DNA of 64,000 nucleotides from Alphaproteobacteria bacterium (GTDB taxonomy: Bacteria; Pseudomonadota; Alphaproteobacteria; Rhodospirillales; Casp-alpha2). Shown piece after piece: positions 1 through 64,000 of the stretch (positions within the stretch are counted from its first letter, which is position 1; every line of letters begins with the position of its first letter). The DNA lies in the NCBI GenBank assembly GCA_024279135.1, contig JAJRRU010000010.1, forward strand, positions 1-64,000, written 5' to 3'. The notes under the pieces were generated by a model. The model searched no databases. It was not told the DNA's origin and saw nothing but the letters and a program-made list of their open reading frames with translations. Made by a program: the position numbers and the translations under genes.

Positions 1-1383
1 ACTGGCCTGTTCGGCGGCCGCAGCCACCGTGGTAGCCTGCGTATTGGTTTCCTCGGAAATGGAGGACATGGACTGAGCCGAAGCATTGGCTTGTGTCGCT
101 GCAGAAGATACAGCTTCAACCACGCCCCCTACATTCGATTCAAATTTATCAGCCATCTCATTCATCATTCGACGCTGTTCTTCTTCGGCTTCCACTCTGC
201 GACGTTCTGCGGCCTCGCGTTCCTTCATTTCTCGCTCGGCAGTTTCCTTTCGTTCGCGTTCTTCGCTTTCCAACATGCGCTTGGACTGGATTTCGGCTTC
301 CTCGGCAAGACGTTTGTTATCAATGGCATTGTCCTTGAATATCTCAACGGCAGAAGCCATATCTCCAATTTCGTTTTTGTGATCCTTAGCTGGAATGTCA
401 ACGTCCAGGTTACCGTCGGCCAGTGTCGTCATGGCTTCTACCATGTGACCGATAGGGCTTGAAATGGCACGGCCAATCAATAAAGCCAAACCAAATACGA
501 CTGTGGTGACCACGAACATAACGCCGAGAATCAAAACCAGGGTATCATCAGAATTCGCATTCATTTCCGCTATGGCGTCATTTAAATCCGCCTGGCTATC
601 AGCAACCAACTCACCTAATTGAGGAAGCACCTCTGTATACATACCAGCCATTACAATTTCATCTTGATGGACTTCCATCATCAAGCCCGAAATCGCCGTA
701 AATTTGGCAAAGTAGAGATTAAACCCGGCCTCGATATCAGCCTTTAAATATTCGGGGATTGCTGTTGTTTTTGCCAACTGGTCATCAAAGGCCGTCATTA
801 GTATATCCATATTAGCAATGTGAGCTGGGTCTGATGTCAACAGAAAGTCTTTCTCGCCGCGTCGCATTTGTGCGAGGATTTCGTCAAGCACTACAGCTTC
901 GTTTGTTTCAATAATTTCCTCGACCTTATCGACGGCGGTGGACATTTCGGCTTGCAGGCCATCGCTTTGGGTTAAACCAATGACGGTTTTGTCATCGACA
1001 ACTTCATAGAACTGTTTGGCGTAGGCGGAGAAATCTTCCTTAATCTCCACCAACAGATCAAGCATCTTCTGCTCATCATGGAACTTCATTAAATCGTCAA
1101 TCTGGGGAATCGCCTCATCGAGAGTAGCCTTATGCGCCTCAACTTTATCCATGGTTAGTTTAAGAAGGAATTCGGTTTCATGTAACTTAGCATTGGTTAA
1201 ATCGTACTGGAGCTCAAGCGCAAGATTTGCCGCTTGTGACGCATTATTCTGTTCTTCCAGTAGCTCATTTTGTGTCACCGAACTGTTGTAATAAAATATG
1301 CCAACAATTATAAAACCAATCATAGCAAGACCTGCAATGATGCTAATTTGAAAGCCTATTCGGATGTTGTTAAGAACGTTCAT
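1..1383 (-). CDS. Methyl-accepting chemotaxis protein, 3' end beyond the left edge
   Basis: Transmembrane chemoreceptor that would signal through CheW/CheA. The reading frame is open for 461 codons from the ATG at 1383 to the window edge. Visible parts in order are an N-terminal membrane segment (about residues 8-30), a long helical periplasmic sensor region, a second membrane segment near residues 270-295, a HAMP linker, a Glu/Arg-rich coiled coil, and the start of the signalling domain (SSAATQANASAQSMSSISEE, then the TQATTVAAAAEQ stretch just before the edge). The hairpin tip that contacts CheA/CheW is outside the window. The start follows a purine-rich stretch (GGGGGAAAC). The ligand cannot be judged. 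Family assignment is firm. Confidence 0.93.
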   Translation of the reverse strand, partial: MNVLNNIRIGFQISIIAGLAMIGFIIVGIFYYNSSVTQNELLEEQNNASQAANLALELQYDLTNAKLHETEFLLKLTMDKVEAHKATLDEAIPQIDDLMKFHDEQKMLDLLVEIKEDFSAYAKQFYEVVDDKTVIGLTQSDGLQAEMSTAVDKVEEIIETNEAVVLDEILAQMRRGEKDFLLTSDPAHIANMDILMTAFDDQLAKTTAIPEYLKADIEAGFNLYFAKFTAISGLMMEVHQDEIVMAGMYTEVLPQLGELVADSQADLNDAIAEMNANSDDTLVLILGVMFVVTTVVFGLALLIGRAISSPIGHMVEAMTTLADGNLDVDIPAKDHKNEIGDMASAVEIFKDNAIDNKRLAEEAEIQSKRMLESEERERKETAEREMKEREAAERRRVEAEEEQRRMMNEMADKFESNVGGVVEAVSSAATQANASAQSMSSISEETNTQATTVAAAAEQAS

Positions 1384-1722
1384 GATGTTTCCCCCTAAAC
1401 ATAAATTTCATCACCTATAATTAGGCGATATTTAAATGCGCTTATAGAGTGTATAAATAATAGGAGTTAAAACTATCAATAGCAAACTAATTCAGAACTG
1501 GTTTCATAACTTGCTATTGATGAGGGCATTAAATAATGACGGTTCCAGAGATAAACAATCAATGCCTCATGTCTCTTTCTGGCAGAGACTGTTTAAGAAT
1601 TCTGTTGTCAGCAGGTCGAATGTGGTTTCCCTTTTCTTAGTGGTTTTAGGGAGGAACACAGCAATGATGGGGCCAACAGCCTCACAATCAAAGCAGACGT
1701 CCGGGGTAATGCTGTCGGATTT
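1384..1722. other. Intergenic region without a convincing gene
   Basis: AT-rich 339-bp stretch upstream of the chemoreceptor and downstream of the YjbR-like gene. It must hold the chemoreceptor promoter, but no clear -35/-10 pair stands out. A 71-codon open frame at 1511-1726 on the plus strand has no recognisable protein features and is not called. The words around 1689-1706 (TCAAAGCAGAC followed by GTCCGGGG) resemble the sequence just downstream of ettA at 17705-17722, which may be a trace of the same repeat family. Confidence 0.5.
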
Positions 1723-2106
1723 TTAAGACGATGTATTTACCGCAAAGGCATTCAGTTTTAATTCTTTCTGTTTCTTCTTTGTCAGGCCCAGCGAGACGAT
1801 ATAGTGAGAGGTCTCGATATGTTCACGCAAGCCCTCGTCGGATAAACCCGGCTCGTCAAAATGCTGTATCCACTTCATACCGCGGGATGCCAGATAAGGT
1901 GCCGGTCGCAGGCCGGGCTGTTCCCGAAGAACCTCAAAAGCAATTTCAGAAACCTTGAAGGTAATACCGATGCGGCCATCTTCCCCCCAGCCACCGATGG
2001 CAAAAACCTTGCCACCGACTTTCCACACATGGGCGCCGCCCCACTGAACCACATGGGTTGTTGCGGCAAGAGAGTCGCAAAATTTGTTATAGTCTTCATA
2101 GGTCAT
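1723..2106 (-). CDS. MmcQ/YjbR family protein
   Basis: Small 127-residue cytoplasmic protein of the MmcQ/YjbR (DUF419) family. Typical features are the N-terminal MTYEDYNKFCDSL helix, the HVVQWGGAHVWKVGGKVFAI beta-hairpin and the C-terminal HYIVSLGLTKKKQ segment that follows a conserved WI-containing strand. Members have a CyaY-like or double-wing fold and are sometimes described as DNA-binding, but a physiological role is not established. It precedes no obvious partner; the next gene upstream on the same strand is a ureidoglycolate-lyase-like gene ending 43 bp away. Confidence 0.85.
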   Translation of the reverse strand: MTYEDYNKFCDSLAATTHVVQWGGAHVWKVGGKVFAIGGWGEDGRIGITFKVSEIAFEVLREQPGLRPAPYLASRGMKWIQHFDEPGLSDEGLREHIETSHYIVSLGLTKKKQKELKLNAFAVNTSS

Positions 2107-2149
2107 GGTTGAGAGATATTATCTTAAATCAATGACCAGACCAGTTCTA

Positions 2150-2824
2150 TTATTTCTGTTCCGTATCATCCAACACCAGCGGCATGGAAAGCAGAACGCC
2201 AAATTCCTTTGGAAAATCAGCACTGATGCGGGCATGTACAGCGCCCTGTTTATCATAAAACCGGGCCTGCGGTGCAAGCGGGGTGATGGCCTCGTGCCAG
2301 ATCCCGGCGTGGAGACAAATACCAAAGCTGCCGTCACAATAAAATGCCACCCAGTCCCGCGGCCTCATATCATCACCGGTATTGGCCAATGCGGCCACAA
2401 ACGGTTTGTTATCCAGTGGATAGAACAACTGCCCGCCGTCCGGGTGGTGATTGGCATGCCAGATCAGGAATCTTGAACGATCCGGCGCAAGGTTATCGGT
2501 CCGGGCATTTTCGGGTGCTGTGCACCAACCCAGAATATATTGGTCATTCACGGCTTTGTTTTCACCGAACAACACATCACCGCGCCAGGTAAATTCGAAT
2601 TCACCTTCCCGGTATCCACCTTCATCGCTGGTTCCCGGATCAACCGGGCGCCAGCCTGTATGGGGCCACCGGGTGATGGGTACGTGGTGGTGCACATAAT
2701 CGGTAACAATGGTGCCATAGGCGGCAAGATTCTCTAGCATCGCTACGATCAGGGGTATCTCAAAGTGCGGCAGGCCGGCGGCCACGCCCGGGTTCATGTA
2801 ATCAAAGCGGTTTGACTGGGTCAT
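2150..2824 (-). CDS. Ureidoglycolate lyase-like (AllA-type cupin) protein
   Basis: 224-residue protein whose C-terminal half resembles the AllA/ureidoglycolate lyase cupin fold: a strand with FGICLHAGIWHEAI, then AVHARISADFPKEFG leading into a final strand. AllA releases glyoxylate and urea from ureidoglycolate in purine catabolism. This protein is longer than the usual ~160 residues of AllA and there are no other allantoin genes nearby, so the substrate is uncertain and it may be a related cupin of other function. The start is supported by GGGAGCC about 9 bp upstream. Probably co-transcribed with the YjbR-like gene downstream. Confidence 0.5.
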   Translation of the reverse strand: MTQSNRFDYMNPGVAAGLPHFEIPLIVAMLENLAAYGTIVTDYVHHHVPITRWPHTGWRPVDPGTSDEGGYREGEFEFTWRGDVLFGENKAVNDQYILGWCTAPENARTDNLAPDRSRFLIWHANHHPDGGQLFYPLDNKPFVAALANTGDDMRPRDWVAFYCDGSFGICLHAGIWHEAITPLAPQARFYDKQGAVHARISADFPKEFGVLLSMPLVLDDTEQK

Positions 2825-2873
2825 GATGTCGGCTCCCGTTAAAGGTTATATGAAGCCATAATCAAGTATCGCG

Positions 2874-5540
2874 TCATCGCAAGGGCGGAGCAAACTGAGC
2901 CCCACCGTTTCCCCAGCTCGCATTCAGGCGGGCCAACGTACTGTTGCTTGCGGTTTTATCTCGCAGGCTTTCTTCCAGAGACCCCACGGAACTCAGAATA
3001 TTTCCATACCATGTCTCCGATAAACCTAAATCCCTGCCCAATGTGGCTGAGCGTTTTTTAATTATATTTTGAAGAATTCGATTACCGCCAATTTCGTCCT
3101 GTACAGTACGAGCCAAAATCGACCACCTCACCAGGTTATTAAATTGATTATTCCCGCCACCGATAACAGGACCTTTGGGAATAACCTGATCGTCAACCAG
3201 ATCAACAAGGCTAACGACGGGTTGCACATAACCAGACAAACCGAGGAACGTGTCACGAGTAACCGGCGAGGCAATCATATGGATATTTCCGACTGCCAGG
3301 TCTCGCAGAAGATTTTCTAAACGACCATAAAATATTTTGGTCGCATTGCTTCGGCCAAACAATGCGGATGATACGGCTCCACATGTCTCCTGATCGAATG
3401 ACTGGCTTGCCGTTTCTGCATTAAATTTACTCACAAGGGCAGCATCGGGGTTGTTTACAATGCCACATCGTAATTGGCCGTGGCTGCGAATGGATTTAAT
3501 CGAAGGCGAGCCGGATGAGACAGGTATTTCAGAAAGTTGTATCTCCCCGAATCGATTTGCAATTAACAACCCTCCATTGCGAACCAGTGTGTTCAGTCCC
3601 CTGGGTATATGAACCCCATCTGGGCCAAAGTGTCGGGTATAAATATCCTCATAATTCCCGACCTGTTTAATGACGTTCGATAACCATTCGGGGCGCAAAC
3701 CCAATGCGATACCAATTTTTCGTGAAGCGGCAATCAAAGGATACGCTTTATTTATTGCAATATTTCGTTGGGTTATTCCTTTTTCTTCCGCAAGTAGAAG
3801 CCCGTCAAATACGGTTTGGACAAATGAACGCCACATATCGTCTCCCTGACGCACCATGGGCGACAATGGTTCTAATGTGAGACGTTCCGGCAGGATTATA
3901 TAATTTTCAGGGTTTTGCATGCCTTCCCGCATGGCCGCAAGCCCGCTGCCATCGGTGGATAGAATATCGCACCGGCCCGCTACAAATCCACGGGTTATCT
4001 CCGACCACGTGTCAAATATAACGGGGGCGAGCATCATGTCATGAGCCTGAAAATAATTTTCGAGATTCAATTGAGTTGTTGTACCCGACATCATACAGGC
4101 ACTCGCCCCATCCAGCTCTGTCGCACTTCGTACACCAAGGCTCCGTCGAACCATAATGGCCTGACCATCAATGAAATTTGGCCCGACAAAATCAAGCCCC
4201 AAGCGTGTATCGCGCGACATGGTCCACGAGGAATGACGAGCCAGGATATCAACCTCACCCGATTGCAAAGCCGTAAACCGCACTTTCGCAGAGAGCGGGG
4301 TAAATCTCACCTTTTCGGCATCGTTAAATATTGCCGTTGCTATGGCCCGGCAATAATCAACGTCCAGACCAGACCAAACCCCTCGTTGGTCCGTTGCCGA
4401 GAACCCGTGGACACCTGTACTGACCCCACATGATATATAGCCCTTGCGTATAACATTCTTAAATGTTCCGGTCTTGGGGCGTTTTCGCAGCTTGGCCACC
4501 ATGGGTGGAAGTGAGGTCGATGAAGGCGGTATTTTTATCTGATTGGAAGTCGTTTGCAGGCTAACAATCTTGTTTGAAGCGGGTTCTTTCAATTCCTGCA
4601 CCCTGGCTCGAGCTAGTGGAGCGAATGCGCCGTTGGGGTATTGTTCCAGATAGGCCTCAAACATCACGGCCTTGCCACTGTTTTGAATATTGCTCCAAAA
4701 CATCATTTCCGCTGACTGACCCGGTGCTGGAATTGCGGGCGTGGGTATTGGCACGCCTGTAGTTGTTTGTACGGTTGGTGTATTGCCTGGCTTGAAAAAA
4801 AAGTCGCCGCCAACTAAGGACGAGCTTTCCCACGGTGTTTGCTGATTACCTGTTTCGTTTCGAACGGAATTGCGTACTTCACGAAACATGCGCTCAACAG
4901 GCATGCCGGGCTGTTTCATCATCCTGCTAAGCGCTTTTGTGTACGGACTGTTTGCCCCATCGCCATCAGCGGCAACATCCCCCGGCCCCGTGGCGTAGGC
5001 GATCAGCGACCCCGTTGGAGCATCCATCTTGGCCAGCCCCCGCGTGGCGGAACGGAAGCTGCGCTTAAACGGATTATTCCGGCAAGCGTCCAGAATCACA
5101 AAGCTTAACCGTGCGCCGGAATACTCCATCATGGACATAACCGATTGGGTATTGATGGCTTCGATATCCACATCGCCCTCGGTCTCTATGGCGGCATCAA
5201 CAGGAATGATGTAATTTGCCCCCTTCACCTGCACGCCGTGCCCGGCATAGAAAAACAGGCCGACGCCGTCTTTGCCAGCGGCATCCAGCTTTTTACCAAA
5301 ACTTCGAATGGCAACCTTCATTTCCCGATGAGAAGCATCCAGGGTTTCAATAACTTCAAAGCCCAGGTCCTTCAGCGTACGAGCCATTAGCTTTGCGTCG
5401 TTCCTGGGATTTGGCAGAGGTGCGAATGCATAGGCGCTGTTGCCAATAACCAAGGCAACACGTTTCTCTGCCAAGGCAACACCAGAGGCTGCGATAACGC
5501 AGAATATGAACAAGATAGACAGGAAAAAAATACGTTTCAT
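2874..5540 (-). CDS. Exported caspase-like protease fused to amino-acid-binding-protein modules
   Basis: 888 residues. A cleavable signal peptide (residues 1-24, ending ALA) precedes a caspase-like C14 domain (about 26-250) with the catalytic His101 in YAGHGVQ and Cys153 in DACRNNPF, so the dyad is intact. A Pro/Thr-rich linker and a short module at 281-317 (FWSNIQNS ... YLEQYPNGAFAPLARARV) follow. Residues about 358-665 look like an AapJ-type amino-acid ABC substrate-binding protein (RKGYISCGVSTG, GLDVDYCRAIATAIF, DILARHSSWTMSRDTRLGLDF, GRCDILSTDGSGLAAM). Residues about 680-888 look like a second, more divergent SBP_bac_3 lobe (GQLRCGIV ...). Strong Shine-Dalgarno (GGGAGGTGAG before ATG). 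A ligand-gated periplasmic protease is an inference. The caspase half is a close paralogue of the protein at 53028-56192. Confidence 0.88.
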   Translation of the reverse strand: MKRIFFLSILFIFCVIAASGVALAEKRVALVIGNSAYAFAPLPNPRNDAKLMARTLKDLGFEVIETLDASHREMKVAIRSFGKKLDAAGKDGVGLFFYAGHGVQVKGANYIIPVDAAIETEGDVDIEAINTQSVMSMMEYSGARLSFVILDACRNNPFKRSFRSATRGLAKMDAPTGSLIAYATGPGDVAADGDGANSPYTKALSRMMKQPGMPVERMFREVRNSVRNETGNQQTPWESSSLVGGDFFFKPGNTPTVQTTTGVPIPTPAIPAPGQSAEMMFWSNIQNSGKAVMFEAYLEQYPNGAFAPLARARVQELKEPASNKIVSLQTTSNQIKIPPSSTSLPPMVAKLRKRPKTGTFKNVIRKGYISCGVSTGVHGFSATDQRGVWSGLDVDYCRAIATAIFNDAEKVRFTPLSAKVRFTALQSGEVDILARHSSWTMSRDTRLGLDFVGPNFIDGQAIMVRRSLGVRSATELDGASACMMSGTTTQLNLENYFQAHDMMLAPVIFDTWSEITRGFVAGRCDILSTDGSGLAAMREGMQNPENYIILPERLTLEPLSPMVRQGDDMWRSFVQTVFDGLLLAEEKGITQRNIAINKAYPLIAASRKIGIALGLRPEWLSNVIKQVGNYEDIYTRHFGPDGVHIPRGLNTLVRNGGLLIANRFGEIQLSEIPVSSGSPSIKSIRSHGQLRCGIVNNPDAALVSKFNAETASQSFDQETCGAVSSALFGRSNATKIFYGRLENLLRDLAVGNIHMIASPVTRDTFLGLSGYVQPVVSLVDLVDDQVIPKGPVIGGGNNQFNNLVRWSILARTVQDEIGGNRILQNIIKKRSATLGRDLGLSETWYGNILSSVGSLEESLRDKTASNSTLARLNASWGNGGAQFAPPLR

Positions 5541-5607
5541 CTCACCTCCCTGGTTGGATGATCATAATGTCTGTTGCTGTCTCTGAGCCATGAATATTGT
5601 CCTCCCT

Positions 5608-7586
5608 TTAACCCTTTTCAATGATTTTCATGGGAAGTGTTACCGTCACTGTCGTTCCCTTATTGATTTCACTTTGGATATCCAGTTCTCCGTCAAGGGC
5701 ATTTACAAGTGCTTTCACGATGGATAGCCCCAACCCGGTTCCTTTTTGCGAGTGCTGTTGAACATCCGGCACTTGTATAAAAGGCTCTGTAACAATTTTC
5801 AGCATTCGACTATTAATGCCAATCCCTGAATCGGCGATAGAAAGATAAAACTTACCACCGTTCATTTTGGCAGAAATAATAATCTTGCCTTTTTCAGGGG
5901 TGAATTTAATAGCATTGGAAAGCAAGTTCAGCAAAATCTGATTGATGACTGTACCGTCAACATACAACGTGGGCAAATTGGCGATATATCTAAAACCAGA
6001 TTTTGCTTCTTTGTACGAACTTGAGGCTCAACCAGCCTTGCTGAGTAATTGATGAATTCAGCAATATTCAAAAGTGAGTATTCAAGAGAAAGTTTTCCCA
6101 CTTCAATTTTTGAAATATCAAGGACTTGATTTATTTGCTCGAGAAGATGCCGTCCGGCTGTATTTATCACAACTGAATATTCTTCATATTTTTCACTGCC
6201 CAGTTTACCATAAACGTGTTCGGACATCATTTCTGAAAATCCGATGATCGCGTTTAACGGTGTGCGGAATTCATGGCTCATGTTGGCAATAAATGCTGAT
6301 TTTGCCCGGTTTCCTTCCTCGGCGAGCTTTTTTGTATATTTCAGTTGGTTTTCATAGTTATGGCGTTCTGTCACATCGGTATAAACAATCGTATGACCTC
6401 CGCTTGGCATAGGGTACCGATACAAAGTAATATGGCGTCCATCGAGAAGGTTGAATGCATCCGAAGAATTTGCCCCTTCCTGCAATAATTCCTGAAATCG
6501 TTTTTCCGCTACATCAAAAGTATCTCCTAATCCCAATCCCCCCTGGCTCCCGATATGCCTTAACAGTTCCCGCTTACTCATACCCACCCGAATACCTTCA
6601 GGAACATACCAGAAGTCTTCGCACTTCGCGTTCCATGTCAAAAGCTGGTTTTGATCGTCCCAGGAGGCAATCCCCTGGTCCACTGAATCCAATGTGGATT
6701 TTAATAATTTTGAATTCTGAACCAGTAGATGACTAAACTTTTTTTCCCGACGTATGAAGATGAATATCATTATCGCCATCAATATAAAAACACCGACAAG
6801 TCCGGGGATCAGCACAGATAAAATACGCGTGCCGGGCAAATCCGGTTCCCAGACCAGAAAACCGATGGGTGATTTATCAGTATCGAAAAGAGGAACCGAG
6901 GCGATAACATTATTGTCCAGCGATCTCGTAATTCGCAGATTAGGAAGCAGATAATCTTCCGCCAACTCACCCAACAAATCGTCATCCAGCTTCCGGGTCA
7001 GCACCAATACGGACTCCGTTGCCTGATCAATTTCCTCGCCATCCTTGGTAAAATATGTTGTCAGCACGACAACGGCTGCCAGATAAACCCCATCAGTGTC
7101 TTGAAGCATACCCGTCGCAGGTTCTGGAGCCGCCGAAGGAGAACCTGAACGGGCCTTGGCAATCAGAATTTCTAGGCTGCCGGAGAAGCGCGTAAGCGGG
7201 TCATCGACAATGCGCTCGCCAAGCAGAGAACTGTAAACCAGTTGATTGTTCGCCCCTAATACGTAGCTGGATGAAATATTATAGGTTTCGACAAGATAGG
7301 GACCGATAGTTTCATCGGCCCATTCTAGATCAGGTTTTGTTACCAGTTTATCGACGGCTTGATCCCAATAACCATATTCAACCGTCAAATCTGAAAGGTG
7401 ACGCTGCATTGTTGCGATGGCTGCGTGGGCAAGATGAACGGATGCGTCTATGGCATTCCGGTTTTGTCCCTGGGTCGCGACAAAAACCAATCCGGAAATT
7501 GTCAGGATAATGAAAACCAGTACTGCCCAGAAAGGAACAGATAAATTCCTGAAGACCCCTTTAATATCGTCACCGCTATAATTCAT
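5608..7586 (-). pseudogene. CHASE4-PAS sensor histidine kinase interrupted by a -1 frameshift
   Basis: Membrane sensor kinase split over two frames. The first part (5928-7586) has a membrane helix (about 18-38), a CHASE4-like sensor with TVEYGYWDQAV, a second membrane helix (about 260-282), a PAS-7-type domain starting STLDSVDQGIASWD, and a HisKA dimerisation helix with the phospho-acceptor His in FIANMSHEFRTPLN. It then stops 19 codons after entering the wrong frame. The other frame (5608-5976) supplies the HATPase domain (NLLSNAIKFTP N-box, DSGIGI, GTGLGLSIV). Adding one A in the run near 5974-5981 would join them as DISPNLPTLYVDG. Either a recent inactivating deletion or an assembly error. 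It lies 67 bp upstream of, and in the same direction as, the caspase fusion gene. Confidence 0.85.
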
Positions 7587-7779
7587 ATCCGGCCCGATTT
7601 CAATTCTAATCTTTTATAATAATATAACGTTAACACCACACTAGCAGGCAAACAAGGTGTTGGAATTTTTCACTCCAGATTGTGTGATCTCGGCACCTCG
7701 AAAATAATTTTTAGTACAGTAAGTCACGTAACTTGGGTGACCTGATATGTAGAGATTTGCATATACCCGGACGCAACAT

Positions 7780-8709
7780 TCATACAATAGAGCATTCCTC
7801 AAGAGCGCCATCGACAAAACTTAAAACGGTATCACCGGGTTCAGCCCAGGGAAATTGTGCCATCAGAGAACGGGCAGCATCAAGTGAAGCAGGGGGAGCA
7901 ACGAACTGATTTGCCAAACCATCAAAATCAGCATGACGTTCTATGGGAACAGTTTTATTACGGTTAATTTCCCGGGCGGGGCCCCAACTATCCCACGGCA
8001 AAGGTTCAATGACCGCAAGAGTTGCTACGTCTCTTAAAACATTCGAAGCGGCGAACCATTCACCATGAATACCGGCAAAAGAAACACCACATTTTGCGGG
8101 GTCGATTTTACCAGAACGTATGTCCAGCCAGAGTTCACAGCCAGAGCGGAATCGATGACGCGGTACATGGCCGATGTCGAAATCAATCCCAAAACTACTT
8201 CTAGCCCGATTGCCAAGCTGGGCATCGAACAGGTGCCACTTTCCACCGGTAAAATATTCGCACAGCCAGTGGTCCTCCCAATATCCAATCTCAAGATAAT
8301 CGACAACACCCACACGAAGTCGTGCATCAAACCCATGAGAACGAAGCCTGCTAACGGCAAGCAAGGCAAAATCATGACACGTCCCATAGAGATAAGCTGA
8401 AGGCTCCCTGTGTTCAGTAAGCGGGCGATGATCACGTTCAAAAACAGTTTTTAATAAACGCCCGACGGTTCGAAGGTTACGATCAGTTTCTGCATATTGA
8501 GGAATTTCTAAATCTAGTGAACGCGCAGCAGCATGGTGGATGATAAAATTCTCCAGTGCATCTGCCAACTCACGCGGTTCGCATGGCAGTTCCACTAATT
8601 GTTCAAGAAACGAATGCGGGTCCGACCATTCAGTGTGCTGTGAATATTTCATGATAGTCTTGATCGCCCCATAAACATCTATGCCCATATTGATCAAAAG
8701 CCGCAGCAT
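7780..8709 (-). CDS. Transglutaminase-like domain protein
   Basis: 309-residue cytoplasmic protein with a transglutaminase-like (papain-fold) core. The probable nucleophile is the Cys in YGTCHDFALLAVSRLRSHGF; HWLCEYF provides the His, and the Asp lies in WHLFDAQLG. Such proteins may be peptidases, amidases or non-catalytic. The real start could be one of two internal ATGs (the second begins MKYSQHTEWSDP at 8649), since none has a convincing ribosome binding site. No partner gene is obvious; it faces the mercury island across about 260 bp of intergenic DNA. Confidence 0.7.
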   Translation of the reverse strand: MLRLLINMGIDVYGAIKTIMKYSQHTEWSDPHSFLEQLVELPCEPRELADALENFIIHHAAARSLDLEIPQYAETDRNLRTVGRLLKTVFERDHRPLTEHREPSAYLYGTCHDFALLAVSRLRSHGFDARLRVGVVDYLEIGYWEDHWLCEYFTGGKWHLFDAQLGNRARSSFGIDFDIGHVPRHRFRSGCELWLDIRSGKIDPAKCGVSFAGIHGEWFAASNVLRDVATLAVIEPLPWDSWGPAREINRNKTVPIERHADFDGLANQFVAPPASLDAARSLMAQFPWAEPGDTVLSFVDGALEECSIV

Positions 8710-8970
8710 AATGGTCTGATTCTTTGTTGCTTTCTGATCGATTAAGTGATCCGCATCTTAAACCTAGCGAGATATGACCATCAAGTTTTCTGGTTATGCT
8801 CATTGCGAACAGTTGTCGAATATGACAATACATCTTACGCCTCCGATCAATTGCGAGCGTAAATGACGGTTCAGAATATTGTCCGCTATCGGTGGCGGCC
8901 TCAATTCATCCGGCACAAAAACCCCTGCGCTATGGCATCTGCTGAATTAGGAACAGTGCCGATGCCTGGG

Positions 8971-9091
8971 CTACCGCCGCAAAGGTTTGTACTTGATGCG
9001 CCTAAAGTAAATTTTTACTGCCTACCCCATTTTTGTAAATGAACATTGAAAATATGCTGTAATCTGATTTGCTTATGAACCATAGCGGACA
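8971..9091. repeat. ettA-tail repeat, copy A (left border of the mercury island)
   Basis: Read on the minus strand, 8971-9000 encodes RIKYKPLRR followed by a stop, the same C-terminus as EttA at 17723-17752. To the right of this core the sequence (GCGCCTAAAGT, then CCATTTTTGTAAA, then ACATTGA) continues to match the copy at 14980-15102 for about 90 bp at roughly 75-80 percent by eye, but no longer matches ettA. It ends in a TTTGCTTATG ... CATAGCGGAC inverted repeat at 9068-9090. This is what displaced copies of a 3'-end attachment site look like, though a degenerate copy at 62.3 kb leaves a plain dispersed repeat possible. Confidence 0.7.
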
Positions 9092-9280
9092 AACACATCA
9101 ATCAACTTTTAAGATCGTGAATAAAATTTATCTGATTTATGATGTTGCGCCCGTTTCAGATCGGAATAGCTGTCAATCAGTTCTCTATCGACCGGATTGG
9201 CATTCAGACGATCATAAGAAGTAGTATCCTTGTTGATAAAGCCGATCCGTGTCACACTTTTCTGGTTGGGAGACTCATAC

Positions 9281-9682
9281 ATGGGAAATTCCGGTCAATA
9301 TCCCAGCCTCAACCTGGAGAGCGCATTGGCACCCTCGCAGCGAGTTAATCTTTTGGCGGACCGTGATGTCCGGGCAAAACTGCCTGATAGCCTCAATCCG
9401 TATTGGCAGGTGGTCAAAAACGATTGCCACTTGGGATATTTCAGGTCTGAAACCCTGCGAATTTGGATTGCGCGTTGCGTACTGGTAAAAAACCAGTTCG
9501 CTGATCAACGGATTGGCGAAGCGGACGACTTCACCAAGGCCGATGGTGTCCTGGTGATGAACTTTGAGCAGGCTAGCGCGGCAGCACGTAATTGGTACTG
9601 CGAGCGAATGTTAAAGGAAGCCACCAAGCCGTTCGACGATGGCCCGTTCAATTGGGTTGGGGCGGCTTGCGGGCGAAAATAG
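9281..9682 (+). pseudogene. Tyrosine integrase, N-terminal remnant
   Basis: 134 codons that match the N-terminal region typical of alphaproteobacterial phage/island integrases: LNPYWQVVKNDCHLGYF, TLRIWIARC, GEADDFTKADGVLVMNFEQA, ARNWY. The catalytic domain with the R...H-R-H...Y residues is absent, because the frame stops at 9682 and the IS30 element starts 45 bp further on. GGGAG lies about 8 bp before the ATG at 9281. The fragment sits immediately inside repeat copy A, the expected place for the integrase of an island using that site. Function is lost. Confidence 0.65.
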
Positions 9683-9726
9683 CAAGTTACGGTTAACGCC
9701 TATGGAAATGTCTGCTAATGACGGTG

Positions 9727-10945
9727 ATCTCAACAGGTCGACGCAACACTTTAATCTTTAATGAAAAGATGGAGTGTTGATATGAGTTACAGACGTCGAA
9801 TCTATTTTACGAGTGAACAAAGGTCGGAGATATGGGATCGCTGGCAGCGTGGCGAGTCGATGAGTTCCATAGGTCGCGGGTTTGATCGGGATTCATCTTC
9901 GATTTATCCGTTACTTTCTCGCACGGGTGGCATTCGTCCACCAAAGCGAAAGCGATCACGGTTGGCGCTGACACCTGATGAACGTGAATTGATTTCACTT
10001 GGCATAGCGGCATTGCATTCCATACGCTCAATTGCACAAGAACTCTGTCGACCCGCATCAACCATCAGTCGTGATATCAGTCGGAACGGCGGTTATGATA
10101 AATACCGTGCTGTTGATGCTGAGAGCCTGGCCTGGGTTCGGGCTCTGAGACCGAAGCTTTGTAAGCTGGCAACGAACAAACTGTTGCAACGTGTTATATC
10201 AAACAAGCTGACAATTCATTGGTCGCCGGAGCAGATTGCCGGTTGGCTGAAGCGAATGTATCCAGGCGAAGAGAATAATCAAGTGTCACATGAGACGATC
10301 TATCGAAGCCTGTTTGTTCAGGCACGCGGCGTGCTGAAGAAGGAGTTGCAGCAATATCTGCGTTCAAAGCGCACGATCCGCCGCTCCAAACACGCCACCC
10401 AGAAAGGCAGTGACCATGGACAAATCAAGGATATGATCTCGATCCGTGAACGACCGGCCTCGGTTGAAGATCGGGCAGTACCCGGTCAATGGGAAGGGGA
10501 TCTTATTGGCGGTTCAAAGAACAGTTACATTGCAACATTGGTTGAACGGCATACGCGCTATGTGATGTTGGCCAAGGTTACTAACAAGGATACGCAAAGT
10601 GTTGTATCGGCCTTGATAAAGCAATCGCAGAAGCTGCCACGGGAACTCTACAAGTCCCTCACATGGGATCGGGGAAAAGAGCTTGCTGACCACAAGCAGT
10701 TCACACTGGCAACTGATATTGATGTCTACTTCTGCGATCCGCAAAGCCCGTGGCAACGCGGCTCCAACGAGAATACGAACCGGCTACTCAGAGAGTACCT
10801 CCCAAAGGGAACTGATCTGTCCGCACACTCGCAGGTTCATCTCAACAAGATAGCACGTCAGCTAAACGAACGACCCAGAAAGACATTGCAATTTGAAACA
10901 CCAGCTGAAAAATTTAATGCATGTGTTGCGTTGACCAGTTGAGAT
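9727..10945 (+). mobile_element. Complete IS30-family insertion sequence
   Basis: 1.2-kb element with 23-bp terminal inverted repeats: left end 9727-9749 (ATCTCAACAGGTCGACGCAACAC) written in part as ATCTCAACAGG ... GCAACAC, right end 10923-10945, matching at 21 of 23 positions. The AT at each outer end could be the target duplication, as IS30 elements duplicate only 2-3 bp. One intact transposase gene fills the interior, so the copy looks potentially active. A decayed relative lies at 52607-52887. Confidence 0.88.
9782..10942 (+). CDS. IS30-family transposase
   Basis: 386 residues from the ATG at 9782, preceded by GGAG at a 7-bp spacing; a 7-codon longer start at 9761 has no such site. The N-terminal helix-turn-helix (SIRSIAQELCRPASTISRDISRN) binds the terminal repeats. 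The DDE core follows, with the first Asp in PGQWEGDLIGG, the second in LTWDRGKELADH and the Glu in GSNENTNRLLREYLPKGTD. The IS30 signature spacing and the C-terminal RPRKTLQFETPAE motif are all present. The stop lies inside the right terminal repeat. Intact and in-frame throughout. Confidence 0.93.
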   Translation: MSYRRRIYFTSEQRSEIWDRWQRGESMSSIGRGFDRDSSSIYPLLSRTGGIRPPKRKRSRLALTPDERELISLGIAALHSIRSIAQELCRPASTISRDISRNGGYDKYRAVDAESLAWVRALRPKLCKLATNKLLQRVISNKLTIHWSPEQIAGWLKRMYPGEENNQVSHETIYRSLFVQARGVLKKELQQYLRSKRTIRRSKHATQKGSDHGQIKDMISIRERPASVEDRAVPGQWEGDLIGGSKNSYIATLVERHTRYVMLAKVTNKDTQSVVSALIKQSQKLPRELYKSLTWDRGKELADHKQFTLATDIDVYFCDPQSPWQRGSNENTNRLLREYLPKGTDLSAHSQVHLNKIARQLNERPRKTLQFETPAEKFNACVALTS

Positions 10946-11030
10946 GGCAACAAAGGGCAGACATTGGTTGTGCCCTGTAATTTAGTCTACTTATGACACA
11001 GGCTGACAATAATTCGCTTTCTAGAAATAG

Positions 11031-11435
11031 TTAATTTGCAAACAGTGTATCAATGATCGGACAGTTTGGCACATCACCCGAGCTGCATTCTGTTACCATA
11101 TTTTTTAAGGTGAACTCCATCCGTTTTAGATCAGCCATTTTCTTTTTGACGTTCGTTAGATGGGAGACCGTCATGTCATGAACTTCGCTACAGGTAAAAT
11201 CCCGGCCATCAACCATTTCAAACAATGAACGAATTTCGGCGATGCTGAAACCCAGTTCCCTACAGCGTTTGATAAAGGTAAGCCGTTTAAGCTGGTCATG
11301 ATTGTATTGTCGGTTCCCACCCGGTGTGCGGTCGGGTTTGGGAAGAATCTCTGAACGTTCGTAATATCGAATGGTCTCAATATTCACTCCGGTCTTACGA
11401 GACATTACGCCGATTGCATAACCTTTGGTCTCCAT
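11031..11435 (-). CDS. merR: MerR, Hg(II)-responsive regulator
   Basis: Dimeric transcription factor that represses and, on binding Hg(II), activates the mer promoter by untwisting it. The N-terminal winged HTH (GVMSRKTGVNIETIRYYER) is followed by a long coiled-coil helix. The three metal ligands of MerR are visible: Cys in DFTCSEVHD, and two in TECSSGDVPNCP. The start is placed at 11435 (METKGYAIGV), with GAGG about 11 bp upstream, because the longer frame to 11468 would run into the -35 region of the divergent promoter. Transcribed away from merT, as in most mer operons. Confidence 0.93.
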   Translation of the reverse strand: METKGYAIGVMSRKTGVNIETIRYYERSEILPKPDRTPGGNRQYNHDQLKRLTFIKRCRELGFSIAEIRSLFEMVDGRDFTCSEVHDMTVSHLTNVKKKMADLKRMEFTLKNMVTECSSGDVPNCPIIDTLFAN

Positions 11436-11462
11436 TTTTTCAGTTATCCTCAACTTTTTCTC

Positions 11463-11493
11463 TTGCATCTGTAGTAACTACAGATCGTAGACT
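11463..11493 (+). promoter_or_regulatory. MerR-controlled mer promoter/operator
   Basis: TTGCAT (11463-11468) and TAGACT (11488-11493) are separated by 19 bp, the over-long spacing that makes MerR-family promoters need activation. A perfect 19-bp dyad, ATCTGTAGTAACTACAGAT, occupies 11467-11485 between the two hexamers. It reads toward merT, whose ATG is 33 bp after the -10 element. Confidence 0.88.
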
Positions 11494-11525
11494 AGTACGG
11501 CTCTAACAATTAAGCGAGAAATTTC

Positions 11526-11924
11526 ATGAGTGATCAGGTTGTTCAGGCTTCCTCAAAACCCCAGACTGGCGATGATATTAAAAAAACACGGTGGATTGCT
11601 TTTGGAGGTGTTTTCGGTGCTATAGCCGCATCATCGTGCTGTGTTCTTCCTTTAGTTCTTTTCGGACTGGGAATCAGTGGTGCATGGATTGGGCAGCTAA
11701 CCGCACTTTCTCCCTACCAGCCAATCTTCATCGTAATCACACTGGGGTTTCTCGGCTATGGTTATTGGTTGGTCTATCGCATTGCGAAGACTGATTGCGT
11801 TGATGGCGAAACCTGTAGCCGCCCTTTGCCCAATCGGATGGTGAATGGGGCACTCTGGTTTTCAACGGCTTTGATTTTGCTGGCGCTCGCATGGCCCTAC
11901 ATCGTGCCATTTATTCTGGATTAA
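11526..11924 (+). CDS. merT: MerT mercuric transport protein
   Basis: Inner-membrane Hg(II) importer, 132 residues with three predicted membrane helices. The vicinal cysteine pair of the first helix is present (SSCCVLPLVLFGLG) and a second pair lies in the loop between helices two and three (TDCVDGETC). Hg(II) passes from MerP to the CC pair, then to the loop pair and on to MerA. The N-terminal ~20 residues are polar and longer than in Tn501 MerT. First gene of the operon, merP follows after 14 bp. Confidence 0.93.
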   Translation: MSDQVVQASSKPQTGDDIKKTRWIAFGGVFGAIAASSCCVLPLVLFGLGISGAWIGQLTALSPYQPIFIVITLGFLGYGYWLVYRIAKTDCVDGETCSRPLPNRMVNGALWFSTALILLALAWPYIVPFILD

Positions 11925-11938
11925 AGGAATTGATTTTT

Positions 11939-12241
11939 ATGATGAAACAGATAGCCGCAACTGCCGTGTTTTCTATGGTGCTCATGGTCTCATCGCATAC
12001 ATTCGCTGGCGAACAAACAGCAACACTTTCCGTGCCGGGAATGAATTGTGCGAGTTGTCCATACATCATCAAATCAGCCATATCGGAAGTGGACGGCGTA
12101 AAGCATGTAACAGCTACCTTTGAGGGTCGCACTGCAACAGTCATTTTCGACGATACAGTAACGACTTTGGAAGCGATCCAGCAAGCAACTGCTAATGTTG
12201 GATTTCAGTCTTCAGTACGCAAAATTGAAACAGGCTCATGA
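11939..12241 (+). CDS. merP: MerP periplasmic mercury-binding protein
   Basis: 100 residues with a signal peptide (MMKQIAATAVFSMVLMVSSH ... FAG) and one heavy-metal-associated domain whose binding loop is GMNCASC. It binds Hg(II) in the periplasm and hands it to MerT. The ATG at 11939 follows AAAGGA by about 10 bp; the frame extends upstream into merT but without a better start. Overlaps the next gene by 4 bp (ATGA). Confidence 0.92.
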   Translation: MMKQIAATAVFSMVLMVSSHTFAGEQTATLSVPGMNCASCPYIIKSAISEVDGVKHVTATFEGRTATVIFDDTVTTLEAIQQATANVGFQSSVRKIETGS

Positions 12242-12486
12242 GCGAGAAACCCGTCGCCATTATGGTTGCCCTACTTGCGGTCGCACCTATATGCGCCCTT
12301 TGCATACTTGGTCCCGCGATTATTGGGGTCTTTTTTGCCGGTGCACTTGGTTGGGTGACGGATATGAGCACTGGGTCAATAGTAATCTTGGCCATTGTCG
12401 CCGTGGTTGTCGTGATCGGCTTAATGAAACTTCGAGTAAGACAACGATTGAAAACGGATGTACCAAATTCCCGATACCTTCCATGA
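12238..12486 (+). CDS. Small membrane protein of the mer operon
   Basis: 82 residues, two predicted membrane helices (about 7-34 and 43-63) and a basic C-terminus. The first helix contains a Cys-X2-Cys pair in APICALCILGP, reminiscent of the Cys pairs in MerT, MerF, MerC and MerE, but the rest does not match those families as I know them. Translationally coupled at both ends (ATGA overlaps with merP and merB). Its position between merP and merB makes a role in Hg(II) or organomercury uptake likely; this is inference. Confidence 0.7.
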   Translation: MSEKPVAIMVALLAVAPICALCILGPAIIGVFFAGALGWVTDMSTGSIVILAIVAVVVVIGLMKLRVRQRLKTDVPNSRYLP

Positions 12487-13154
12487 GAGACAATACGATG
12501 ACGACTGACTTGCAGGTTGAGTTTCGAAGCTATTTGCGCGAAGGGCATTTTCTTTCAGGCGAAGAACATCTTATACCACTTACGCTGGCGCTATACAGAC
12601 GCTTGAGCATTGGTCTTCCAGTTATGCAATCGGCCCTGGCTGATGATATGAACTTACCCGTCAATGTAGTGAACACTTTTATTTCTGAGTTACCAAAGTC
12701 AACAATGGATACTGACCGAAACAGCGCAATCGTTGCATTTGGAGGTTTGAGCCTAACTCCAGCAAATCATACCTTCTTGATTGAAGACCAGACATTACAT
12801 ACATGGTGCGTCTTCGATGCATTATTCCTGCCGCAGTTACTTGGGAAATCCGCAACCTGCATGACAATATGCCCAACGACAGAGCGGCAAATCAAAATTG
12901 AACTGACGCCAACGGCGATTGCATCTACCGATCCATCCAAGCCTGTAATGTCTATCGTTGCTCCAGACCGGGATGCCTGTTGCGCGAACCTGCGTGGGGC
13001 TTTTTGCGATCACGTCAACTTCTTTGCAGATGAAGATACTTTTCGCCAGTGGGCGGGGAACCGAACTGACGTTATCGGTGTATCACTGGATGAAGCACAG
13101 GAACTGGCACATCTGCGAAACCACTATACGTATGGGCAACATTTAAGCGAATGA
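12483..13154 (+). CDS. merB: MerB organomercurial lyase
   Basis: Cytoplasmic enzyme that protonolytically cleaves the carbon-mercury bond and passes Hg(II) to MerA. Catalytic residues are visible as Cys109 and Asp112 in HTWCVFDALFLP and Cys175 in RGAFCDHVNFF, equivalent to C96, D99 and C159 of plasmid R831b MerB. An additional CC pair lies at 166-167. The first ATG in context is at 12483, overlapping the previous stop; a second at 12498 would shorten it by five residues. Its presence makes the operon broad-spectrum. Confidence 0.93.
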   Translation: MRDNTMTTDLQVEFRSYLREGHFLSGEEHLIPLTLALYRRLSIGLPVMQSALADDMNLPVNVVNTFISELPKSTMDTDRNSAIVAFGGLSLTPANHTFLIEDQTLHTWCVFDALFLPQLLGKSATCMTICPTTERQIKIELTPTAIASTDPSKPVMSIVAPDRDACCANLRGAFCDHVNFFADEDTFRQWAGNRTDVIGVSLDEAQELAHLRNHYTYGQHLSE

Positions 13155-13191
13155 TAAGAGTGTCCTGCCTTTTAATAATTAGGAGATACAG

Positions 13192-13422
13192 GTGAAAAAC
13201 AAAACAATTTTAAGGACTGGCATCATCGGGTCGATTGTCATGGCGATCTGTTGTTTTACCCCATTCCTTGTCGTGGTGCTTGGGGTAGTAGGACTGTCAG
13301 CTTGGCTTGGCTGGCTTGATTACGTACTGCTGCCAGCATTAGCGGTCTTTGTGCTTATAGTGGTTTACGGGTTTATTCGAGTCCGAAGGAATGGCGGAAA
13401 AGTATCTGGGGAAACATCGTGA
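13192..13422 (+). CDS. merF: MerF mercury transporter
   Basis: 76 residues, two membrane helices, GTG start after a strong AGGAGATACAG site. It carries the MerF hallmark ICCFTPFLVVVLGVVGLSAW and LDYVLLPALAVF. MerF is an alternative small importer of Hg(II). The second Cys pair found near the C-terminus of plasmid MerF is missing; the tail is RVRRNGGKVSGETS. Overlaps the merA start by 4 bp (GTGA). Confidence 0.9.
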   Translation: MKNKTILRTGIIGSIVMAICCFTPFLVVVLGVVGLSAWLGWLDYVLLPALAVFVLIVVYGFIRVRRNGGKVSGETS

Positions 13423-14864
13423 ATACAAAAGATGAATACTGTTGTTCGACTGCCGATAAGAAAAGCGGTGGATATGATCTCGCTATTATAGGTGCAGGGT
13501 CTGCAGGATTTTCCGCAGCTATTACAGCAGCTGAGGAAGGTGCCCAAGTTGCCTTGATTGGTAAGGGGACAATCGGTGGAACGTGCGTAAACGTCGGTTG
13601 CGTGCCGTCAAAAACGCTCATCAGGGCAACCGAGACGCTTCACACGGCTCATGCCGCCAGACGCTTTAATGGAATTGATGTTTCGGCATCTGTTACAGAC
13701 TGGCAAGCTGTTATTCGCCAGAAGCAGGAACTTGTCGATAGCCTCCGCAAGGCAAAATATGATAATTTATTACCCGCCTATAATTCAGTGGCCTATCTTG
13801 AAGGCGAAGCCAAATTTGATGAAGACGGCAGCTTAACCCTCGACGGCAAGAGGCTCGATGCTACGAACATAATCATTGCCACTGGCTCTCGGCCATCAGT
13901 GCCGCCCATAGCTGGCATTGAGGGTGTTCCGTACCTGACCAGCACCTCCGCCCTCGACCTTGAAACGCTTCCAAGCTCTCTTATGGTCATAGGGGCTGGG
14001 TATATCGGTTGCGAACTGGCCCAAATGTTTTCCAGAGCAGGTGTTGATGTCACAATCGTAAGCCGCCGTGGTTTATTACCTGAAACTGAACCTGAGATCA
14101 GCGCGGCCCTGACAGGGTTTTTTGCGGATGAAGGCATTCAAAGTATCAGTGGCATTCGATATGACAGAATTGAGGCTAGAGACGATCGGGTTCGGCTACA
14201 CCTGCATAGTGACGGTGGTCCATCAATGATCACAGCCGAGAAGGTGTTGCTTGCAACTGGCAGGGCACCCAATACCTATGGCCTTAATCTTGCTAATGCA
14301 GGTATTGAATTGACGGAGCAAAATGCCATCAAGACTGATATGAACATGCGTACCACGCAGGAGAGTATTTATGCGGTTGGTGATGTCACGGGACGAGATC
14401 AATTTGTGTATATGGCTGCGTATGGCGCCAAGATAGCGGCAAAGAACGCACTGAATGGAAATTCATTATCTTACGATAACTCCGCCATGCCAGCTGTGGT
14501 TTTTACCGATCCGCAAGTTGCTAGTGTTGGACTGAGTGAGACTGAAGCAAGTTCCCGTGGATTGGATGTTAAAACCTCCGTGTTATCCCTTGATAACGTA
14601 CCCCGCGCCCTTGCAGCCCGTGACACACGGGGACTGATTAAGTTAGTCGCTGATAGTGGTTCAGGGAAGTTATTAGGTGCCCATATTCTTGCCCCGGAAG
14701 GGGCGGACAGTATCCAGACTGCGGCACTTGCCATAAAAACAGGAATGACCTATGCCGATTTGGCAGGAATGATTTTCCCATATCTCACGACCGTTGAAGG
14801 ATTAAAGTTGGCTGCACAGACATTCGATATGGACGTGAAAAAGCTGTCCTGCTGTGCCGGGTAG
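13419..14864 (+). CDS. merA: MerA mercuric reductase
   Basis: 481-residue FAD/NAD(P)H disulfide oxidoreductase reducing Hg(II) to volatile Hg(0). FAD-binding motif GAGSAG at 25-30, redox-active Cys56/Cys61 in GGTCVNVGCVPSK, NADPH-binding GAGYIG, and the C-terminal Cys478-Cys479 pair that collects substrate. The N-terminal metal-binding NmerA domain is absent, but a CC pair sits at residues 8-9. GTG start coupled to merF. Last gene of the operon; a degenerate hairpin follows at 14901. Confidence 0.95.
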   Translation: MNTKDEYCCSTADKKSGGYDLAIIGAGSAGFSAAITAAEEGAQVALIGKGTIGGTCVNVGCVPSKTLIRATETLHTAHAARRFNGIDVSASVTDWQAVIRQKQELVDSLRKAKYDNLLPAYNSVAYLEGEAKFDEDGSLTLDGKRLDATNIIIATGSRPSVPPIAGIEGVPYLTSTSALDLETLPSSLMVIGAGYIGCELAQMFSRAGVDVTIVSRRGLLPETEPEISAALTGFFADEGIQSISGIRYDRIEARDDRVRLHLHSDGGPSMITAEKVLLATGRAPNTYGLNLANAGIELTEQNAIKTDMNMRTTQESIYAVGDVTGRDQFVYMAAYGAKIAAKNALNGNSLSYDNSAMPAVVFTDPQVASVGLSETEASSRGLDVKTSVLSLDNVPRALAARDTRGLIKLVADSGSGKLLGAHILAPEGADSIQTAALAIKTGMTYADLAGMIFPYLTTVEGLKLAAQTFDMDVKKLSCCAG

Positions 14865-14900
14865 AAAACGATATTCATGAATGCTTGATAGGTAATGCTA

Positions 14901-14927
14901 AGTCTACTTGTGGCTAGTAGCAGACAT
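14901..14927. repeat. Intergenic inverted repeat after merA
   Basis: AGTCTACTTGTGG then CTAGTAGCAGACATT: an imperfect hairpin of the same family as the one downstream of ettA at 17644-17671. It lies 37 bp after merA and may end transcription, though it lacks a T-run. Confidence 0.5.
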
Positions 14928-14979
14928 TCTGTTGCACTACACAAATGGGTTGCTTTCGTTCTCAAAGCGGACGTTCCGC

Positions 14980-15102
14980 TTATCTCCGCAATGGTTTGTA
15001 CTTCACGCGCCTAAAGTGAGCTTTCAATGTCTGCGCCATTTTTGTAAACGGACATTGAGAATGTGCTGTGATTTAGTCTGCTGATGACCCCAAGGGGACA
15101 TT
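14980..15102. repeat. ettA-tail repeat, copy B
   Basis: On the minus strand 14980-15009 encodes RVKYKPLRR plus a TAA stop, one residue different from the EttA tail. The sequence to the right (GCGCCTAAAGTGAG, CCATTTTTGTAAA, ACATTGAGAATGTGCTGTG) matches copy A at 8971-9091 and ends in an AGTCTGCTGATGACCCCAAG hairpin arm. The sequence to its left resembles the DNA downstream of the genuine ettA stop (CTCAAAGCGGAC against CTCAAAGCAGAC). It separates the mer operon from the sensor kinase gene, as expected for a junction between two tandem insertions. Confidence 0.7.
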
Positions 15103-15112
15103 GCAACAACTT

Positions 15113-17497
15113 TCATAATGGTCGAATTGTTCTTTCTGGCGGGAAGCGAAGAGTGACCGTTGTGCCTATTTCAACGCCGCTTTCAATATCAAGAGTACCA
15201 CCAAAGAGTTTCATTAAGTTGGTGCAAAGATGAAGACCAAGACCAGTTCCTTCATGCCTTCGGGAATGAGTTTCGTCTGCTTGCTCAAAGGGTTTCATGG
15301 CCCTAGCAATACCTTCATCTGACATTCCAATGCCGTTATCCGATATACTGATAACGATGCGGTTGCTTTGATCCACCTTGGCACCAATGCCTATTTCACC
15401 TCTGTCCGGAGTGAACTTGATAGCGTTGGATAAGAGATTATTCAGCATTTGGATCATTGCCCTTTCATCACCCAACAAGGCAGGAATATCAGAGGGGGCA
15501 TTGAAAGAGAGTGTGTGATTATTCGTATCAGCCATATTCTTCAACTGTCGGATGCTGGCTTGGATAAGCGAGAACACATCCAATGTTTCCTCGGCCAACT
15601 CATACTTTCCTGCTTCAATTTTGGAAAGATCAAGCACATCATTTATGAGACTAATGAGCAGCGAGCCGCTACTGTGAATGTCGTCAGCATATTGTTCATA
15701 ATGGATATCGCCAAGTGACCCGAAGGTTTTTGCCTGCATCATCCCGCTAAATCCTATGATGGCGTTCAAGGGAGTGCGAAGGTCATGGCTCATTGAAGCA
15801 AGGAATGTAGATTTTGCCTTATTGGCAGCCTCCGCTTCATTCTTAGCGATTTTCAATTGATCTTCAGCCTTCTTCCGCGCCGTAATATCAGTAGATATTC
15901 CGCAAATGGCATAAACTTTGCCCGAGACGTGTCGGAGTGGGAACTTCACAGAAATATATGTGTGATTTCCATCGTCATGGGGAACAATTTCTTCAAACTC
16001 GATAGGTGTGTCTGAGGCCAATGCCCTTTGATCGTTGGCGTAAAAGATATCGGCCTTTTCCGAGGGAAATAAATCATGGTCCGTTTTACCAACGATCACG
16101 TCATTAGAAATTTTGAACAATTTTTCAAACTTTTGATTTATGAATTGATATTGCCCGTCCTTATCCTTGATGTAAATGACAGACGTAGTGTTGTTAAGAA
16201 GTTCTCGTTGGCGCTCTTCGCTTTCATGCAACTTTTCACGAATAGCGTAATCTTCGCTTACATCCCTGAATACTAAAACAACGCCGGTCATATCATTATT
16301 GTCGTCCCATATAGGCGCTGCTGAATCGGAGATCTGGTATTCAGTTCCACCTTTTGCGATTAAGACAGTGTGGTTGGCCAAGTCTACAATTTCTCCATCC
16401 TCAAACACTGTGTTGACAGGATTGATTGCCTGCTCTCTCGTCTTGGCATTGATGATTTGGAAAACATCTGTCAGTGGTTTGCCAATCGCATCAATTGAGT
16501 TCCAGCCAGTCAGTTTTTCTGCAATTGGATTAATTATAGTGATGCCGCCAGAGGTGTCAGTGGCAATGACTGCGTCGCCAATAGAGTTGAGGGTAGTGCG
16601 AAGGCTCTCAGTTGCACGATGAATTTGCCCCCTTAATACCCTTGGTTGATTTATGATTGAGTAGGAGACGCCTGCTAATATGATCGCCGACAATACTACA
16701 ATCACCCAGTACCATTTTGATAACAAAATTTCTTTCGGTAGCGGGTGTGGTTTCTCCATAGCAGCCAACTGCCACCGAGCATCAGGTAGAATAACGTCTA
16801 CTATTGCCAGTGGGTTTTCAAATATGGAGGGGGTTCCATAAAATACATCGCCCTTAGCTCCAAGGCCGTCTTTTCCTCGAATGCCCAGAGTGAAGTCTTG
16901 TTCAAGACTTGCAAAATTAGCGTCCGCCAATAATGGAGTAATATCCACCAAAACGGTAGCAAACCCCCAAAACGAGTCGGTTGGTTCACCGTCTTTAACA
17001 AAAAACAAAGGTCGTCGGGCGATGATGGCCTGACCACCCTGGATCAAGTTTATCGGCCCAGCTATGATATAGCTTCGCTTACGCACGGACTCTTCCACCT
17101 GTGGCCGACGGTTTTCGTCCGCAAAAAGATCATGGCCCAGAGCATTGCGATTATTATTAAGATTGGTTAAATAGGCAACGACCCCGTCCGGTGCCAGTTG
17201 CAGGCTACGGACACCCTTCAAGTCATTTTGAAGCATTGATGCAAATCGATCAAACTCTTGCTGGGTGAAATTACGGTTTGTGGTAACAAAGGCCGCTAAA
17301 CTGTTTGTTAGGTTCAATCGAAGATTCATCGACTGCGATAGTGCTGCAGCTGCTTCGCTCAATCGTTTTTCCATTATGGATTGCGCTTGAATATTGTGGT
17401 CCTCTATTGCTCTCTGTTGAAGATTGTACGCGCTGAATAGGACCAGAAAAGCAACAAAAAGGCTTCCCAATAACGGCTGAAGATGTGGCGACTTCAT
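15113..17497 (-). CDS. CHASE-PAS-PAS sensor histidine kinase
   Basis: 794 residues. Membrane helix at about 8-26, CHASE-type extracytoplasmic sensor (about 60-260, with GVRSLQLAPDGVVAYL and RRPLFF), second membrane helix near 275-297, two PAS domains (from SIGDAVIATDTSGGITIIN and from TTSVIYIKDKDGQYQFIN), coiled coil, HisKA with FLASMSHDLRTPLN, and HATPase with NLLSNAIKFTP, DNGIGM and GTGLGLHL. No receiver domain and no adjacent response regulator, so its partner is elsewhere. It fills the segment between copy B and the ettA 3' end, so it may be island cargo. Confidence 0.93.
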   Translation of the reverse strand: MKSPHLQPLLGSLFVAFLVLFSAYNLQQRAIEDHNIQAQSIMEKRLSEAAAALSQSMNLRLNLTNSLAAFVTTNRNFTQQEFDRFASMLQNDLKGVRSLQLAPDGVVAYLTNLNNNRNALGHDLFADENRRPQVEESVRKRSYIIAGPINLIQGGQAIIARRPLFFVKDGEPTDSFWGFATVLVDITPLLADANFASLEQDFTLGIRGKDGLGAKGDVFYGTPSIFENPLAIVDVILPDARWQLAAMEKPHPLPKEILLSKWYWVIVVLSAIILAGVSYSIINQPRVLRGQIHRATESLRTTLNSIGDAVIATDTSGGITIINPIAEKLTGWNSIDAIGKPLTDVFQIINAKTREQAINPVNTVFEDGEIVDLANHTVLIAKGGTEYQISDSAAPIWDDNNDMTGVVLVFRDVSEDYAIREKLHESEERQRELLNNTTSVIYIKDKDGQYQFINQKFEKLFKISNDVIVGKTDHDLFPSEKADIFYANDQRALASDTPIEFEEIVPHDDGNHTYISVKFPLRHVSGKVYAICGISTDITARKKAEDQLKIAKNEAEAANKAKSTFLASMSHDLRTPLNAIIGFSGMMQAKTFGSLGDIHYEQYADDIHSSGSLLISLINDVLDLSKIEAGKYELAEETLDVFSLIQASIRQLKNMADTNNHTLSFNAPSDIPALLGDERAMIQMLNNLLSNAIKFTPDRGEIGIGAKVDQSNRIVISISDNGIGMSDEGIARAMKPFEQADETHSRRHEGTGLGLHLCTNLMKLFGGTLDIESGVEIGTTVTLRFPPERTIRPL

Positions 17498-17643
17498 TAG
17501 AGCTCCTCTTATGTTATTGGGGGAAGATGAACTTAAGAATTACACTACGTTAAATAGTACAAAAATATACTTTCATGCTGACAGTAAGCTTATCAAAATG
17601 AACGTAAAACAACATTCTGCTGTGATCAAACATTAACATCATC

Positions 17644-17671
17644 ATGTCGCCTTATGGCTAATAGCGGACAT
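17644..17671. repeat. Intergenic inverted repeat downstream of ettA
   Basis: ATGTCGCCTTATGGC then TAATAGCGGACAT forms a hairpin with one mismatch. One of at least eight TGTCYGCT ... AGCGGACA-like palindromes seen between genes in this window (9068, 9707/10957, 10984, 14901, 15075, 43063, 60711, 62231). Confidence 0.6.
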
Positions 17672-17722
17672 ACGACTGCTCTACTAAAATACCTGCTTAT
17701 AACCTCAAAGCAGACCTCAGGG

Positions 17723-19402
<1,680 letters not shown>

Positions 19403-19598
19403 GGTTCGTGCTCTTTATGGATTGTCATTAAAAATGCGGCCGATAATGGCCAGATTAGGCGCGGTTGTATCTGACTGCGGGCAAATGTGCAATCCATCAT
19501 GGCAGATGACGGGTTTATTCCCGGCCCCATGAAGGCTATACCAGAAATTATGCTTCACATAAGTCACCCTAATTATCTTGAAAGTCGAAGGAATTCCC

Positions 19599-21053
19599 AT
19601 GCCTGAACGCTGCTTTACCGAAGATTGTCTGATCGCCATGGACCTGATTACCCTGAGCGTTTCAGAATTTCCCACCTGGCTTGCTGATCAGAACGAGACC
19701 ACACAGGCCTGGATAACCACCACGGGGTTTACGGCAAAACCGGGAACCGTCTGTCTGATACCTCATATGGAGGGCGGCGGCATTAAGGCCGTGGCCGCAA
19801 TTCCGCGCGATGTAGCTTCTGAAAAAGGCAATCTGGTCTGGCATTGGGCGGCTTGCGTTCAGGCTTTGCCACCCGGCACCTACAAACTCAACCCAGCCCT
19901 TGACTATGACCATGACGAAACCACGGCCTGCATTTTGGGCTGGGCGTTGTCACACTACAGCTTCGAACGCTATCGCCAGCCCACCGCACACATCGACGAA
20001 CAAGGCGGCGAGGCGGACCGGGTGCTGGTCTGGCCAGACACCGATGGCAAAACCGGGCAACAGGCTTTGGCGGCCGCCCAGGCCATCTCGCTGGTGCGCA
20101 ATCTCATCAACACCCCGGCCAATCACATGAGCCCGCAACACCTGGCCGAGGCCGCTAGCGATCTGGCGAACCTGCATGGAGCTGCGTGTTCGATCATTAC
20201 CGGCGAAGCACTTCTGGAGGCCAACTATCCGGCGATCCACGCCGTGGGCCGGGCCAGCGATGCCCCGCCCTGCCTGATTGATCTGCGGTGGAAATCTGAC
20301 AAAAGTGCCACAGACCTGCCGAAAATAACCCTGGTTGGAAAGGGTGTGTGTTTCGATTCTGGTGGACTGGACCTGAAACCGGCGGTCGCCATGAAGTTGA
20401 TGAAAAAGGATATGGGCGGGGCCGCCCACGCTCTGGGTCTGGCCTCCATGATCATGGATAGCGGATTACCGGTGCAATTGCGCGTCTTGATACCGGCAGT
20501 GGAAAATATGGTATCGGGCAACGCCATGCGGCCCATGGATGTGGTCGATACCCGCAAAGGACTAACCATAGAAATTGGCAATACCGACGCCGAAGGCCGG
20601 GTCATCCTGGCCGATGCCCTCTATGAGGCGGCCTGCGAACAACCCGATCTGATCATCGATTTTGCCACCCTGACCGGGGCCGCCCGAATTGCTCTGGGGA
20701 CCGATCTTCCGGCTTTATTTTGTAACAACAATGAAGTAGCAGACCAGATTACGGCTTGTGCAATGACCCAGGGCGACCCCCTGTGGCGGATGCCCTTATG
20801 GCCGGGATACAATTCCTTGATAGCCGGCAAGGTAGCCGATCTGACCAATTCTCCGGAAAGTCAATACGGAGGTGCACTGACAGCGGCTTTGTTGCTGGAA
20901 CGGTTCGTTTGTGACGAGTTGGGAAACGTTCCGGATTGGGTTCATTTGGATTTATTGGCCTGGAACCTAACCTCGCGCCCCGGTCGCCCGGAAGGTGGCG
21001 AAGCCATGACGATCCGGGCTGTGTTTGCTTATTTATCAGAACGTTTCGGATAG
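19599..21053 (+). CDS. Leucyl aminopeptidase family protein (M17)
   Basis: 484-residue cytoplasmic metallo-aminopeptidase. Metal ligands and active site are seen in GKGVCFDSGGLDLKP, MKKDMGGAA and the family signature NTDAEGRVILADAL. The start at 19599 follows AAGGA by 6 bp; an upstream in-frame ATG at 19578 lacks a site. The N-terminal domain is short for PepA, matching the PepB-like group common in Alphaproteobacteria. The helical ending LTSRPGRPEGGEAMTIRAVF is typical. Confidence 0.92.
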   Translation: MPERCFTEDCLIAMDLITLSVSEFPTWLADQNETTQAWITTTGFTAKPGTVCLIPHMEGGGIKAVAAIPRDVASEKGNLVWHWAACVQALPPGTYKLNPALDYDHDETTACILGWALSHYSFERYRQPTAHIDEQGGEADRVLVWPDTDGKTGQQALAAAQAISLVRNLINTPANHMSPQHLAEAASDLANLHGAACSIITGEALLEANYPAIHAVGRASDAPPCLIDLRWKSDKSATDLPKITLVGKGVCFDSGGLDLKPAVAMKLMKKDMGGAAHALGLASMIMDSGLPVQLRVLIPAVENMVSGNAMRPMDVVDTRKGLTIEIGNTDAEGRVILADALYEAACEQPDLIIDFATLTGAARIALGTDLPALFCNNNEVADQITACAMTQGDPLWRMPLWPGYNSLIAGKVADLTNSPESQYGGALTAALLLERFVCDELGNVPDWVHLDLLAWNLTSRPGRPEGGEAMTIRAVFAYLSERFG

Positions 21054-21154
21054 TAAATGTTTTTTAATATATTGTCGCTAGGATGCTTGTTCATGGGGAC
21101 ACCCTGATATACAGGTTTCGTTAAAGTTGCGAAACAAACAAGGATGGTTATAAA

Positions 21155-21520
21155 ATGGCAATCGAACTGAGTGAAATACAGGCATTAAATCTGTGGCGTC
21201 AATCGATCGTATCAAGCGTAAAAATCGATGCACCGGATCTCAGCGCCCGCCAGATGGGTTTGTTATTGACCGTCTACCTGACGCCGCCCCATCATACCGT
21301 ACGGGGGCTGGCAAAGGTTCTGAACATTTCAAAACCGGCGGTGACACGCGCCATCGACAGGCTCAGTGATCTGGGTATGGTACGTCGTAAACTCGATGAG
21401 AATGATCGCCGCAGTGTACACATCCAGCGCACGGTCAGGGGCTCTGTATTCCTGCGGGAATTCGGGGAATTGGTGGTTCGTGCCGCGCGCTCCGAAGACC
21501 TGGAAACCTCTGCATATTAA
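21155..21520 (+). CDS. MarR-type winged-helix regulator
   Basis: 121 residues with a winged HTH: RQMGLLLTVYL, TVRGLAKVLNISKPAVTRAI as the recognition region, LGMVRRKLDENDRRSV as the wing. Likely a dimeric transcription factor; ligand and targets unknown. RBS is AAGGATGG before ATG. The neighbouring M17 peptidase and NDUFA9-like genes are conserved with it in many alphaproteobacteria as far as I recall, but no operator could be recognised. Confidence 0.8.
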   Translation: MAIELSEIQALNLWRQSIVSSVKIDAPDLSARQMGLLLTVYLTPPHHTVRGLAKVLNISKPAVTRAIDRLSDLGMVRRKLDENDRRSVHIQRTVRGSVFLREFGELVVRAARSEDLETSAY

Positions 21521-21540
21521 TCACGCCACCCCATAACCGT

Positions 21541-22551
21541 TCAGGGGTTGTGGACCTGCTCATAGGACGAATTGCGATAGCGATGCAGGTAGGTCGGCAA
21601 AATTGCCTCTGCGGGCTGGGCCTGCACCCCCAGATCGTTTAGTCCCGGCAAATCACCAGAAATAACATTATCACATCGTAACAAAGCCACCTGGTCGCGG
21701 GTTAACATGGGGTAGGGCAGTTTCTCGAGGAAAAAACCCATTATGGAGGCCACAGGGTAACACACCGGCATGGCAAAACGTTTTTTACCGGTTACGGCCG
21801 CAAGCAGGTCCATCAGGGCCTTGAAACTATAAACTTCCGGGCCACCCAGTTCATAGATTTTACCACGGCTGGCATTATCCTTCAGGGCATTGACCATGGC
21901 GCGGGTAACATCAGCGACATAAACCGGCTGCATTTTTGCGCCGCCATCGCCATAAACGTTTATTTCGATACCGTATCGTCCGCCAAGGCTAACCTCCGGA
22001 ATGACCGGTACGCCGATGATCGGCAACACCGGGGTGATGCGGCTGAGGGCGGCAAATTTGTTAAAAAAGCCGTCTTCCGGTCCGAAGATAACACTGGGGC
22101 GAATGATCGTCGCCTCGGGATAAGCCTCCAGTACGGCAGCCTCACCGGCAGCCTTGGTGCGGGCATAAAGCGAATCTGATGCAAGATCAGCTCCCAGGGC
22201 CGAAACCTGGATCAATCGTTTCACACCTTGCTTCGCGCAGGCCTTGGCAATATTGGCTGCCCCGTCCACATGGACGGCCTGAAAAGTCTGGCGACCCCAG
22301 GGCGACAGGATGCCAACCAGATTAATCGCCATACTGGCGCCGTCCAGGGCATGGGCCACCGAGCCTGGGTCGATAATATTTCCGGGCCAGGGAATGACCT
22401 GGCCGATGGCACCAATGGGCTTGAGGAACTGGGCGGCCTGAACGTCGCGCACCACGGCGCGCACGGTATAACCCTCGGCTGCCAGTTGTGAAATCAGATA
22501 ACGGCCAAGAAAACCGGAACCGCCGAAAACAGTAACCACACGATGCGACAT
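21541..22551 (-). CDS. Complex I NDUFA9-like NAD(P)-binding protein
   Basis: 336-residue atypical short-chain dehydrogenase. The Rossmann motif is VFGGSGFLGRYLISQL, followed by VRAVVRD. YARTKAAGEAAVLE gives the Tyr-X3-Lys position, and RPSVIFGPEDGFFNKFA is the mark of the NDUFA9/39-kDa complex I subunit group. Bacterial members often act in ubiquinone- or respiratory-linked roles; the exact job here is not shown. Convergent with the MarR-type gene, 20 bp apart. Confidence 0.85.
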   Translation of the reverse strand: MSHRVVTVFGGSGFLGRYLISQLAAEGYTVRAVVRDVQAAQFLKPIGAIGQVIPWPGNIIDPGSVAHALDGASMAINLVGILSPWGRQTFQAVHVDGAANIAKACAKQGVKRLIQVSALGADLASDSLYARTKAAGEAAVLEAYPEATIIRPSVIFGPEDGFFNKFAALSRITPVLPIIGVPVIPEVSLGGRYGIEINVYGDGGAKMQPVYVADVTRAMVNALKDNASRGKIYELGGPEVYSFKALMDLLAAVTGKKRFAMPVCYPVASIMGFFLEKLPYPMLTRDQVALLRCDNVISGDLPGLNDLGVQAQPAEAILPTYLHRYRNSSYEQVHNP

Positions 22552-22819
22552 GGAAAACTCCCTAGAATAAAACAGGCCCCTGCGGGCACCTTGGCACAGT
22601 GTTTATATGATGACTAACAATGACACAACCGACCATAGGAGAACAGCGCAAATCAGGCCAAGAAATACAACATTGCAATATTCCCCGATGATTAATGGTG
22701 ATTGATGGCGATTGATGGTGGATGATGGTTGACATTGGGGGAGCGGCGAAGTATCGAGTTCGCCAGCCACTACACAGTGGTTAATTCCAGCCGTCTCATG
22801 ACGGTGATCCTGTTTAAGT

Positions 22820-22906
22820 GCCCAGGTGGCGGAATTGGTAGACGCGCAGGCTTCAGGTGCCTGTGGCCGCAAGGTCGTGGAAGTTCGAGTCTTCTCCTGG
22901 GCACCA
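22820..22906 (+). tRNA. tRNA-Leu (anticodon CAG)
   Basis: 87-nt class II tRNA with encoded CCA. The acceptor arms GCCCAGG and CCTGGGC pair fully. The D-arm has GGCGGAATTGGTAGACGC, the anticodon stem-loop is CAGGC-TTCAGGT-GCCTG (CAG, reading CUG), a long variable arm follows (GGCCGCAAGGTC region), and the T-arm holds GTTCGAGTC. Its last 19 nt plus 8 nt downstream are repeated at 25505-25531, so it is the attachment gene of the following mini-island. Confidence 0.97.
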
Positions 22907-22914
22907 TTTTCTTT
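22888..22914 (+). other. attL at the tRNA-Leu 3' end
   Basis: The 27-bp core AGTCTTCTCC ... ATTTTCTTT spans the T-arm 3' strand, acceptor 3' strand, CCA and 8 nt of flank. Tyrosine recombinases of islands commonly use tRNA 3' ends as cores, restoring the gene on integration. Confidence 0.8.
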
Positions 22915-22995
22915 TTAACCCGTTGAATACATTAAACATCCCTGTTATCAAGGGGTTCGCTTCACCAAACTGGTACACAAAGTTGGGGCACAAGC

Positions 22996-23178
22996 ATGTT
23001 ATTACGGGTTGTTCGTCCAATGAAAAGAACCGAGTCTTCCAAGCATTATTTCCGGCAACGGATACCTAATGATGTCTTGAAGCAAGCTCGTGGTATTACG
23101 CTCACATTGACGACAGGTCAGATATGGATGGGGGCTACGGGGGATGCGGCGCAATCCATATATATGAATACCCGCTGA
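22996..23178 (+). pseudogene. Island tyrosine integrase, N-terminal stub
   Basis: 60 codons starting MLLRVVRPMKRTESSKHYFRQRIPNDVLKQ, the N-terminal strand-rich segment (DUF6538-like) of phage-type integrases that begin close to their attachment site. The arm-binding and catalytic domains are missing: the frame diverges after about residue 40 and the TcmP gene starts, on the other strand, 90 bp beyond the stop. A deletion fused the stub to the cargo. Confidence 0.65.
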
Positions 23179-23267
23179 GAAATTTTTGTCATTTCCTGAC
23201 CGTCAGGGCGAACTCAATCTCAGATATTTTACTCGGCCCTTCGATTAGCTTTGTGAGGTGGAGGAAT

Positions 23268-24443
23268 TCATCCCTCGTCTTTCTTGACGAGGCGAATGAT
23301 ATGTTCATCATCTGGCTTCCGCTTCCTACTGCCAGGGGTAGCCCAAGTGTTCTCAATAAACCCTTCCTTAGCCAGTAATACGCATAAATCTTTGACATCT
23401 GGGAGTGTAAGAGGAAGAGTTTCACAAACTGCAATCCAAAGAACTTTGAAGCTGATGTCCTTGTTTCTCGCCTGAAGCTGCCGCTTGAGAGCATCTTTGG
23501 CTGATTGTCGGACCTCATCAATATAAGAGTCAAAAGGGTCAGGTAAATCTTGTCCCTCGAACAGAGGCATAGCCAGTTGCGGTTTGTTGACTTCCTTCGC
23601 CTTCTGCCTTTTCCCTTCGTACATTTTCAAAGCGCGGCGTTCAACTTCACGAAAGGTCTTCACCCCATCAGGTTTGTTTGTGCCAATCATAAGGGCAAAG
23701 TGTGGTCGGTCTTTGATTTCCTTCATAATCATCGTTGAAAGAGCGTAGGTGTACCCGCTGCTATCCTTTAATACCTGTCGAGCAAGCTGCATGGTCGCAA
23801 TAGCCCGGTCCGGTTCGTCTGGGTCAAGCCTCTCACGCCAGTTGGGACCTCCCATGATCGGAGCAAGGGACACAATGATCTTGGGGTCTTCGTGATCACG
23901 GAACCGATTGATGTGGTCGTACATGAAATTGATCAGGACTTCAGATCGGGGAATGGCCAAGATCGGTTTGATCTCGTTGTACGGATATCCTGTCCAACCC
24001 TTTGGGTCGATGAAGGTGTACACGAAGGAACCGGGAATCACTTGCGCCACAATTTCTGGAACAGCATCGACAAAAGGACTGTTGATAACGGAGACCGTAA
24101 AGCCACCCTCAGGGTCGTTGTGTGGGGTGACTGCTGCTTCCAGTTGAGTGAAGGCCCTCCGGTCTTTTTCGTTAAACACGCAATGGATTTTCTTCGGCGT
24201 ACCAACCTCCCGATAGTGGTCAGCCACTTCCTTCAACACTGTGAGTGCAATGCCGAACGATGTATCGCTGAAGTTATCGGCGTCACGTGCTTTCCATGGA
24301 CCAGAGAAACCGTCAATGAACGTTAGAGACTTAGAGTTTGGGTGCGACAAAACCTTGAATGCCAAAGTATAGAGGTATTGCTCCAGGATGAAGTGCTTAG
24401 CTTCGGTCTGTCGTCGACCGTCGTAAAGGTCTGTAGTGTCCAC
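23268..24443 (-). CDS. tcmP: Three-Cys-motif partner protein TcmP
   Basis: 391 residues. Family features are KHFILEQYLYTLAFKVL near the N-terminus, then LTFIDGFSGPW and VYTFIDPKGWTGYPYNEIKPIL. The IDGF-SGP and FIDP blocks look like motifs I and IV of a Rossmann methyltransferase-type fold, which is my inference. The family was named for its regular adjacency to a protein with a three-cysteine motif (PF07505), exactly the gene upstream here (16 bp separation, same strand). No experimental function is known to me. Sole cargo of the tRNA-Leu island with its partner, which points to a selfish or protective role. Confidence 0.85.
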   Translation of the reverse strand: MDTTDLYDGRRQTEAKHFILEQYLYTLAFKVLSHPNSKSLTFIDGFSGPWKARDADNFSDTSFGIALTVLKEVADHYREVGTPKKIHCVFNEKDRRAFTQLEAAVTPHNDPEGGFTVSVINSPFVDAVPEIVAQVIPGSFVYTFIDPKGWTGYPYNEIKPILAIPRSEVLINFMYDHINRFRDHEDPKIIVSLAPIMGGPNWRERLDPDEPDRAIATMQLARQVLKDSSGYTYALSTMIMKEIKDRPHFALMIGTNKPDGVKTFREVERRALKMYEGKRQKAKEVNKPQLAMPLFEGQDLPDPFDSYIDEVRQSAKDALKRQLQARNKDISFKVLWIAVCETLPLTLPDVKDLCVLLAKEGFIENTWATPGSRKRKPDDEHIIRLVKKDEG

Positions 24444-24459
24444 TCCTTATCGAACAAGT

Positions 24460-25218
24460 TTATTCAGCTGCAATTAGCTTCGCTTGTTCGCCCCTACCTA
24501 TGGTTGGAAGATCATTCCATTCAACTCCATCTAAGATACGTCCCTTAGATTTGGGACGCAAGCCTCCCCATTGTTTAAAAAAGAAAGGAACGGACTGTTC
24601 GAGGCATTGATCGCGGACTTCACGAACCCAATCAGGATCAATAGGCCTAAACCCCGGTCCACTTTCTCCCCCAACGATCACCCAGTGAATGCCAGCAAGG
24701 TCCAAAACACCTAACGGGCCAAGTAGAGGTTCCACTGACAAGAACCGAGTACTGGTATTGCTTTGCTGTAGGTGGTGGATTCGTGAGGTTCTTTGTTTGT
24801 CTTCTAGTGAAACACCAAGCCAGATATGCTTTGGCACTGGGACTGCGGCATACCGCTTGTTCACGTAGCTTCGAAGACGGGAACTTCTCTTGGTCAAAAC
24901 TTGGAAGGTGTGCCAATCGGCCTGTTCCATGGTTGAGAACACTTGGTCTACGTAGGATGATGGAATGCCTTTATGGAAGAGATCACTCATTGAGTTGACG
25001 AAAATCATACGACTTTTACGCCACTTGAGAGGTTGATTAACTCGATCAGGCCGAAGAGTGAGATCAAAGCCAACCTCAAATGGGTGATCCTTGACACCAC
25101 GGAATCGTTCAGAGAACCGCTCAGCATAACAGTTGTCACAACCCGGGCTGATCTTGTCGCAACCCGTTACTGGATTCCAAGTCGAGTCGGTCCATTCAAT
25201 TTTTGAGTTTTCAGACAT
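24460..25218 (-). CDS. Gp37/Gp68-type three-Cys-motif protein (DUF5131)
   Basis: 252 residues from MSENSKIEWTDSTWNPVTG. The Cys-X6-Cys-X2-Cys motif lies in GCDKISPGCDNCYAERFSE and probably holds a metal or iron-sulfur cluster. Later blocks FVNSMSDLFH, WLGVSLED, RFLSVEPLLGPL, WVIVGGESGPGFRPI and FFFKQWGG are those of the phage Gp37/Gp68 family (PF07505). The alternation of strand and helix suggests a TIM-barrel-like fold. The frame extends upstream to 25275 but the start at 25218 gives the family's standard N-terminus. Encoded just upstream of tcmP, so likely one transcript. Confidence 0.85.
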   Translation of the reverse strand: MSENSKIEWTDSTWNPVTGCDKISPGCDNCYAERFSERFRGVKDHPFEVGFDLTLRPDRVNQPLKWRKSRMIFVNSMSDLFHKGIPSSYVDQVFSTMEQADWHTFQVLTKRSSRLRSYVNKRYAAVPVPKHIWLGVSLEDKQRTSRIHHLQQSNTSTRFLSVEPLLGPLGVLDLAGIHWVIVGGESGPGFRPIDPDWVREVRDQCLEQSVPFFFKQWGGLRPKSKGRILDGVEWNDLPTIGRGEQAKLIAAE

Positions 25219-25504
25219 CAGCATCACCAATAAGAACATTACAGGAACATTAGCATGGAAATATGACACTACCAAACATTATATTAAGATCAGGTTTAAG
25301 GTTCAGTGCCCCTGCGGCAGCCCACGATGGCTATGCCTATGCGCTTGGTTTGAACTGGGCTACTGTTCCGCATGTTCATATGCAAACATCGGAGAAACAA
25401 CAAGTATAGGGGGTGATCTATGGCACACAAGAGTGGTACACAAAGTCACTGTGAAGCGTTCTTATTTGTGTATGTTTTCAATTAGTTAAGGTGTTTTGCC
25501 CGTC

Positions 25505-25531
25505 AGTCTTCTCCTGAGCACCATTTTCTTT
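25505..25531 (+). other. attR of the tRNA-Leu island
   Basis: Second copy of the 27-bp core, one substitution relative to the tRNA gene (G to A in the acceptor strand). It lies 47 bp before the 3' end of the methyltransferase gene on the opposite strand. The substitution would break an acceptor-stem pair if this copy were in the tRNA, as expected for the relaxed, displaced copy. Confidence 0.8.
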
Positions 25532-25577
25532 ATCATCGTGGAGTTCAAAACCGCTGAAGGCGGCCTTCAATGGTGGG

Positions 25578-26333
25578 TTATGTCGATTGCGGGCGTTGAA
25601 AAATCATTTTCATGCCCGGTTTAAAGGCGATGAATTTTTTCTTCAAAACCAGGCCGTACTGGGCAAACATGTTTTGCATGCTTTGCGGTGTGAAATAGAC
25701 ACAATGGGACGGTGGGCAAAAAGCATCCCACCGGGCGATATCCCTGGGCGTTCGCCAATGGGTAATATCCGGCGTTGTGATGTATAAAAGCCCGCCCGCA
25801 CATACCTGTCTGGCGAGGGCCTCGGCAAAGGGCCGGACGTTGGGGACATGTTCGATAACCTCAGAGCAATACACCACATCAAAGCCGTCCTGGGGTATGG
25901 GGAAATCTTCGATCATCCCATGAGTGAACGTATTTCGGGGGAAATTTTCCTGGGAAATTTTCACATAATTCGGGTCGACCTCTATACCATGCGCCAGAAA
26001 CCCGTTTTCTCTGGCCGCTTCAACCATAAACCCCACATTACTACCAACGTCGAGAAAACGATTACCCTTTGCATAGCGCTTCAGGCGTTTTGCCCGGCTT
26101 CTCGCGCGGCGCATTTTTTTATGAAGTCGCGTTTTAAGCTCATGGGATGCGCGCTCGATTGAGGCATTGTACAGCTCTGTCACTTGCCCGTGGGTAACAT
26201 AGGGCGAAACATAGACCGACTGACAATCGTTACAGCGATATAATCTTGAATTTTCGTAGTCTATGTAATGGGCTGTTGTGCTTGAGAGACAAACCGGGCA
26301 ATTTTTTTGCCCGTGCTGATGTTGCGTGTTCAT
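25578..26333 (-). CDS. Zinc-ribbon class I SAM-dependent methyltransferase
   Basis: 251 residues. An N-terminal zinc ribbon (CPVCLSS ... YRCNDCQSVYVSP) is followed by a basic helix and a class I methyltransferase domain: motif I FLDVGSNVGFMVEAA, acidic GIEVDPNYV, motif IV FDVVYCSEVIEHVPN, and a PPSHCVYFTP segment late in the fold. This architecture is common in sugar- or lipid-linked methyltransferases of polysaccharide clusters, but no such cluster is adjacent. Substrate unknown. Confidence 0.85.
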   Translation of the reverse strand: MNTQHQHGQKNCPVCLSSTTAHYIDYENSRLYRCNDCQSVYVSPYVTHGQVTELYNASIERASHELKTRLHKKMRRARSRAKRLKRYAKGNRFLDVGSNVGFMVEAARENGFLAHGIEVDPNYVKISQENFPRNTFTHGMIEDFPIPQDGFDVVYCSEVIEHVPNVRPFAEALARQVCAGGLLYITTPDITHWRTPRDIARWDAFCPPSHCVYFTPQSMQNMFAQYGLVLKKKFIAFKPGMKMIFQRPQST

Positions 26334-26664
26334 AAGGTATTTCTGGTTCCATGGGTGTTGCGCTTCATATAGCCGCCCTATATTGGCATTATCTTACTAT
26401 GAACAATGTCATACTTTCCATTGCAAATTCTGCTCCCTGAGAGTTTTCAGCCGGGCATCCTGATCGGGCCAGACGAGCCGGACAGAATATTTTCGCTCAA
26501 GTTCCGGTTATTTCCCTGCTATTTCCCTGTAGAATTCCCGAAATTGCTTGCCTGTGTGCTTGTCTGCGCGCACCTTGCGCCAGAATGAAGCGATGGTGTT
26601 CGCAAGAAACATGCGTTATGTTTATAGCGAATCTTCTTTTCCTAAATCAGAGATGGACAACCCC

Positions 26665-27297
26665 ATGAACACACGACAAAACGCCCCGACGATTCATGTC
26701 CACCAGGGTGATTTACCAGACAATATACAATTTACCGGTAGTGTCGCCATTGATACAGAAACCCAAGGGTTGATCCTGCAAAGAGACCGGCTTTGCGTGA
26801 TCCAGCTTTCGGCTGGCGACGGGGTGGCCCATCTGGTGCAGTTCCCAAACGCTGATTACGATGCGCCCAATTTACGACGTATTATATCCGATACCAGCCT
26901 GACCAAGATTTTTCATTTTGCCCGTTTCGATGTAGCTATCTTACGCCGTTATCTGGGTGTCATTTGCTCACCGGTATATTGCACCAAAATCGCTTCTAAA
27001 CTCGTGCGTACCTATACGGACAAACATGGCCTGAAGGATCTGTGCCACGAATTTCTCGGCGTGGATTTATCCAAGGCCCAGCAGTCGTCTGATTGGGCGG
27101 CCAGCGATCTGAGCCCCGATCAGCAAGCCTATGCGGCCAATGATGTGCTCTACCTGCACCGCCTGATGGACCGTCTCGAAGTCATTTTAGAGCGTGAAAA
27201 ACGTCAAGAGCTGGCAGCCGCATGTTTTGCCTTCCTGCCGGTACGTGCCGAACTGGATATTGCCGGTTGGGCGGATGTTGATATCTTTCATCACTAG
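26665..27297 (+). CDS. RNase D-like 3'-5' exonuclease
   Basis: 210-residue DEDDy exonuclease domain protein lacking the HRDC domains of full RNase D. Exo I is VAIDTETQGL, Exo II is KIFHFARFDVAIL, and Exo III ends with YAANDVLYLHRL (Tyr-X3-Asp). Likely trims structured RNA 3' ends. Starts ATG at 26665 (an in-frame ATG 12 bp earlier is possible). Stands at the head of the kdsD-lpt-rpoN block in the usual alphaproteobacterial order. Confidence 0.9.
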   Translation: MNTRQNAPTIHVHQGDLPDNIQFTGSVAIDTETQGLILQRDRLCVIQLSAGDGVAHLVQFPNADYDAPNLRRIISDTSLTKIFHFARFDVAILRRYLGVICSPVYCTKIASKLVRTYTDKHGLKDLCHEFLGVDLSKAQQSSDWAASDLSPDQQAYAANDVLYLHRLMDRLEVILEREKRQELAAACFAFLPVRAELDIAGWADVDIFHH

Positions 27298-27320
27298 TCG
27301 CTGACCTGAAAAAATTAATC

Positions 27321-28337
27321 ATGACAAAAAGTTCCAGCCATAAAAAACAACCCGACGATCAGACCTGCTCACAGACCCATTCCGACAACATGGATCTGGA
27401 CAGGGCACGGCGCGTTTTGGGAAATGAAGCCTCAGCCTTGCTGGCACTTGCCGGATCGCTCGACAATACATTCTCCCAGGCCCTGGATATCTTTTCTGCG
27501 GTGACCGGTCGGGTGGTGGTCACCGGCATGGGCAAAAGCGGCCATATCGGTGCCAAGATCGCCGCCAGCATGGCCTCGACCGGAACACCGGCCATGTTCG
27601 TGCACCCCGCCGAGGCGAGCCATGGTGACCTTGGCATGATCACCCGCCACGACGCAATTTTTGCGCTCTCCAATTCAGGCGAAACATCCGAGCTGGCTGA
27701 TCTGGTGGTTTATGCCAAACGTTTCGATATTCCGCTGGTCGGCATGACCGGCAAAGCCGATAGTGCGTTGGCCCGTGCGGCCACAGTCGCCCTCATCTAC
27801 CCCATCGTCGGTGAAGCCTGTCCCATGGGTCTGGCCCCGACCACGTCAACCACAATGATGCTGGGACTTGGCGATGCCATTACCGTTGCCTTGCTCGAAC
27901 GCAAGGATTTTTCACCCGATGATTTTGAAATCTTCCATCCCGGCGGCAAGCTGGGACGCCAGTTGCTCAAGGTGGCAGAGCTGATGCACACCGGTTCGAC
28001 CCTGCCTTTGGTGCACAAGGACACGGCGCTGGCCGATGTTATCGTGGAGATGACGAAAAAAAGTTTTGGTTGTGCCGGCATTGTCGATGATGATGGTGTG
28101 CTGCTGGGAATTTTTACGGATGGTGATCTGCGTCGGGCCTTTGCCAATCCCAACCTGAAGACACCGGCCTATGAGCTGATGACAGAAGGCCCGAAAACCA
28201 TTCCGCCAGCCATGCTGGCAAGCGAAGCCGTGGCTATCATGAACGACAGTGCCATTACCACGCTGTTCATCGTCAAAGACGGGAAGCCAACAGGCATCAT
28301 CCACCTCCACGATTGTCTGCGGGCCGGGGTCGCCTGA
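27321..28337 (+). CDS. kdsD: Arabinose-5-phosphate isomerase (KdsD/KpsF/GutQ)
   Basis: 338-residue enzyme that interconverts ribulose-5-phosphate and arabinose-5-phosphate, the first step to Kdo. SIS domain with VVTGMGKSGHIGAKIAASM and HPAEASHGDLGM, then two CBS domains (about 215-335: LMHTGSTLPLVHKDT, LMTEGPKTIPPAMLA). Full length, 24 bp after the exonuclease gene. Supplies Kdo for the lipopolysaccharide handled by the following lpt genes. Confidence 0.95.
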   Translation: MTKSSSHKKQPDDQTCSQTHSDNMDLDRARRVLGNEASALLALAGSLDNTFSQALDIFSAVTGRVVVTGMGKSGHIGAKIAASMASTGTPAMFVHPAEASHGDLGMITRHDAIFALSNSGETSELADLVVYAKRFDIPLVGMTGKADSALARAATVALIYPIVGEACPMGLAPTTSTTMMLGLGDAITVALLERKDFSPDDFEIFHPGGKLGRQLLKVAELMHTGSTLPLVHKDTALADVIVEMTKKSFGCAGIVDDDGVLLGIFTDGDLRRAFANPNLKTPAYELMTEGPKTIPPAMLASEAVAIMNDSAITTLFIVKDGKPTGIIHLHDCLRAGVA

Positions 28338-28341
28338 GATT

Positions 28342-29043
28342 ATGAGCGAAATTTTTGCCGCGCATGGCTCCGAGGCAAAACAGAGCTTGGCTGAGCATGT
28401 CAGTCCCCCCGGCACCAAAGTCCGCCAGATCAGGCGCTTAAAACCCTATTACAGCTATCTGGTCAGCATGTTGAAGGTCATCTTTCCGGTGGTCGCTGTC
28501 TCGCTCATTCTGCTGATCGTCGCCTGGCCGTACCTCCAGAAACAAACCATGAAGTTTACCATCGGTTTTTCCACTCAGGAGGTCATCGACGAAGACGAGC
28601 CAACCATGATTAATCCGCGTTATGCCGGAGTCGATGATGACCTTAAGCCATTTTCAGTGACAGCCGATATTGCCCGAAATCTGGTCCTGGACAGCACACG
28701 GGTAGAGCTGGAAATGCCCAAAGCCGACCTGACCATGTCCGATGGGTCCTGGTTACTGATTACAGCCAAACAGGGCCTGTATAACCGCACCGCCCAGGTT
28801 ATGGACCTGACTGGCAACGTTAATGTTTTCCATGACATGGGGTACGAAATTAAAACCGAGGCCGTGCGCATCAGTTTTATGGATGGAACGGCGGAAAGCG
28901 CCCTGGCGGTCAGCGGGCACGGGCCGGTCGGTGAAATTAACGCCGAAGGATTTCGGATGAATAATAAAACCCGGGTTATTCATTTTACAGGCAAAGCTGT
29001 GTTACACCTGTATCCGGATGTTATGGCATCGCAGGAAAAATAG
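28342..29043 (+). CDS. lptC: LptC, LPS export inner-membrane protein
   Basis: 233 residues: cytoplasmic tail, one membrane helix (about 41-63, FPVVAVSLILLIVAWPYL) and a periplasmic beta-jellyroll (MINPRYAGVDDDLKPFSVTAD, LTGNVNVFHDMGYEI). It receives LPS from LptB2FG and passes it to LptA. The ATG at 28342 lies 4 bp after the kdsD stop; the frame is open further up within kdsD but that part is a shadow. Overlaps lptA by one base. Confidence 0.92.
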   Translation: MSEIFAAHGSEAKQSLAEHVSPPGTKVRQIRRLKPYYSYLVSMLKVIFPVVAVSLILLIVAWPYLQKQTMKFTIGFSTQEVIDEDEPTMINPRYAGVDDDLKPFSVTADIARNLVLDSTRVELEMPKADLTMSDGSWLLITAKQGLYNRTAQVMDLTGNVNVFHDMGYEIKTEAVRISFMDGTAESALAVSGHGPVGEINAEGFRMNNKTRVIHFTGKAVLHLYPDVMASQEK

Positions 29044-29873
29044 TGGATATGAGATTAGTCTTGAAAACAAAATTATTTTATTGGGCTATACCGGCCATGC
29101 TGGTTACGGGATTATTGTCGGGCCAAACCATGTCCCAAAGCCTGAACATAACCAGCGGTGGCAATAATGGCGGGCCGGTGGAAATTCTGGCCGATGACGG
29201 CATCGAATGGCGCCAGGACGAGAATATATTTATTGCCCGTGGTAATGCACAGGCCATTCGCGACACGGTCACGGTCAACGCCGATCTGTTACGGGTGTAT
29301 TATTATGATAACCAAGGCGCAACAGAGATATGGCGCATGGACGCGGAAGGCTCCGTCGTGATCAATTCTCCGACCGAAAGCGCCTTCGGCGACAAGGCCG
29401 TTTATGATGTGGCCAAAGGGGTGCTTGTGCTGACCGGAACAAACCCGCGCTTCGTCGCCGGAGCAGATACCATCAGCGCCGATAAACAACTGGAATACTG
29501 GGAACAGAAACAAATGGCCGTTGCCCGCGGCAACGCGGTTGCGGTGCGCGCCGACAAAACCCTGAAGGCCGACGTACTGGTGGCCAACTTCGCCCGTGAT
29601 AATGACGGGGAAACCACCATAAACCGCATCGATGCGTATGATAATGTTCTGATCATCACGACCCAGGACCACATCACGGCGGATCGCGGGGTTTATACGG
29701 TCAAAAGCGCCCTGGTAAACCTGAGCGGTAATGTGCAGCTCAAACGGGGCAATAACGTGCTGAGCGGGTGTCGTGCAAAAGTAAATCTTAATACTAATGT
29801 CAGTAAATTGTTCTCCTGCACCGATGGTTCGGGGGCCAGGGTGCAGGGAATTTTACAGCCGGAAAACAATTAA
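29043..29873 (+). CDS. lptA: LptA/OstA-like periplasmic LPS carrier
   Basis: 276 residues with a signal peptide (to about residue 31) and an OstA-type beta-jellyroll (GPVEILADDGIEWRQDENIFIARGNAQAI, DKQLEYW, KLFSC). It forms the periplasmic bridge that carries LPS from LptC to LptD. Longer than E. coli LptA (185), which is usual in this class. GTG at 29043 or ATG at 29049 may serve as start. Confidence 0.88.
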   Translation: MDMRLVLKTKLFYWAIPAMLVTGLLSGQTMSQSLNITSGGNNGGPVEILADDGIEWRQDENIFIARGNAQAIRDTVTVNADLLRVYYYDNQGATEIWRMDAEGSVVINSPTESAFGDKAVYDVAKGVLVLTGTNPRFVAGADTISADKQLEYWEQKQMAVARGNAVAVRADKTLKADVLVANFARDNDGETTINRIDAYDNVLIITTQDHITADRGVYTVKSALVNLSGNVQLKRGNNVLSGCRAKVNLNTNVSKLFSCTDGSGARVQGILQPENN

Positions 29874-29932
29874 GCGCCGCCAAGGCCGCTAAATGCTTGC
29901 AAAAATCGTCAATCAGGTAGAAAAATAGACCT

Positions 29933-30733
29933 ATGTACACCAGCTCTGACCCAGATACCCAGCCATCAGATGGCCAGCAGAGTACACCGCATCTGATTGC
30001 GTCAAATGAAAACAGTGGTTTGTTTGCCCTGGAGCTTGGTAAAAGATACAAAAAACGCCCCGTGGTTCGCGGTATCTCATTATCTTTGCAGCGCGGTGAA
30101 GTGGTTGGATTGCTGGGGCCGAACGGTGCAGGCAAGACCACCTGTTTTTATATGATTACCGGCTTGATCCAACCCGATCACGGGAAAATTTTTCTCGATG
30201 GACAGGATATCAGCTCCTTGCCCATGTACCGGCGAGCCCGGCTGGGAATTGGTTATCTGCCCCAGGAATCGTCAATTTTTCGAGGATTATCTGTGGAAGA
30301 CAACATTCGGGCAGTCTTGGAAGTAACCGAACCCGATCGCCTGAAACGCGAAGAAATCCTGGATGGCCTGCTGGCTGAATTTTCCATTACACACCTGCGA
30401 CGAACCCCCTCGCTAGCCTTGTCAGGTGGCGAACGCAGACGCGTGGAAATCGCCCGCGCCCTAGCCACAAACCCACATTTTATTCTACTCGATGAACCTT
30501 TTGCCGGCATTGATCCTATCGCGGTCGGTGACATTCGCGATTTGGTCAGGACATTGAAAAATCGCGGCATCGGGGTCTTGATCACCGATCATAATGTTCG
30601 CGAGACCCTTGATGTCATTGATCGGGCATACATAATTCACGATGGCATGACGTTGATGGAAGGCGCTCCCGCAGACATTGTTAACAATCCCGATGTCCGG
30701 CGCGTGTATCTCGGTGAGCGGTTTAATCTCTGA
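29933..30733 (+). CDS. lptB: LptB, LPS export ABC ATPase
   Basis: 266 residues. Walker [13 protein letters not shown]-loop YLPQE, signature [15 protein letters not shown], Walker [14 protein letters not shown], switch His in [11 protein letters not shown]. It powers LPS extraction with LptFG, which are encoded elsewhere. An N-terminal extension of about 30 Ser/Asp/Gln-rich residues is atypical. Start taken at 29933; later starts are possible. Confidence 0.95.
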
Positions 30734-30796
30734 TACCCATAAACGAGCCATGCCCAAGAACAGCCCATCGCAACGATATTTAAGGGACACGTACCC

Positions 30797-32389
30797 ATGG
30801 CAATGACCCCTCGCCTGGAATTGCGTCAGTCTCAAAGTCTTGTCATGACGCCGCAATTGCAACAGGCCATCAAGTTGTTGCAAATGAATAACCTTGAATT
30901 AGCGGAATTCGTCGAACAGGAGCTCGAAAGTAACCCGTTACTGGAGCGCACTGATCGGGACCGCAACAATGAAGACGCGGTCGATCAGTCGGCCCAGGAT
31001 GCCGTCGAAAAAGGTCTGGACAACCAGATCGCCCCCGACATCGATAACCTGAGCCCCATGGATTTTGCCACCCAGACCGACAAGGGCGAAATCCTGCAAG
31101 ATGGCGGGCTGGATGTGGATTATGACAACATCTATAACAATTCCGCCGATGCACAAAATAGCGAGCCCGCCCAGGACTACTCAGATATGTCGCTGATCGG
31201 TGGCAACAACTATTCCAGCGGTGGTGGCGGATCCTACGATGAGCTTCCCGGGTTGGAAGAGACACTCAGTAACAATCCCACTTTACGTGAGCACTTGCTC
31301 AAACAATTGAATATGGATTTCCACGATCCGGTGGATATTCTAATCGGCCAGAACCTGATTGGAATGCTCGATGAAACCGGGTACCTGGTGGGCGATCAGG
31401 AAAAACTGGCTGAGACATTGGGGTGTGACCATCAGCAGATTGAGCACACCCTGACCCGAATGCAACAATTTGACCCGGTCGGTATTTTTGCCCGAAATCT
31501 GAGCGAATGTCTGGCCCTGCAATTACGTGATCGCGACAGGCTGGATCCGGCCATGGCTGCGTTGCTGGACAATCTCGATATGGTGGCAAAACGCGAGTTC
31601 ACCTTCCTGACCGGTGTGTGCGGCGTGGATATGGAAGATATCACCGACATGGTCAGCGAGATCAGGACCCTCAACCCAAAACCGGCCCTCAGCTTTGTTT
31701 ATGAAATAATTCAACCCATTACACCTGACGTTTTGATGCGCCGCATGCCTGCCGATGTGCACTTCAGCGGCTCACCGGACCATACCGACTGGATCGTCGA
31801 ACTGAACAGTAATAATCTGCCCCGGGTGCTGGTTAACAATCAATATTATACCCGGGTGTCAAAAGACCTGAGCAACAAAAAAGAAATTGAATACCTGCAT
31901 GAATTATACCAGAACGCAAACTGGCTGGTGAAAGCCATGCACCAACGCGCCACAACCATATTGAAGGTCGCCAGTGAAATCGTCCGCCAGCAGGACGAAT
32001 TTTTCCGGCGCGGTGTCCAGCATTTGCGGCCCCTGGTATTGCGCGATATCGCAGAGGTCATCGAAATGCATGAAAGCACGGTAAGCCGGGTGACCGCCAA
32101 TAAATACATTGCCACGCCACGCGGGATTTATGAATTAAAGTATTTTTTCACATCATCCATTAACAGCTCCATCGGTGGCGATGCAATTTCAGCAGAATCA
32201 GTGCGCCATAAAATCAAGGAAATGATCAATTTGGAAGATCTAGACAAAATTCTTTCTGATGACAAGATTGCCGAACGCCTGCAGGCAAACGGTATCGACG
32301 TTGCCCGCCGTACCGTAGCCAAGTATCGGGAATCATTGAATTTAGGGTCCTCAGTACAACGAAGACGAGATAAATCTGCACCAAAATAA
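30797..32389 (+). CDS. rpoN: RNA polymerase sigma-54 factor
   Basis: 530 residues. Region I is glutamine-rich (LELRQSQSLVMTPQLQQAIKLLQM); an acidic region II (about 50-150) precedes the core-binding domain; the HTH (LRDIAEVIEMHESTVSRVTANKYI) and the RpoN box (ARRTVAKYRESL) close the protein. It directs nitrogen and other alternative promoters with enhancer-binding activators. Sits in the conserved lptB-rpoN-hpf-ptsN order. Confidence 0.96.
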   Translation: MAMTPRLELRQSQSLVMTPQLQQAIKLLQMNNLELAEFVEQELESNPLLERTDRDRNNEDAVDQSAQDAVEKGLDNQIAPDIDNLSPMDFATQTDKGEILQDGGLDVDYDNIYNNSADAQNSEPAQDYSDMSLIGGNNYSSGGGGSYDELPGLEETLSNNPTLREHLLKQLNMDFHDPVDILIGQNLIGMLDETGYLVGDQEKLAETLGCDHQQIEHTLTRMQQFDPVGIFARNLSECLALQLRDRDRLDPAMAALLDNLDMVAKREFTFLTGVCGVDMEDITDMVSEIRTLNPKPALSFVYEIIQPITPDVLMRRMPADVHFSGSPDHTDWIVELNSNNLPRVLVNNQYYTRVSKDLSNKKEIEYLHELYQNANWLVKAMHQRATTILKVASEIVRQQDEFFRRGVQHLRPLVLRDIAEVIEMHESTVSRVTANKYIATPRGIYELKYFFTSSINSSIGGDAISAESVRHKIKEMINLEDLDKILSDDKIAERLQANGIDVARRTVAKYRESLNLGSSVQRRRDKSAPK

Positions 32390-32661
32390 CGACCTTGTTG
32401 GGGAATTATGTATGTTCGAAATGAGGTGATTTATGAGAATCTCCCATTCGTGCTATTGACTTCCCTGTGCTGCGAAATTAGGTTCCGGGCCGTTGTATGT
32501 TCTGGTGATCCAGACATAAAAGTGATAGGGTCTTAACAAGGTCCGTTACCCTATATTCAGTCACGTTCAACGAAACGTATAATAATGATAGCGACCTTTA
32601 AAAACGATACATGTAACCTGTTGCATGTATAATGATAATTGAAATGGTACGGTAATTATTC

Positions 32662-33249
32662 ATGGAAGTCTCCATTAAGGGTGATAACGTTGATGTCGGT
32701 GCAGCGCTTACAGGCCACATTGACGATCAACTTCAAGCGATAGTATTAAAATACTTCAACAAGGCAATCGATGCTACGGTGACGATTTCACGCGAATCGA
32801 CCTATGGTTTTCATACAGAAATCAAGGTTCACCCCATACGTGCCATGGTCATTCAGGCCGGTGCTTCGGGTGGCGATGCGTATGGTGCTTTCGACGGTGC
32901 CCTGGAACGGATTTCCAAGCAGCTCCGCCGCTACAAGCGTCGTCTGAAAGACCATCACAAAAATCGCCCGAACAATGATTTTATTGCCGCCCAGTACTTT
33001 GTGCTGCAATCAGAACCTCAGGATACAGAAGTGTCCGAAGAGGGCGGCCCGGCGATCATCGCCGAAATGGATACTGAGATCGTAACCGGCAGCGTCAGCG
33101 ATGCGGTCATGCGGATGGATCTGGCACATTCACCAATACAGGTGTTTCGCAACAGTGCGAATGGACGTCTTAATATGGTGTATCGTCGGGACGACGGTAA
33201 CATAGGTTGGATAGACCCACAGGAAAAAGATCTGGTAAACAGCGCATAA
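32662..33249 (+). CDS. hpf: Long-form ribosome hibernation promoting factor
   Basis: 195 residues: N-terminal HPF/YfiA domain (about 1-100) with the basic RISKQLRRYKRRLKDHHK helix, linker, then the C-terminal dimerisation domain (AVMRMDLAHSPIQVFRNSANG, VYRRDDGNIGWIDP). Long forms join two 70S ribosomes into 100S dimers. The 272 bp between rpoN and hpf is AT-rich and probably holds its own promoter, but no certain element was recognised. Confidence 0.94.
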   Translation: MEVSIKGDNVDVGAALTGHIDDQLQAIVLKYFNKAIDATVTISRESTYGFHTEIKVHPIRAMVIQAGASGGDAYGAFDGALERISKQLRRYKRRLKDHHKNRPNNDFIAAQYFVLQSEPQDTEVSEEGGPAIIAEMDTEIVTGSVSDAVMRMDLAHSPIQVFRNSANGRLNMVYRRDDGNIGWIDPQEKDLVNSA

Positions 33250-33282
33250 GCTGGTTATCAATCATGGTTATTTATTAGAGGT

Positions 33283-33753
33283 ATGGGTATGGAGATCAGC
33301 GATCTCGTGACACCAAAAAGTGTCGTATCGAAACTACGTGCGACAAGCAAGAAACAAGTCTTGCAGGGAATGGCAAAGAGAGCTTCCGAGGTAACCGGGC
33401 AAAGTGAGCGTTCCATCTTTGAGGTATTGATGGAGCGTGAACGGCTTGGCACAACGGGTGTTGGCAATGGCATAGCCATTCCACATGGCAAGTTGGCCGA
33501 CATGGAATCTCTTTACGGATTTTTTGCCCATGTTGTCGAACCCATAGATTTTCAGGCTATCGATGATCAGCCTGTCGATCTGATTTTTCTGTTGCTGGCG
33601 CCAGAGTCTGCCGGAGCCGACCACCTCAAGGCACTGGCCAGGGTATCGCGTCTGTTGCGTGACCAGTCTATGTGCCAGAAACTACGTGGTGCGGACAGTG
33701 ACGATGCGTTGTTTGCGCTGCTGGTCGGATCAAAAGAACATCAGGCGGCCTGA
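33283..33753 (+). CDS. ptsN: PTS-Ntr enzyme IIA
   Basis: 156-residue regulatory phosphocarrier of the nitrogen PTS. The phosphorylated His is in GNGIAIPHGKLADM, with DQPVDLIFLLLAPE and HLKALARVSRLLRD typical of the family. Follows hpf by 33 bp. It modulates potassium transport, sigma-54-linked and stress responses in other proteobacteria. Confidence 0.94.
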   Translation: MGMEISDLVTPKSVVSKLRATSKKQVLQGMAKRASEVTGQSERSIFEVLMERERLGTTGVGNGIAIPHGKLADMESLYGFFAHVVEPIDFQAIDDQPVDLIFLLLAPESAGADHLKALARVSRLLRDQSMCQKLRGADSDDALFALLVGSKEHQAA

Positions 33754-33803
33754 TAGCCCGCCAAGCACTGAGTTATCCAAAGTCACGGATTATTCCAGAC
33801 TAT

Positions 33804-34286
33804 TCAGTCCTCACAATCTGGTGCAATATCTATCTCCTTGGGCCGAGCGGCATTTTTTTTCCCCGTCACGGCCTCGGCTTTTATAATTTTGATGGTACGC
33901 ACCTCGGGTTCTGGAATGTGTTGCTCCAGATCGATATGCAATAACCCGCTGTCGAGCGATGCCCCGTTTATATCGATCCCTTCGGCCAGAACAAAACTGC
34001 GGTGAAACTGTCGCGATGCAATGCCTCGATGGAGATAAACACGGTCCGGGCCATCATCTTCCATGCGCCCGCGCACAACAAGCTGGTTGTCTTCGACGGT
34101 AACCTGCAGGTTGTCCATGGAAAACCCGGCCACCGCCAGGGTAATCCGTAAACTGTATTCACCGGTTTGTTCGATGTTATAGGGTGGGTAACCCTCGGCA
34201 GACGTTTTGGAGACCCGGTCAAGCATCTGTTCAAGATGATCGAAACCCAAAAAAAGCGGGCTGTTGAACCCTGTAATACGAGCCAT
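33804..34286 (-). CDS. Small heat-shock protein (Hsp20/IbpA family)
   Basis: 160-residue holdase chaperone. The alpha-crystallin domain runs from PPYNIEQTGEYSLRITLAVAGF to the SGLLHIDLEQ strand, with the IPEPEVRTIKI tail. The ATG at 34286 has a perfect AAGGAGG site 6 bp upstream; the longer frame to 34412 is discarded. Convergent with ptsN. Confidence 0.94.
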   Translation of the reverse strand: MARITGFNSPLFLGFDHLEQMLDRVSKTSAEGYPPYNIEQTGEYSLRITLAVAGFSMDNLQVTVEDNQLVVRGRMEDDGPDRVYLHRGIASRQFHRSFVLAEGIDINGASLDSGLLHIDLEQHIPEPEVRTIKIIKAEAVTGKKNAARPKEIDIAPDCED

Positions 34287-34486
34287 ATAGAGCCTCCTTG
34301 ATAAAGCGAGCCTTGATAAGCGGTTCTCTTGCGAGACACCAGCACCCGATAGTCTATTTAATCGACAGCACCACCGGGATAAATACGTATAGTATCCATA
34401 AAATGGGTCCAACAGCGTCTTCTGTCAATCACGGCGTGCCACATTAGAGTGATTCAGTTTAACCCGGAAACACTCTAGCACTGGAT

Positions 34487-35380
34487 TTACAACATGAAGG
34501 GTTTCAGGTTCTGCTTGAAGGCCTCGACGAATTCAAGGGTCGCGATAGAACGCGGCATATAGGCCGGATAAAGGATATTGATTGTAAATGGGATAACCGG
34601 CATGAAAGGCCTGATGACCAGCCCCTCACGCTCATATTCACGGGCATCAATCTCGCTGACAATGGAAACTCCATACCCTTCGGCGACCATGATACAGGCC
34701 GGGGCGAACTGGCGGGCTTCCACCACTCCATTGAATTCGGAACCCGCCTTGTTAAAAGCCTGGCGCAGAGATAAATAAATTTTGTGATCATAGCTGGCGT
34801 GGATGATCGGCACACCATCAAGGTCTTTCGCCGTGACAACTTTTTTATCGCCCAGCGGATGCCCTTTTGGCGCAACACAAACCGTGCGAATAAGAATTGC
34901 TTCAGACTCGATAGCCGGACTTTCCTCGAATGCCTCGGAAAGCCCCACATCAAACTGTTGCGCCGAAATCCATTGTTGAATTCTTTCTGGCGCCCGCGGT
35001 TCTAACGTCAGCGTCAACCCCGGTCTTTCCTTCAGAAACTTTGCCAGCACCCGGGGCAGCAACGACGTCGCAAAACCGGGCAGACAGGCAACTCTCAGAT
35101 GACCGGATTTTTTGTCCTGAATATTTTCTGTCAGCCGGGAAATATGATTGAGATGAGCCAGCGATTTTTCAACTTCATCGAATATGATCCGGGCCTCTGG
35201 CGTTACCCGCAAACGACCGGATATACGCTGAAAAAGTGAGAACCCCAAGGTGCTTTCCAGGCTTGCGACCAGACGGCTGATGGCTGGTTGCGAGATACCC
35301 AGTGACTTTGCAGCCTTCGTCATATTACCGCTGGTAACAACGGCATGAAAAGCTTCAAGTTGACGCATGGGAAGGGGCAT
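34487..35380 (-). CDS. LysR-family regulator, divergent from the ugp operon
   Basis: 297 residues. Winged HTH (MRQLEAFHAVVTSGNMTKAA, LGISQPAISRLVASLE) and a periplasmic-binding-like effector domain (HLRVACLPGFATSLLPRVL). It lies 255 bp upstream of ugpB in the opposite direction, so it may control the operon, though ugp is usually under PhoB; no Pho box or LysR T-N11-A site was identified with confidence in the AT-rich gap. Confidence 0.9.
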   Translation of the reverse strand: MPLPMRQLEAFHAVVTSGNMTKAAKSLGISQPAISRLVASLESTLGFSLFQRISGRLRVTPEARIIFDEVEKSLAHLNHISRLTENIQDKKSGHLRVACLPGFATSLLPRVLAKFLKERPGLTLTLEPRAPERIQQWISAQQFDVGLSEAFEESPAIESEAILIRTVCVAPKGHPLGDKKVVTAKDLDGVPIIHASYDHKIYLSLRQAFNKAGSEFNGVVEARQFAPACIMVAEGYGVSIVSEIDAREYEREGLVIRPFMPVIPFTINILYPAYMPRSIATLEFVEAFKQNLKPFML

Positions 35381-35635
35381 ATTTTAAAATCCAGTATATA
35401 ATGACGAAATATCGATCATAATAGGATATTATAATTTTTCCATGTTTTTTTACTTTGCTTTATAATATAAATTCGCTTAGTGTTATAAAGCTAGAATGAA
35501 ACATTAAGATTATTCATGATTAAAATAATCAACGAAGATCCATTGTGCATTCAATCTATACAAGGAAACCAACTACTTATAACAAACGGACTCAAAACAA
35601 CCATATCGGGTCCACTATAAACAGGGAGTAAATTC

Positions 35636-36946
35636 ATGAATAAAAAGAGGATAATTCTTGGTGCTCTTACGGCCATTGCCGTTGGTAGCATCTCCTCACT
35701 CGCTTTAGCCGCTACAGAAATTCAGTGGTGGCACGCCATGGGCAGCAGTGGTGAACGAATTGACAAAATTGCCAATGACTTCAATGCAACACAATCCGAT
35801 TATAAGGTTGTTCCCGTCTTCAAGGGCAACTACACGGAAACCATGACGGCGGCCATCGCCGCCTTCCGGGCCAAGAAACAACCCCATATCGTTCAGGTTT
35901 TTGAGGTTGGCACCGCCACCATGATGGCCGCCAAAGGCGCGGTTTATCCCATCGAAGACGTGATGAAAGATTCCGGCGAACCCCTCGACAAATCGGTCTT
36001 CCTGCCGGCTGTTATCAGTTATTATCAGACCCCGTCAGGCGATCTGCTGTCCATGCCGTTCAACAGTTCAACACCGGTTGTCTGGTATAATAAAGATGCC
36101 TTTGCCAAAGCGGGTATCTCCAGCCCACCCAAGACCTGGCCTGAGATGAAAACGGCTTCGGAGAAACTGCTGAAAGCCGGTTACAAGTGTGGCTTTGCCA
36201 CCGGTTGGCAGTCCTGGACTTCCATCGAAAATTTCAGCGCATGGCATAATATTGCCCTTGGTACACAGGAAAACGGCTTCGCCGGTCTTGATACCAAGTT
36301 CACCTTCAACAATGACGCCGTAAAGCGCCATTTGCAGGATCTCTATGACTGGAGCAAGAGCGGTATCTTCGTTTATGGCGGTCGCCGTGGTGACAGCCTG
36401 CCCATGTTCACCAATCAGGAATGTGGCATGTGGCTGAACTCATCGGCATATTACGGTTCTATCAAAAAGCAGGCCACTTTCGAGTTTGGCCAGACCATGC
36501 TGCCGTATTACCCTGACGTCATCAAATCACCACAGAACTCGATTATCGGTGGCGCCACCTTATGGGTGCTCAAAGGCCATGACCAGAGCGACTACAAAGG
36601 CGTTGCCCAGTTCATGAACTACCTGTCTTCACCTGAAGTTCAGGCCTGGTGGCATCAGGAAACCGGGTATGTGCCGATTACCACACCGGCTTACAAGCTC
36701 AGTGAGAAACAAGGTTTCTATGACTCTAATCCAGGAACCGATACTGCCATCAAGCAGCTAAGCCTGAACATCCCGACACCAAATTCCCGGGGTTTACGTT
36801 TCGGTAGCTTCGTGCAGATCAGAGACATCATCAATGAAGAGATGGAAGCGATCTGGAACGGCTCCAAGACCGTATCGAATGGTCTCGACGATGCTGTAGA
36901 ACGAGGCAACAAGCTACTTCGTAAGTTTGAAAAGGCCAACAAGTAG
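35636..36946 (+). CDS. ugpB: Glycerol-3-phosphate-type ABC substrate-binding protein
   Basis: 436 residues with a signal peptide (MNKKRIILGALTAIAVGSIS ... LALA). Family 1 solute-binding protein with TEIQWWHAMGSSGERI, VPVFKGNYTETMTA and LWVLKGHDQSDYKGVAQF, the marks of UgpB. It binds sn-glycerol-3-phosphate or glycerophosphodiesters in the periplasm. GGGAG site 8 bp before ATG. First gene of ugpB-A-E-C; a strong hairpin follows it. Confidence 0.93.
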   Translation: MNKKRIILGALTAIAVGSISSLALAATEIQWWHAMGSSGERIDKIANDFNATQSDYKVVPVFKGNYTETMTAAIAAFRAKKQPHIVQVFEVGTATMMAAKGAVYPIEDVMKDSGEPLDKSVFLPAVISYYQTPSGDLLSMPFNSSTPVVWYNKDAFAKAGISSPPKTWPEMKTASEKLLKAGYKCGFATGWQSWTSIENFSAWHNIALGTQENGFAGLDTKFTFNNDAVKRHLQDLYDWSKSGIFVYGGRRGDSLPMFTNQECGMWLNSSAYYGSIKKQATFEFGQTMLPYYPDVIKSPQNSIIGGATLWVLKGHDQSDYKGVAQFMNYLSSPEVQAWWHQETGYVPITTPAYKLSEKQGFYDSNPGTDTAIKQLSLNIPTPNSRGLRFGSFVQIRDIINEEMEAIWNGSKTVSNGLDDAVERGNKLLRKFEKANK

Positions 36947-36965
36947 TCCTCCCAAGGTTAACGCA

Positions 36966-36994
36966 CCCTGCCACCAGGCATTCTGGTGGCAGGG
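36966..36994 (+). terminator. Stem-loop between ugpB and ugpA
   Basis: CCCTGCCACC (36966-36975) pairs perfectly with GGTGGCAGGG (36985-36994) around a 9-nt loop. No T-run follows, so it more likely protects the 3' end of ugpB mRNA or partly reduces read-through, giving an excess of binding protein over permease. Confidence 0.75.
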
Positions 36995-37025
36995 ACAGCG
37001 TTGACTGATTGACAGGCTTTCCGAT

Positions 37026-37907
37026 ATGCTCAAACGTGTACATTTTGGTCCCTCGGTACTCCCGTTCCTGCTCGTCGGGCCACAGATTCTGATCACCCTG
37101 ATATTTTTTATTTGGCCTGCCAGTCAGGCACTCTATCAATCTGTACTGATTGAAGATGCATTCGGTTTGTCGTCGGAATTTGTCTGGTTCGATAATTTTA
37201 TCGAACTGTTTGAGGACGTTGGTTATTGGGAATCGGTTGGACGCACGTTCTTTTTCTCATCTCTGGTGGCTGCATTATCCATGTCGGCTGCCCTGATCCT
37301 GGCGGCCATGGCCGACCGTATCATCAAGGTTGTTCTGGCTTATCAGACCCTGCTGATCTGGCCCTATGCCGTGGCACCCGTTGTTGCCGGTGCCTTGTGG
37401 ATGTTCCTGTTTGACCCCACACTGGGGATCGTCGCCTACACGCTGGATATGTTCGGTTACGACTGGAACCACAAGCTCAATGGAAACGAAGCTATGACGC
37501 TGGTGGTATTTGCAGCGTCCTGGAAAATGGTCAGTTATAACTTCCTGTTTTTTGTTGCTGGTATGCAATCCATCCCGAAATCACTTATCGAGGCCGCCGC
37601 CATTGACGGGGCCGGCCCCTTGCGCAGGTTTACCAGTATTATATTCCCGCTCCTATCACCGACGACTTTTTTCCTGCTGGTGATGAACGTGGTCTATGCG
37701 TTTTTTGATACATTCGGCATCGTCCATGCGGTTACCAAGGGTGGACCTGCACGGGCGACCGAAATTTTGGTCTATAAAGTCTATAATGACGGGTTTATCG
37801 GCCTGGATCTGGGCGGCTCTGCGGCCCAGTCGGTCATCCTCATGATGATCGTCATCGCCCTCACGGTGGTCCAGTTCCGCTATGTCGAGAAGAAGGTAGC
37901 ATACTGA
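37026..37907 (+). CDS. ugpA: Glycerol-3-phosphate ABC permease UgpA
   Basis: 293 residues with six membrane helices. The ABC-coupling EAA loop is [37 protein letters not shown] near the N-terminus is typical of UgpA/MalF-type proteins. Forms the channel with UgpE. One-base overlap with ugpE. Confidence 0.94.
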
Positions 37908-38752
37908 TGGTAGAAAACCGGCCTTATGTCACTTTTATGGCGCACGCTGTCCTGATCTTCGGGGTGATAATCGTTGCCTTGCCCATCTGGGTAACGTTTG
38001 TCGCGGCAACTCATGATGAATTACGTATGACGCAGATCCCCTTGCCCCTGTTGCCGGGAGGGCATTTTTTCGAGAACCTGAATGAAGTCCTGTTCGAAGG
38101 CGTTGGAAGTCGCGGCTCGCCGGTCGGTATGATGCTTTTGAACAGCCTGATCATGGCGCTATTGATCGCTGTTGGTAAAATCTCCATATCCCTGTTATCG
38201 GCTTTTGCCATCGTTTATTTCCGGTTTCCGTTCCGTATGGGTTTTTTCTGGCTGATATTCATCACCCTGATGCTGCCAGTCGAGGTTCGCATATTGCCGA
38301 CCTTTGCGGTTGTGGCCGATCTGGGACTGCTGGACAGTTATATGGGCCTGAGCCTGCCGCTCATTGCCTCGGCGACGGCTACATTCCTTTTCCGGCAGGT
38401 CTTCCTGGGTGTTCCCGATGAATTACTGGAAGCCGCCCGTATCGATGGCGCGGGACCCATGCGCTTCTTCTGGGATATATTGCTGCCGATTACCCGGACC
38501 AATATTGCGGCACTTTTTGTTATCCTGTTTATTTATGGCTGGAACCAGTATTTATGGCCCTTGCTGATCACCACCGACCAAAGCATGTACACGGTTGTCA
38601 TGGCCATTAAACAATTGCTTGAAGCGGCCGAAGAAACACCCCAATGGCACCTCATCATGATGACAACTTTACTGGCCATGGCACCGCCCATCGCCGTGGT
38701 TGTTGGTATGCAAAAACTGTTCGTTAAGGGCCTGACTGAAACTGAAAAATAA
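37907..38752 (+). CDS. ugpE: Glycerol-3-phosphate ABC permease UgpE
   Basis: 281 residues, six membrane helices, EAA loop ELLEAARIDGAGPMRFFWDI. The end, AVVVGMQKLFVKGLTETEK, matches the MalG/UgpE C-terminus. Partner of UgpA; 22 bp before ugpC. Confidence 0.94.
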   Translation: MVENRPYVTFMAHAVLIFGVIIVALPIWVTFVAATHDELRMTQIPLPLLPGGHFFENLNEVLFEGVGSRGSPVGMMLLNSLIMALLIAVGKISISLLSAFAIVYFRFPFRMGFFWLIFITLMLPVEVRILPTFAVVADLGLLDSYMGLSLPLIASATATFLFRQVFLGVPDELLEAARIDGAGPMRFFWDILLPITRTNIAALFVILFIYGWNQYLWPLLITTDQSMYTVVMAIKQLLEAAEETPQWHLIMMTTLLAMAPPIAVVVGMQKLFVKGLTETEK

Positions 38753-38774
38753 ATCCAATATAGGATGAGAGACT

Positions 38775-39851
38775 ATGGCTGAGATACATTTAAACAAAGT
38801 ATGTAAATCCTATGGCGATGTCGATGTGCTGTTCGGTATTGACTGGACCATCTTTGATGGTGAATTCGTGGTCATTGTCGGACCCAGTGGTTGTGGCAAA
38901 TCTACCTTATTACGCACCATCGCCGGTCTGGAAAAAATCACTCAAGGCGAAATATCCATCGGCAACCGGGTGGTTAATGATCTGGAACCTGCTGAACGCG
39001 ACATTGCCATGGTGTTCCAGAATTATGCCCTCTATCCCCATATGTCGGTATACGATAATATGGCCTACGGATTAAAAATCCGCGGTTTAGAAAAAGACGA
39101 AATTGAGCGGCGGGTTAATCATGCCGCTGACACACTTGAAATTCGCGACTATCTGGACCGCTCACCCCGACAACTCAGTGGCGGACAACGACAGCGAGTT
39201 GCCATGGGACGTGCCATTGTACGTGAACCCAGCGTTTTTCTGTTCGATGAACCTTTGTCTAACCTGGACGCCAAGCTGCGCGTTCAGATGCGACTGGAAA
39301 TCAAGAACCTGCAACAGCGACTGGGCATAACCAGCGTTTATGTGACCCACGATCAGGTCGAGGCCATGACACTGGGGCACCGCTTGATGGTCCTCAATGG
39401 CGGGTATGTGGAACAACTGGGCACACCCATCGAGCTATACGAAAAACCGGCGACGGAATTTGTTGCTGGATTCATCGGATCACCCTCCATGAACCTGCTC
39501 AAGGCCAAAATTAGTGGCGATGGAACAAAAGCCGAATTTTCTGACCACAACAGCCTGTATCTGGCCAGTGCTCTACCATCGCAGGCAAACCGCCAGGTCA
39601 CCATTGGTTTGCGACCCGAACACCTCATGGTCAACAAAACCTCGCAGGCAAACATGTCGATCAAGGTTAACGCCGTCGAACACCTGGGTGCGGACACGCT
39701 GGCGCACGGTGAATTTGAAGGTTGTGATGAAATTGTGACCCTGAGATTGCATGGAATCGTGATGATTAATCAGGGTGATATCCTGCCGCTCGAAATAGAC
39801 CCTGATAAAGTTCATATATTCGACACTGAAACCGGCAAACGGCTGGAATAG
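38775..39851 (+). CDS. ugpC: Glycerol-3-phosphate ABC ATPase UgpC
   Basis: 358 residues. Walker [10 protein letters not shown], signature [15 protein letters not shown], Walker [13 protein letters not shown], His switch YVTHDQVEA, and a C-terminal TOBE/OB domain ([13 protein letters not shown]) as in MalK/UgpC. Energises UgpAE. A GATGAGAG site precedes the ATG. Confidence 0.95.
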
Positions 39852-39872
39852 ACATAATTAGCGAGCGTAAAT

Positions 39873-40865
39873 ATGCGTTGGTTTAACTTAACCTTAATAT
39901 CAATAGTGAGCATTCTCAACATGATGAATTTTGTGTTTGGTTTTGATGCCCAGGGCCATCGCGGCGCACGGGGCCTGATGCCAGAAAATACCCTAGCCGG
40001 TTTTGCCAAGGCCCTGAGCATCGGGGTCAATACGCTGGAGCTTGATATCGGGATGACCCGTGACGGTATCATAGTTGTGACTCATAATCCCCAATTGGAG
40101 TCGGATATAACGCGCGACGAAAATGGTAACTGGTTAGGCGAAAACAATCCGGCTGTGTATTCACTTAGTCATGCGGAACTCAACAGGTTTGACGTGGGAC
40201 AGTTGAAACCGGGAACCCGCTATGCAGATCGGTTTGACACCCAGGTCGCGATCGATGGTGCACGCATTCCAACCCTGTCAGATGTGTTGGACCTTGTCAG
40301 TCGGTCGGCTAACGATACCGTCCGTCTTAATATCGAAACCAAACTGCAACCGGGTAAACCGGGCTTGACGACAGACCCGAAAAGCATGATATCGGAGCTT
40401 TTGAGGATCCTTGAAGAACAGGGTTTTCTGGACAGGGTAACAATCCAGTCCTTCGACTGGCGCACGCTACAGGTAGCCCAGCGCATGGCACCCAATATCC
40501 CCACATCCTATCTGACAGTACAGCAACCCTGGTATGACAACTTGCAGTCCGGCGAGGACGGACCGTCACCGTGGACCGCCGGTTTCGATATCGATGATTA
40601 TGACGGCAGTGCCCCCAAGATAGTACAGGCCGCTGGTGGATACGTCTGGTCGCCTTTTCACATGGAGGTGACACAGGCCAATATCGAACAGGCCCACAGC
40701 CTGGGCCTGAAAGTCAAGGTATGGACTGTTAATGATCCCGTTCGCATGGTCGAGCTGATCTTGATGGGTGTGGATGGTATTATTACCGATTACCCCGACA
40801 TCCTGCGTAGTGTAATGACAGACCGCGACATGACTCTGGCCCCGGCGACCCCCGTTTCTCCTTGA
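39873..40865 (+). CDS. Glycerophosphodiester phosphodiesterase, secreted
   Basis: 330 residues with a signal-peptide-like N-terminus (to about residue 25, ending FGFDA). GDPD TIM barrel: catalytic HRGARGLMPENT, ELDIGMTRDGIIVVTHNP, and WTVNDPVRMVELILMGVDGIITDYP. It splits glycerophosphodiesters to glycerol-3-phosphate and an alcohol, feeding the Ugp importer encoded just upstream. This is the usual ugp/ugpQ partnership but in periplasmic form. Confidence 0.93.
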   Translation: MRWFNLTLISIVSILNMMNFVFGFDAQGHRGARGLMPENTLAGFAKALSIGVNTLELDIGMTRDGIIVVTHNPQLESDITRDENGNWLGENNPAVYSLSHAELNRFDVGQLKPGTRYADRFDTQVAIDGARIPTLSDVLDLVSRSANDTVRLNIETKLQPGKPGLTTDPKSMISELLRILEEQGFLDRVTIQSFDWRTLQVAQRMAPNIPTSYLTVQQPWYDNLQSGEDGPSPWTAGFDIDDYDGSAPKIVQAAGGYVWSPFHMEVTQANIEQAHSLGLKVKVWTVNDPVRMVELILMGVDGIITDYPDILRSVMTDRDMTLAPATPVSP

Positions 40866-41027
40866 TTACTTTGGCTCCCTGATTTCCCGTGAGACCCCGT
40901 GAATAAGAAAACTTCACGATTTAACCAAAATCAAGGCGAGCCCTGTTCGGATATGGTTATATACCTCTGTCAGGGGGACCTAAACATTCTATGCCTCCCC
41001 AGCACCCCTCTGACCCTTCCAAAAACT

Positions 41028-41059
41028 AACCGGTCCTGTTAAAGGACCGGTTTTATTTT
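41028..41059. terminator. Bidirectional rho-independent terminator
   Basis: AACCGGTCCT (41028-41037) and AGGACCGGTT (41043-41052) form a 10-bp stem with a 5-nt loop. TTTTATTTT follows on the plus strand and AGTTTTTGG on the minus strand, so it can end both the ugp-GDPD transcript and the oxidoreductase gene, whose stop codon lies inside the stem. Confidence 0.9.
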
Positions 41060-42129
41060 GCCACCTGGCCTTCGCCTTCCCCGGCGAGAGTGAGCACTAT
41101 TTTCCCCGTATGATTTTTAGATATAAAGTCAGTTTGCGCCCTTGCGATCTGCTCGAGCGGATAGGTTTTTGCAACAACAGGTGTTATGCGACCACTTTCG
41201 ATGTGTTCGATCAGATTACGGAACACATCTGGCTCCAGGACCGTACAGCCAAACAGGCTCAAATCCTTTAAATACAAAGTTCGGATATCCAGCTCAACCA
41301 TAGCCCCGCCAATGGCCCCCGCCACGGCGTAGCGTCCATGGGGACGAAGCACCTCGAGAAGTTCCGGCCACCCGGCCCCGCCAACCAGGTCAATAACCAC
41401 GTCAATACTCTCTCGTCCGAGCTTTTCTACAACACTATCGTCGCGTGCCAGTGCGCGCTCGGCACCGAGACGCAGAATACCGTCTGATTTAGCTGGACTG
41501 GTCACTGCTATGACCTGCGCCCCGCGAGCACGGGCCAACTGTATTGCCGCAGAGCCAACACCACCCGATGCTCCCGTGACAAGCACCCGGTCACCGGTTT
41601 TTGTGCCGGAGCGGGTCAGCAGGTTCTCCGCTGTGGAATAGGAACAGGGAAACGATGCAAGCTCGGTGTCATTAAATTTACTGTCAATTTTGTGAGCATG
41701 GCGTGAGGCGACTACCGTATAATCAGCAAACCCGCCGTCGCATTCCGAACCGAAATACCACGGACGCTCCAGTTCCTGGCCGTTTACTTCACGGATGCAA
41801 GGTTCGATCAAAACCCGCTCACCGATCCGCTCCGCGCTGATCTCCTGACCCACGGCAACGATCCGTCCGCAAACGTCAGCCCCTTGAATGCGGGGGAAAT
41901 GAAGGGGCTCACCCGTCCAGCTTGCATCATCGCTTGCACCGTCTTTCTTTGAATACCAGGCCGTCCGCGTATTGATATCCGTATTATTGACACCCGCCGC
42001 CGTTACACGAATGAGAACTTCAAACGGCGTTGGCCGGGGAACCGGGATGTCGTGATGCACCTCAAGCTTGTCCAGCTCACCATGGCCGGTGAGCCACACG
42101 CCCCGCATTGTTTTCGGTAAATCGTTCAT
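41053..42129 (-). CDS. Zinc-type alcohol dehydrogenase-like (MDR) oxidoreductase
   Basis: 358 residues of the medium-chain dehydrogenase/reductase superfamily. GADVCGRIVAVG, then LVTGASGGVGSAAIQLARARGAQVIAV as the NAD(P) site, and GKIVLTLAGEG at the end. The Cys-rich structural zinc loop of true alcohol dehydrogenases is not seen, so a quinone/enoyl-type reductase is possible. The start at 42129 has AAGGA 8 bp upstream; a 9-codon longer frame has none. Stop lies within the terminator hairpin. Confidence 0.88.
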   Translation of the reverse strand: MNDLPKTMRGVWLTGHGELDKLEVHHDIPVPRPTPFEVLIRVTAAGVNNTDINTRTAWYSKKDGASDDASWTGEPLHFPRIQGADVCGRIVAVGQEISAERIGERVLIEPCIREVNGQELERPWYFGSECDGGFADYTVVASRHAHKIDSKFNDTELASFPCSYSTAENLLTRSGTKTGDRVLVTGASGGVGSAAIQLARARGAQVIAVTSPAKSDGILRLGAERALARDDSVVEKLGRESIDVVIDLVGGAGWPELLEVLRPHGRYAVAGAIGGAMVELDIRTLYLKDLSLFGCTVLEPDVFRNLIEHIESGRITPVVAKTYPLEQIARAQTDFISKNHTGKIVLTLAGEGEGQVAK

Positions 42130-42223
42130 ATGAAATTCCTTGCCAAACAGATCCATACGCTAAGCCGGATCGGCTATAAAATTAATTCTGGAAAGTGCCG
42201 TCTAACATCCGAAAGTATATTAT

Positions 42224-42970
42224 TTAATTACTCGTATCGACGTTATAACGGGTTTTAATCGCATCAATTTCACCCGCACGGCTCATTTTTTCAAGGATTT
42301 CTGTCACAGGTTTGACCAGGTATTTATGGCGTTCATTTAGATAATGATAAAGCGGGCTTACCTGCAATGGGGGCTCGATCATAGTGACCGTATCAAATTC
42401 TGATTTTAGTAATACTCTGGTACCCGTAAACCTGTTTGCGATGGCCACATCCATGCGGCCGTTTTTAACCATGCGAAAGGCAGTTTCATGGCTGGACACC
42501 GGGTAGACATCCATACCCACCGTGTTTCGTTCGGCGACCTTGAACCCCCTGTCAAAAGTAATTTTGAAGGGAGACAGGCTTTTCCATCCGAAAACTTCAA
42601 GCCCATCATTAATGCTGAACGCCATCTGTTCCACAACTGCATGGCTGAACGGAATTTGGATCAGGTTGGGGTATTTAACCGTCAGGCCTGCAATGCGCAC
42701 AAGCTCACCGTCCGATTGCCCATTGTTCGACATTATCAGCGACCGTTCGGCTGGAAACGCCTTGTACTTTACCGTCACGCCCAGTTTTTCATAAGCCACG
42801 CGGATGATCTCTGCTGCGGCATCATGAAAATCATTTTTCTCGGCAGGGTATCCGATCACCAGTGACGTTGTTTGGGCGTTTGCCTGGCACGGCAACAAAA
42901 TCGCTAAAACAAACACCGCCAAACACAACAATGAAGTCCCGTGAGGTTTCAGACGACTGATTATCATCAT
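42224..42970 (-). CDS. Periplasmic solute-binding protein, SBP_bac_3-like
   Basis: 248 residues with a signal peptide (about 1-32, ending QANAQ). Short polar-amino-acid-type binding fold: VIGYPAEKNDFHDAAAEIIRVAY, VKYKAFPAERSL, then NGRMDVAIANRFTG and a final helical MSRAGEIDAIKTRY. No permease or ATPase is adjacent, so it may be an orphan receptor-like protein or feed a signalling protein; the ligand is unknown. Confidence 0.82.
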   Translation of the reverse strand: MMIISRLKPHGTSLLCLAVFVLAILLPCQANAQTTSLVIGYPAEKNDFHDAAAEIIRVAYEKLGVTVKYKAFPAERSLIMSNNGQSDGELVRIAGLTVKYPNLIQIPFSHAVVEQMAFSINDGLEVFGWKSLSPFKITFDRGFKVAERNTVGMDVYPVSSHETAFRMVKNGRMDVAIANRFTGTRVLLKSEFDTVTMIEPPLQVSPLYHYLNERHKYLVKPVTEILEKMSRAGEIDAIKTRYNVDTSN

Positions 42971-43062
42971 TTCCTAATCCCCGTTGATGAAAACGCGCCG
43001 CGCCCTCGCGGGACACAAGAAGGATCTTAGGGTTAACACCAATGAACAACAGTCTCAAATAA

Positions 43063-43087
43063 AGTCTGCTTCAGGTAAAGCAGTATT
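43063..43087. repeat. Intergenic inverted repeat
   Basis: AAGTCTGCTTCAGG then TAAAGCAGTATT, a weaker copy of the TGTCYGCT ... AGCGGACA hairpin family, in the 267-bp gap between the binding-protein gene and the oligopeptide ATPase gene. Nothing else recognisable is in that gap. Confidence 0.35.
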
Positions 43088-43237
43088 ACAAAACTCGATT
43101 GTGAGCGGTTTTCTCATGTCATGATCTGGGATACACCCTATCAGTACCGGAAAAATGTTCAATAATGTGGGATCAGCTCAGTACGTTGAAATAATTTATA
43201 CCCCACTGTGATTTTTTAATCACCAGAATTAACACAC

Positions 43238-44224
43238 TTAGGCATAATGACAGGCCACCGCATGTTTCTCATCAATCTGGAGAAAGACCGGGATCAGTGA
43301 CTGACATTTACTGTCGGCTTGGGGGCAGCGGGCATGAAAAGCACAGCCCGAGGGCGGGTTAAATGGGTTGGGCGGCTCGCCGGTGATTGTGGTGCGCGAA
43401 GCACGGGCGCGTGGGTCGGGCACCGGAACCGCCGAAATCAAGGCTTTGGTATAGGGGTGCATGGGATTTTCCAACAACGCCTCACTGTCGGCAAGCTCAA
43501 CAATACGGCCCAGATACATGACCGCGATGCGCGAGCTGATATGGCGGACAATGCTCAGATCATGGGTAATAAACAGATATGTCAGACCGAGTTTCTTTTG
43601 CAGATCCACCAGCAGATTAACCACTTGAGCCTGCACCGATACATCGAGGGCCGATACGCTTTCGTCACAGACCACCAGTTTCGGGCCACTGATCAAGGCG
43701 CGGGCAATCACCACCCGCTGTTGCTGGCCTCCTGATAGCTGGTGTGGGTAGCGGTCTAATAAATGGGGCGGCAGACTGACCGCTGCAATCATTTCCAGAA
43801 CCTTGTCGTCGCGTTTGTCCTCGTCCCCCACATGGTGAATGTCCAGGGGTTCACGAATCTGGCTGCCGATGGTCAGGCGCGGATTGAGGGCACCAAGTGG
43901 ATTTTGGAACACCAGCTGCATTTCACTGCGCAGCCGTCGCCATTCCTTGGTGTCGATAGTGGTTATGTCTTGCCCCAAGTAAGAAACCGAGCCCGCAGTT
44001 GGTTCAATCAGATTGAGAATAAGCTGGCCAAGGGTCGACTTTCCGCAGCCGCTTTCTCCCACAAGGCCCAGGGTCTCGCCAGCATACAGATCAAACGAAA
44101 CACCGTTTACCGCATGGGCAATCATTCGTTCGCCGAAAAATGAGGTCCGGGGTCCGGCAAAGTGGCAAACCACGTCGCGGACTTTCATTATTATTTCAGA
44201 TTTCTTTTCCATGGTATTTGTCAT
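43238..44224 (-). CDS. Oligopeptide/dipeptide ABC ATPase, DppF/OppF type
   Basis: 328 residues. Walker [17 protein letters not shown], signature [15 protein letters not shown], Walker [13 protein letters not shown], and the C-terminal oligopeptide extension [10 protein letters not shown] that in the family carries a Cys-rich cluster. ATG at 44224 overlaps the stop of the preceding gene (ATGA). Last gene of the peptide-uptake operon. Confidence 0.93.
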
Positions 44225-45240
44225 GATGTTGTTATCGGATGCATGCAAGCCACCCGTCGGGATGTGCCAATATTTTTAAAATCAGGCCTTGTGCCTGTGC
44301 AGCTATCATCGCAATGGCCGCAGCGTTGTTCAAAACGGCATCCCTCGACAAATTCATGGGGTGGCGGGGCCGAACCTTCAATGGCATTAAGGCGGTCCAC
44401 TTTACGGTCGACCCGTGGCAAAGAATTAAGCAGGCCCAGGGTGTATGGATGCATGGGGTTATCAAACAAATCAAACACCGGTGCTTCCTCGACGACACGC
44501 CCCGCATACATCACCGCCACCTCATCGGCGGCTTCGGCGATGACGCCCAGGTCATGAGTAATCAGGATCAAGGCCATGTCCAAATCAGATTTCAGTTGTG
44601 ATAACAATTCAAGGATCTGGGCCTGAATGGTCACATCCAGAGCCGTTGTCGGTTCGTCGGCTATAAGCAGTTTTGGCTCACAGGCTATTGCCATGGCAAT
44701 CATGGCACGTTGGCTCATGCCGCCGGAAAACTGGTGTGGGTATTCATTATATCGGGTCTTGGGTTCGGGAATACCAACCAGATCAAGCATTTCAAGGGTA
44801 CGGCGCTTGGCCGCTTCTCTGGAAATATTTTGATGCAAATGCAGGGATTCAGAAATTTGCCATCCGATGGTACGTACCGGATTGAGCGATACCATGGGGT
44901 CTTGAAAGACCATAGCGATCTTGCAGCCGCGCAGTTGGGTCATATCGTCTTCGCTGAGTTTCAGCAGGTCCTGTTCCTGGAATAAAACTTCACCGTTGAT
45001 GACCCGTCCGCGCGCCGCCAGCAGACGTAACATGGCAAGACAGGTAACGCTTTTTCCACTACCACTTTCGCCCACCAGACCAAGCGTTTGGCCAGAAGAA
45101 ACTTTTAAATCCACATGGTCGACCACTTGGTGACTACCTTCGGGCGTATCAAAAACGACGGACAAGCCGCGCACCTCCAGCAAGGGTGGCGAAGCCGCCA
45201 TATGATCTGCATTGGTACCGTGATTTTGAGTATTGCTCAT
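44221..45240 (-). CDS. Oligopeptide/dipeptide ABC ATPase, DppD/OppD type
   Basis: 339 residues. Walker [16 protein letters not shown], signature [14 protein letters not shown], Walker [14 protein letters not shown]-terminal [14 protein letters not shown]. Works as a heterodimer with the next ATPase. Start ATGA overlaps the permease stop. Confidence 0.93.
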
Positions 45241-46163
45241 TTCAGGGTCGGGTCCAATCGGTCACGCAGCCAGTCACCGACAACGGCAATAGACAAGGTT
45301 AAAAAGAAAATCACCATGCCCGGCAGCACCGCTATCCAGGGTGCCAGGATCAGATAATCGCGGCCGACGCCCAATATTTGACCGAGGCTGGTCATGGGTG
45401 GTTGAACGCCGAGACCAAGGAAGCTCAGGGTTGACTCGAGTAAGATGACGCCGGGTAGATTGATTGTTGCCTGCACCACCAGTGTGCCCAGTATATTGGG
45501 CAGTACGTGACGCCGGTAAATCTTGTAATTGCTTAATCCGAGCGAGCGCACCGCCCGCACATAGTCCTGCGCATTGCAACTTAGCACCATGGAGCGCGAC
45601 AGACGGGCATAGCGTTCCCATCCATCGATACCGACGACGATAATCAAAACCGTCAGGCTGTTGCCTACGAAGGCTAAAACCGCAAGGGCAAAAATGATAA
45701 ATGGCAGCGATACCTGAACATCGACCAGCATCATCAGGACTTCTTCTACCCAGCCACGAAAATGTGCCGCCACAATACCCAGAACGCTCCCCAGAACGGC
45801 ACCAATAACCGTGCCGACCACACCAATAAGAACGCTTAGCTGTAATCCTTTAATCAGGCGGCTGAGAACATCTCGGCCGAGATCATCGGTACCAAAAATG
45901 TGATCCCACGAACCACCATCCATAAATACAGGTGGTTGTAACTGGTTAAAAAGATCTTGTTTGGTATGTTCATAGGGTTGAAACGTAAATCCAAAAACCG
46001 CAATGAACAGGATGAACGCTATATAGATTAGTGCTGCGGTTACCAGCCATTCACCGCTTAATCCCCAGCGATGCATTGTTGCACTTAACCATCCCCGTTT
46101 AACACCGGTAGCGGTATGCGATGGCATGACCGAATCTGCCTGTTTTGTTGTCATGCCGAACAT
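45237..46163 (-). CDS. Peptide ABC permease, DppC type
   Basis: 308 residues with six membrane helices. FGTDDLGRDVLSRL is the DppC-family mark near the N-terminus, and RAVRSLGLSNYKIYRRHVLPN is the coupling loop. Starts 1 bp after the dppB-type gene stop. Confidence 0.94.
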   Translation of the reverse strand: MFGMTTKQADSVMPSHTATGVKRGWLSATMHRWGLSGEWLVTAALIYIAFILFIAVFGFTFQPYEHTKQDLFNQLQPPVFMDGGSWDHIFGTDDLGRDVLSRLIKGLQLSVLIGVVGTVIGAVLGSVLGIVAAHFRGWVEEVLMMLVDVQVSLPFIIFALAVLAFVGNSLTVLIIVVGIDGWERYARLSRSMVLSCNAQDYVRAVRSLGLSNYKIYRRHVLPNILGTLVVQATINLPGVILLESTLSFLGLGVQPPMTSLGQILGVGRDYLILAPWIAVLPGMVIFFLTLSIAVVGDWLRDRLDPTLK

Positions 46164-46164
46164 C

Positions 46165-47094
46165 TCATTTTTTGATCCCCGTTATCGTAATTCTGGGATC
46201 GAGGTAGCCGTACAATATATCAACCAGCAGATTGGCGATGATAACCGTTGAAGCGACCATAAGGATAAACATCTGCACGACAGCAAAGTCGCGCACTCCT
46301 ACCGCAACAATGAATAAGCGCCCGGCACCGGGCCAGGAAAATACGGTTTCGATCACCACCGAACCACCGATCAGCCAACCCAACTGAAACCCAATAACCG
46401 TCACCGTCGGTATGGCAGCATTGGGTAGCGCGTGCCAGACAATTTGCCGCCATTTGGAGGCGCCCTTGGCACGAGCAGTCCGCATATAGGGTTGGCGCAA
46501 TACTTCCAGCATGGCCGAGCGGGTAAACCGTGCGATGGTTCCCGACAGGGTCAGTCCGAGCGTGGTCGCTGGCAGGATCAGATGTTGCCAGGTTCCGGCC
46601 CCCGCCGTGGGAAGCCAGCGCATTTCAAGGGAAAAGAATAAAATTAACAAAAGTCCAAGGAAGTAACTGGGCATTGAGAATGAAGCCACGGCAACGGTCA
46701 TAATGCCACGGTCCCATTTAGAGCCGCGCATGAGGGCCGCAATGGCACCCAGGCTGACCCCGGCCACAACACTGATTACAAACGTTGTGCCACCCAGCAA
46801 CAAGGTATTGGGCAACCGTTCGACAATCAGGTCCCAGGCCGGGCGGGCATCAAAAAATGATGTGCCGAAATCGCCACGAAAAATATCCTGAAAATAGATT
46901 ATATATTGCTCAAAAATAGATTTATCGATACCCCATTTTTCACGGTAGATATCGAGCGTAGACTCAGGTGTGCCCAGTGAAAAAATAGAATAGAGAGGAT
47001 CGCCAGAAGCCCTGAGCACCAGAAAAACGGCTGATACGACAAACCATAGTGTAAATGCACTACGAGCCAGTTTTATAATAATATATCGGGTCAA
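46165..47094 (-). CDS. Peptide ABC permease, DppB type
   Basis: 309 residues, six membrane helices, with the RTARAKGASKWRQIVWHALPNA coupling loop and LPNTLLLGGTTFVIS. Forms the pore with the DppC-type protein. It is preceded by a 108-bp gap carrying a strong hairpin after the binding-protein gene. Confidence 0.94.
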   Translation of the reverse strand: MTRYIIIKLARSAFTLWFVVSAVFLVLRASGDPLYSIFSLGTPESTLDIYREKWGIDKSIFEQYIIYFQDIFRGDFGTSFFDARPAWDLIVERLPNTLLLGGTTFVISVVAGVSLGAIAALMRGSKWDRGIMTVAVASFSMPSYFLGLLLILFFSLEMRWLPTAGAGTWQHLILPATTLGLTLSGTIARFTRSAMLEVLRQPYMRTARAKGASKWRQIVWHALPNAAIPTVTVIGFQLGWLIGGSVVIETVFSWPGAGRLFIVAVGVRDFAVVQMFILMVASTVIIANLLVDILYGYLDPRITITGIKK

Positions 47095-47149
47095 TCTGGA
47101 ATTCCGTGGTCAGTATTAAAAGAAGATAACAAGTTTGCTGTCATGAATT

Positions 47150-47183
47150 CGGGTGGGCCAATAAAAATATCCCGGCCCACCCG
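47150..47183 (-). terminator. Stem-loop between the dppA-type and dppB-type genes
   Basis: CGGGTGGGCC (47150-47159) pairs perfectly with GGCCCACCCG (47174-47183), loop 14 nt. On the transcribed strand no T-run follows. The position right after the binding-protein gene mirrors the ugpB-ugpA hairpin, suggesting mRNA stabilisation and differential expression. Confidence 0.75.
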
Positions 47184-47202
47184 TTCATGCTGTTTTCAGC
47201 GC

Positions 47203-48816
47203 CTATGAATTGTCTTTAATGTTATGGGCACGGAAATCCATGTAGAAGAAAGTATAGGGCTTCCAATCCAGGTCTTTGCGTACACCATAGGCTTCAACCG
47301 GACGATAGAGCAGAATTGCCGGTACCAGATCATCCCACAAGTCGAGCAGATCCAGATAGGCTTTCTTACGGGTATCGAAATCGGCCCCCTGCTCGATGTC
47401 AGTACCCAGCTTCAGGAACTCAGCAGGTGCAGTGCCGCCCCAATCCTTCAGGCGATGTCCACCGACACGGCCCCAGCTGAACCACATGCCGCCACCGGGA
47501 TCGGTCATCCACATGTTGTCAGATGCGGCATAGGCGTCACCTTCCTGACCCATCTGTCCCCAGTTCTCGATAATGTCGAGCTTGACGTTCAGGCCAACTT
47601 CTTTCCACATTTCAAGACCGGCTTCAACTGCCCGCGTCATGTTGGTGTAATAACCGCCAACGACACGAATGCGGATCTCTTCACCCTTGTAACCAGCTTC
47701 TTTCAAGAGTTTTTTCGCTCCTTCAGGATCGAAAGGCAGTGCGCCACGCTCGGGAACCGCATACTTGCCATAACCAGGGAAATCATAGGTCCCGGCTTCG
47801 GTCATTCCAGCCCAAAGCTTGTCAGCCAGCAACGCGCGATTAAGCGACAGGGCCATGGCTTTGCGGATACGTTTGTCCGCGATGGGCCTGTCTTTTTTGT
47901 ACTGACGGAAAGTAATCATCTGAACATTTTCAATGGCAACGGCGCGGATTTCAGTGGCGTCGTCATTGTCGATTGGCCGGGTCAGTGTGGGCGGTAATGA
48001 CGTTACGATGTCATATTCACCGGTAATCAGGCCAGCGATTCTCGAAGACACTTCCGGTACTTCGCGGAAAGTGATGCTGTTCAGTGGTGGTTTATCGCCC
48101 CAGTAGTCGTCAAAAACTTCAAGCTTGACGGACTCACCGGGAATTCTGCCAGCCCACTTGTAGGGGCCGGTACCGATGGGTTCACGCCCAAAAGCGTCCT
48201 GACCAACTTTCTGATAATAGGCTTTTGAAACCACGTTGCCCATGACCGTTGACAACCGTGCCAGCAATGCTGGATCAGGATTGATCGTGGTAATCCTGAC
48301 AGTATGGGAATCCTTGGCGACAATGGTTTTAAGGGTACCCGATGCCGCGAACAATTCTGTTCCCTCACCAAATGTATTATTCAGGCTGAACACCACATCG
48401 TCGGCGGTCATATCCGTACCATCATGGAATTTCACACCTTTACGAATGCTAAAGTCCCATTCGGTTGGTGAAACCCGTTTCCATGACGTGGCAAGTGCCG
48501 GGACAATATTGACCCCGTCACCACCAGGAGCAGATAACCAGTCTCGACGAACAAGTCCGTCATAGAGAGAATAGGTCACCCGTGCGGCGAAATTGGAATT
48601 CACCACAGGCCCGTGGGATGCCCATGTAGTTGGCATGGCAACGATGAGATCCGTTCTGTCTGATGAGGCCTGAGCCGACCCCATAGCTTGTGCAAACAGT
48701 AAGCCGGTCAACGATACGGTAACTGTTGTCGCTAGAGCCAGCGCCTTGGCTGATCTCTTAATACCGTTCCCCGTATCGGTATTTATATATTGTAGTCGTT
48801 TTAAAAAGTGTATCAA
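47203..48816 (-). CDS. Peptide ABC substrate-binding protein, DppA/OppA type
   Basis: 537 residues with an extended signal peptide (hydrophobic ALALATTVTVSLTGLLFAQA, cut near residues 48-51). Family 5 binding protein: WDFSIRKGVKFHDGTDMTADDVVFS, GTGPYKWAG, RKAMALSLNRALLADKLW. Imports peptides or other large ligands with the four genes downstream. Head gene of the operon; promoter not identified in the 227 bp separating it from cueR, which seems otherwise empty. Confidence 0.93.
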   Translation of the reverse strand: MIHFLKRLQYINTDTGNGIKRSAKALALATTVTVSLTGLLFAQAMGSAQASSDRTDLIVAMPTTWASHGPVVNSNFAARVTYSLYDGLVRRDWLSAPGGDGVNIVPALATSWKRVSPTEWDFSIRKGVKFHDGTDMTADDVVFSLNNTFGEGTELFAASGTLKTIVAKDSHTVRITTINPDPALLARLSTVMGNVVSKAYYQKVGQDAFGREPIGTGPYKWAGRIPGESVKLEVFDDYWGDKPPLNSITFREVPEVSSRIAGLITGEYDIVTSLPPTLTRPIDNDDATEIRAVAIENVQMITFRQYKKDRPIADKRIRKAMALSLNRALLADKLWAGMTEAGTYDFPGYGKYAVPERGALPFDPEGAKKLLKEAGYKGEEIRIRVVGGYYTNMTRAVEAGLEMWKEVGLNVKLDIIENWGQMGQEGDAYAASDNMWMTDPGGGMWFSWGRVGGHRLKDWGGTAPAEFLKLGTDIEQGADFDTRKKAYLDLLDLWDDLVPAILLYRPVEAYGVRKDLDWKPYTFFYMDFRAHNIKDNS

Positions 48817-49043
48817 TTTAATACCCTCCCAGATATTGATCCCTCGGTAAGCAATGATGCCTCGCAGGCAACTACTGCAATCATCGAAACCAGGGAATTA
48901 TTTGTGGCAAATGCCACATTCTGACGGCAAGTTTGGCATAGCTGAATGACGTTTCAGCCTTATCCGTACCTACGAGGCGTCGTGCAATAACGAAATAACT
49001 TTCAGTTAAAAAATTAATGGCATGATCCGGCATAAACCGTTCT

Positions 49044-49442
49044 CTACTCCAAATCCTGGCATCCGCAGAGGTCCTTGAGGATCGGACAATCCGGCCGATG
49101 ATCACCGGCACATTCATCAATAAGATGCGAAAGTGTGCAACGCATGGCCTCAAGACTGGCGATCTTATTTTCGATTTTCTCCAGATGCTCATTTGCAATG
49201 CTTTTAACGTCAGCGCTGGCGCGGGTTTCATCTTCATACAACGCCAGCAGTGTGCGGCAGTCATCGATGGTAAAACCAAGCGAGCGGGCTCGGCCCAGAA
49301 ACGCCAGTTTATGCTGTTCATTTTTGCGGAAAGCGCGGTAGCCATTACCGCCACGCAAGGGGCTGACCAGGCCGATGTCTTCGTAATAACGGATGGTTTT
49401 AACTGATAATCCCGAATGTGCTGATACATCACCTATGTTCAT
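49044..49442 (-). CDS. cueR: CueR, Cu(I)-responsive MerR-family regulator
   Basis: 132 residues. N-terminal HTH (MNIGDVSAHSGLSVKTIRYYE), long helix, and the metal loop CAGDHRPDCPI with the two Cys that define CueR, followed by a CGCQ tail. Activates copper efflux genes on sensing Cu(I). Lies 13 bp downstream of copA on the same strand, so it may be carried on the copA transcript and induce itself. Confidence 0.92.
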   Translation of the reverse strand: MNIGDVSAHSGLSVKTIRYYEDIGLVSPLRGGNGYRAFRKNEQHKLAFLGRARSLGFTIDDCRTLLALYEDETRASADVKSIANEHLEKIENKIASLEAMRCTLSHLIDECAGDHRPDCPILKDLCGCQDLE

Positions 49443-49455
49443 TAATTTTTCTCCC

Positions 49456-51996
49456 TCATCCGGCCTGTGCCACGGCCAGTGTGCCGTCTGAAGGGGTACC
49501 GGACTGTTCGGTTTCCTGCATGGCGGGTTTCACCCAACGCAGACGCAGGGCATTCGTGAGCACAAAAACGCTGGACAGGGCCATCGCCCCGGCGGCCAGC
49601 ACCGGCGACAACATTATCCCGCTGATCGGATATAAAACGCCCGCGGCAACCGGGATCAACAAGGTGTTGTAGCCAAAAGCCCAGAACAGGTTTTGCCGGA
49701 TGTTGCTCATAGTGCGCTGGCTCACCGTGAAGGCATTGATCACACCCCGCAAATCGCCCGACATCAATACAACATCGGCGGCTTCGATGGCCACGTCGGT
49801 GCCGGTACCAATTGCGATACCCACATCGGCTATGGCCAACGCCGGTGCATCATTGATGCCGTCACCAACAAAGGCCAGTTTATTGCCATCGGCGCGCAAG
49901 GCTTCGAGGGATGCCACTTTGCCATCGGGCAAAACTTCGGCCACCACATGATCGATGCCCAATTCTGCGGCGATCGCGTCTGCCGTGCCCTGGTTATCGC
50001 CGGTGATCATGGCCACCTTGAGGCCCAGATCATGAAGTGCTGCAATAGCCGCCGGCGTGCTTGCCTTGATGGGATCGGAAACGGCGATAACAGCGGCTAC
50101 TTTGCCGTCAATAGCCGCATAAAGTGGTGTTTTACCTTTTTTGCCCAGTGCCTCGCCTTCGCCGGCAAGGTCGCCCAAAGAGATATCTTCCCGGACCATC
50201 AGACGGTCGGCCCCGATCAGGATTTCCCTGCCCTGGACGTGAGCCTGAACACCGAAACCGGTAATCGAGGTGAAATCACCTACTTGCGGTAATTCTATTG
50301 CTTTGCCCTTTGCGGCACGAACGATAGCCTCTGCAATGGGGTGTTCCGAGCTGACCTCAACAGCCGCCACGAGCCGTAAAACTTCGTCCTGATCAAAGCC
50401 GTCTGCTACCATCAGGTCGGTCAATTCCGGGCGGCCTTCGGTCAGGGTGCCGGTCTTATCAAGTGCTACAATTGTGGTTTCCTGAAGCAGTTGCAGGGCG
50501 TCGCCTTTTCGAAACAACACACCCATTTCGGCGGCCCGCCCAGTACCCACCATGATCGAGGTCGGTGTCGCCAACCCCATGGCACAAGGACAGGCGATAA
50601 TCAGTACCGCCACACCGGCAATCAGCGCAAAACTTAGCGCCGGATCGGGCCCAATCAAAAACCACACCGCAACCGTCAGGGCCGCCACAGCCATTACCAC
50701 AGGAACAAACCAGGCGGTGATTTTGTCCACCAAACCCTGGATCGGCAGTTTCGCCCCCTGGGCCTGTTCGACCATTTTGATGATCTGTGCCAGCATGGTA
50801 TCGTCACCCACTTTGGTGGCGCGGAATGTCAATGCGCCGGTGCCGTTTACCGTGCCGCCAACCACGCCTGCGCCCTCGGACTTTTCGACCGGGACAGGCT
50901 CGCCGGTGATCATGCTTTCATCCACGTAGGATGAGCCGGTCAGGACATCACCGTCCACCGCAATTTTTTCGCCGGGACGCAGGTGGATCGTGTCACCCAG
51001 GACAATATCTTCAATGGGTAGTTCAACAACCTGACCATTACGCTCGACACGAGCAATTTTGGCCTGCAAGCCGACAAGTTTACGGATCGCTTCACCGGTG
51101 CGGCCCTTGGCGCGGGCTTCGAGAAACCGTCCCAACAGGATCAACACCACGATAACGGCTGCCGCTTCATAATAAATATGTGCCGTGCCTTCGGGTAACG
51201 ATCCAGGGGCAAAGGTTGCGACCAGGGAAAATCCGTAGGCCGCTGATGTACCCAGAGCCACAAGCGAATTCATATCCGGCGCACCTTTAAACAGCGCGGG
51301 ATAGCCTTTGGTATAAAACCGCAATCCAGGACCGAACAGCACAACCGTGGTCAGCGCGAACTGTATCAATCGACTGTTCTGCACACCAAGGGTGGTATTG
51401 ACAAAGTCCATCATGCCAGGGATCACGTGGCCGCCCATTTCCAGCACAAATACAGGCAGGGCAAACAACGCCGCAAGGGCTGTCATACGGCCAAGTCGGG
51501 AAATCTCTTCGGCCTTGCGTGCAGAGTTGTCGACCTGATTTCCCCGATCGGTGGATTTCGGCTTGGCGGAATATCCTGCATTCGTCGAAAGGGCAGCAAT
51601 TTCAATTACCGTTATTGCATCGGCTGCATAACGAACCAGGGCGGTTTCAGACGCCAGATTAACCGAGGCATCAAGCACCCCGGCGCCCGCCTTCAACGCA
51701 TTTTCAACACGTCCCACACAGGACGCACAGCTCATGTCTTCGATTTCCAGAACCACCTCACTGGTTACTGCCGGATACCCGGCATCAGATAGTGTTTCTG
51801 TCAGGACAGTTGTATTAACAGTGTCATCGTATTCGATTTGAGCCGTCTCGGTTGCCAGATTGACTGACGCGCTGACAACGCCGGGTACCGCCGACAATGC
51901 CTTTTCAACCCGGCCAACGCATGAAGCACAGCTCATGCCCTCGATTTGAAATGATGTAATATTCTGTGTATTCATTTGTGTTGCTACCTGGTTCAT
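49456..51996 (-). CDS. copA: CopA, Cu(I)-exporting P-type ATPase
   Basis: 846 residues. Two N-terminal heavy-metal domains ([16 protein letters not shown]), then eight predicted membrane helices. Transmembrane metal site [13 protein letters not shown], phosphorylation site DKTGTLTEG, nucleotide-binding SEHPIAEA, hinge [10 protein letters not shown]. It pumps Cu(I) out of the cytoplasm. The ATG at 51996 is about 20 bp after the -10 element; the frame continues through the promoter to 52047 but only with a TTG in the -35 box. An ATG at 51975 is an alternative. Confidence 0.95.
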
Positions 51997-52016
51997 TAAT
52001 GCTTCTATACCTCTAA

Positions 52017-52047
52017 CCGTTACAGGCTCCAGTAGGTGGAGGGTCAA
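52017..52047 (-). promoter_or_regulatory. CueR-type promoter of copA
   Basis: On the minus strand TTGACC (52047-52042) and TAACGG (52022-52017) are 19 bp apart. The spacer carries the dyad CTCCACCTACTGGAG, resembling CueR operators. Fits MerR-family regulation by the adjacent cueR. Confidence 0.8.
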
Positions 52048-52075
52048 GGGGTTTTAATTTATTTTAAAATCTTTC

Positions 52076-52106
52076 TTGACCTTCCCATGCAGGACCTCTT
52101 AAGAAT
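52076..52106 (+). promoter_or_regulatory. CueR-type promoter of copZ
   Basis: TTGACC (52076-52081) and AAGAAT (52101-52106) also 19 bp apart, with TTCCCATGCAGGACCT between them, a looser dyad. Reads to copZ, so copper would induce both divergent genes. Confidence 0.65.
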
Positions 52107-52150
52107 CCACCCCGTTGTTAATCTAATAAAAACAAGTCTGGAGAAATTTT

Positions 52151-52348
52151 ATGACCAATCTGAATGTGCCGAAAATGAGCTGTGGCCACTGCAAAGCGAC
52201 CATCGAAAAAGCCGTTGCGGGCGTTGATGCCGATGCGAGTATCAGTGTTGATCTGGAAAACCGTACCGTAAGCATCGAAAGCAAACTGGACGACGCAGCC
52301 CTGATCGATGCCCTGAAAGCAGGAGGGTATGAATCCTCGGTCGTTTGA
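52151..52348 (+). CDS. copZ: CopZ-like copper chaperone
   Basis: 65-residue single heavy-metal-associated domain: Cu(I)-binding PKMSCGHCKATIEKAV, then ISVDLENRTVSIES and a closing strand. Cytoplasmic carrier handing Cu(I) to CopA, which is divergently encoded 154 bp away. CTGGAGAA site before ATG. Confidence 0.92.
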   Translation: MTNLNVPKMSCGHCKATIEKAVAGVDADASISVDLENRTVSIESKLDDAALIDALKAGGYESSVV

Positions 52349-52606
52349 CCGAGTAGCTGTGCCACGCCACTCAGCATTAAGAATTCCATTTTCCGCTACT
52401 GAAATTTTCATACCGTCCTTCAAGGAAGGCATGCAAGTGCCTTACAGATACGGGGGGAATACGGGGGAAAAGCGGGGGGGACCCGTTTGTCCAGTGTACG
52501 TGATTGCGAATTTGATCCGGTTTGGAAAAGGCAATTGGTTTTGTGAAAGCGCAGAGCTTATTAATGCTTTTGGAACGACATCTGCCAGACCGAAAACAGA
52601 CGGCCT

Positions 52607-52887
52607 TGGTAAGATAAAAGATGCTATATCGATCCGTGAGAGGCCTGCTTCAGTTGAAGACCGCACTGTTCCCGGTCAATAGGAAAGCGATCTGATCTTC
52701 GGCTCCAAGAACAGTTATATCGCCCCCCTTGTTGAACGTCATTCCCGCTATGTCATGTTGCCCAAGGTTCCAAACAAGGATACGCAAAGCGTTGCCTCAA
52801 CCTTGATCAAGCAGGCCCAGAAAGACATTGCAATTCGAAACTCCAGCTGAGAGATCTAATGCATGTGTTGCATCGACCGGTTGAGAT
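52607..52887 (+). pseudogene. IS30-family transposase remnant
   Basis: Matches the transposase at 9782-10942 from KIKDAISIRERPASVEDR onward. The Trp codon of GQWEGD is a TAG stop (52680-52682), and an internal deletion joins LIKQAQ directly to KDIAIRN (the C-terminal RKTLQFET region), apparently across a short CAGAA repeat near 52820. The right terminal repeat remains at 52865-52887; the left end is gone. The 258 bp between copZ and this remnant hold a G-rich run and an unidentified coding-like fragment. Confidence 0.85.
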
Positions 52888-53027
52888 AACAGTAGCAAAC
52901 CGGGCCATTCTCTGTGCTAGTCATTTAAGTCGGAGTTGACCCAATGCAGACATTTCACTAACGCCCCGACCATTTCCGCGTTATCATATATTGGTACGCT
53001 GCTTTCAGATGCACGTAGGAGAGTACC

Positions 53028-56000
53028 TTGTACCGTCTGATTACCAATATCTTCTTTGTAATTCTAATGATCGCCCTGCCCAGTATGGCAGAGGCACAGA
53101 AGCGCATAGCCCTTGTGATTGGTAATGGAGAGTATGACAGCGTGGGAAATCTCTCCAATCCACCAAATGATGCACGGTTGATGGCCCGTACCCTGCGAGA
53201 CTTAAATTTTGAAGTAATAGAACAGATTGACGCCACACAGAAATCATTGAAACGGGCAGTTCGAAATTTTGGTAAATTAATTGAGACTGGTGGAGATGAT
53301 GCCATTGCGCTGTTTTACTATGCAGGTCACGGGGTGCAGGTCAAAGGTGCTAATTATATCATCCCGGTAGATGCCGAGATCGATAATGAAGGTGACGTTG
53401 ATATCGAAGCGATCGATATGAACGCTATTTTATCCTTGATGGAATACAGTGGTGCAGGGTTAAATTTTGTTATTCTTGATGCCTGTCGTAATAATCCGTT
53501 CTCGCGGGGTTTTCGGTCCGCTACACGAGGATTGGCAGAAATGAATGCTCCAACTGGTTCCTTTATTGCTTATGCCACTTCACCGGGAGATGTCGCTGCC
53601 GATGGTGATGGTGAAAATAGCCCTTATACCGAAGCATTGGCAAAAGCGATGCAGGAGCCGGGGGTATCAGTGGAACATATGTTTAAAAAAGTTCGAAATA
53701 CAGTTCGGCAAGCAACTAACAATGAACAAACGCCATGGGAAAGCTCTTCCATGATCGGCGGTAATTTTTATTTTAATCCATCTGTCACACTAACAGATCA
53801 AGAAATTGTACCAGCACCTCCCCCGCCGCAAAACACCCCGACTCCGGAAATTGTATTCTGGCAATCCATTCAGAACAGCCAAGTGGTGAGCGAATACGAG
53901 GCCTATCTGAGCAATTATCCAGAAGGAGATTTTGTTTCTTTAGCAAACAGTCGTATAGCGTCCCTGGAGCTTGATATTCCCGTCGTAAAACCCGCGCCAT
54001 CAAATAAATCGATTGCAGCAGACACATCAACAAATTCCGACACTGGGCTTGCGCAGGAGATTACTGACCCAGGTCGAGCTGTATTGATACTGGATGCGTC
54101 AGGCAGCATGTGGGGGCAGATAGATGGCAAGGCCAAGATTGAGATTGCCCGTGAAGCTATTATATCTTTAGTAACAGAAATGGGTGAGGACGTTCAATTG
54201 GGCCTGACGGCCTATGGTCACAACCGAAAAGGTGATTGTGGTGACATAGAAAATTTAATTTCCGCAGGGCCTGATACCGGTAAACAGATTGTTTCCATAA
54301 TCAACAATATAAAACCCAAGGGTAAAACGCCGCTATCAGAGGCCGTGCGCCAAACGGCTTATGAACTTAAATTCACAGAAGAAAAGGCCTCGGTAATCTT
54401 ACTCAGTGATGGCCTTGAAACCTGCAATGACGATCCTTGCGCTGTGGCGAGAGAGTTGGAGGAAAGTGGGGTCGACTTTGTCGTTCATGTTATTGGATTT
54501 GATCTAACACAGGAAGAACGTCAATCTTTGCAATGTATTGCTGATGAAACCGGAGGGCAATTCTTAGCTGCTGGTGACGCCCGCACCCTTGCTACGGCTC
54601 TTTTGACCGCGGTCAAGCAGGTTTCAATACCAACCGTAAGTGCCAATACTTATACCACAATTAGACCATACCTGACTGAATCTGGTGAGAGGCTTAACGG
54701 GCTCTTCCATTGGGCTCTTAAAAATGAAACTGGTGAAATAGTTCTGGAGCAAAGAGATTTCCATATCGTTGAAAAAGTTCCATCCGGAAAATACACCGTA
54801 ATCGCCTCGCAGTTAAACGCCCTGGGTGAAATGAAGATTGAGATTGATCAGAACGATCCGCAAAATCACAAGATTGAAATCAACGGTGGAACTCTTAATT
54901 TAAGGGCGCTCGGAGAAGATGGGGAAGCCTATGAGAATGAGGACTATATCTGGTGGACCCTTTTTACTCTCGATAAAAAAGGTAAACCAGCAAAAGAATA
55001 TTTAACTAAAGTTGACGGTATCAATGAGACTTTTCTTCTTGCTCCGGGAAAATATTTGGTAAGTGCAGAGGCCGGATTGATCGGGGGTAGTATGAAAGTG
55101 CAAGTCTATCCAGGGCAAGTAACAGATGCTCCCCTGATACTCACATCCGGACGTTTGATCCTGACGGCAATGGTAACTGAAGACGGCAAGAAATATGACG
55201 GTGGAGATTATGTGTGGTGGAGTGTTTTTCCCATAAATCAATCGGGGCAGGTCGCAAGAAAATATATTGCAAAAGATGATGGAGTTGTTGAGACCTTCGA
55301 TCTTGCACCAGGGCGCTATCAGGTGGTTGCCGAAGCAGGCGTTCTTGGTGCGCAACTGGAAGTCAATATAATTGCAAATGAAACTGTTGAGCAAATAGCA
55401 CTTCTTGAATCGGGCCGGCTTATTATGACGGGCCTCAGCACAGCAGGCGGAGAGAAATTCGATGGTGTCAATTATCTGTGGTGGTCAGTTTACCCCATAG
55501 ATGATCGAGGCAAGGTATCAAAAAAATACATCTCAAAAGAAGACGGTGTGGTTGAAGAATTTGATCTGGCGCCGGGGCGTTATCTTGTAAACGCAACCGC
55601 CGGTGAAATCGAAGCAGAAATTGAAGTCACGATTGTAGCCGGGGAAACCCTGGAGGTTTCCCTGCCTTTGGAAGCCGGCATTTTAACCATGACTGCACTG
55701 ACCGTCGAGGGAGGAGAAAAGTTCAAGGGACAAAATTATTTATGGTGGTCAATCTATCCGATAAATAATCAGGGTCAGGCTTCAAAGAAGTATATTGAAA
55801 AAGAAGATGGTTCAGTAGAAAGCTTTGACCTTCCACCTGGCCGATACCTTGCCGTGGCAGAGGCTGGCCCTCTGCATGCACAAACGGAAGTAACTGTTGT
55901 GGCCGGTGAAACAACAGAAAAATCCTTGAGTATGGAGGCTGCCTGGGTGGAATTTACGGCTTTGGGTGGTGATGGAAATAAATATGATGGTGGGGAGTAT

Positions 56001-56192
56001 GTATGGTGGAGCATTTTTCCCAAGGGTAAGAAAAAATATATAGATAAGGAAGATGGCGTCGTTGAAAGGTTTGATCTCAATACGGGAGACTACACAGTTA
56101 AGATTGAAGTTGGCGATGATATATTTGAATCAGAATTTTCAATTTCGGCAGGCGAGCGTAGACAAATTTCGGTAATCCTTGATGGTCTTTGA
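53028..56192 (+). CDS. Exported caspase - vWA - tandem-repeat protein
   Basis: 1054 residues. Signal peptide (1-23, ending AEA); caspase-like C14 domain (26-250) with His101 in YAGHGVQ and Cys153 in DACRNNPF, at the same positions as in the paralogue at 2874-5540. A Pro-rich linker and the short module 277-313 (FWQSIQNS ... YLSNYPEGDFVSLANSRI) follow. The von Willebrand A domain (about 348-530) has an intact MIDAS: D356, S358, S360, plus Thr434 and Asp461 (LLSDGLET). From about 535 to the end there are about six beta-rich repeats of ~88 residues. Probably periplasmic. Binding through vWA and repeats with proteolysis by the caspase is inference. Start preceded by GTAGGAGAG. Confidence 0.9.
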   Translation: MYRLITNIFFVILMIALPSMAEAQKRIALVIGNGEYDSVGNLSNPPNDARLMARTLRDLNFEVIEQIDATQKSLKRAVRNFGKLIETGGDDAIALFYYAGHGVQVKGANYIIPVDAEIDNEGDVDIEAIDMNAILSLMEYSGAGLNFVILDACRNNPFSRGFRSATRGLAEMNAPTGSFIAYATSPGDVAADGDGENSPYTEALAKAMQEPGVSVEHMFKKVRNTVRQATNNEQTPWESSSMIGGNFYFNPSVTLTDQEIVPAPPPPQNTPTPEIVFWQSIQNSQVVSEYEAYLSNYPEGDFVSLANSRIASLELDIPVVKPAPSNKSIAADTSTNSDTGLAQEITDPGRAVLILDASGSMWGQIDGKAKIEIAREAIISLVTEMGEDVQLGLTAYGHNRKGDCGDIENLISAGPDTGKQIVSIINNIKPKGKTPLSEAVRQTAYELKFTEEKASVILLSDGLETCNDDPCAVARELEESGVDFVVHVIGFDLTQEERQSLQCIADETGGQFLAAGDARTLATALLTAVKQVSIPTVSANTYTTIRPYLTESGERLNGLFHWALKNETGEIVLEQRDFHIVEKVPSGKYTVIASQLNALGEMKIEIDQNDPQNHKIEINGGTLNLRALGEDGEAYENEDYIWWTLFTLDKKGKPAKEYLTKVDGINETFLLAPGKYLVSAEAGLIGGSMKVQVYPGQVTDAPLILTSGRLILTAMVTEDGKKYDGGDYVWWSVFPINQSGQVARKYIAKDDGVVETFDLAPGRYQVVAEAGVLGAQLEVNIIANETVEQIALLESGRLIMTGLSTAGGEKFDGVNYLWWSVYPIDDRGKVSKKYISKEDGVVEEFDLAPGRYLVNATAGEIEAEIEVTIVAGETLEVSLPLEAGILTMTALTVEGGEKFKGQNYLWWSIYPINNQGQASKKYIEKEDGSVESFDLPPGRYLAVAEAGPLHAQTEVTVVAGETTEKSLSMEAAWVEFTALGGDGNKYDGGEYVWWSIFPKGKKKYIDKEDGVVERFDLNTGDYTVKIEVGDDIFESEFSISAGERRQISVILDGL
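54883..56189 (+). repeat. Five ~264-bp coding repeats in the caspase-vWA gene
   Basis: Repeat units begin near 54883, 55146, 55411, 55675 and 55938; the last is shorter. Each encodes a unit of the form GG..(K/A)Y.G.(N/D)Y.WWS..PI...G...KKYI.K.DGVVE.FDLAPGRY.V.AEAG. A more divergent sixth unit precedes them from about 54640. The WW pair and the APGRY motif are constant. Resembles carboxypeptidase-regulatory-like or prealbumin-like beta-sandwiches, which often mediate adhesion. Confidence 0.85.
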
Positions 56193-56317
56193 TGCTTGAA
56201 ATGTTGTGTTGATATGATTGTACAAAGCCGCAAGTTCACTACGAACCCAACTCAAATTCAGGACAGCATCAATCCTGCGCAAATAGGCTAATCTCAATTA
56301 CATCAATCTCCCATATC

Positions 56318-59300
56318 TTACGGGGCACCAACACCCCCTTCCCCGACGACGACAAACGGCGCCCAGAACATGGGGTGGGCATAGTGAGGATTTTTTGTAT
56401 CAGCCATCAAGGCGGCCATGGATCGTTTGAGCCCCTCGGCACGCCCGATCGTGTTATCGTTCGCGACCTCTTTCAGCATGACCGTGGTTAGCTTGACGGC
56501 AGCATTCGAACCCACTGGCCAATGCGAAACCAGCAACGACCGTGACCCAGCATAGAAGAACGCCTTAGCCAGACCCGATAGGGCTTCCGCCTCCGCTGAG
56601 CCATCGGCGGAGGCGGTGTTGCAGGCTGACAACACCACCATATCAGCGTTGAGGTTCAATTGTGCGACCTCGCTGGCGGTCAACAAGCCATCGTCTTGTG
56701 CAGTTCCTACTTTTGGCGGTGTCATCACCAAGGACGGTTCGGCTACGCCTTTAAGATCCCCAGAAATAAGCCCGTGGGTGGCGAAGGCCAGCACCCGATA
56801 GCTGTCCAGGTCAAGGCTCTTAACTTTGGTTTCGGTGGCGTTCTCACGCAAATACAGGTCGGCCTTGCTGGCACCCAGAATTTTGGCCATGGCTTCCAAC
56901 TCATCGGCCGTTTCAGGAAGCGGCGCCAGTCGGGTGCGAATGGCATCAACATCCGCAATGCCGCGGGCCGTGAACAGATTTGACAGTTGCACTCCACGGC
57001 TTTCGCCAGGGTGCCCCTGTAGCAAAGGATCACCAATGCCGAAAAAAGGTTTTTTGGCGCGAGTCGTTTTGGCGAAGCGGCGAAGAGCGCGCAAGGACGA
57101 AACAGAAGGCAACGTGGTCATGGCATACTTTTGGGTTAACCAAGGAACTGTGCGATAGCTGGAAAAATTATCTATATTATCGGGCGTTTTCCTGGTAACG
57201 AGGACGCCTAAGGGTAGGCTTTGCAATGGACCGTCGGGCACGACAATCACGTGCTGAGCCCCTGCAAGTACGGGCTCCGCCGCGGCAAAGATCTGGCGAT
57301 ACAGCGCCAGCGCCTTGACCGTATCAAAGGGCGGTATGTCGGCAAGACTGCGCATCCCTGTTGGGTCAAGTCCGCCTCGCAAAGCCTCGATGATCTTGCT
57401 CAAATCGACACGACCAATTTCGAATTTAAATACGCGGGCCTGGTCCCGACGCACCGCCCATAAAAATGTGCTTTTCTGGCCAACAACATAGGTCAGCAAA
57501 GCTTCATCCGGTTCCAATAGCTGTTGAATCTCGGACAGGCTCGTGGGCTCAGATAACGTCAGTTCGGCGTATTCTGGAAAATTGCTGCTCAGTTTGCTGT
57601 CAAGGTTCTTAAGGGTCTGGTCCAGCCTGGTCAGTTGATCGCGGATGTCCTGCGCCGCGGCTTCATCACGTTTGCCTGCTGGTTTGCTAATGGTTTTGAT
57701 GAGCCTTTCATCTAACATCTTCCACAAATCCGCAGCATCCTGTCGTTCCCGCACGACCTGGGACAAAGCGTCGTTGGTCGTGGAAAAACGAGCGCTCATG
57801 CCGGCAATTGCCGCGCCGGTGCTGGTTACTTTCGCCAATTGTCCGACTTCAAAGGTTTCAGCCGTTAAGCCGGGTTGCCTCATGGGTTGCTGCTCACCAA
57901 CCCAATAGCCGCTTTCGATATGATTGACAAAAACATAGCGGATTAATTTTTGTTCACTCGTGCCACCACTCGATCGTTGTCCTGCTGACTGCATCGTGCG
58001 CTTGCGGTGAATACTGCTGGCTCTTTGCGAATATTTCAGCGCCTCCTCATAGCGGTCTATGCTCTGATATAAATTAGCCATACTGTTGAGGGTTCTGGCG
58101 ACACTTGGGTGATCCGTTCCCATTGCTTTTTCCCGGATTGCCAGAACGCGCAGGTAGAGCGGTTCGGCATCATCATAACGGTCTTGCTTGACATACAAAT
58201 TGGCGAGACCGCTGAAGCTCGAGGCAACATCTGGATGTTCTGCCCCCAGACCCTTCTCTCGGATGTTCAGGGCGCGTCTGAACAGGGGTTCAGCATCGGT
58301 GTAGCGTTTTTGCTTTACGTAAAGATCGGCCAGACGACTTAAGCTCGAGGCAACACGGGGGTGCTCTTGTCCGAGAGCCTTCTCCCGGATCGTGAGAGCC
58401 TGCTTTTCGTAACGTTCGGAATCAGCATAGCGACCCTGTCTAAAATATACTTTGGCCAAGCTTCCGAGGCTCGTGGCGACCCTGGGGTGCTCTGGCCCCA
58501 GGGCCTTCTCCAGGATTTCCAGACCGCGCTTATGGAGCAGTTCACCATCCGTATAACGGCCCTGCCTATCGTATAGCTTTGCCAGATTATTCATCACCGT
58601 TGCGACATCCGGGTGGTCCGGTCCGAGGGCTTTTTCGCGGATCGCCAAGGCGCGCCTGAGGAGGGCTTCGGCATCAGCGTAATCGCCCTGCCCCAAGGTC
58701 ACGGCAGCGGCCAGATTGCTCAGCGACGTGGCGACAGCCCGGTGGTTTGCCCCCAGGGCTTTCTCGCGGATGGCCAGGGCGCGCCTGAGAAGGGGTTCCG
58801 CATCGTCGTAACGACCTTGGTGCAAGTGTACAGTGGCCAGATTGTTGAGGCTCGTCGCAACCCGCCGGTGTTGACGTCCGAGATTTTTTTCTTTGATGGC
58901 AAGGGCCCGCTTATGTAAAGCCTCGGCATCATTGTAGCGGCCCTGGTCTTCATACAAATGGGCTAGATTGTTGAGGTTTGCAGCAATTTTAATGTGCTCA
59001 GGCCCATTGGCATTTTCTTCGATGGCAAGAGCACGCTTGTAAGTGGTTTCAGCTTCGTCATAACGACCTTGACTATGATAGATACCAGCCAGATTATTCG
59101 TATAGGCCCCGGTCATATCGTGCTTAGGTCCATGGACAAACTTGCTCAGTTCCACGGCTTTCTCAGCGAAAGGCTCTGCCTCATCGTATCGGCCTTGTTT
59201 ATTAAGCTTTTTGTATTCCTTAAATACCTTGGTTAATTCCATTGATTTGGGAACTTGGACGCAGCCTGAAAGCAGAATAAGAACACAGGCACAGGCGATA

Positions 59301-59320
59301 AATCTATATAGATACTTCAT
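56318..59320 (-). CDS. TPR-CHAT lipoprotein
   Basis: 1000 residues. Lipoprotein signal peptide with lipobox LLSGC (Cys20). About nine to ten 42-residue kinesin-light-chain-type TPRs (RYDEAEPL..RALAIREKALGPEHP pattern) cover roughly 35-440. A helical linker and a C-terminal CHAT domain (about 690-995) follow, with catalytic His849 in AFATHGL and Cys900 in VVLSACNTA, then SRSLLVSHWPVGSNAA. CHAT is a caspase-fold (clan CD) protease family; TPR-CHAT proteins act in type III-E CRISPR and other conflict systems, but those are cytoplasmic and this one is lipid-anchored. The start at 59320 is chosen because it gives the lipoprotein signal; the frame opens 60 bp earlier. Confidence 0.92.
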   Translation of the reverse strand: MKYLYRFIACACVLILLSGCVQVPKSMELTKVFKEYKKLNKQGRYDEAEPFAEKAVELSKFVHGPKHDMTGAYTNNLAGIYHSQGRYDEAETTYKRALAIEENANGPEHIKIAANLNNLAHLYEDQGRYNDAEALHKRALAIKEKNLGRQHRRVATSLNNLATVHLHQGRYDDAEPLLRRALAIREKALGANHRAVATSLSNLAAAVTLGQGDYADAEALLRRALAIREKALGPDHPDVATVMNNLAKLYDRQGRYTDGELLHKRGLEILEKALGPEHPRVATSLGSLAKVYFRQGRYADSERYEKQALTIREKALGQEHPRVASSLSRLADLYVKQKRYTDAEPLFRRALNIREKGLGAEHPDVASSFSGLANLYVKQDRYDDAEPLYLRVLAIREKAMGTDHPSVARTLNSMANLYQSIDRYEEALKYSQRASSIHRKRTMQSAGQRSSGGTSEQKLIRYVFVNHIESGYWVGEQQPMRQPGLTAETFEVGQLAKVTSTGAAIAGMSARFSTTNDALSQVVRERQDAADLWKMLDERLIKTISKPAGKRDEAAAQDIRDQLTRLDQTLKNLDSKLSSNFPEYAELTLSEPTSLSEIQQLLEPDEALLTYVVGQKSTFLWAVRRDQARVFKFEIGRVDLSKIIEALRGGLDPTGMRSLADIPPFDTVKALALYRQIFAAAEPVLAGAQHVIVVPDGPLQSLPLGVLVTRKTPDNIDNFSSYRTVPWLTQKYAMTTLPSVSSLRALRRFAKTTRAKKPFFGIGDPLLQGHPGESRGVQLSNLFTARGIADVDAIRTRLAPLPETADELEAMAKILGASKADLYLRENATETKVKSLDLDSYRVLAFATHGLISGDLKGVAEPSLVMTPPKVGTAQDDGLLTASEVAQLNLNADMVVLSACNTASADGSAEAEALSGLAKAFFYAGSRSLLVSHWPVGSNAAVKLTTVMLKEVANDNTIGRAEGLKRSMAALMADTKNPHYAHPMFWAPFVVVGEGGVGAP

Positions 59321-59566
59321 AATCGCAATCACTCCCAAACTGCCACCCCAAGTTTGATATTGAAGCAGGTAGTATATCACAAACCTACCCTCACTTGATA
59401 CGACTATAGAATATTAGCTGTGTCTTGTGCTGGCTGAGGCTGGTTCATTTGTCGTTTGAAGCTCTGTATCATTGCGTTGAGCAGGCAGCATTCAGACTCC
59501 AACGGACACGGATTTCCGTCGCGTTTTTATACAGCCTGGGACCGAAGCGGATATTTCGCCTCGTAA

Positions 59567-60391
59567 TCAATAACGCAATTCAGCCAGGACGGCGTGATGG
59601 TCACTGGGCCAGACATCGTTTATTGGTTCGTTGCCGACAACGTTACACGCCAAAATATGGCCAGCTCCCCGTGCTTGCGGCCAACCAACGAATACGTAAT
59701 CAATCCGACGATTGGGTTCCAGTTCAATTGCTACATATGGATTGACGTTATCCCAGGTAAATCCGGGCTCGTTTCCACCCGCAACGCTCCATGCATCATG
59801 GAAGAACAGCCCCTCGACAGGGCACGTTGTAAGTCCCTTGAGCATCCGTATTTCCTCGGATAAAGGGTCAGCATTAAAATCACCACACACAATGGGAGGA
59901 AAACTCCAAGGCTGCTTGTTATCGACAAAATGCGCGAGGTCAGCCACCTGCTGCTGGCGTATGTGGCTGTGCTCAAATTTCCAGTTTAGATGGGTACTGA
60001 ATATGGGAACCAATCCACGCGGACCGTCAATCTCCGCGAACAGTGCAACCCGGCCCTCTCCCGTCTCTTTCTTACCATACAGGGCGGTCGCATCATGTCG
60101 CTTGATTGGCCAACGAGACAACAGTGCGTTGCCTAAGCCCACCCCCCTAATATCCATACTCCGTTCAAACACATGATGGTAACCCAACTCAGCGGCTAAC
60201 TCGGCAGCCAAGTTGGTGGATTCATCACACCAAACTTCCTGAAGCGAAATGATATCGGCATCATGCTTTTTTAGGGTTGCTGCAATCGCTGGTCGACGTT
60301 GCTGCCACGGTCCGAACTGCCACCAAATATTCCAGGTTAAAACCTTCAGGCGAGTTTCAATAATGCTGTTTTTTTCGTTTTGATCGGTCAT
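59567..60391 (-). CDS. Endonuclease/exonuclease/phosphatase family protein
   Basis: 274 residues of the EEP (DNase I-like) fold. Metal and catalytic residues appear in LTWNIWWQFG, ISLQEVW, STHLNWKFEHS, VCGDFNADP and WPSDHHAVLAEL. No signal peptide, so cytoplasmic. Could act on nucleic acid, phospholipid or another phosphoester; the sequence does not decide. Same direction as the CHAT gene, which starts 246 bp downstream. Confidence 0.88.
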   Translation of the reverse strand: MTDQNEKNSIIETRLKVLTWNIWWQFGPWQQRRPAIAATLKKHDADIISLQEVWCDESTNLAAELAAELGYHHVFERSMDIRGVGLGNALLSRWPIKRHDATALYGKKETGEGRVALFAEIDGPRGLVPIFSTHLNWKFEHSHIRQQQVADLAHFVDNKQPWSFPPIVCGDFNADPLSEEIRMLKGLTTCPVEGLFFHDAWSVAGGNEPGFTWDNVNPYVAIELEPNRRIDYVFVGWPQARGAGHILACNVVGNEPINDVWPSDHHAVLAELRY

Positions 60392-60556
60392 TGTCCAAAG
60401 CCAGTATGTTATTTGCTGTTCAAGTTGTTATTGACGTTGTGGTTCACGTTGATGTGTCGTTTTTTGTATTTTATAAATGTAAGGCAAATAAGAGATAATA
60501 TTATAAGATCGATAAAAGTATTGTAATACAACGATTATTATTAAAAGTAACGTTTA

Positions 60557-60703
60557 ATGCCATTGTTCATTCGTCACCGGGATGGATATGACCTTACCAG
60601 TGCAGGCAAAGAACTACTTGTGTTTGCCGAAGTAGCTGAATGCGGTGTGCTCGGCATCGAATGGTGGCGGTCACACCGGCACTTGATAAACGGACTGTCC
60701 TAA
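60557..60703 (+). pseudogene. LysR-family HTH remnant
   Basis: 48 codons beginning MPLFIRHRDGYDLTSAGKEL and LVFAEVAE, matching the end of the LysR winged helix and the start of its linker helix (the LF.R...G..LT.AG..L pattern). Both the recognition helix and the whole effector domain are missing. Confidence 0.6.
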
Positions 60704-60710
60704 CCGCGTG

Positions 60711-60738
60711 AATGTCTGCTTCTGGCTGAGGCTGACAT
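60711..60738. repeat. Intergenic inverted repeat
   Basis: AATGTCTGCTTCTGG then CTGAGGCTGACAT, an imperfect hairpin of the same family as those at 9707/10957 and 17644. Confidence 0.5.
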
Positions 60739-60857
60739 ACGATTATTCTGCGAAAAACATCTGCTTTTACACTGGTTTTCTTGTCACGAACCTCTTTCTC
60801 GACAGCACCTTACAGTATGATAAACCAAACTGCTGGAACACACTACGGACATTGATT

Positions 60858-61898
60858 TTACTTAACGGAGATGTCCCACAGTTTAAGTGTTTTGTCCCAG
60901 CTCCCGGAAAGAGCGAAGCGGCCATCGGGAGAAAACACGACGGTATAGACAGATCTTGAATGCCCCTTGAAGGTGAGCAACTCAAGGCCTGTTTTGACAT
61001 CCCACAGTTTAAGGGTGAAGTGGCTACCTCCGGAAAGAGCGAAGTGGCCATCGGGTGAAAACGCGACGGAATTGACATAATTTGAATGGCCTTTGAAGGA
61101 GCGCAATTCATGACCGGTTTTGACATCCCACAGTCTAAGGGTGTAGTCGTCGCTTCCGGAAAGGGCGAAGCGACCGTCGGGTGAAAACGCGACGGAATTG
61201 ACATCATCTGAATGGCCTTTGAAGGATTGCAACTCACGGCCGCTTTTGACATCCCACAGTCTAAGAGTGTCGTCCCGGCTCCCGGAAAGAGCGAAACGGC
61301 CATCGGGTGAAAACGCGACGGAATAGACAGCATCTGAATGGCCTTTGAAGGATTGCAACTCACGACCGTTTTTGACATCCCACAGTCTAAGGGTGTGGTC
61401 GTTGCCTCCGGAAAGAGCGAAGCGGCCATCGGGTGAAAACGCGACGGAATTGACAGTATCTGAATGGCCTTTGAAGGATTGCCACTCATGGCCGGTTTTG
61501 ACATCCCACAGTCTAAGGGTGTCGTCCCGGCTCCCGGAAAGAGCGAAGCGGCCATCGGGCGAAAATGTGACGGAAATGACATCATCTGAATGGCCTTTAA
61601 AGGTGCGGATGGAGCTGTCCATCATAAAGACGAATAGGGTGTCTTTGTTGGCCACAAAAAAGATCAGCACAGAAATCATCAATAAGAACGAACCTAATAC
61701 CCACGACATTATCCGCTGAGATGATTCGTCGTCCTCCAGTGCCCTTTGCAGGCGGCGAGCTTCTGTTGCGTGTGCTCCGGTCGGCCAGTCTTTCAGAAAG
61801 GCCTTGAATGTGTTTGCATCAGTGCTGTCCATTGTCGCATTCCATCTTACATCTTCAAGACGTATACGTTCGGCTTTTGCTCTGGCTTTTTTTCTCAT
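60858..61898 (-). CDS. Membrane-anchored WD40-repeat protein
   Basis: 346 residues. Basic N-terminus, the short module at 18-54 (RWNATMDS ... FLKDWPTGAHATEARRL) also found in both caspases, one membrane helix (about 64-83, MSWVLGSFLLMISVLIFFVA), then six 42-residue WD40 repeats with SFKGHSD.V.SVAFSPDGRF and LRLWDVK. The repeats form a propeller most likely outside the membrane or facing the cytoplasm depending on topology; the basic N-terminus suggests the propeller is periplasmic. A scaffold or sensor role is inferred. Six blades rather than seven, unless blades are shared between molecules. Confidence 0.9.
   Translation of the reverse strand: MRKKARAKAERIRLEDVRWNATMDSTDANTFKAFLKDWPTGAHATEARRLQRALEDDESSQRIMSWVLGSFLLMISVLIFFVANKDTLFVFMMDSSIRTFKGHSDDVISVTFSPDGRFALSGSRDDTLRLWDVKTGHEWQSFKGHSDTVNSVAFSPDGRFALSGGNDHTLRLWDVKNGRELQSFKGHSDAVYSVAFSPDGRFALSGSRDDTLRLWDVKSGRELQSFKGHSDDVNSVAFSPDGRFALSGSDDYTLRLWDVKTGHELRSFKGHSNYVNSVAFSPDGHFALSGGSHFTLKLWDVKTGLELLTFKGHSRSVYTVVFSPDGRFALSGSWDKTLKLWDISVK
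60870..61612 (-). repeat. Six near-identical 126-bp WD40-coding repeats
   Basis: Period 126 bp; blocks such as GGAAAGAGCGAAGCGGCCAT and GGTGAAAACGCGACGGAATT recur almost unchanged through the array. The similarity is much higher at DNA level than selection on the protein requires, so the array is recently amplified or homogenised and prone to copy-number change. Confidence 0.88.
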
Positions 61899-61979
61899 CC
61901 TTTACAATCTCATTCAGTAAGCGGTGCGAGGGCACCATCTGTCGCGATTATTTTTGCTCTGCAATTTTGGCGATCTTTT

Positions 61980-62204
61980 TCAGAAGATCGTTTTGGTGGA
62001 TGTATCATGAGCGTCCATATAGTCATTCACACGCAGAATAATTCCAAGGAAAATCTCGTCAATGCGGTTGATTTTGTGATCTGTGAGCCATGCTTGTGGA
62101 TCGACGCTATTGATTTTTTTTGTGGTCTCTATCAGGGGAAAACTATACCCGGATTCTTTCAGTACACCGAGATTATGATTGGTTCCGTGTCGATGCTGTT
62201 GCAA
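61980..62204 (-). pseudogene. IS66-family transposase C-terminal remnant
   Basis: The frame contains FPLIETTKKINSVDPQAWLTD followed by HKINRIDEIFLG, matching the end of IS66 transposases (LIETAK.N..DPQAWL.D....I.DHK..R.DELLPW) with a short internal deletion. The rest of the element is lost. It lies in the 529-bp gap between the WD40 gene and the TPR lipoprotein gene, which holds no intact gene. Confidence 0.6.
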
Positions 62205-62230
62205 AACTCGATTGCCTGCGGGTTTTCGAT

Positions 62231-62252
62231 GCCCGCTTATAGTTATAGCGGA
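62231..62252. repeat. Intergenic inverted repeat
   Basis: GCCCGCTTATAGTTATAGCGGAC, a member of the GTCYGCT ... AGCGGAC hairpin family, next to the reverse copy of the ettA-tail repeat. Confidence 0.5.
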
Positions 62253-62329
62253 CGTTTCCTATCCCGCTTTCGGCTAATGCCGATGCGGGACTTTGTTTTT
62301 CGGCTTGTTGTTTCGGTATTTCACACGTT

Positions 62330-62405
62330 TTCAGCCTACCGCAGGGATGGAGCAGATATTAAAACTCATTTTAGGCGCATCAGGCACAACCCTGTGGCGT
62401 AATGC
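62330..62405. repeat. Degenerate ettA-tail repeat, reverse orientation
   Basis: Read on the minus strand, TTGTGCCTGATGCGCCTAAA then ATGAGTTTTAATATCTGC and TCCAT match copy A (TTGTACTTGATGCGCCTAAA) and copy B at about 28 of 33 positions right of the core. The plus strand encodes RIRHNPVA and a stop where the others encode [10 protein letters not shown] relic of the same repeat family far from ettA. Confidence 0.5.
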
Positions 62406-62427
62406 ACGAATTTGGTTTGTTCCTAAT

Positions 62428-63198
62428 TTAGTAGATGCCGCCGCGCAGGGGCTTTTGTGCCTCGAACTGACTTAAATGGCTAGTCAGAATGTTCATCAGT
62501 GACCGGCCTGCGTAGGTAATGGAGCCCCAGCCGTTTTCCTTTAACAAGGCGATGGTATTTTTTTGCTCAGTGACGGCCTCGTCGAAACGACCTGCCTCGG
62601 CGTAGGCCGCGGCCAGGGTGTCGCGATTGAGTATCTTGTGGGCAGGGGTAAACATATACGCATCATAGCCGACGGCGGCTTTCGCGAACTCGATGCTTTT
62701 TTCCCCATTCCTGAGGCTATCGTCGAGGCTGGTCGCCATCACGCGGGCCTTCGCGCCATAGGCAATCACCGTGGCGCTATCGCGGATCGGGCCTTTGCGG
62801 GCACTTTTTAACTTCAGAGCGACGTTAAAATCCTCGAGCGCCCATAAAGGCTGTCCCATAAGGGCAAAAATTCTGCCCCGCGCTGCAAAAGCGTAGCCAT
62901 AATTGTCAGGCATGGCCCGGATTGATCGATTGCAGTCTTCAAGGGCGGTTTTGATTTGCCCCTTCCAAATATAAGCCTCGCAACGTTTGAAATAAGAATA
63001 GTAGAGGACTTTTTTGTCCTTGGCGACTGTGAGGGCCTGATTGATGGCGTCAATGGAGCCGTCCCAATCACCCTGAAGAGAGCTTTCCTGGCCCTGGACA
63101 ATGAATTCTTCACCAGGCATTGACACACACGCCGACACCCCCACGGCCACGACCACGACCACGGCTAACAGAACCGAATAAGATCTAAGTAAAAGCAT
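62428..63198 (-). CDS. TPR-type lipoprotein
   Basis: 256 residues. Lipoprotein signal (MLLLRSYSVLLAVVVVVAVG then VSAC lipobox) and helical TPR-like repeats (GDWDGSIDAINQALTVAKDKKVLYYSYFKR, KTALEDCNRSIRAMPDN, YAEAGRFDEAVTEQ). Likely an envelope-facing scaffold. The start at 63198 gives the lipoprotein signal; the frame opens 72 bp earlier. Neighbour of the CHAT lipoprotein and of a FecR-domain protein. Confidence 0.8.
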   Translation of the reverse strand: MLLLRSYSVLLAVVVVVAVGVSACVSMPGEEFIVQGQESSLQGDWDGSIDAINQALTVAKDKKVLYYSYFKRCEAYIWKGQIKTALEDCNRSIRAMPDNYGYAFAARGRIFALMGQPLWALEDFNVALKLKSARKGPIRDSATVIAYGAKARVMATSLDDSLRNGEKSIEFAKAAVGYDAYMFTPAHKILNRDTLAAAYAEAGRFDEAVTEQKNTIALLKENGWGSITYAGRSLMNILTSHLSQFEAQKPLRGGIY

Positions 63199-63375
63199 GT
63201 ACGAGTCCTCCGCTGAGGAAGGTTTGAAACTTAATTCAAGGCTCCCTAACCTGACGGCGTTAACGAGCATACCATAAAAATTGTTTGGAGATTGGAATTT
63301 TCTATAAAATGTAGTAGAATTTTTCTATGTCGCACCTGGTTCTGACAGGCCGTTTACCCATGTGGTGAGGTGGAT

Positions 63376-64000
63376 GTGAACATTGTAAAATTTCGATATC
63401 TAATTGCCCTCCTGATCATGATCATGATCATGATCGGGATTTCTGGGGTGATGTCACCTCACCCGGCTGAAGCCGAATTGATAGGGCTGGTCAAACGGGT
63501 GGTGTCCGAGGCCTACGGCACTCCACCCGGGATTGTTCGCGAGGAAAAACACCCACGGTTCCCGGTGGTCCAGGATGAGGTGTTGGAGACCGGCAATAAT
63601 TCGGCGATGCTGGTTGAATTCCTCGACAAGACCATGCTTTCCCTCGGTGCGGACTCCTACCTCACTATCGACACCATGGTGTACGACTCGAAAAACCATA
63701 AAGGCAAACTTATCTTGAACATGTCCGTCGGGGTGTTGCGGTTCATTTCCGGATTAATTCCCTCCGGTAGTGTGCAGATTATCACCCCGTCAACGGTCAT
63801 CGGTATCCGCGGCAGCGATGCCCTGATCACCGTCAAATCTGATGGATCGACGACGGTCAACGTGTTCTCCGGAGAATTCACTGTCTCCTCCGGCCGGGGT
63901 GACGGCGGAGAGGCCGTTGTCACGAGCAGCCAGGCTGTCTCTGTGTCGGTGTCGGGGGTTGTCGGTGCAATCAGTGCCGGTATGGCAAACCCGCCCAGTT
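63376..64000 (+). CDS. FecR-domain protein, 3' end beyond the right edge
   Basis: 208 codons from a GTG at 63376 (GAGGTGGAT just upstream). A hydrophobic export signal (LIALLIMIMIMIGISGV) is followed by a FecR domain: AMLVEFLDKTMLSLGADSYL, KLILNMSVGVLRFISG, VQIITPSTVIGIRGSD, TVNVFSGEFTV. Proteins of this type are periplasmic and often combine FecR with adhesion, CHASE2 or other domains beyond this point, which cannot be seen here. An ATG within the signal is an alternative start. Confidence 0.85.
   Translation, partial: MNIVKFRYLIALLIMIMIMIGISGVMSPHPAEAELIGLVKRVVSEAYGTPPGIVREEKHPRFPVVQDEVLETGNNSAMLVEFLDKTMLSLGADSYLTIDTMVYDSKNHKGKLILNMSVGVLRFISGLIPSGSVQIITPSTVIGIRGSDALITVKSDGSTTVNVFSGEFTVSSGRGDGGEAVVTSSQAVSVSVSGVVGAISAGMANPPS
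63414..63437 (+). repeat. GATCAT hexanucleotide tandem repeat in a signal peptide
   Basis: Four perfect to near-perfect GATCAT units, in frame as Ile-Met repeats within the hydrophobic core of the FecR-protein signal peptide. A hexamer change keeps the frame, so slippage would lengthen or shorten the membrane segment rather than switch the gene off. Confidence 0.8.

Follow-up and report, generated by a model that had tools for sequence, protein, structure and literature searches.

A predicted exported caspase with a tail of AapJ-type receptor modules in an alphaproteobacterium

The activators and sensed inputs of bacterial caspases outside the cytoplasm are, to our knowledge, largely unknown. 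One gene in the 64,000-nucleotide stretch of alphaproteobacterial DNA analysed here (the window) bears on this point. A preliminary description had made out an exported caspase followed by two amino-acid-binding-protein modules and had proposed either a response to an extracellular amino acid or anchoring to a transporter. A caspase bearing a recognisable small-molecule receptor would have a defined candidate input. The gene and its parts lie in the window as follows.

2874-5540, minus strand: whole gene, exported caspase/binding-protein fusion of 888 aa (stop-free open reading frame)
5469-5540, minus strand: predicted signal peptide, residues 1-24 (KR n-region, hydrophobic core, ending ...VALA ahead of E; read from the sequence)
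4815-5465, minus strand: caspase (Peptidase_C14) domain, residues 26-242 (PF00656, E 7.1e-43)
4575-4709, minus strand: hinge motif FWxxIxxS...FEAYLxxYPxGxFAPLAR, residues 278-322 (alignments and pattern search)
4470-4574, minus strand: linker with the basic stretch RKRPK, residues 323-357 (sequence)
3558-4469, minus strand: binding module 1, complete two-lobed AapJ-type solute-binding protein, residues 358-661 (PF00497, 4z9n, AlphaFold2/Foldseek)
2877-3527, minus strand: binding module 2, AapJ homologue without lobe 2, residues 672-888 (profile, alignment, model)

The gene comprises 888 codons on the minus strand, from an ATG at 5540 to a stop at 2874, with no internal stops and a putative ribosome-binding site, GGGAGGTGAG, immediately 5' of the ATG. 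The 888-residue single chain of the preliminary description, which gave no strand, is thus confirmed as one uninterrupted open reading frame. It encodes, in order, a signal peptide, a caspase domain, a linker, a complete AapJ-type module and an AapJ-derived module lacking lobe 2. Residues 1-24 read as a predicted Sec signal peptide. The mature chain holds seven cysteines, namely the catalytic C153 and three AapJ-type pairs assigned by homology (371/397, 482/524 and 692/720). A free catalytic thiol alongside three predicted disulfides is consistent with an exported protein in an oxidising compartment, so the cysteine pattern agrees with the export that had been proposed.

Domain searches, a check suggested for the preliminary description, matched both PF00656 and PF00497 (SBP_bac_3). 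The PF00656 match spans profile positions 1-228 of 233, a complete caspase fold by profile, and the catalytic dyad is intact and exactly where it had been placed, with His101 in YAGHGVQ (codon 5238-5240) and Cys153 in LDACRNN (codon 5082-5084). The N-terminal half is thus predicted to be an orthocaspase-type cysteine protease. The linker that follows the hinge returned no homologue when homology was sought for residues 323-357, and its RKRPK stretch is a possible candidate for self-cleavage. An anti-phage defence role was considered and found weakly supported: a defence-caspase model matched partially (E 5e-9, 130 of 453 positions), the protein appears exported, and no defence genes were recognised beside the fusion gene among those neighbours scanned.

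The same genome encodes at least eight caspases of this subfamily, the fusion included, with differing tails. The caspase domains of its sisters share 44-61% identity with that of the fusion. The tails of the sisters, at least seven in number, comprise Sel1 repeats (twice), vWA with carboxypeptidase-regulatory-like repeats, FGE-sulfatase and three that Pfam does not name. A further, more distant caspase in the genome is a probable lipoprotein. One of the sisters lies in the window.

53028-56192, plus strand: sister exported caspase, 1054 aa, with vWA and several carboxypeptidase-regulatory-like repeats

The hinge motif, for which Pfam has no model, is common to the fusion and its sisters; in the form FWxxIxxS...FEAYLxxYPxGxF it follows the caspase domain in nearly all of them and occurs in the window at 53859-53927. 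By eye, a hinge-like stretch also precedes a WD40 protein at window 60858-61898. Directly adjoining the sister caspase is a TPR-rich protein with a CHAT domain (window 56318-59380, minus strand); the CHAT domain is another caspase-clan protease.

The receptor half begins with a complete binding protein. Pfam placed SBP_bac_3 at residues 369-579 (E 8.8e-12), and the best PDB match to residues 358-658 was the AapJ-like 4z9n (phmmer, E 1.8e-88), whose entry title names bound glutathione. An AlphaFold2 prediction, which covered the receptor half, matched module 1 to the same structure (Foldseek E 6e-35, TMt 0.87). NCBIfam amino-acid-binding-protein models also matched the second half of the fusion, with scores under their curated cut-offs. 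An AapJ-like binding protein does therefore follow the caspase, and the fold whose absence after residue 350 would have told against the preliminary description was found at residues 358-661. A comparison of 27 AapJ homologues showed no variation at R443 and almost none at T488 and D530. The fusion retains all three, which we take to be ligand contacts from established knowledge of the family, together with the four lobe cysteines that are likewise invariant or nearly so in AapJ. Other pocket positions are substituted, with H436 for the usual Asn and S438 for the usual Thr.

The second module had been described as another binding lobe, and that part of the claim stood: it is homologous to AapJ. 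Its completeness did not stand. Pfam did not detect residues 672-888, and a profile built from residues 656-888 and the sole tandem relative (below) matched one PDB protein, again 4z9n (E 1.6e-15). BLAST of residues 788-888 against AapJ C-termini in a local set gave E values of about 1e-11 to 5e-14. Aligned with complete AapJ, module 2 retains lobe 1 and the C-terminal tail but is short of about 95 residues, which correspond to lobe 2 including its cysteine pair. The AlphaFold2 model of module 2 (pLDDT 71, pTM 0.77) superimposed on 4z9n over 194 residues (VIA Z 19.9, rmsd 2.8). AapJ rows were in the alignment used to build it, so it does not count as evidence independent of the sequence comparisons. 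Its fold matches included MltF structures and the isolated domain 1 of the Thermotoga maritima arginine-binding protein (TmArgBP), a single lobe that binds arginine at about 3 uM (PMC7589609). By homology, module 2 is half a receptor with one lobe remaining.

A survey of the architecture, also proposed for the preliminary description, found the caspase fusion in one genome of about 1,050 searched. It was absent from the one other genome of the genus and from the 48 genomes of the family. A scan of 317 genomes of the order yielded a single protein matching residues 357-888 (39% identity), encoded in a genome of another family (G171). This stand-alone protein of 558 residues has a lipoprotein signal (LSGC) and lacks a caspase. 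Profile searches of these 317 genomes and 385 genomes of the class recovered complete copies of module 2 in the fusion and the G171 protein only, and a search around G171 found no further ones. Full-length searches of 398 phylum genomes, of plasmids and of GTDB contigs from 84,980 species retrieved no other fusion. The order and phylum scans scored two candidates per genome with the full protein and the GTDB contig scan required exact short peptides, so a fusion from distant subfamilies could escape detection. Judged by match length, a scan of viral contigs retrieved single AapJ-like regions only. The AapJ-like coding sequences in IMG/VR contigs that are classed as viral (L117-L128) may genuinely belong to viruses or derive from a host. 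Some GC-rich genomes carry long open frames around AapJ; in the case checked (L111), AapJ is a separate 375-residue protein.

In a tree, module 1 and its G171 counterpart formed a clade with support of 100/100 outside the transporter AapJs, with a long branch for G171, and the shared module 2 supports their kinship independently. The G171 protein keeps R443 and D530 and has Met for T488 and Thr for G486. Judged from these relationships, the tandem receptor unit probably came first and was then fused, in this lineage, with one caspase of an expanded exported group. Loss of the caspase in G171 would be a less simple history, since the protein there carries a lipoprotein signal itself. That a one-lobe receptor is still recognisable in two bacterial families suggests that the half receptor has been kept for a purpose.

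The reading with most support is that the locus encodes an exported protease bearing a receptor tail. We tentatively prefer the form of it in which the tail of this orthocaspase-type protein makes cleavage dependent on a ligand, a control that we infer. Module 1 would close around its ligand, an amino acid or a small peptide, in the periplasm, the closure would be transmitted through module 2 and the hinge to the caspase, and caspase access or activity would change so that cleavage of envelope proteins depended on the ligand. Having one lobe, module 2 could not grip a ligand from both sides and would most likely act as a packing, dimerisation or hinge element. On this evidence the response to an extracellular amino acid that had been suggested at the outset is plausible. 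A precedent is the exported enzyme MltF, in which an N-terminal regulatory domain switches activity on when muropeptides bind (PMC10746161), and by analogy an amino acid or small peptide most likely either elicits a response from the protease or sets its position. The more specific proposal, that this is a natural ligand-gated caspase switched allosterically through a full Venus-flytrap module and a one-lobe module of the same receptor family, is rather doubtful. Two points weigh against ligand control in either form: the G171 relative lacks T488 and G486, so ligand binding may not be the conserved feature, and the occurrence of the fusion in a single genome offers no measure of selection for the combination.

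Alternatively, the receptor part may be for targeting and only place a constitutive or self-activated caspase beside a permease, a kinase or a peptide-bearing substrate. Sister caspases with the same N-terminal half carry Sel1, vWA, FGE-sulfatase or unrelated tails, as would suit a role in placement. A survey of caspases listed 71 domain types in 112 architectures, dominated by interaction domains, with repeats such as WD40, TPR and Sel1 the commonest tails (PMC3501461), so the tail of the fusion may likewise merely recruit. However, the conserved small-molecule pocket of module 1 would be needless for pure docking, and there is no nearby permease gene. We regard pure targeting as on the unlikely side, and ligand control is slightly favoured over it because the pocket is preserved. 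Anchoring to a transporter, the other suggestion of the preliminary description, has lost ground. No permease genes adjoin either the fusion gene or the G171 tandem gene, elsewhere in the same genome lies a complete aapJQMP operon, the AapJ of which shares 40-42% identity with module 1, and module 1 falls outside the clade of transporter AapJs.

The neighbouring gene offers a second alternative, in which the receptor part is the input to a histidine kinase and the caspase modulates or clears the signal.

5608-7586, minus strand: histidine kinase with CHASE4-PAS_7-HisKA, followed by HATPase_c in another frame (Pfam, sequence)

This kinase gene lies upstream of the fusion gene in the same direction and ends about 68 bp before it. 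No promoter or terminator stood out from chance in the interval, and the kinase is possibly an operon partner. Separate binding proteins serve some kinases. Both tandem proteins adjoin a co-directional histidine kinase gene, as a gene for a MASE1-CHASE kinase follows the G171 tandem gene after about 130 bp. In a further genome (G016; L112, 2691-4217 and upstream of 2686, minus strand), only a few bases separate a divergent AapJ-like gene from the gene for a PAS/HisKA/HATPase/receiver kinase downstream of it, possibly as a receptor-kinase pair. Sensing by kinases through tandem Venus-flytrap modules is also known in BvgS (PMC4352136). However, the sensor domains differ (CHASE4 here, MASE1-CHASE in G171), and relatives of the CHASE4 kinase within the family are beside neither binding proteins nor caspases. 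The three kinases are unalike and the linkage is not conserved in the family, so the adjacency is only a hint. Moreover, the kinase beside the fusion is frameshifted between HisKA and HATPase_c (open reading frames 5928-7586 and 5608-5976), either a real disruption or an assembly error. We consider a kinase input improbable.

A recent in-frame fusion that has no joint function, or is decaying, would fit the occurrence in one of about 1,050 genomes and the frameshift in the neighbouring kinase. We strongly doubt such an accident, as the dyad, the pocket residues and all disulfide cysteines are intact across 888 stop-free codons. A chimera of two genes created by assembly, which the occurrence in one assembly only would suit, is highly improbable given a single open reading frame on a 495 kb contig, an in-frame junction from which the receptor's own signal peptide is neatly missing, a downstream gene whose closest matches are in the same family, and a codon composition that shows no chimera-like pattern at the junction, where GC3 alternates without a single step (kinase 0.445, caspase 0.576, modules 0.467 and 0.436, next gene 0.594).

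Several known systems resemble parts of the exported protease with its receptor tail. Multidomain alphaproteobacterial orthocaspases (Peptidase_C14) likewise have an intact H/C dyad, are often exported and vary in their C-terminal domains (PMC3501461, PMC6426788, PMC3355149); their known tails include Sel1, FGE-sulfatase, vWA and YARHG, whereas that of the fusion is SBP_bac_3/AapJ. We found no report of a caspase with an SBP_bac_3/AapJ module in the literature searched. A related case, listed in two surveys (PMC4933709 Table 1, PMC8283722), is a single, uncharacterised cyanobacterial caspase with a PBP_like_2 domain. It also joins a caspase to a periplasmic-binding-protein-like domain, but one of another binding-protein family, and neither a tandem nor the loss of a lobe was reported for it. 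Another combination of enzyme and binding protein was seen in G032, in which a 738-residue protein (L113, 3516-5732, plus strand) joins a divergent AapJ-like domain and a DUF900 alpha/beta hydrolase.

AapJ itself, the general L-amino-acid ABC receptor, is homologous to module 1 over its full length and to module 2 except for lobe 2. The fusion differs from it in having a protease attached, in its lack of linkage to permease genes and in belonging to a tandem clade outside the transporter AapJs. MltF shares the pairing of an exported enzyme with a regulatory domain of SBP_bac_3 fold, but its catalytic part is a lytic transglycosylase and its regulatory domain is single and N-terminal. BvgS and EvgS have two tandem modules of this fold outside the membrane (PMC4352136), which head a histidine kinase, whereas the fusion chain has neither a kinase nor a transmembrane anchor. 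The isolated domain 1 of TmArgBP is a single lobe like module 2, though an engineered fragment rather than a natural tandem partner. Multidomain orthocaspases were thus already known, and what appears to be new is an AapJ-type receptor tail on a caspase, a combination which suggests that a small extracellular nutrient molecule may steer or switch the protease.
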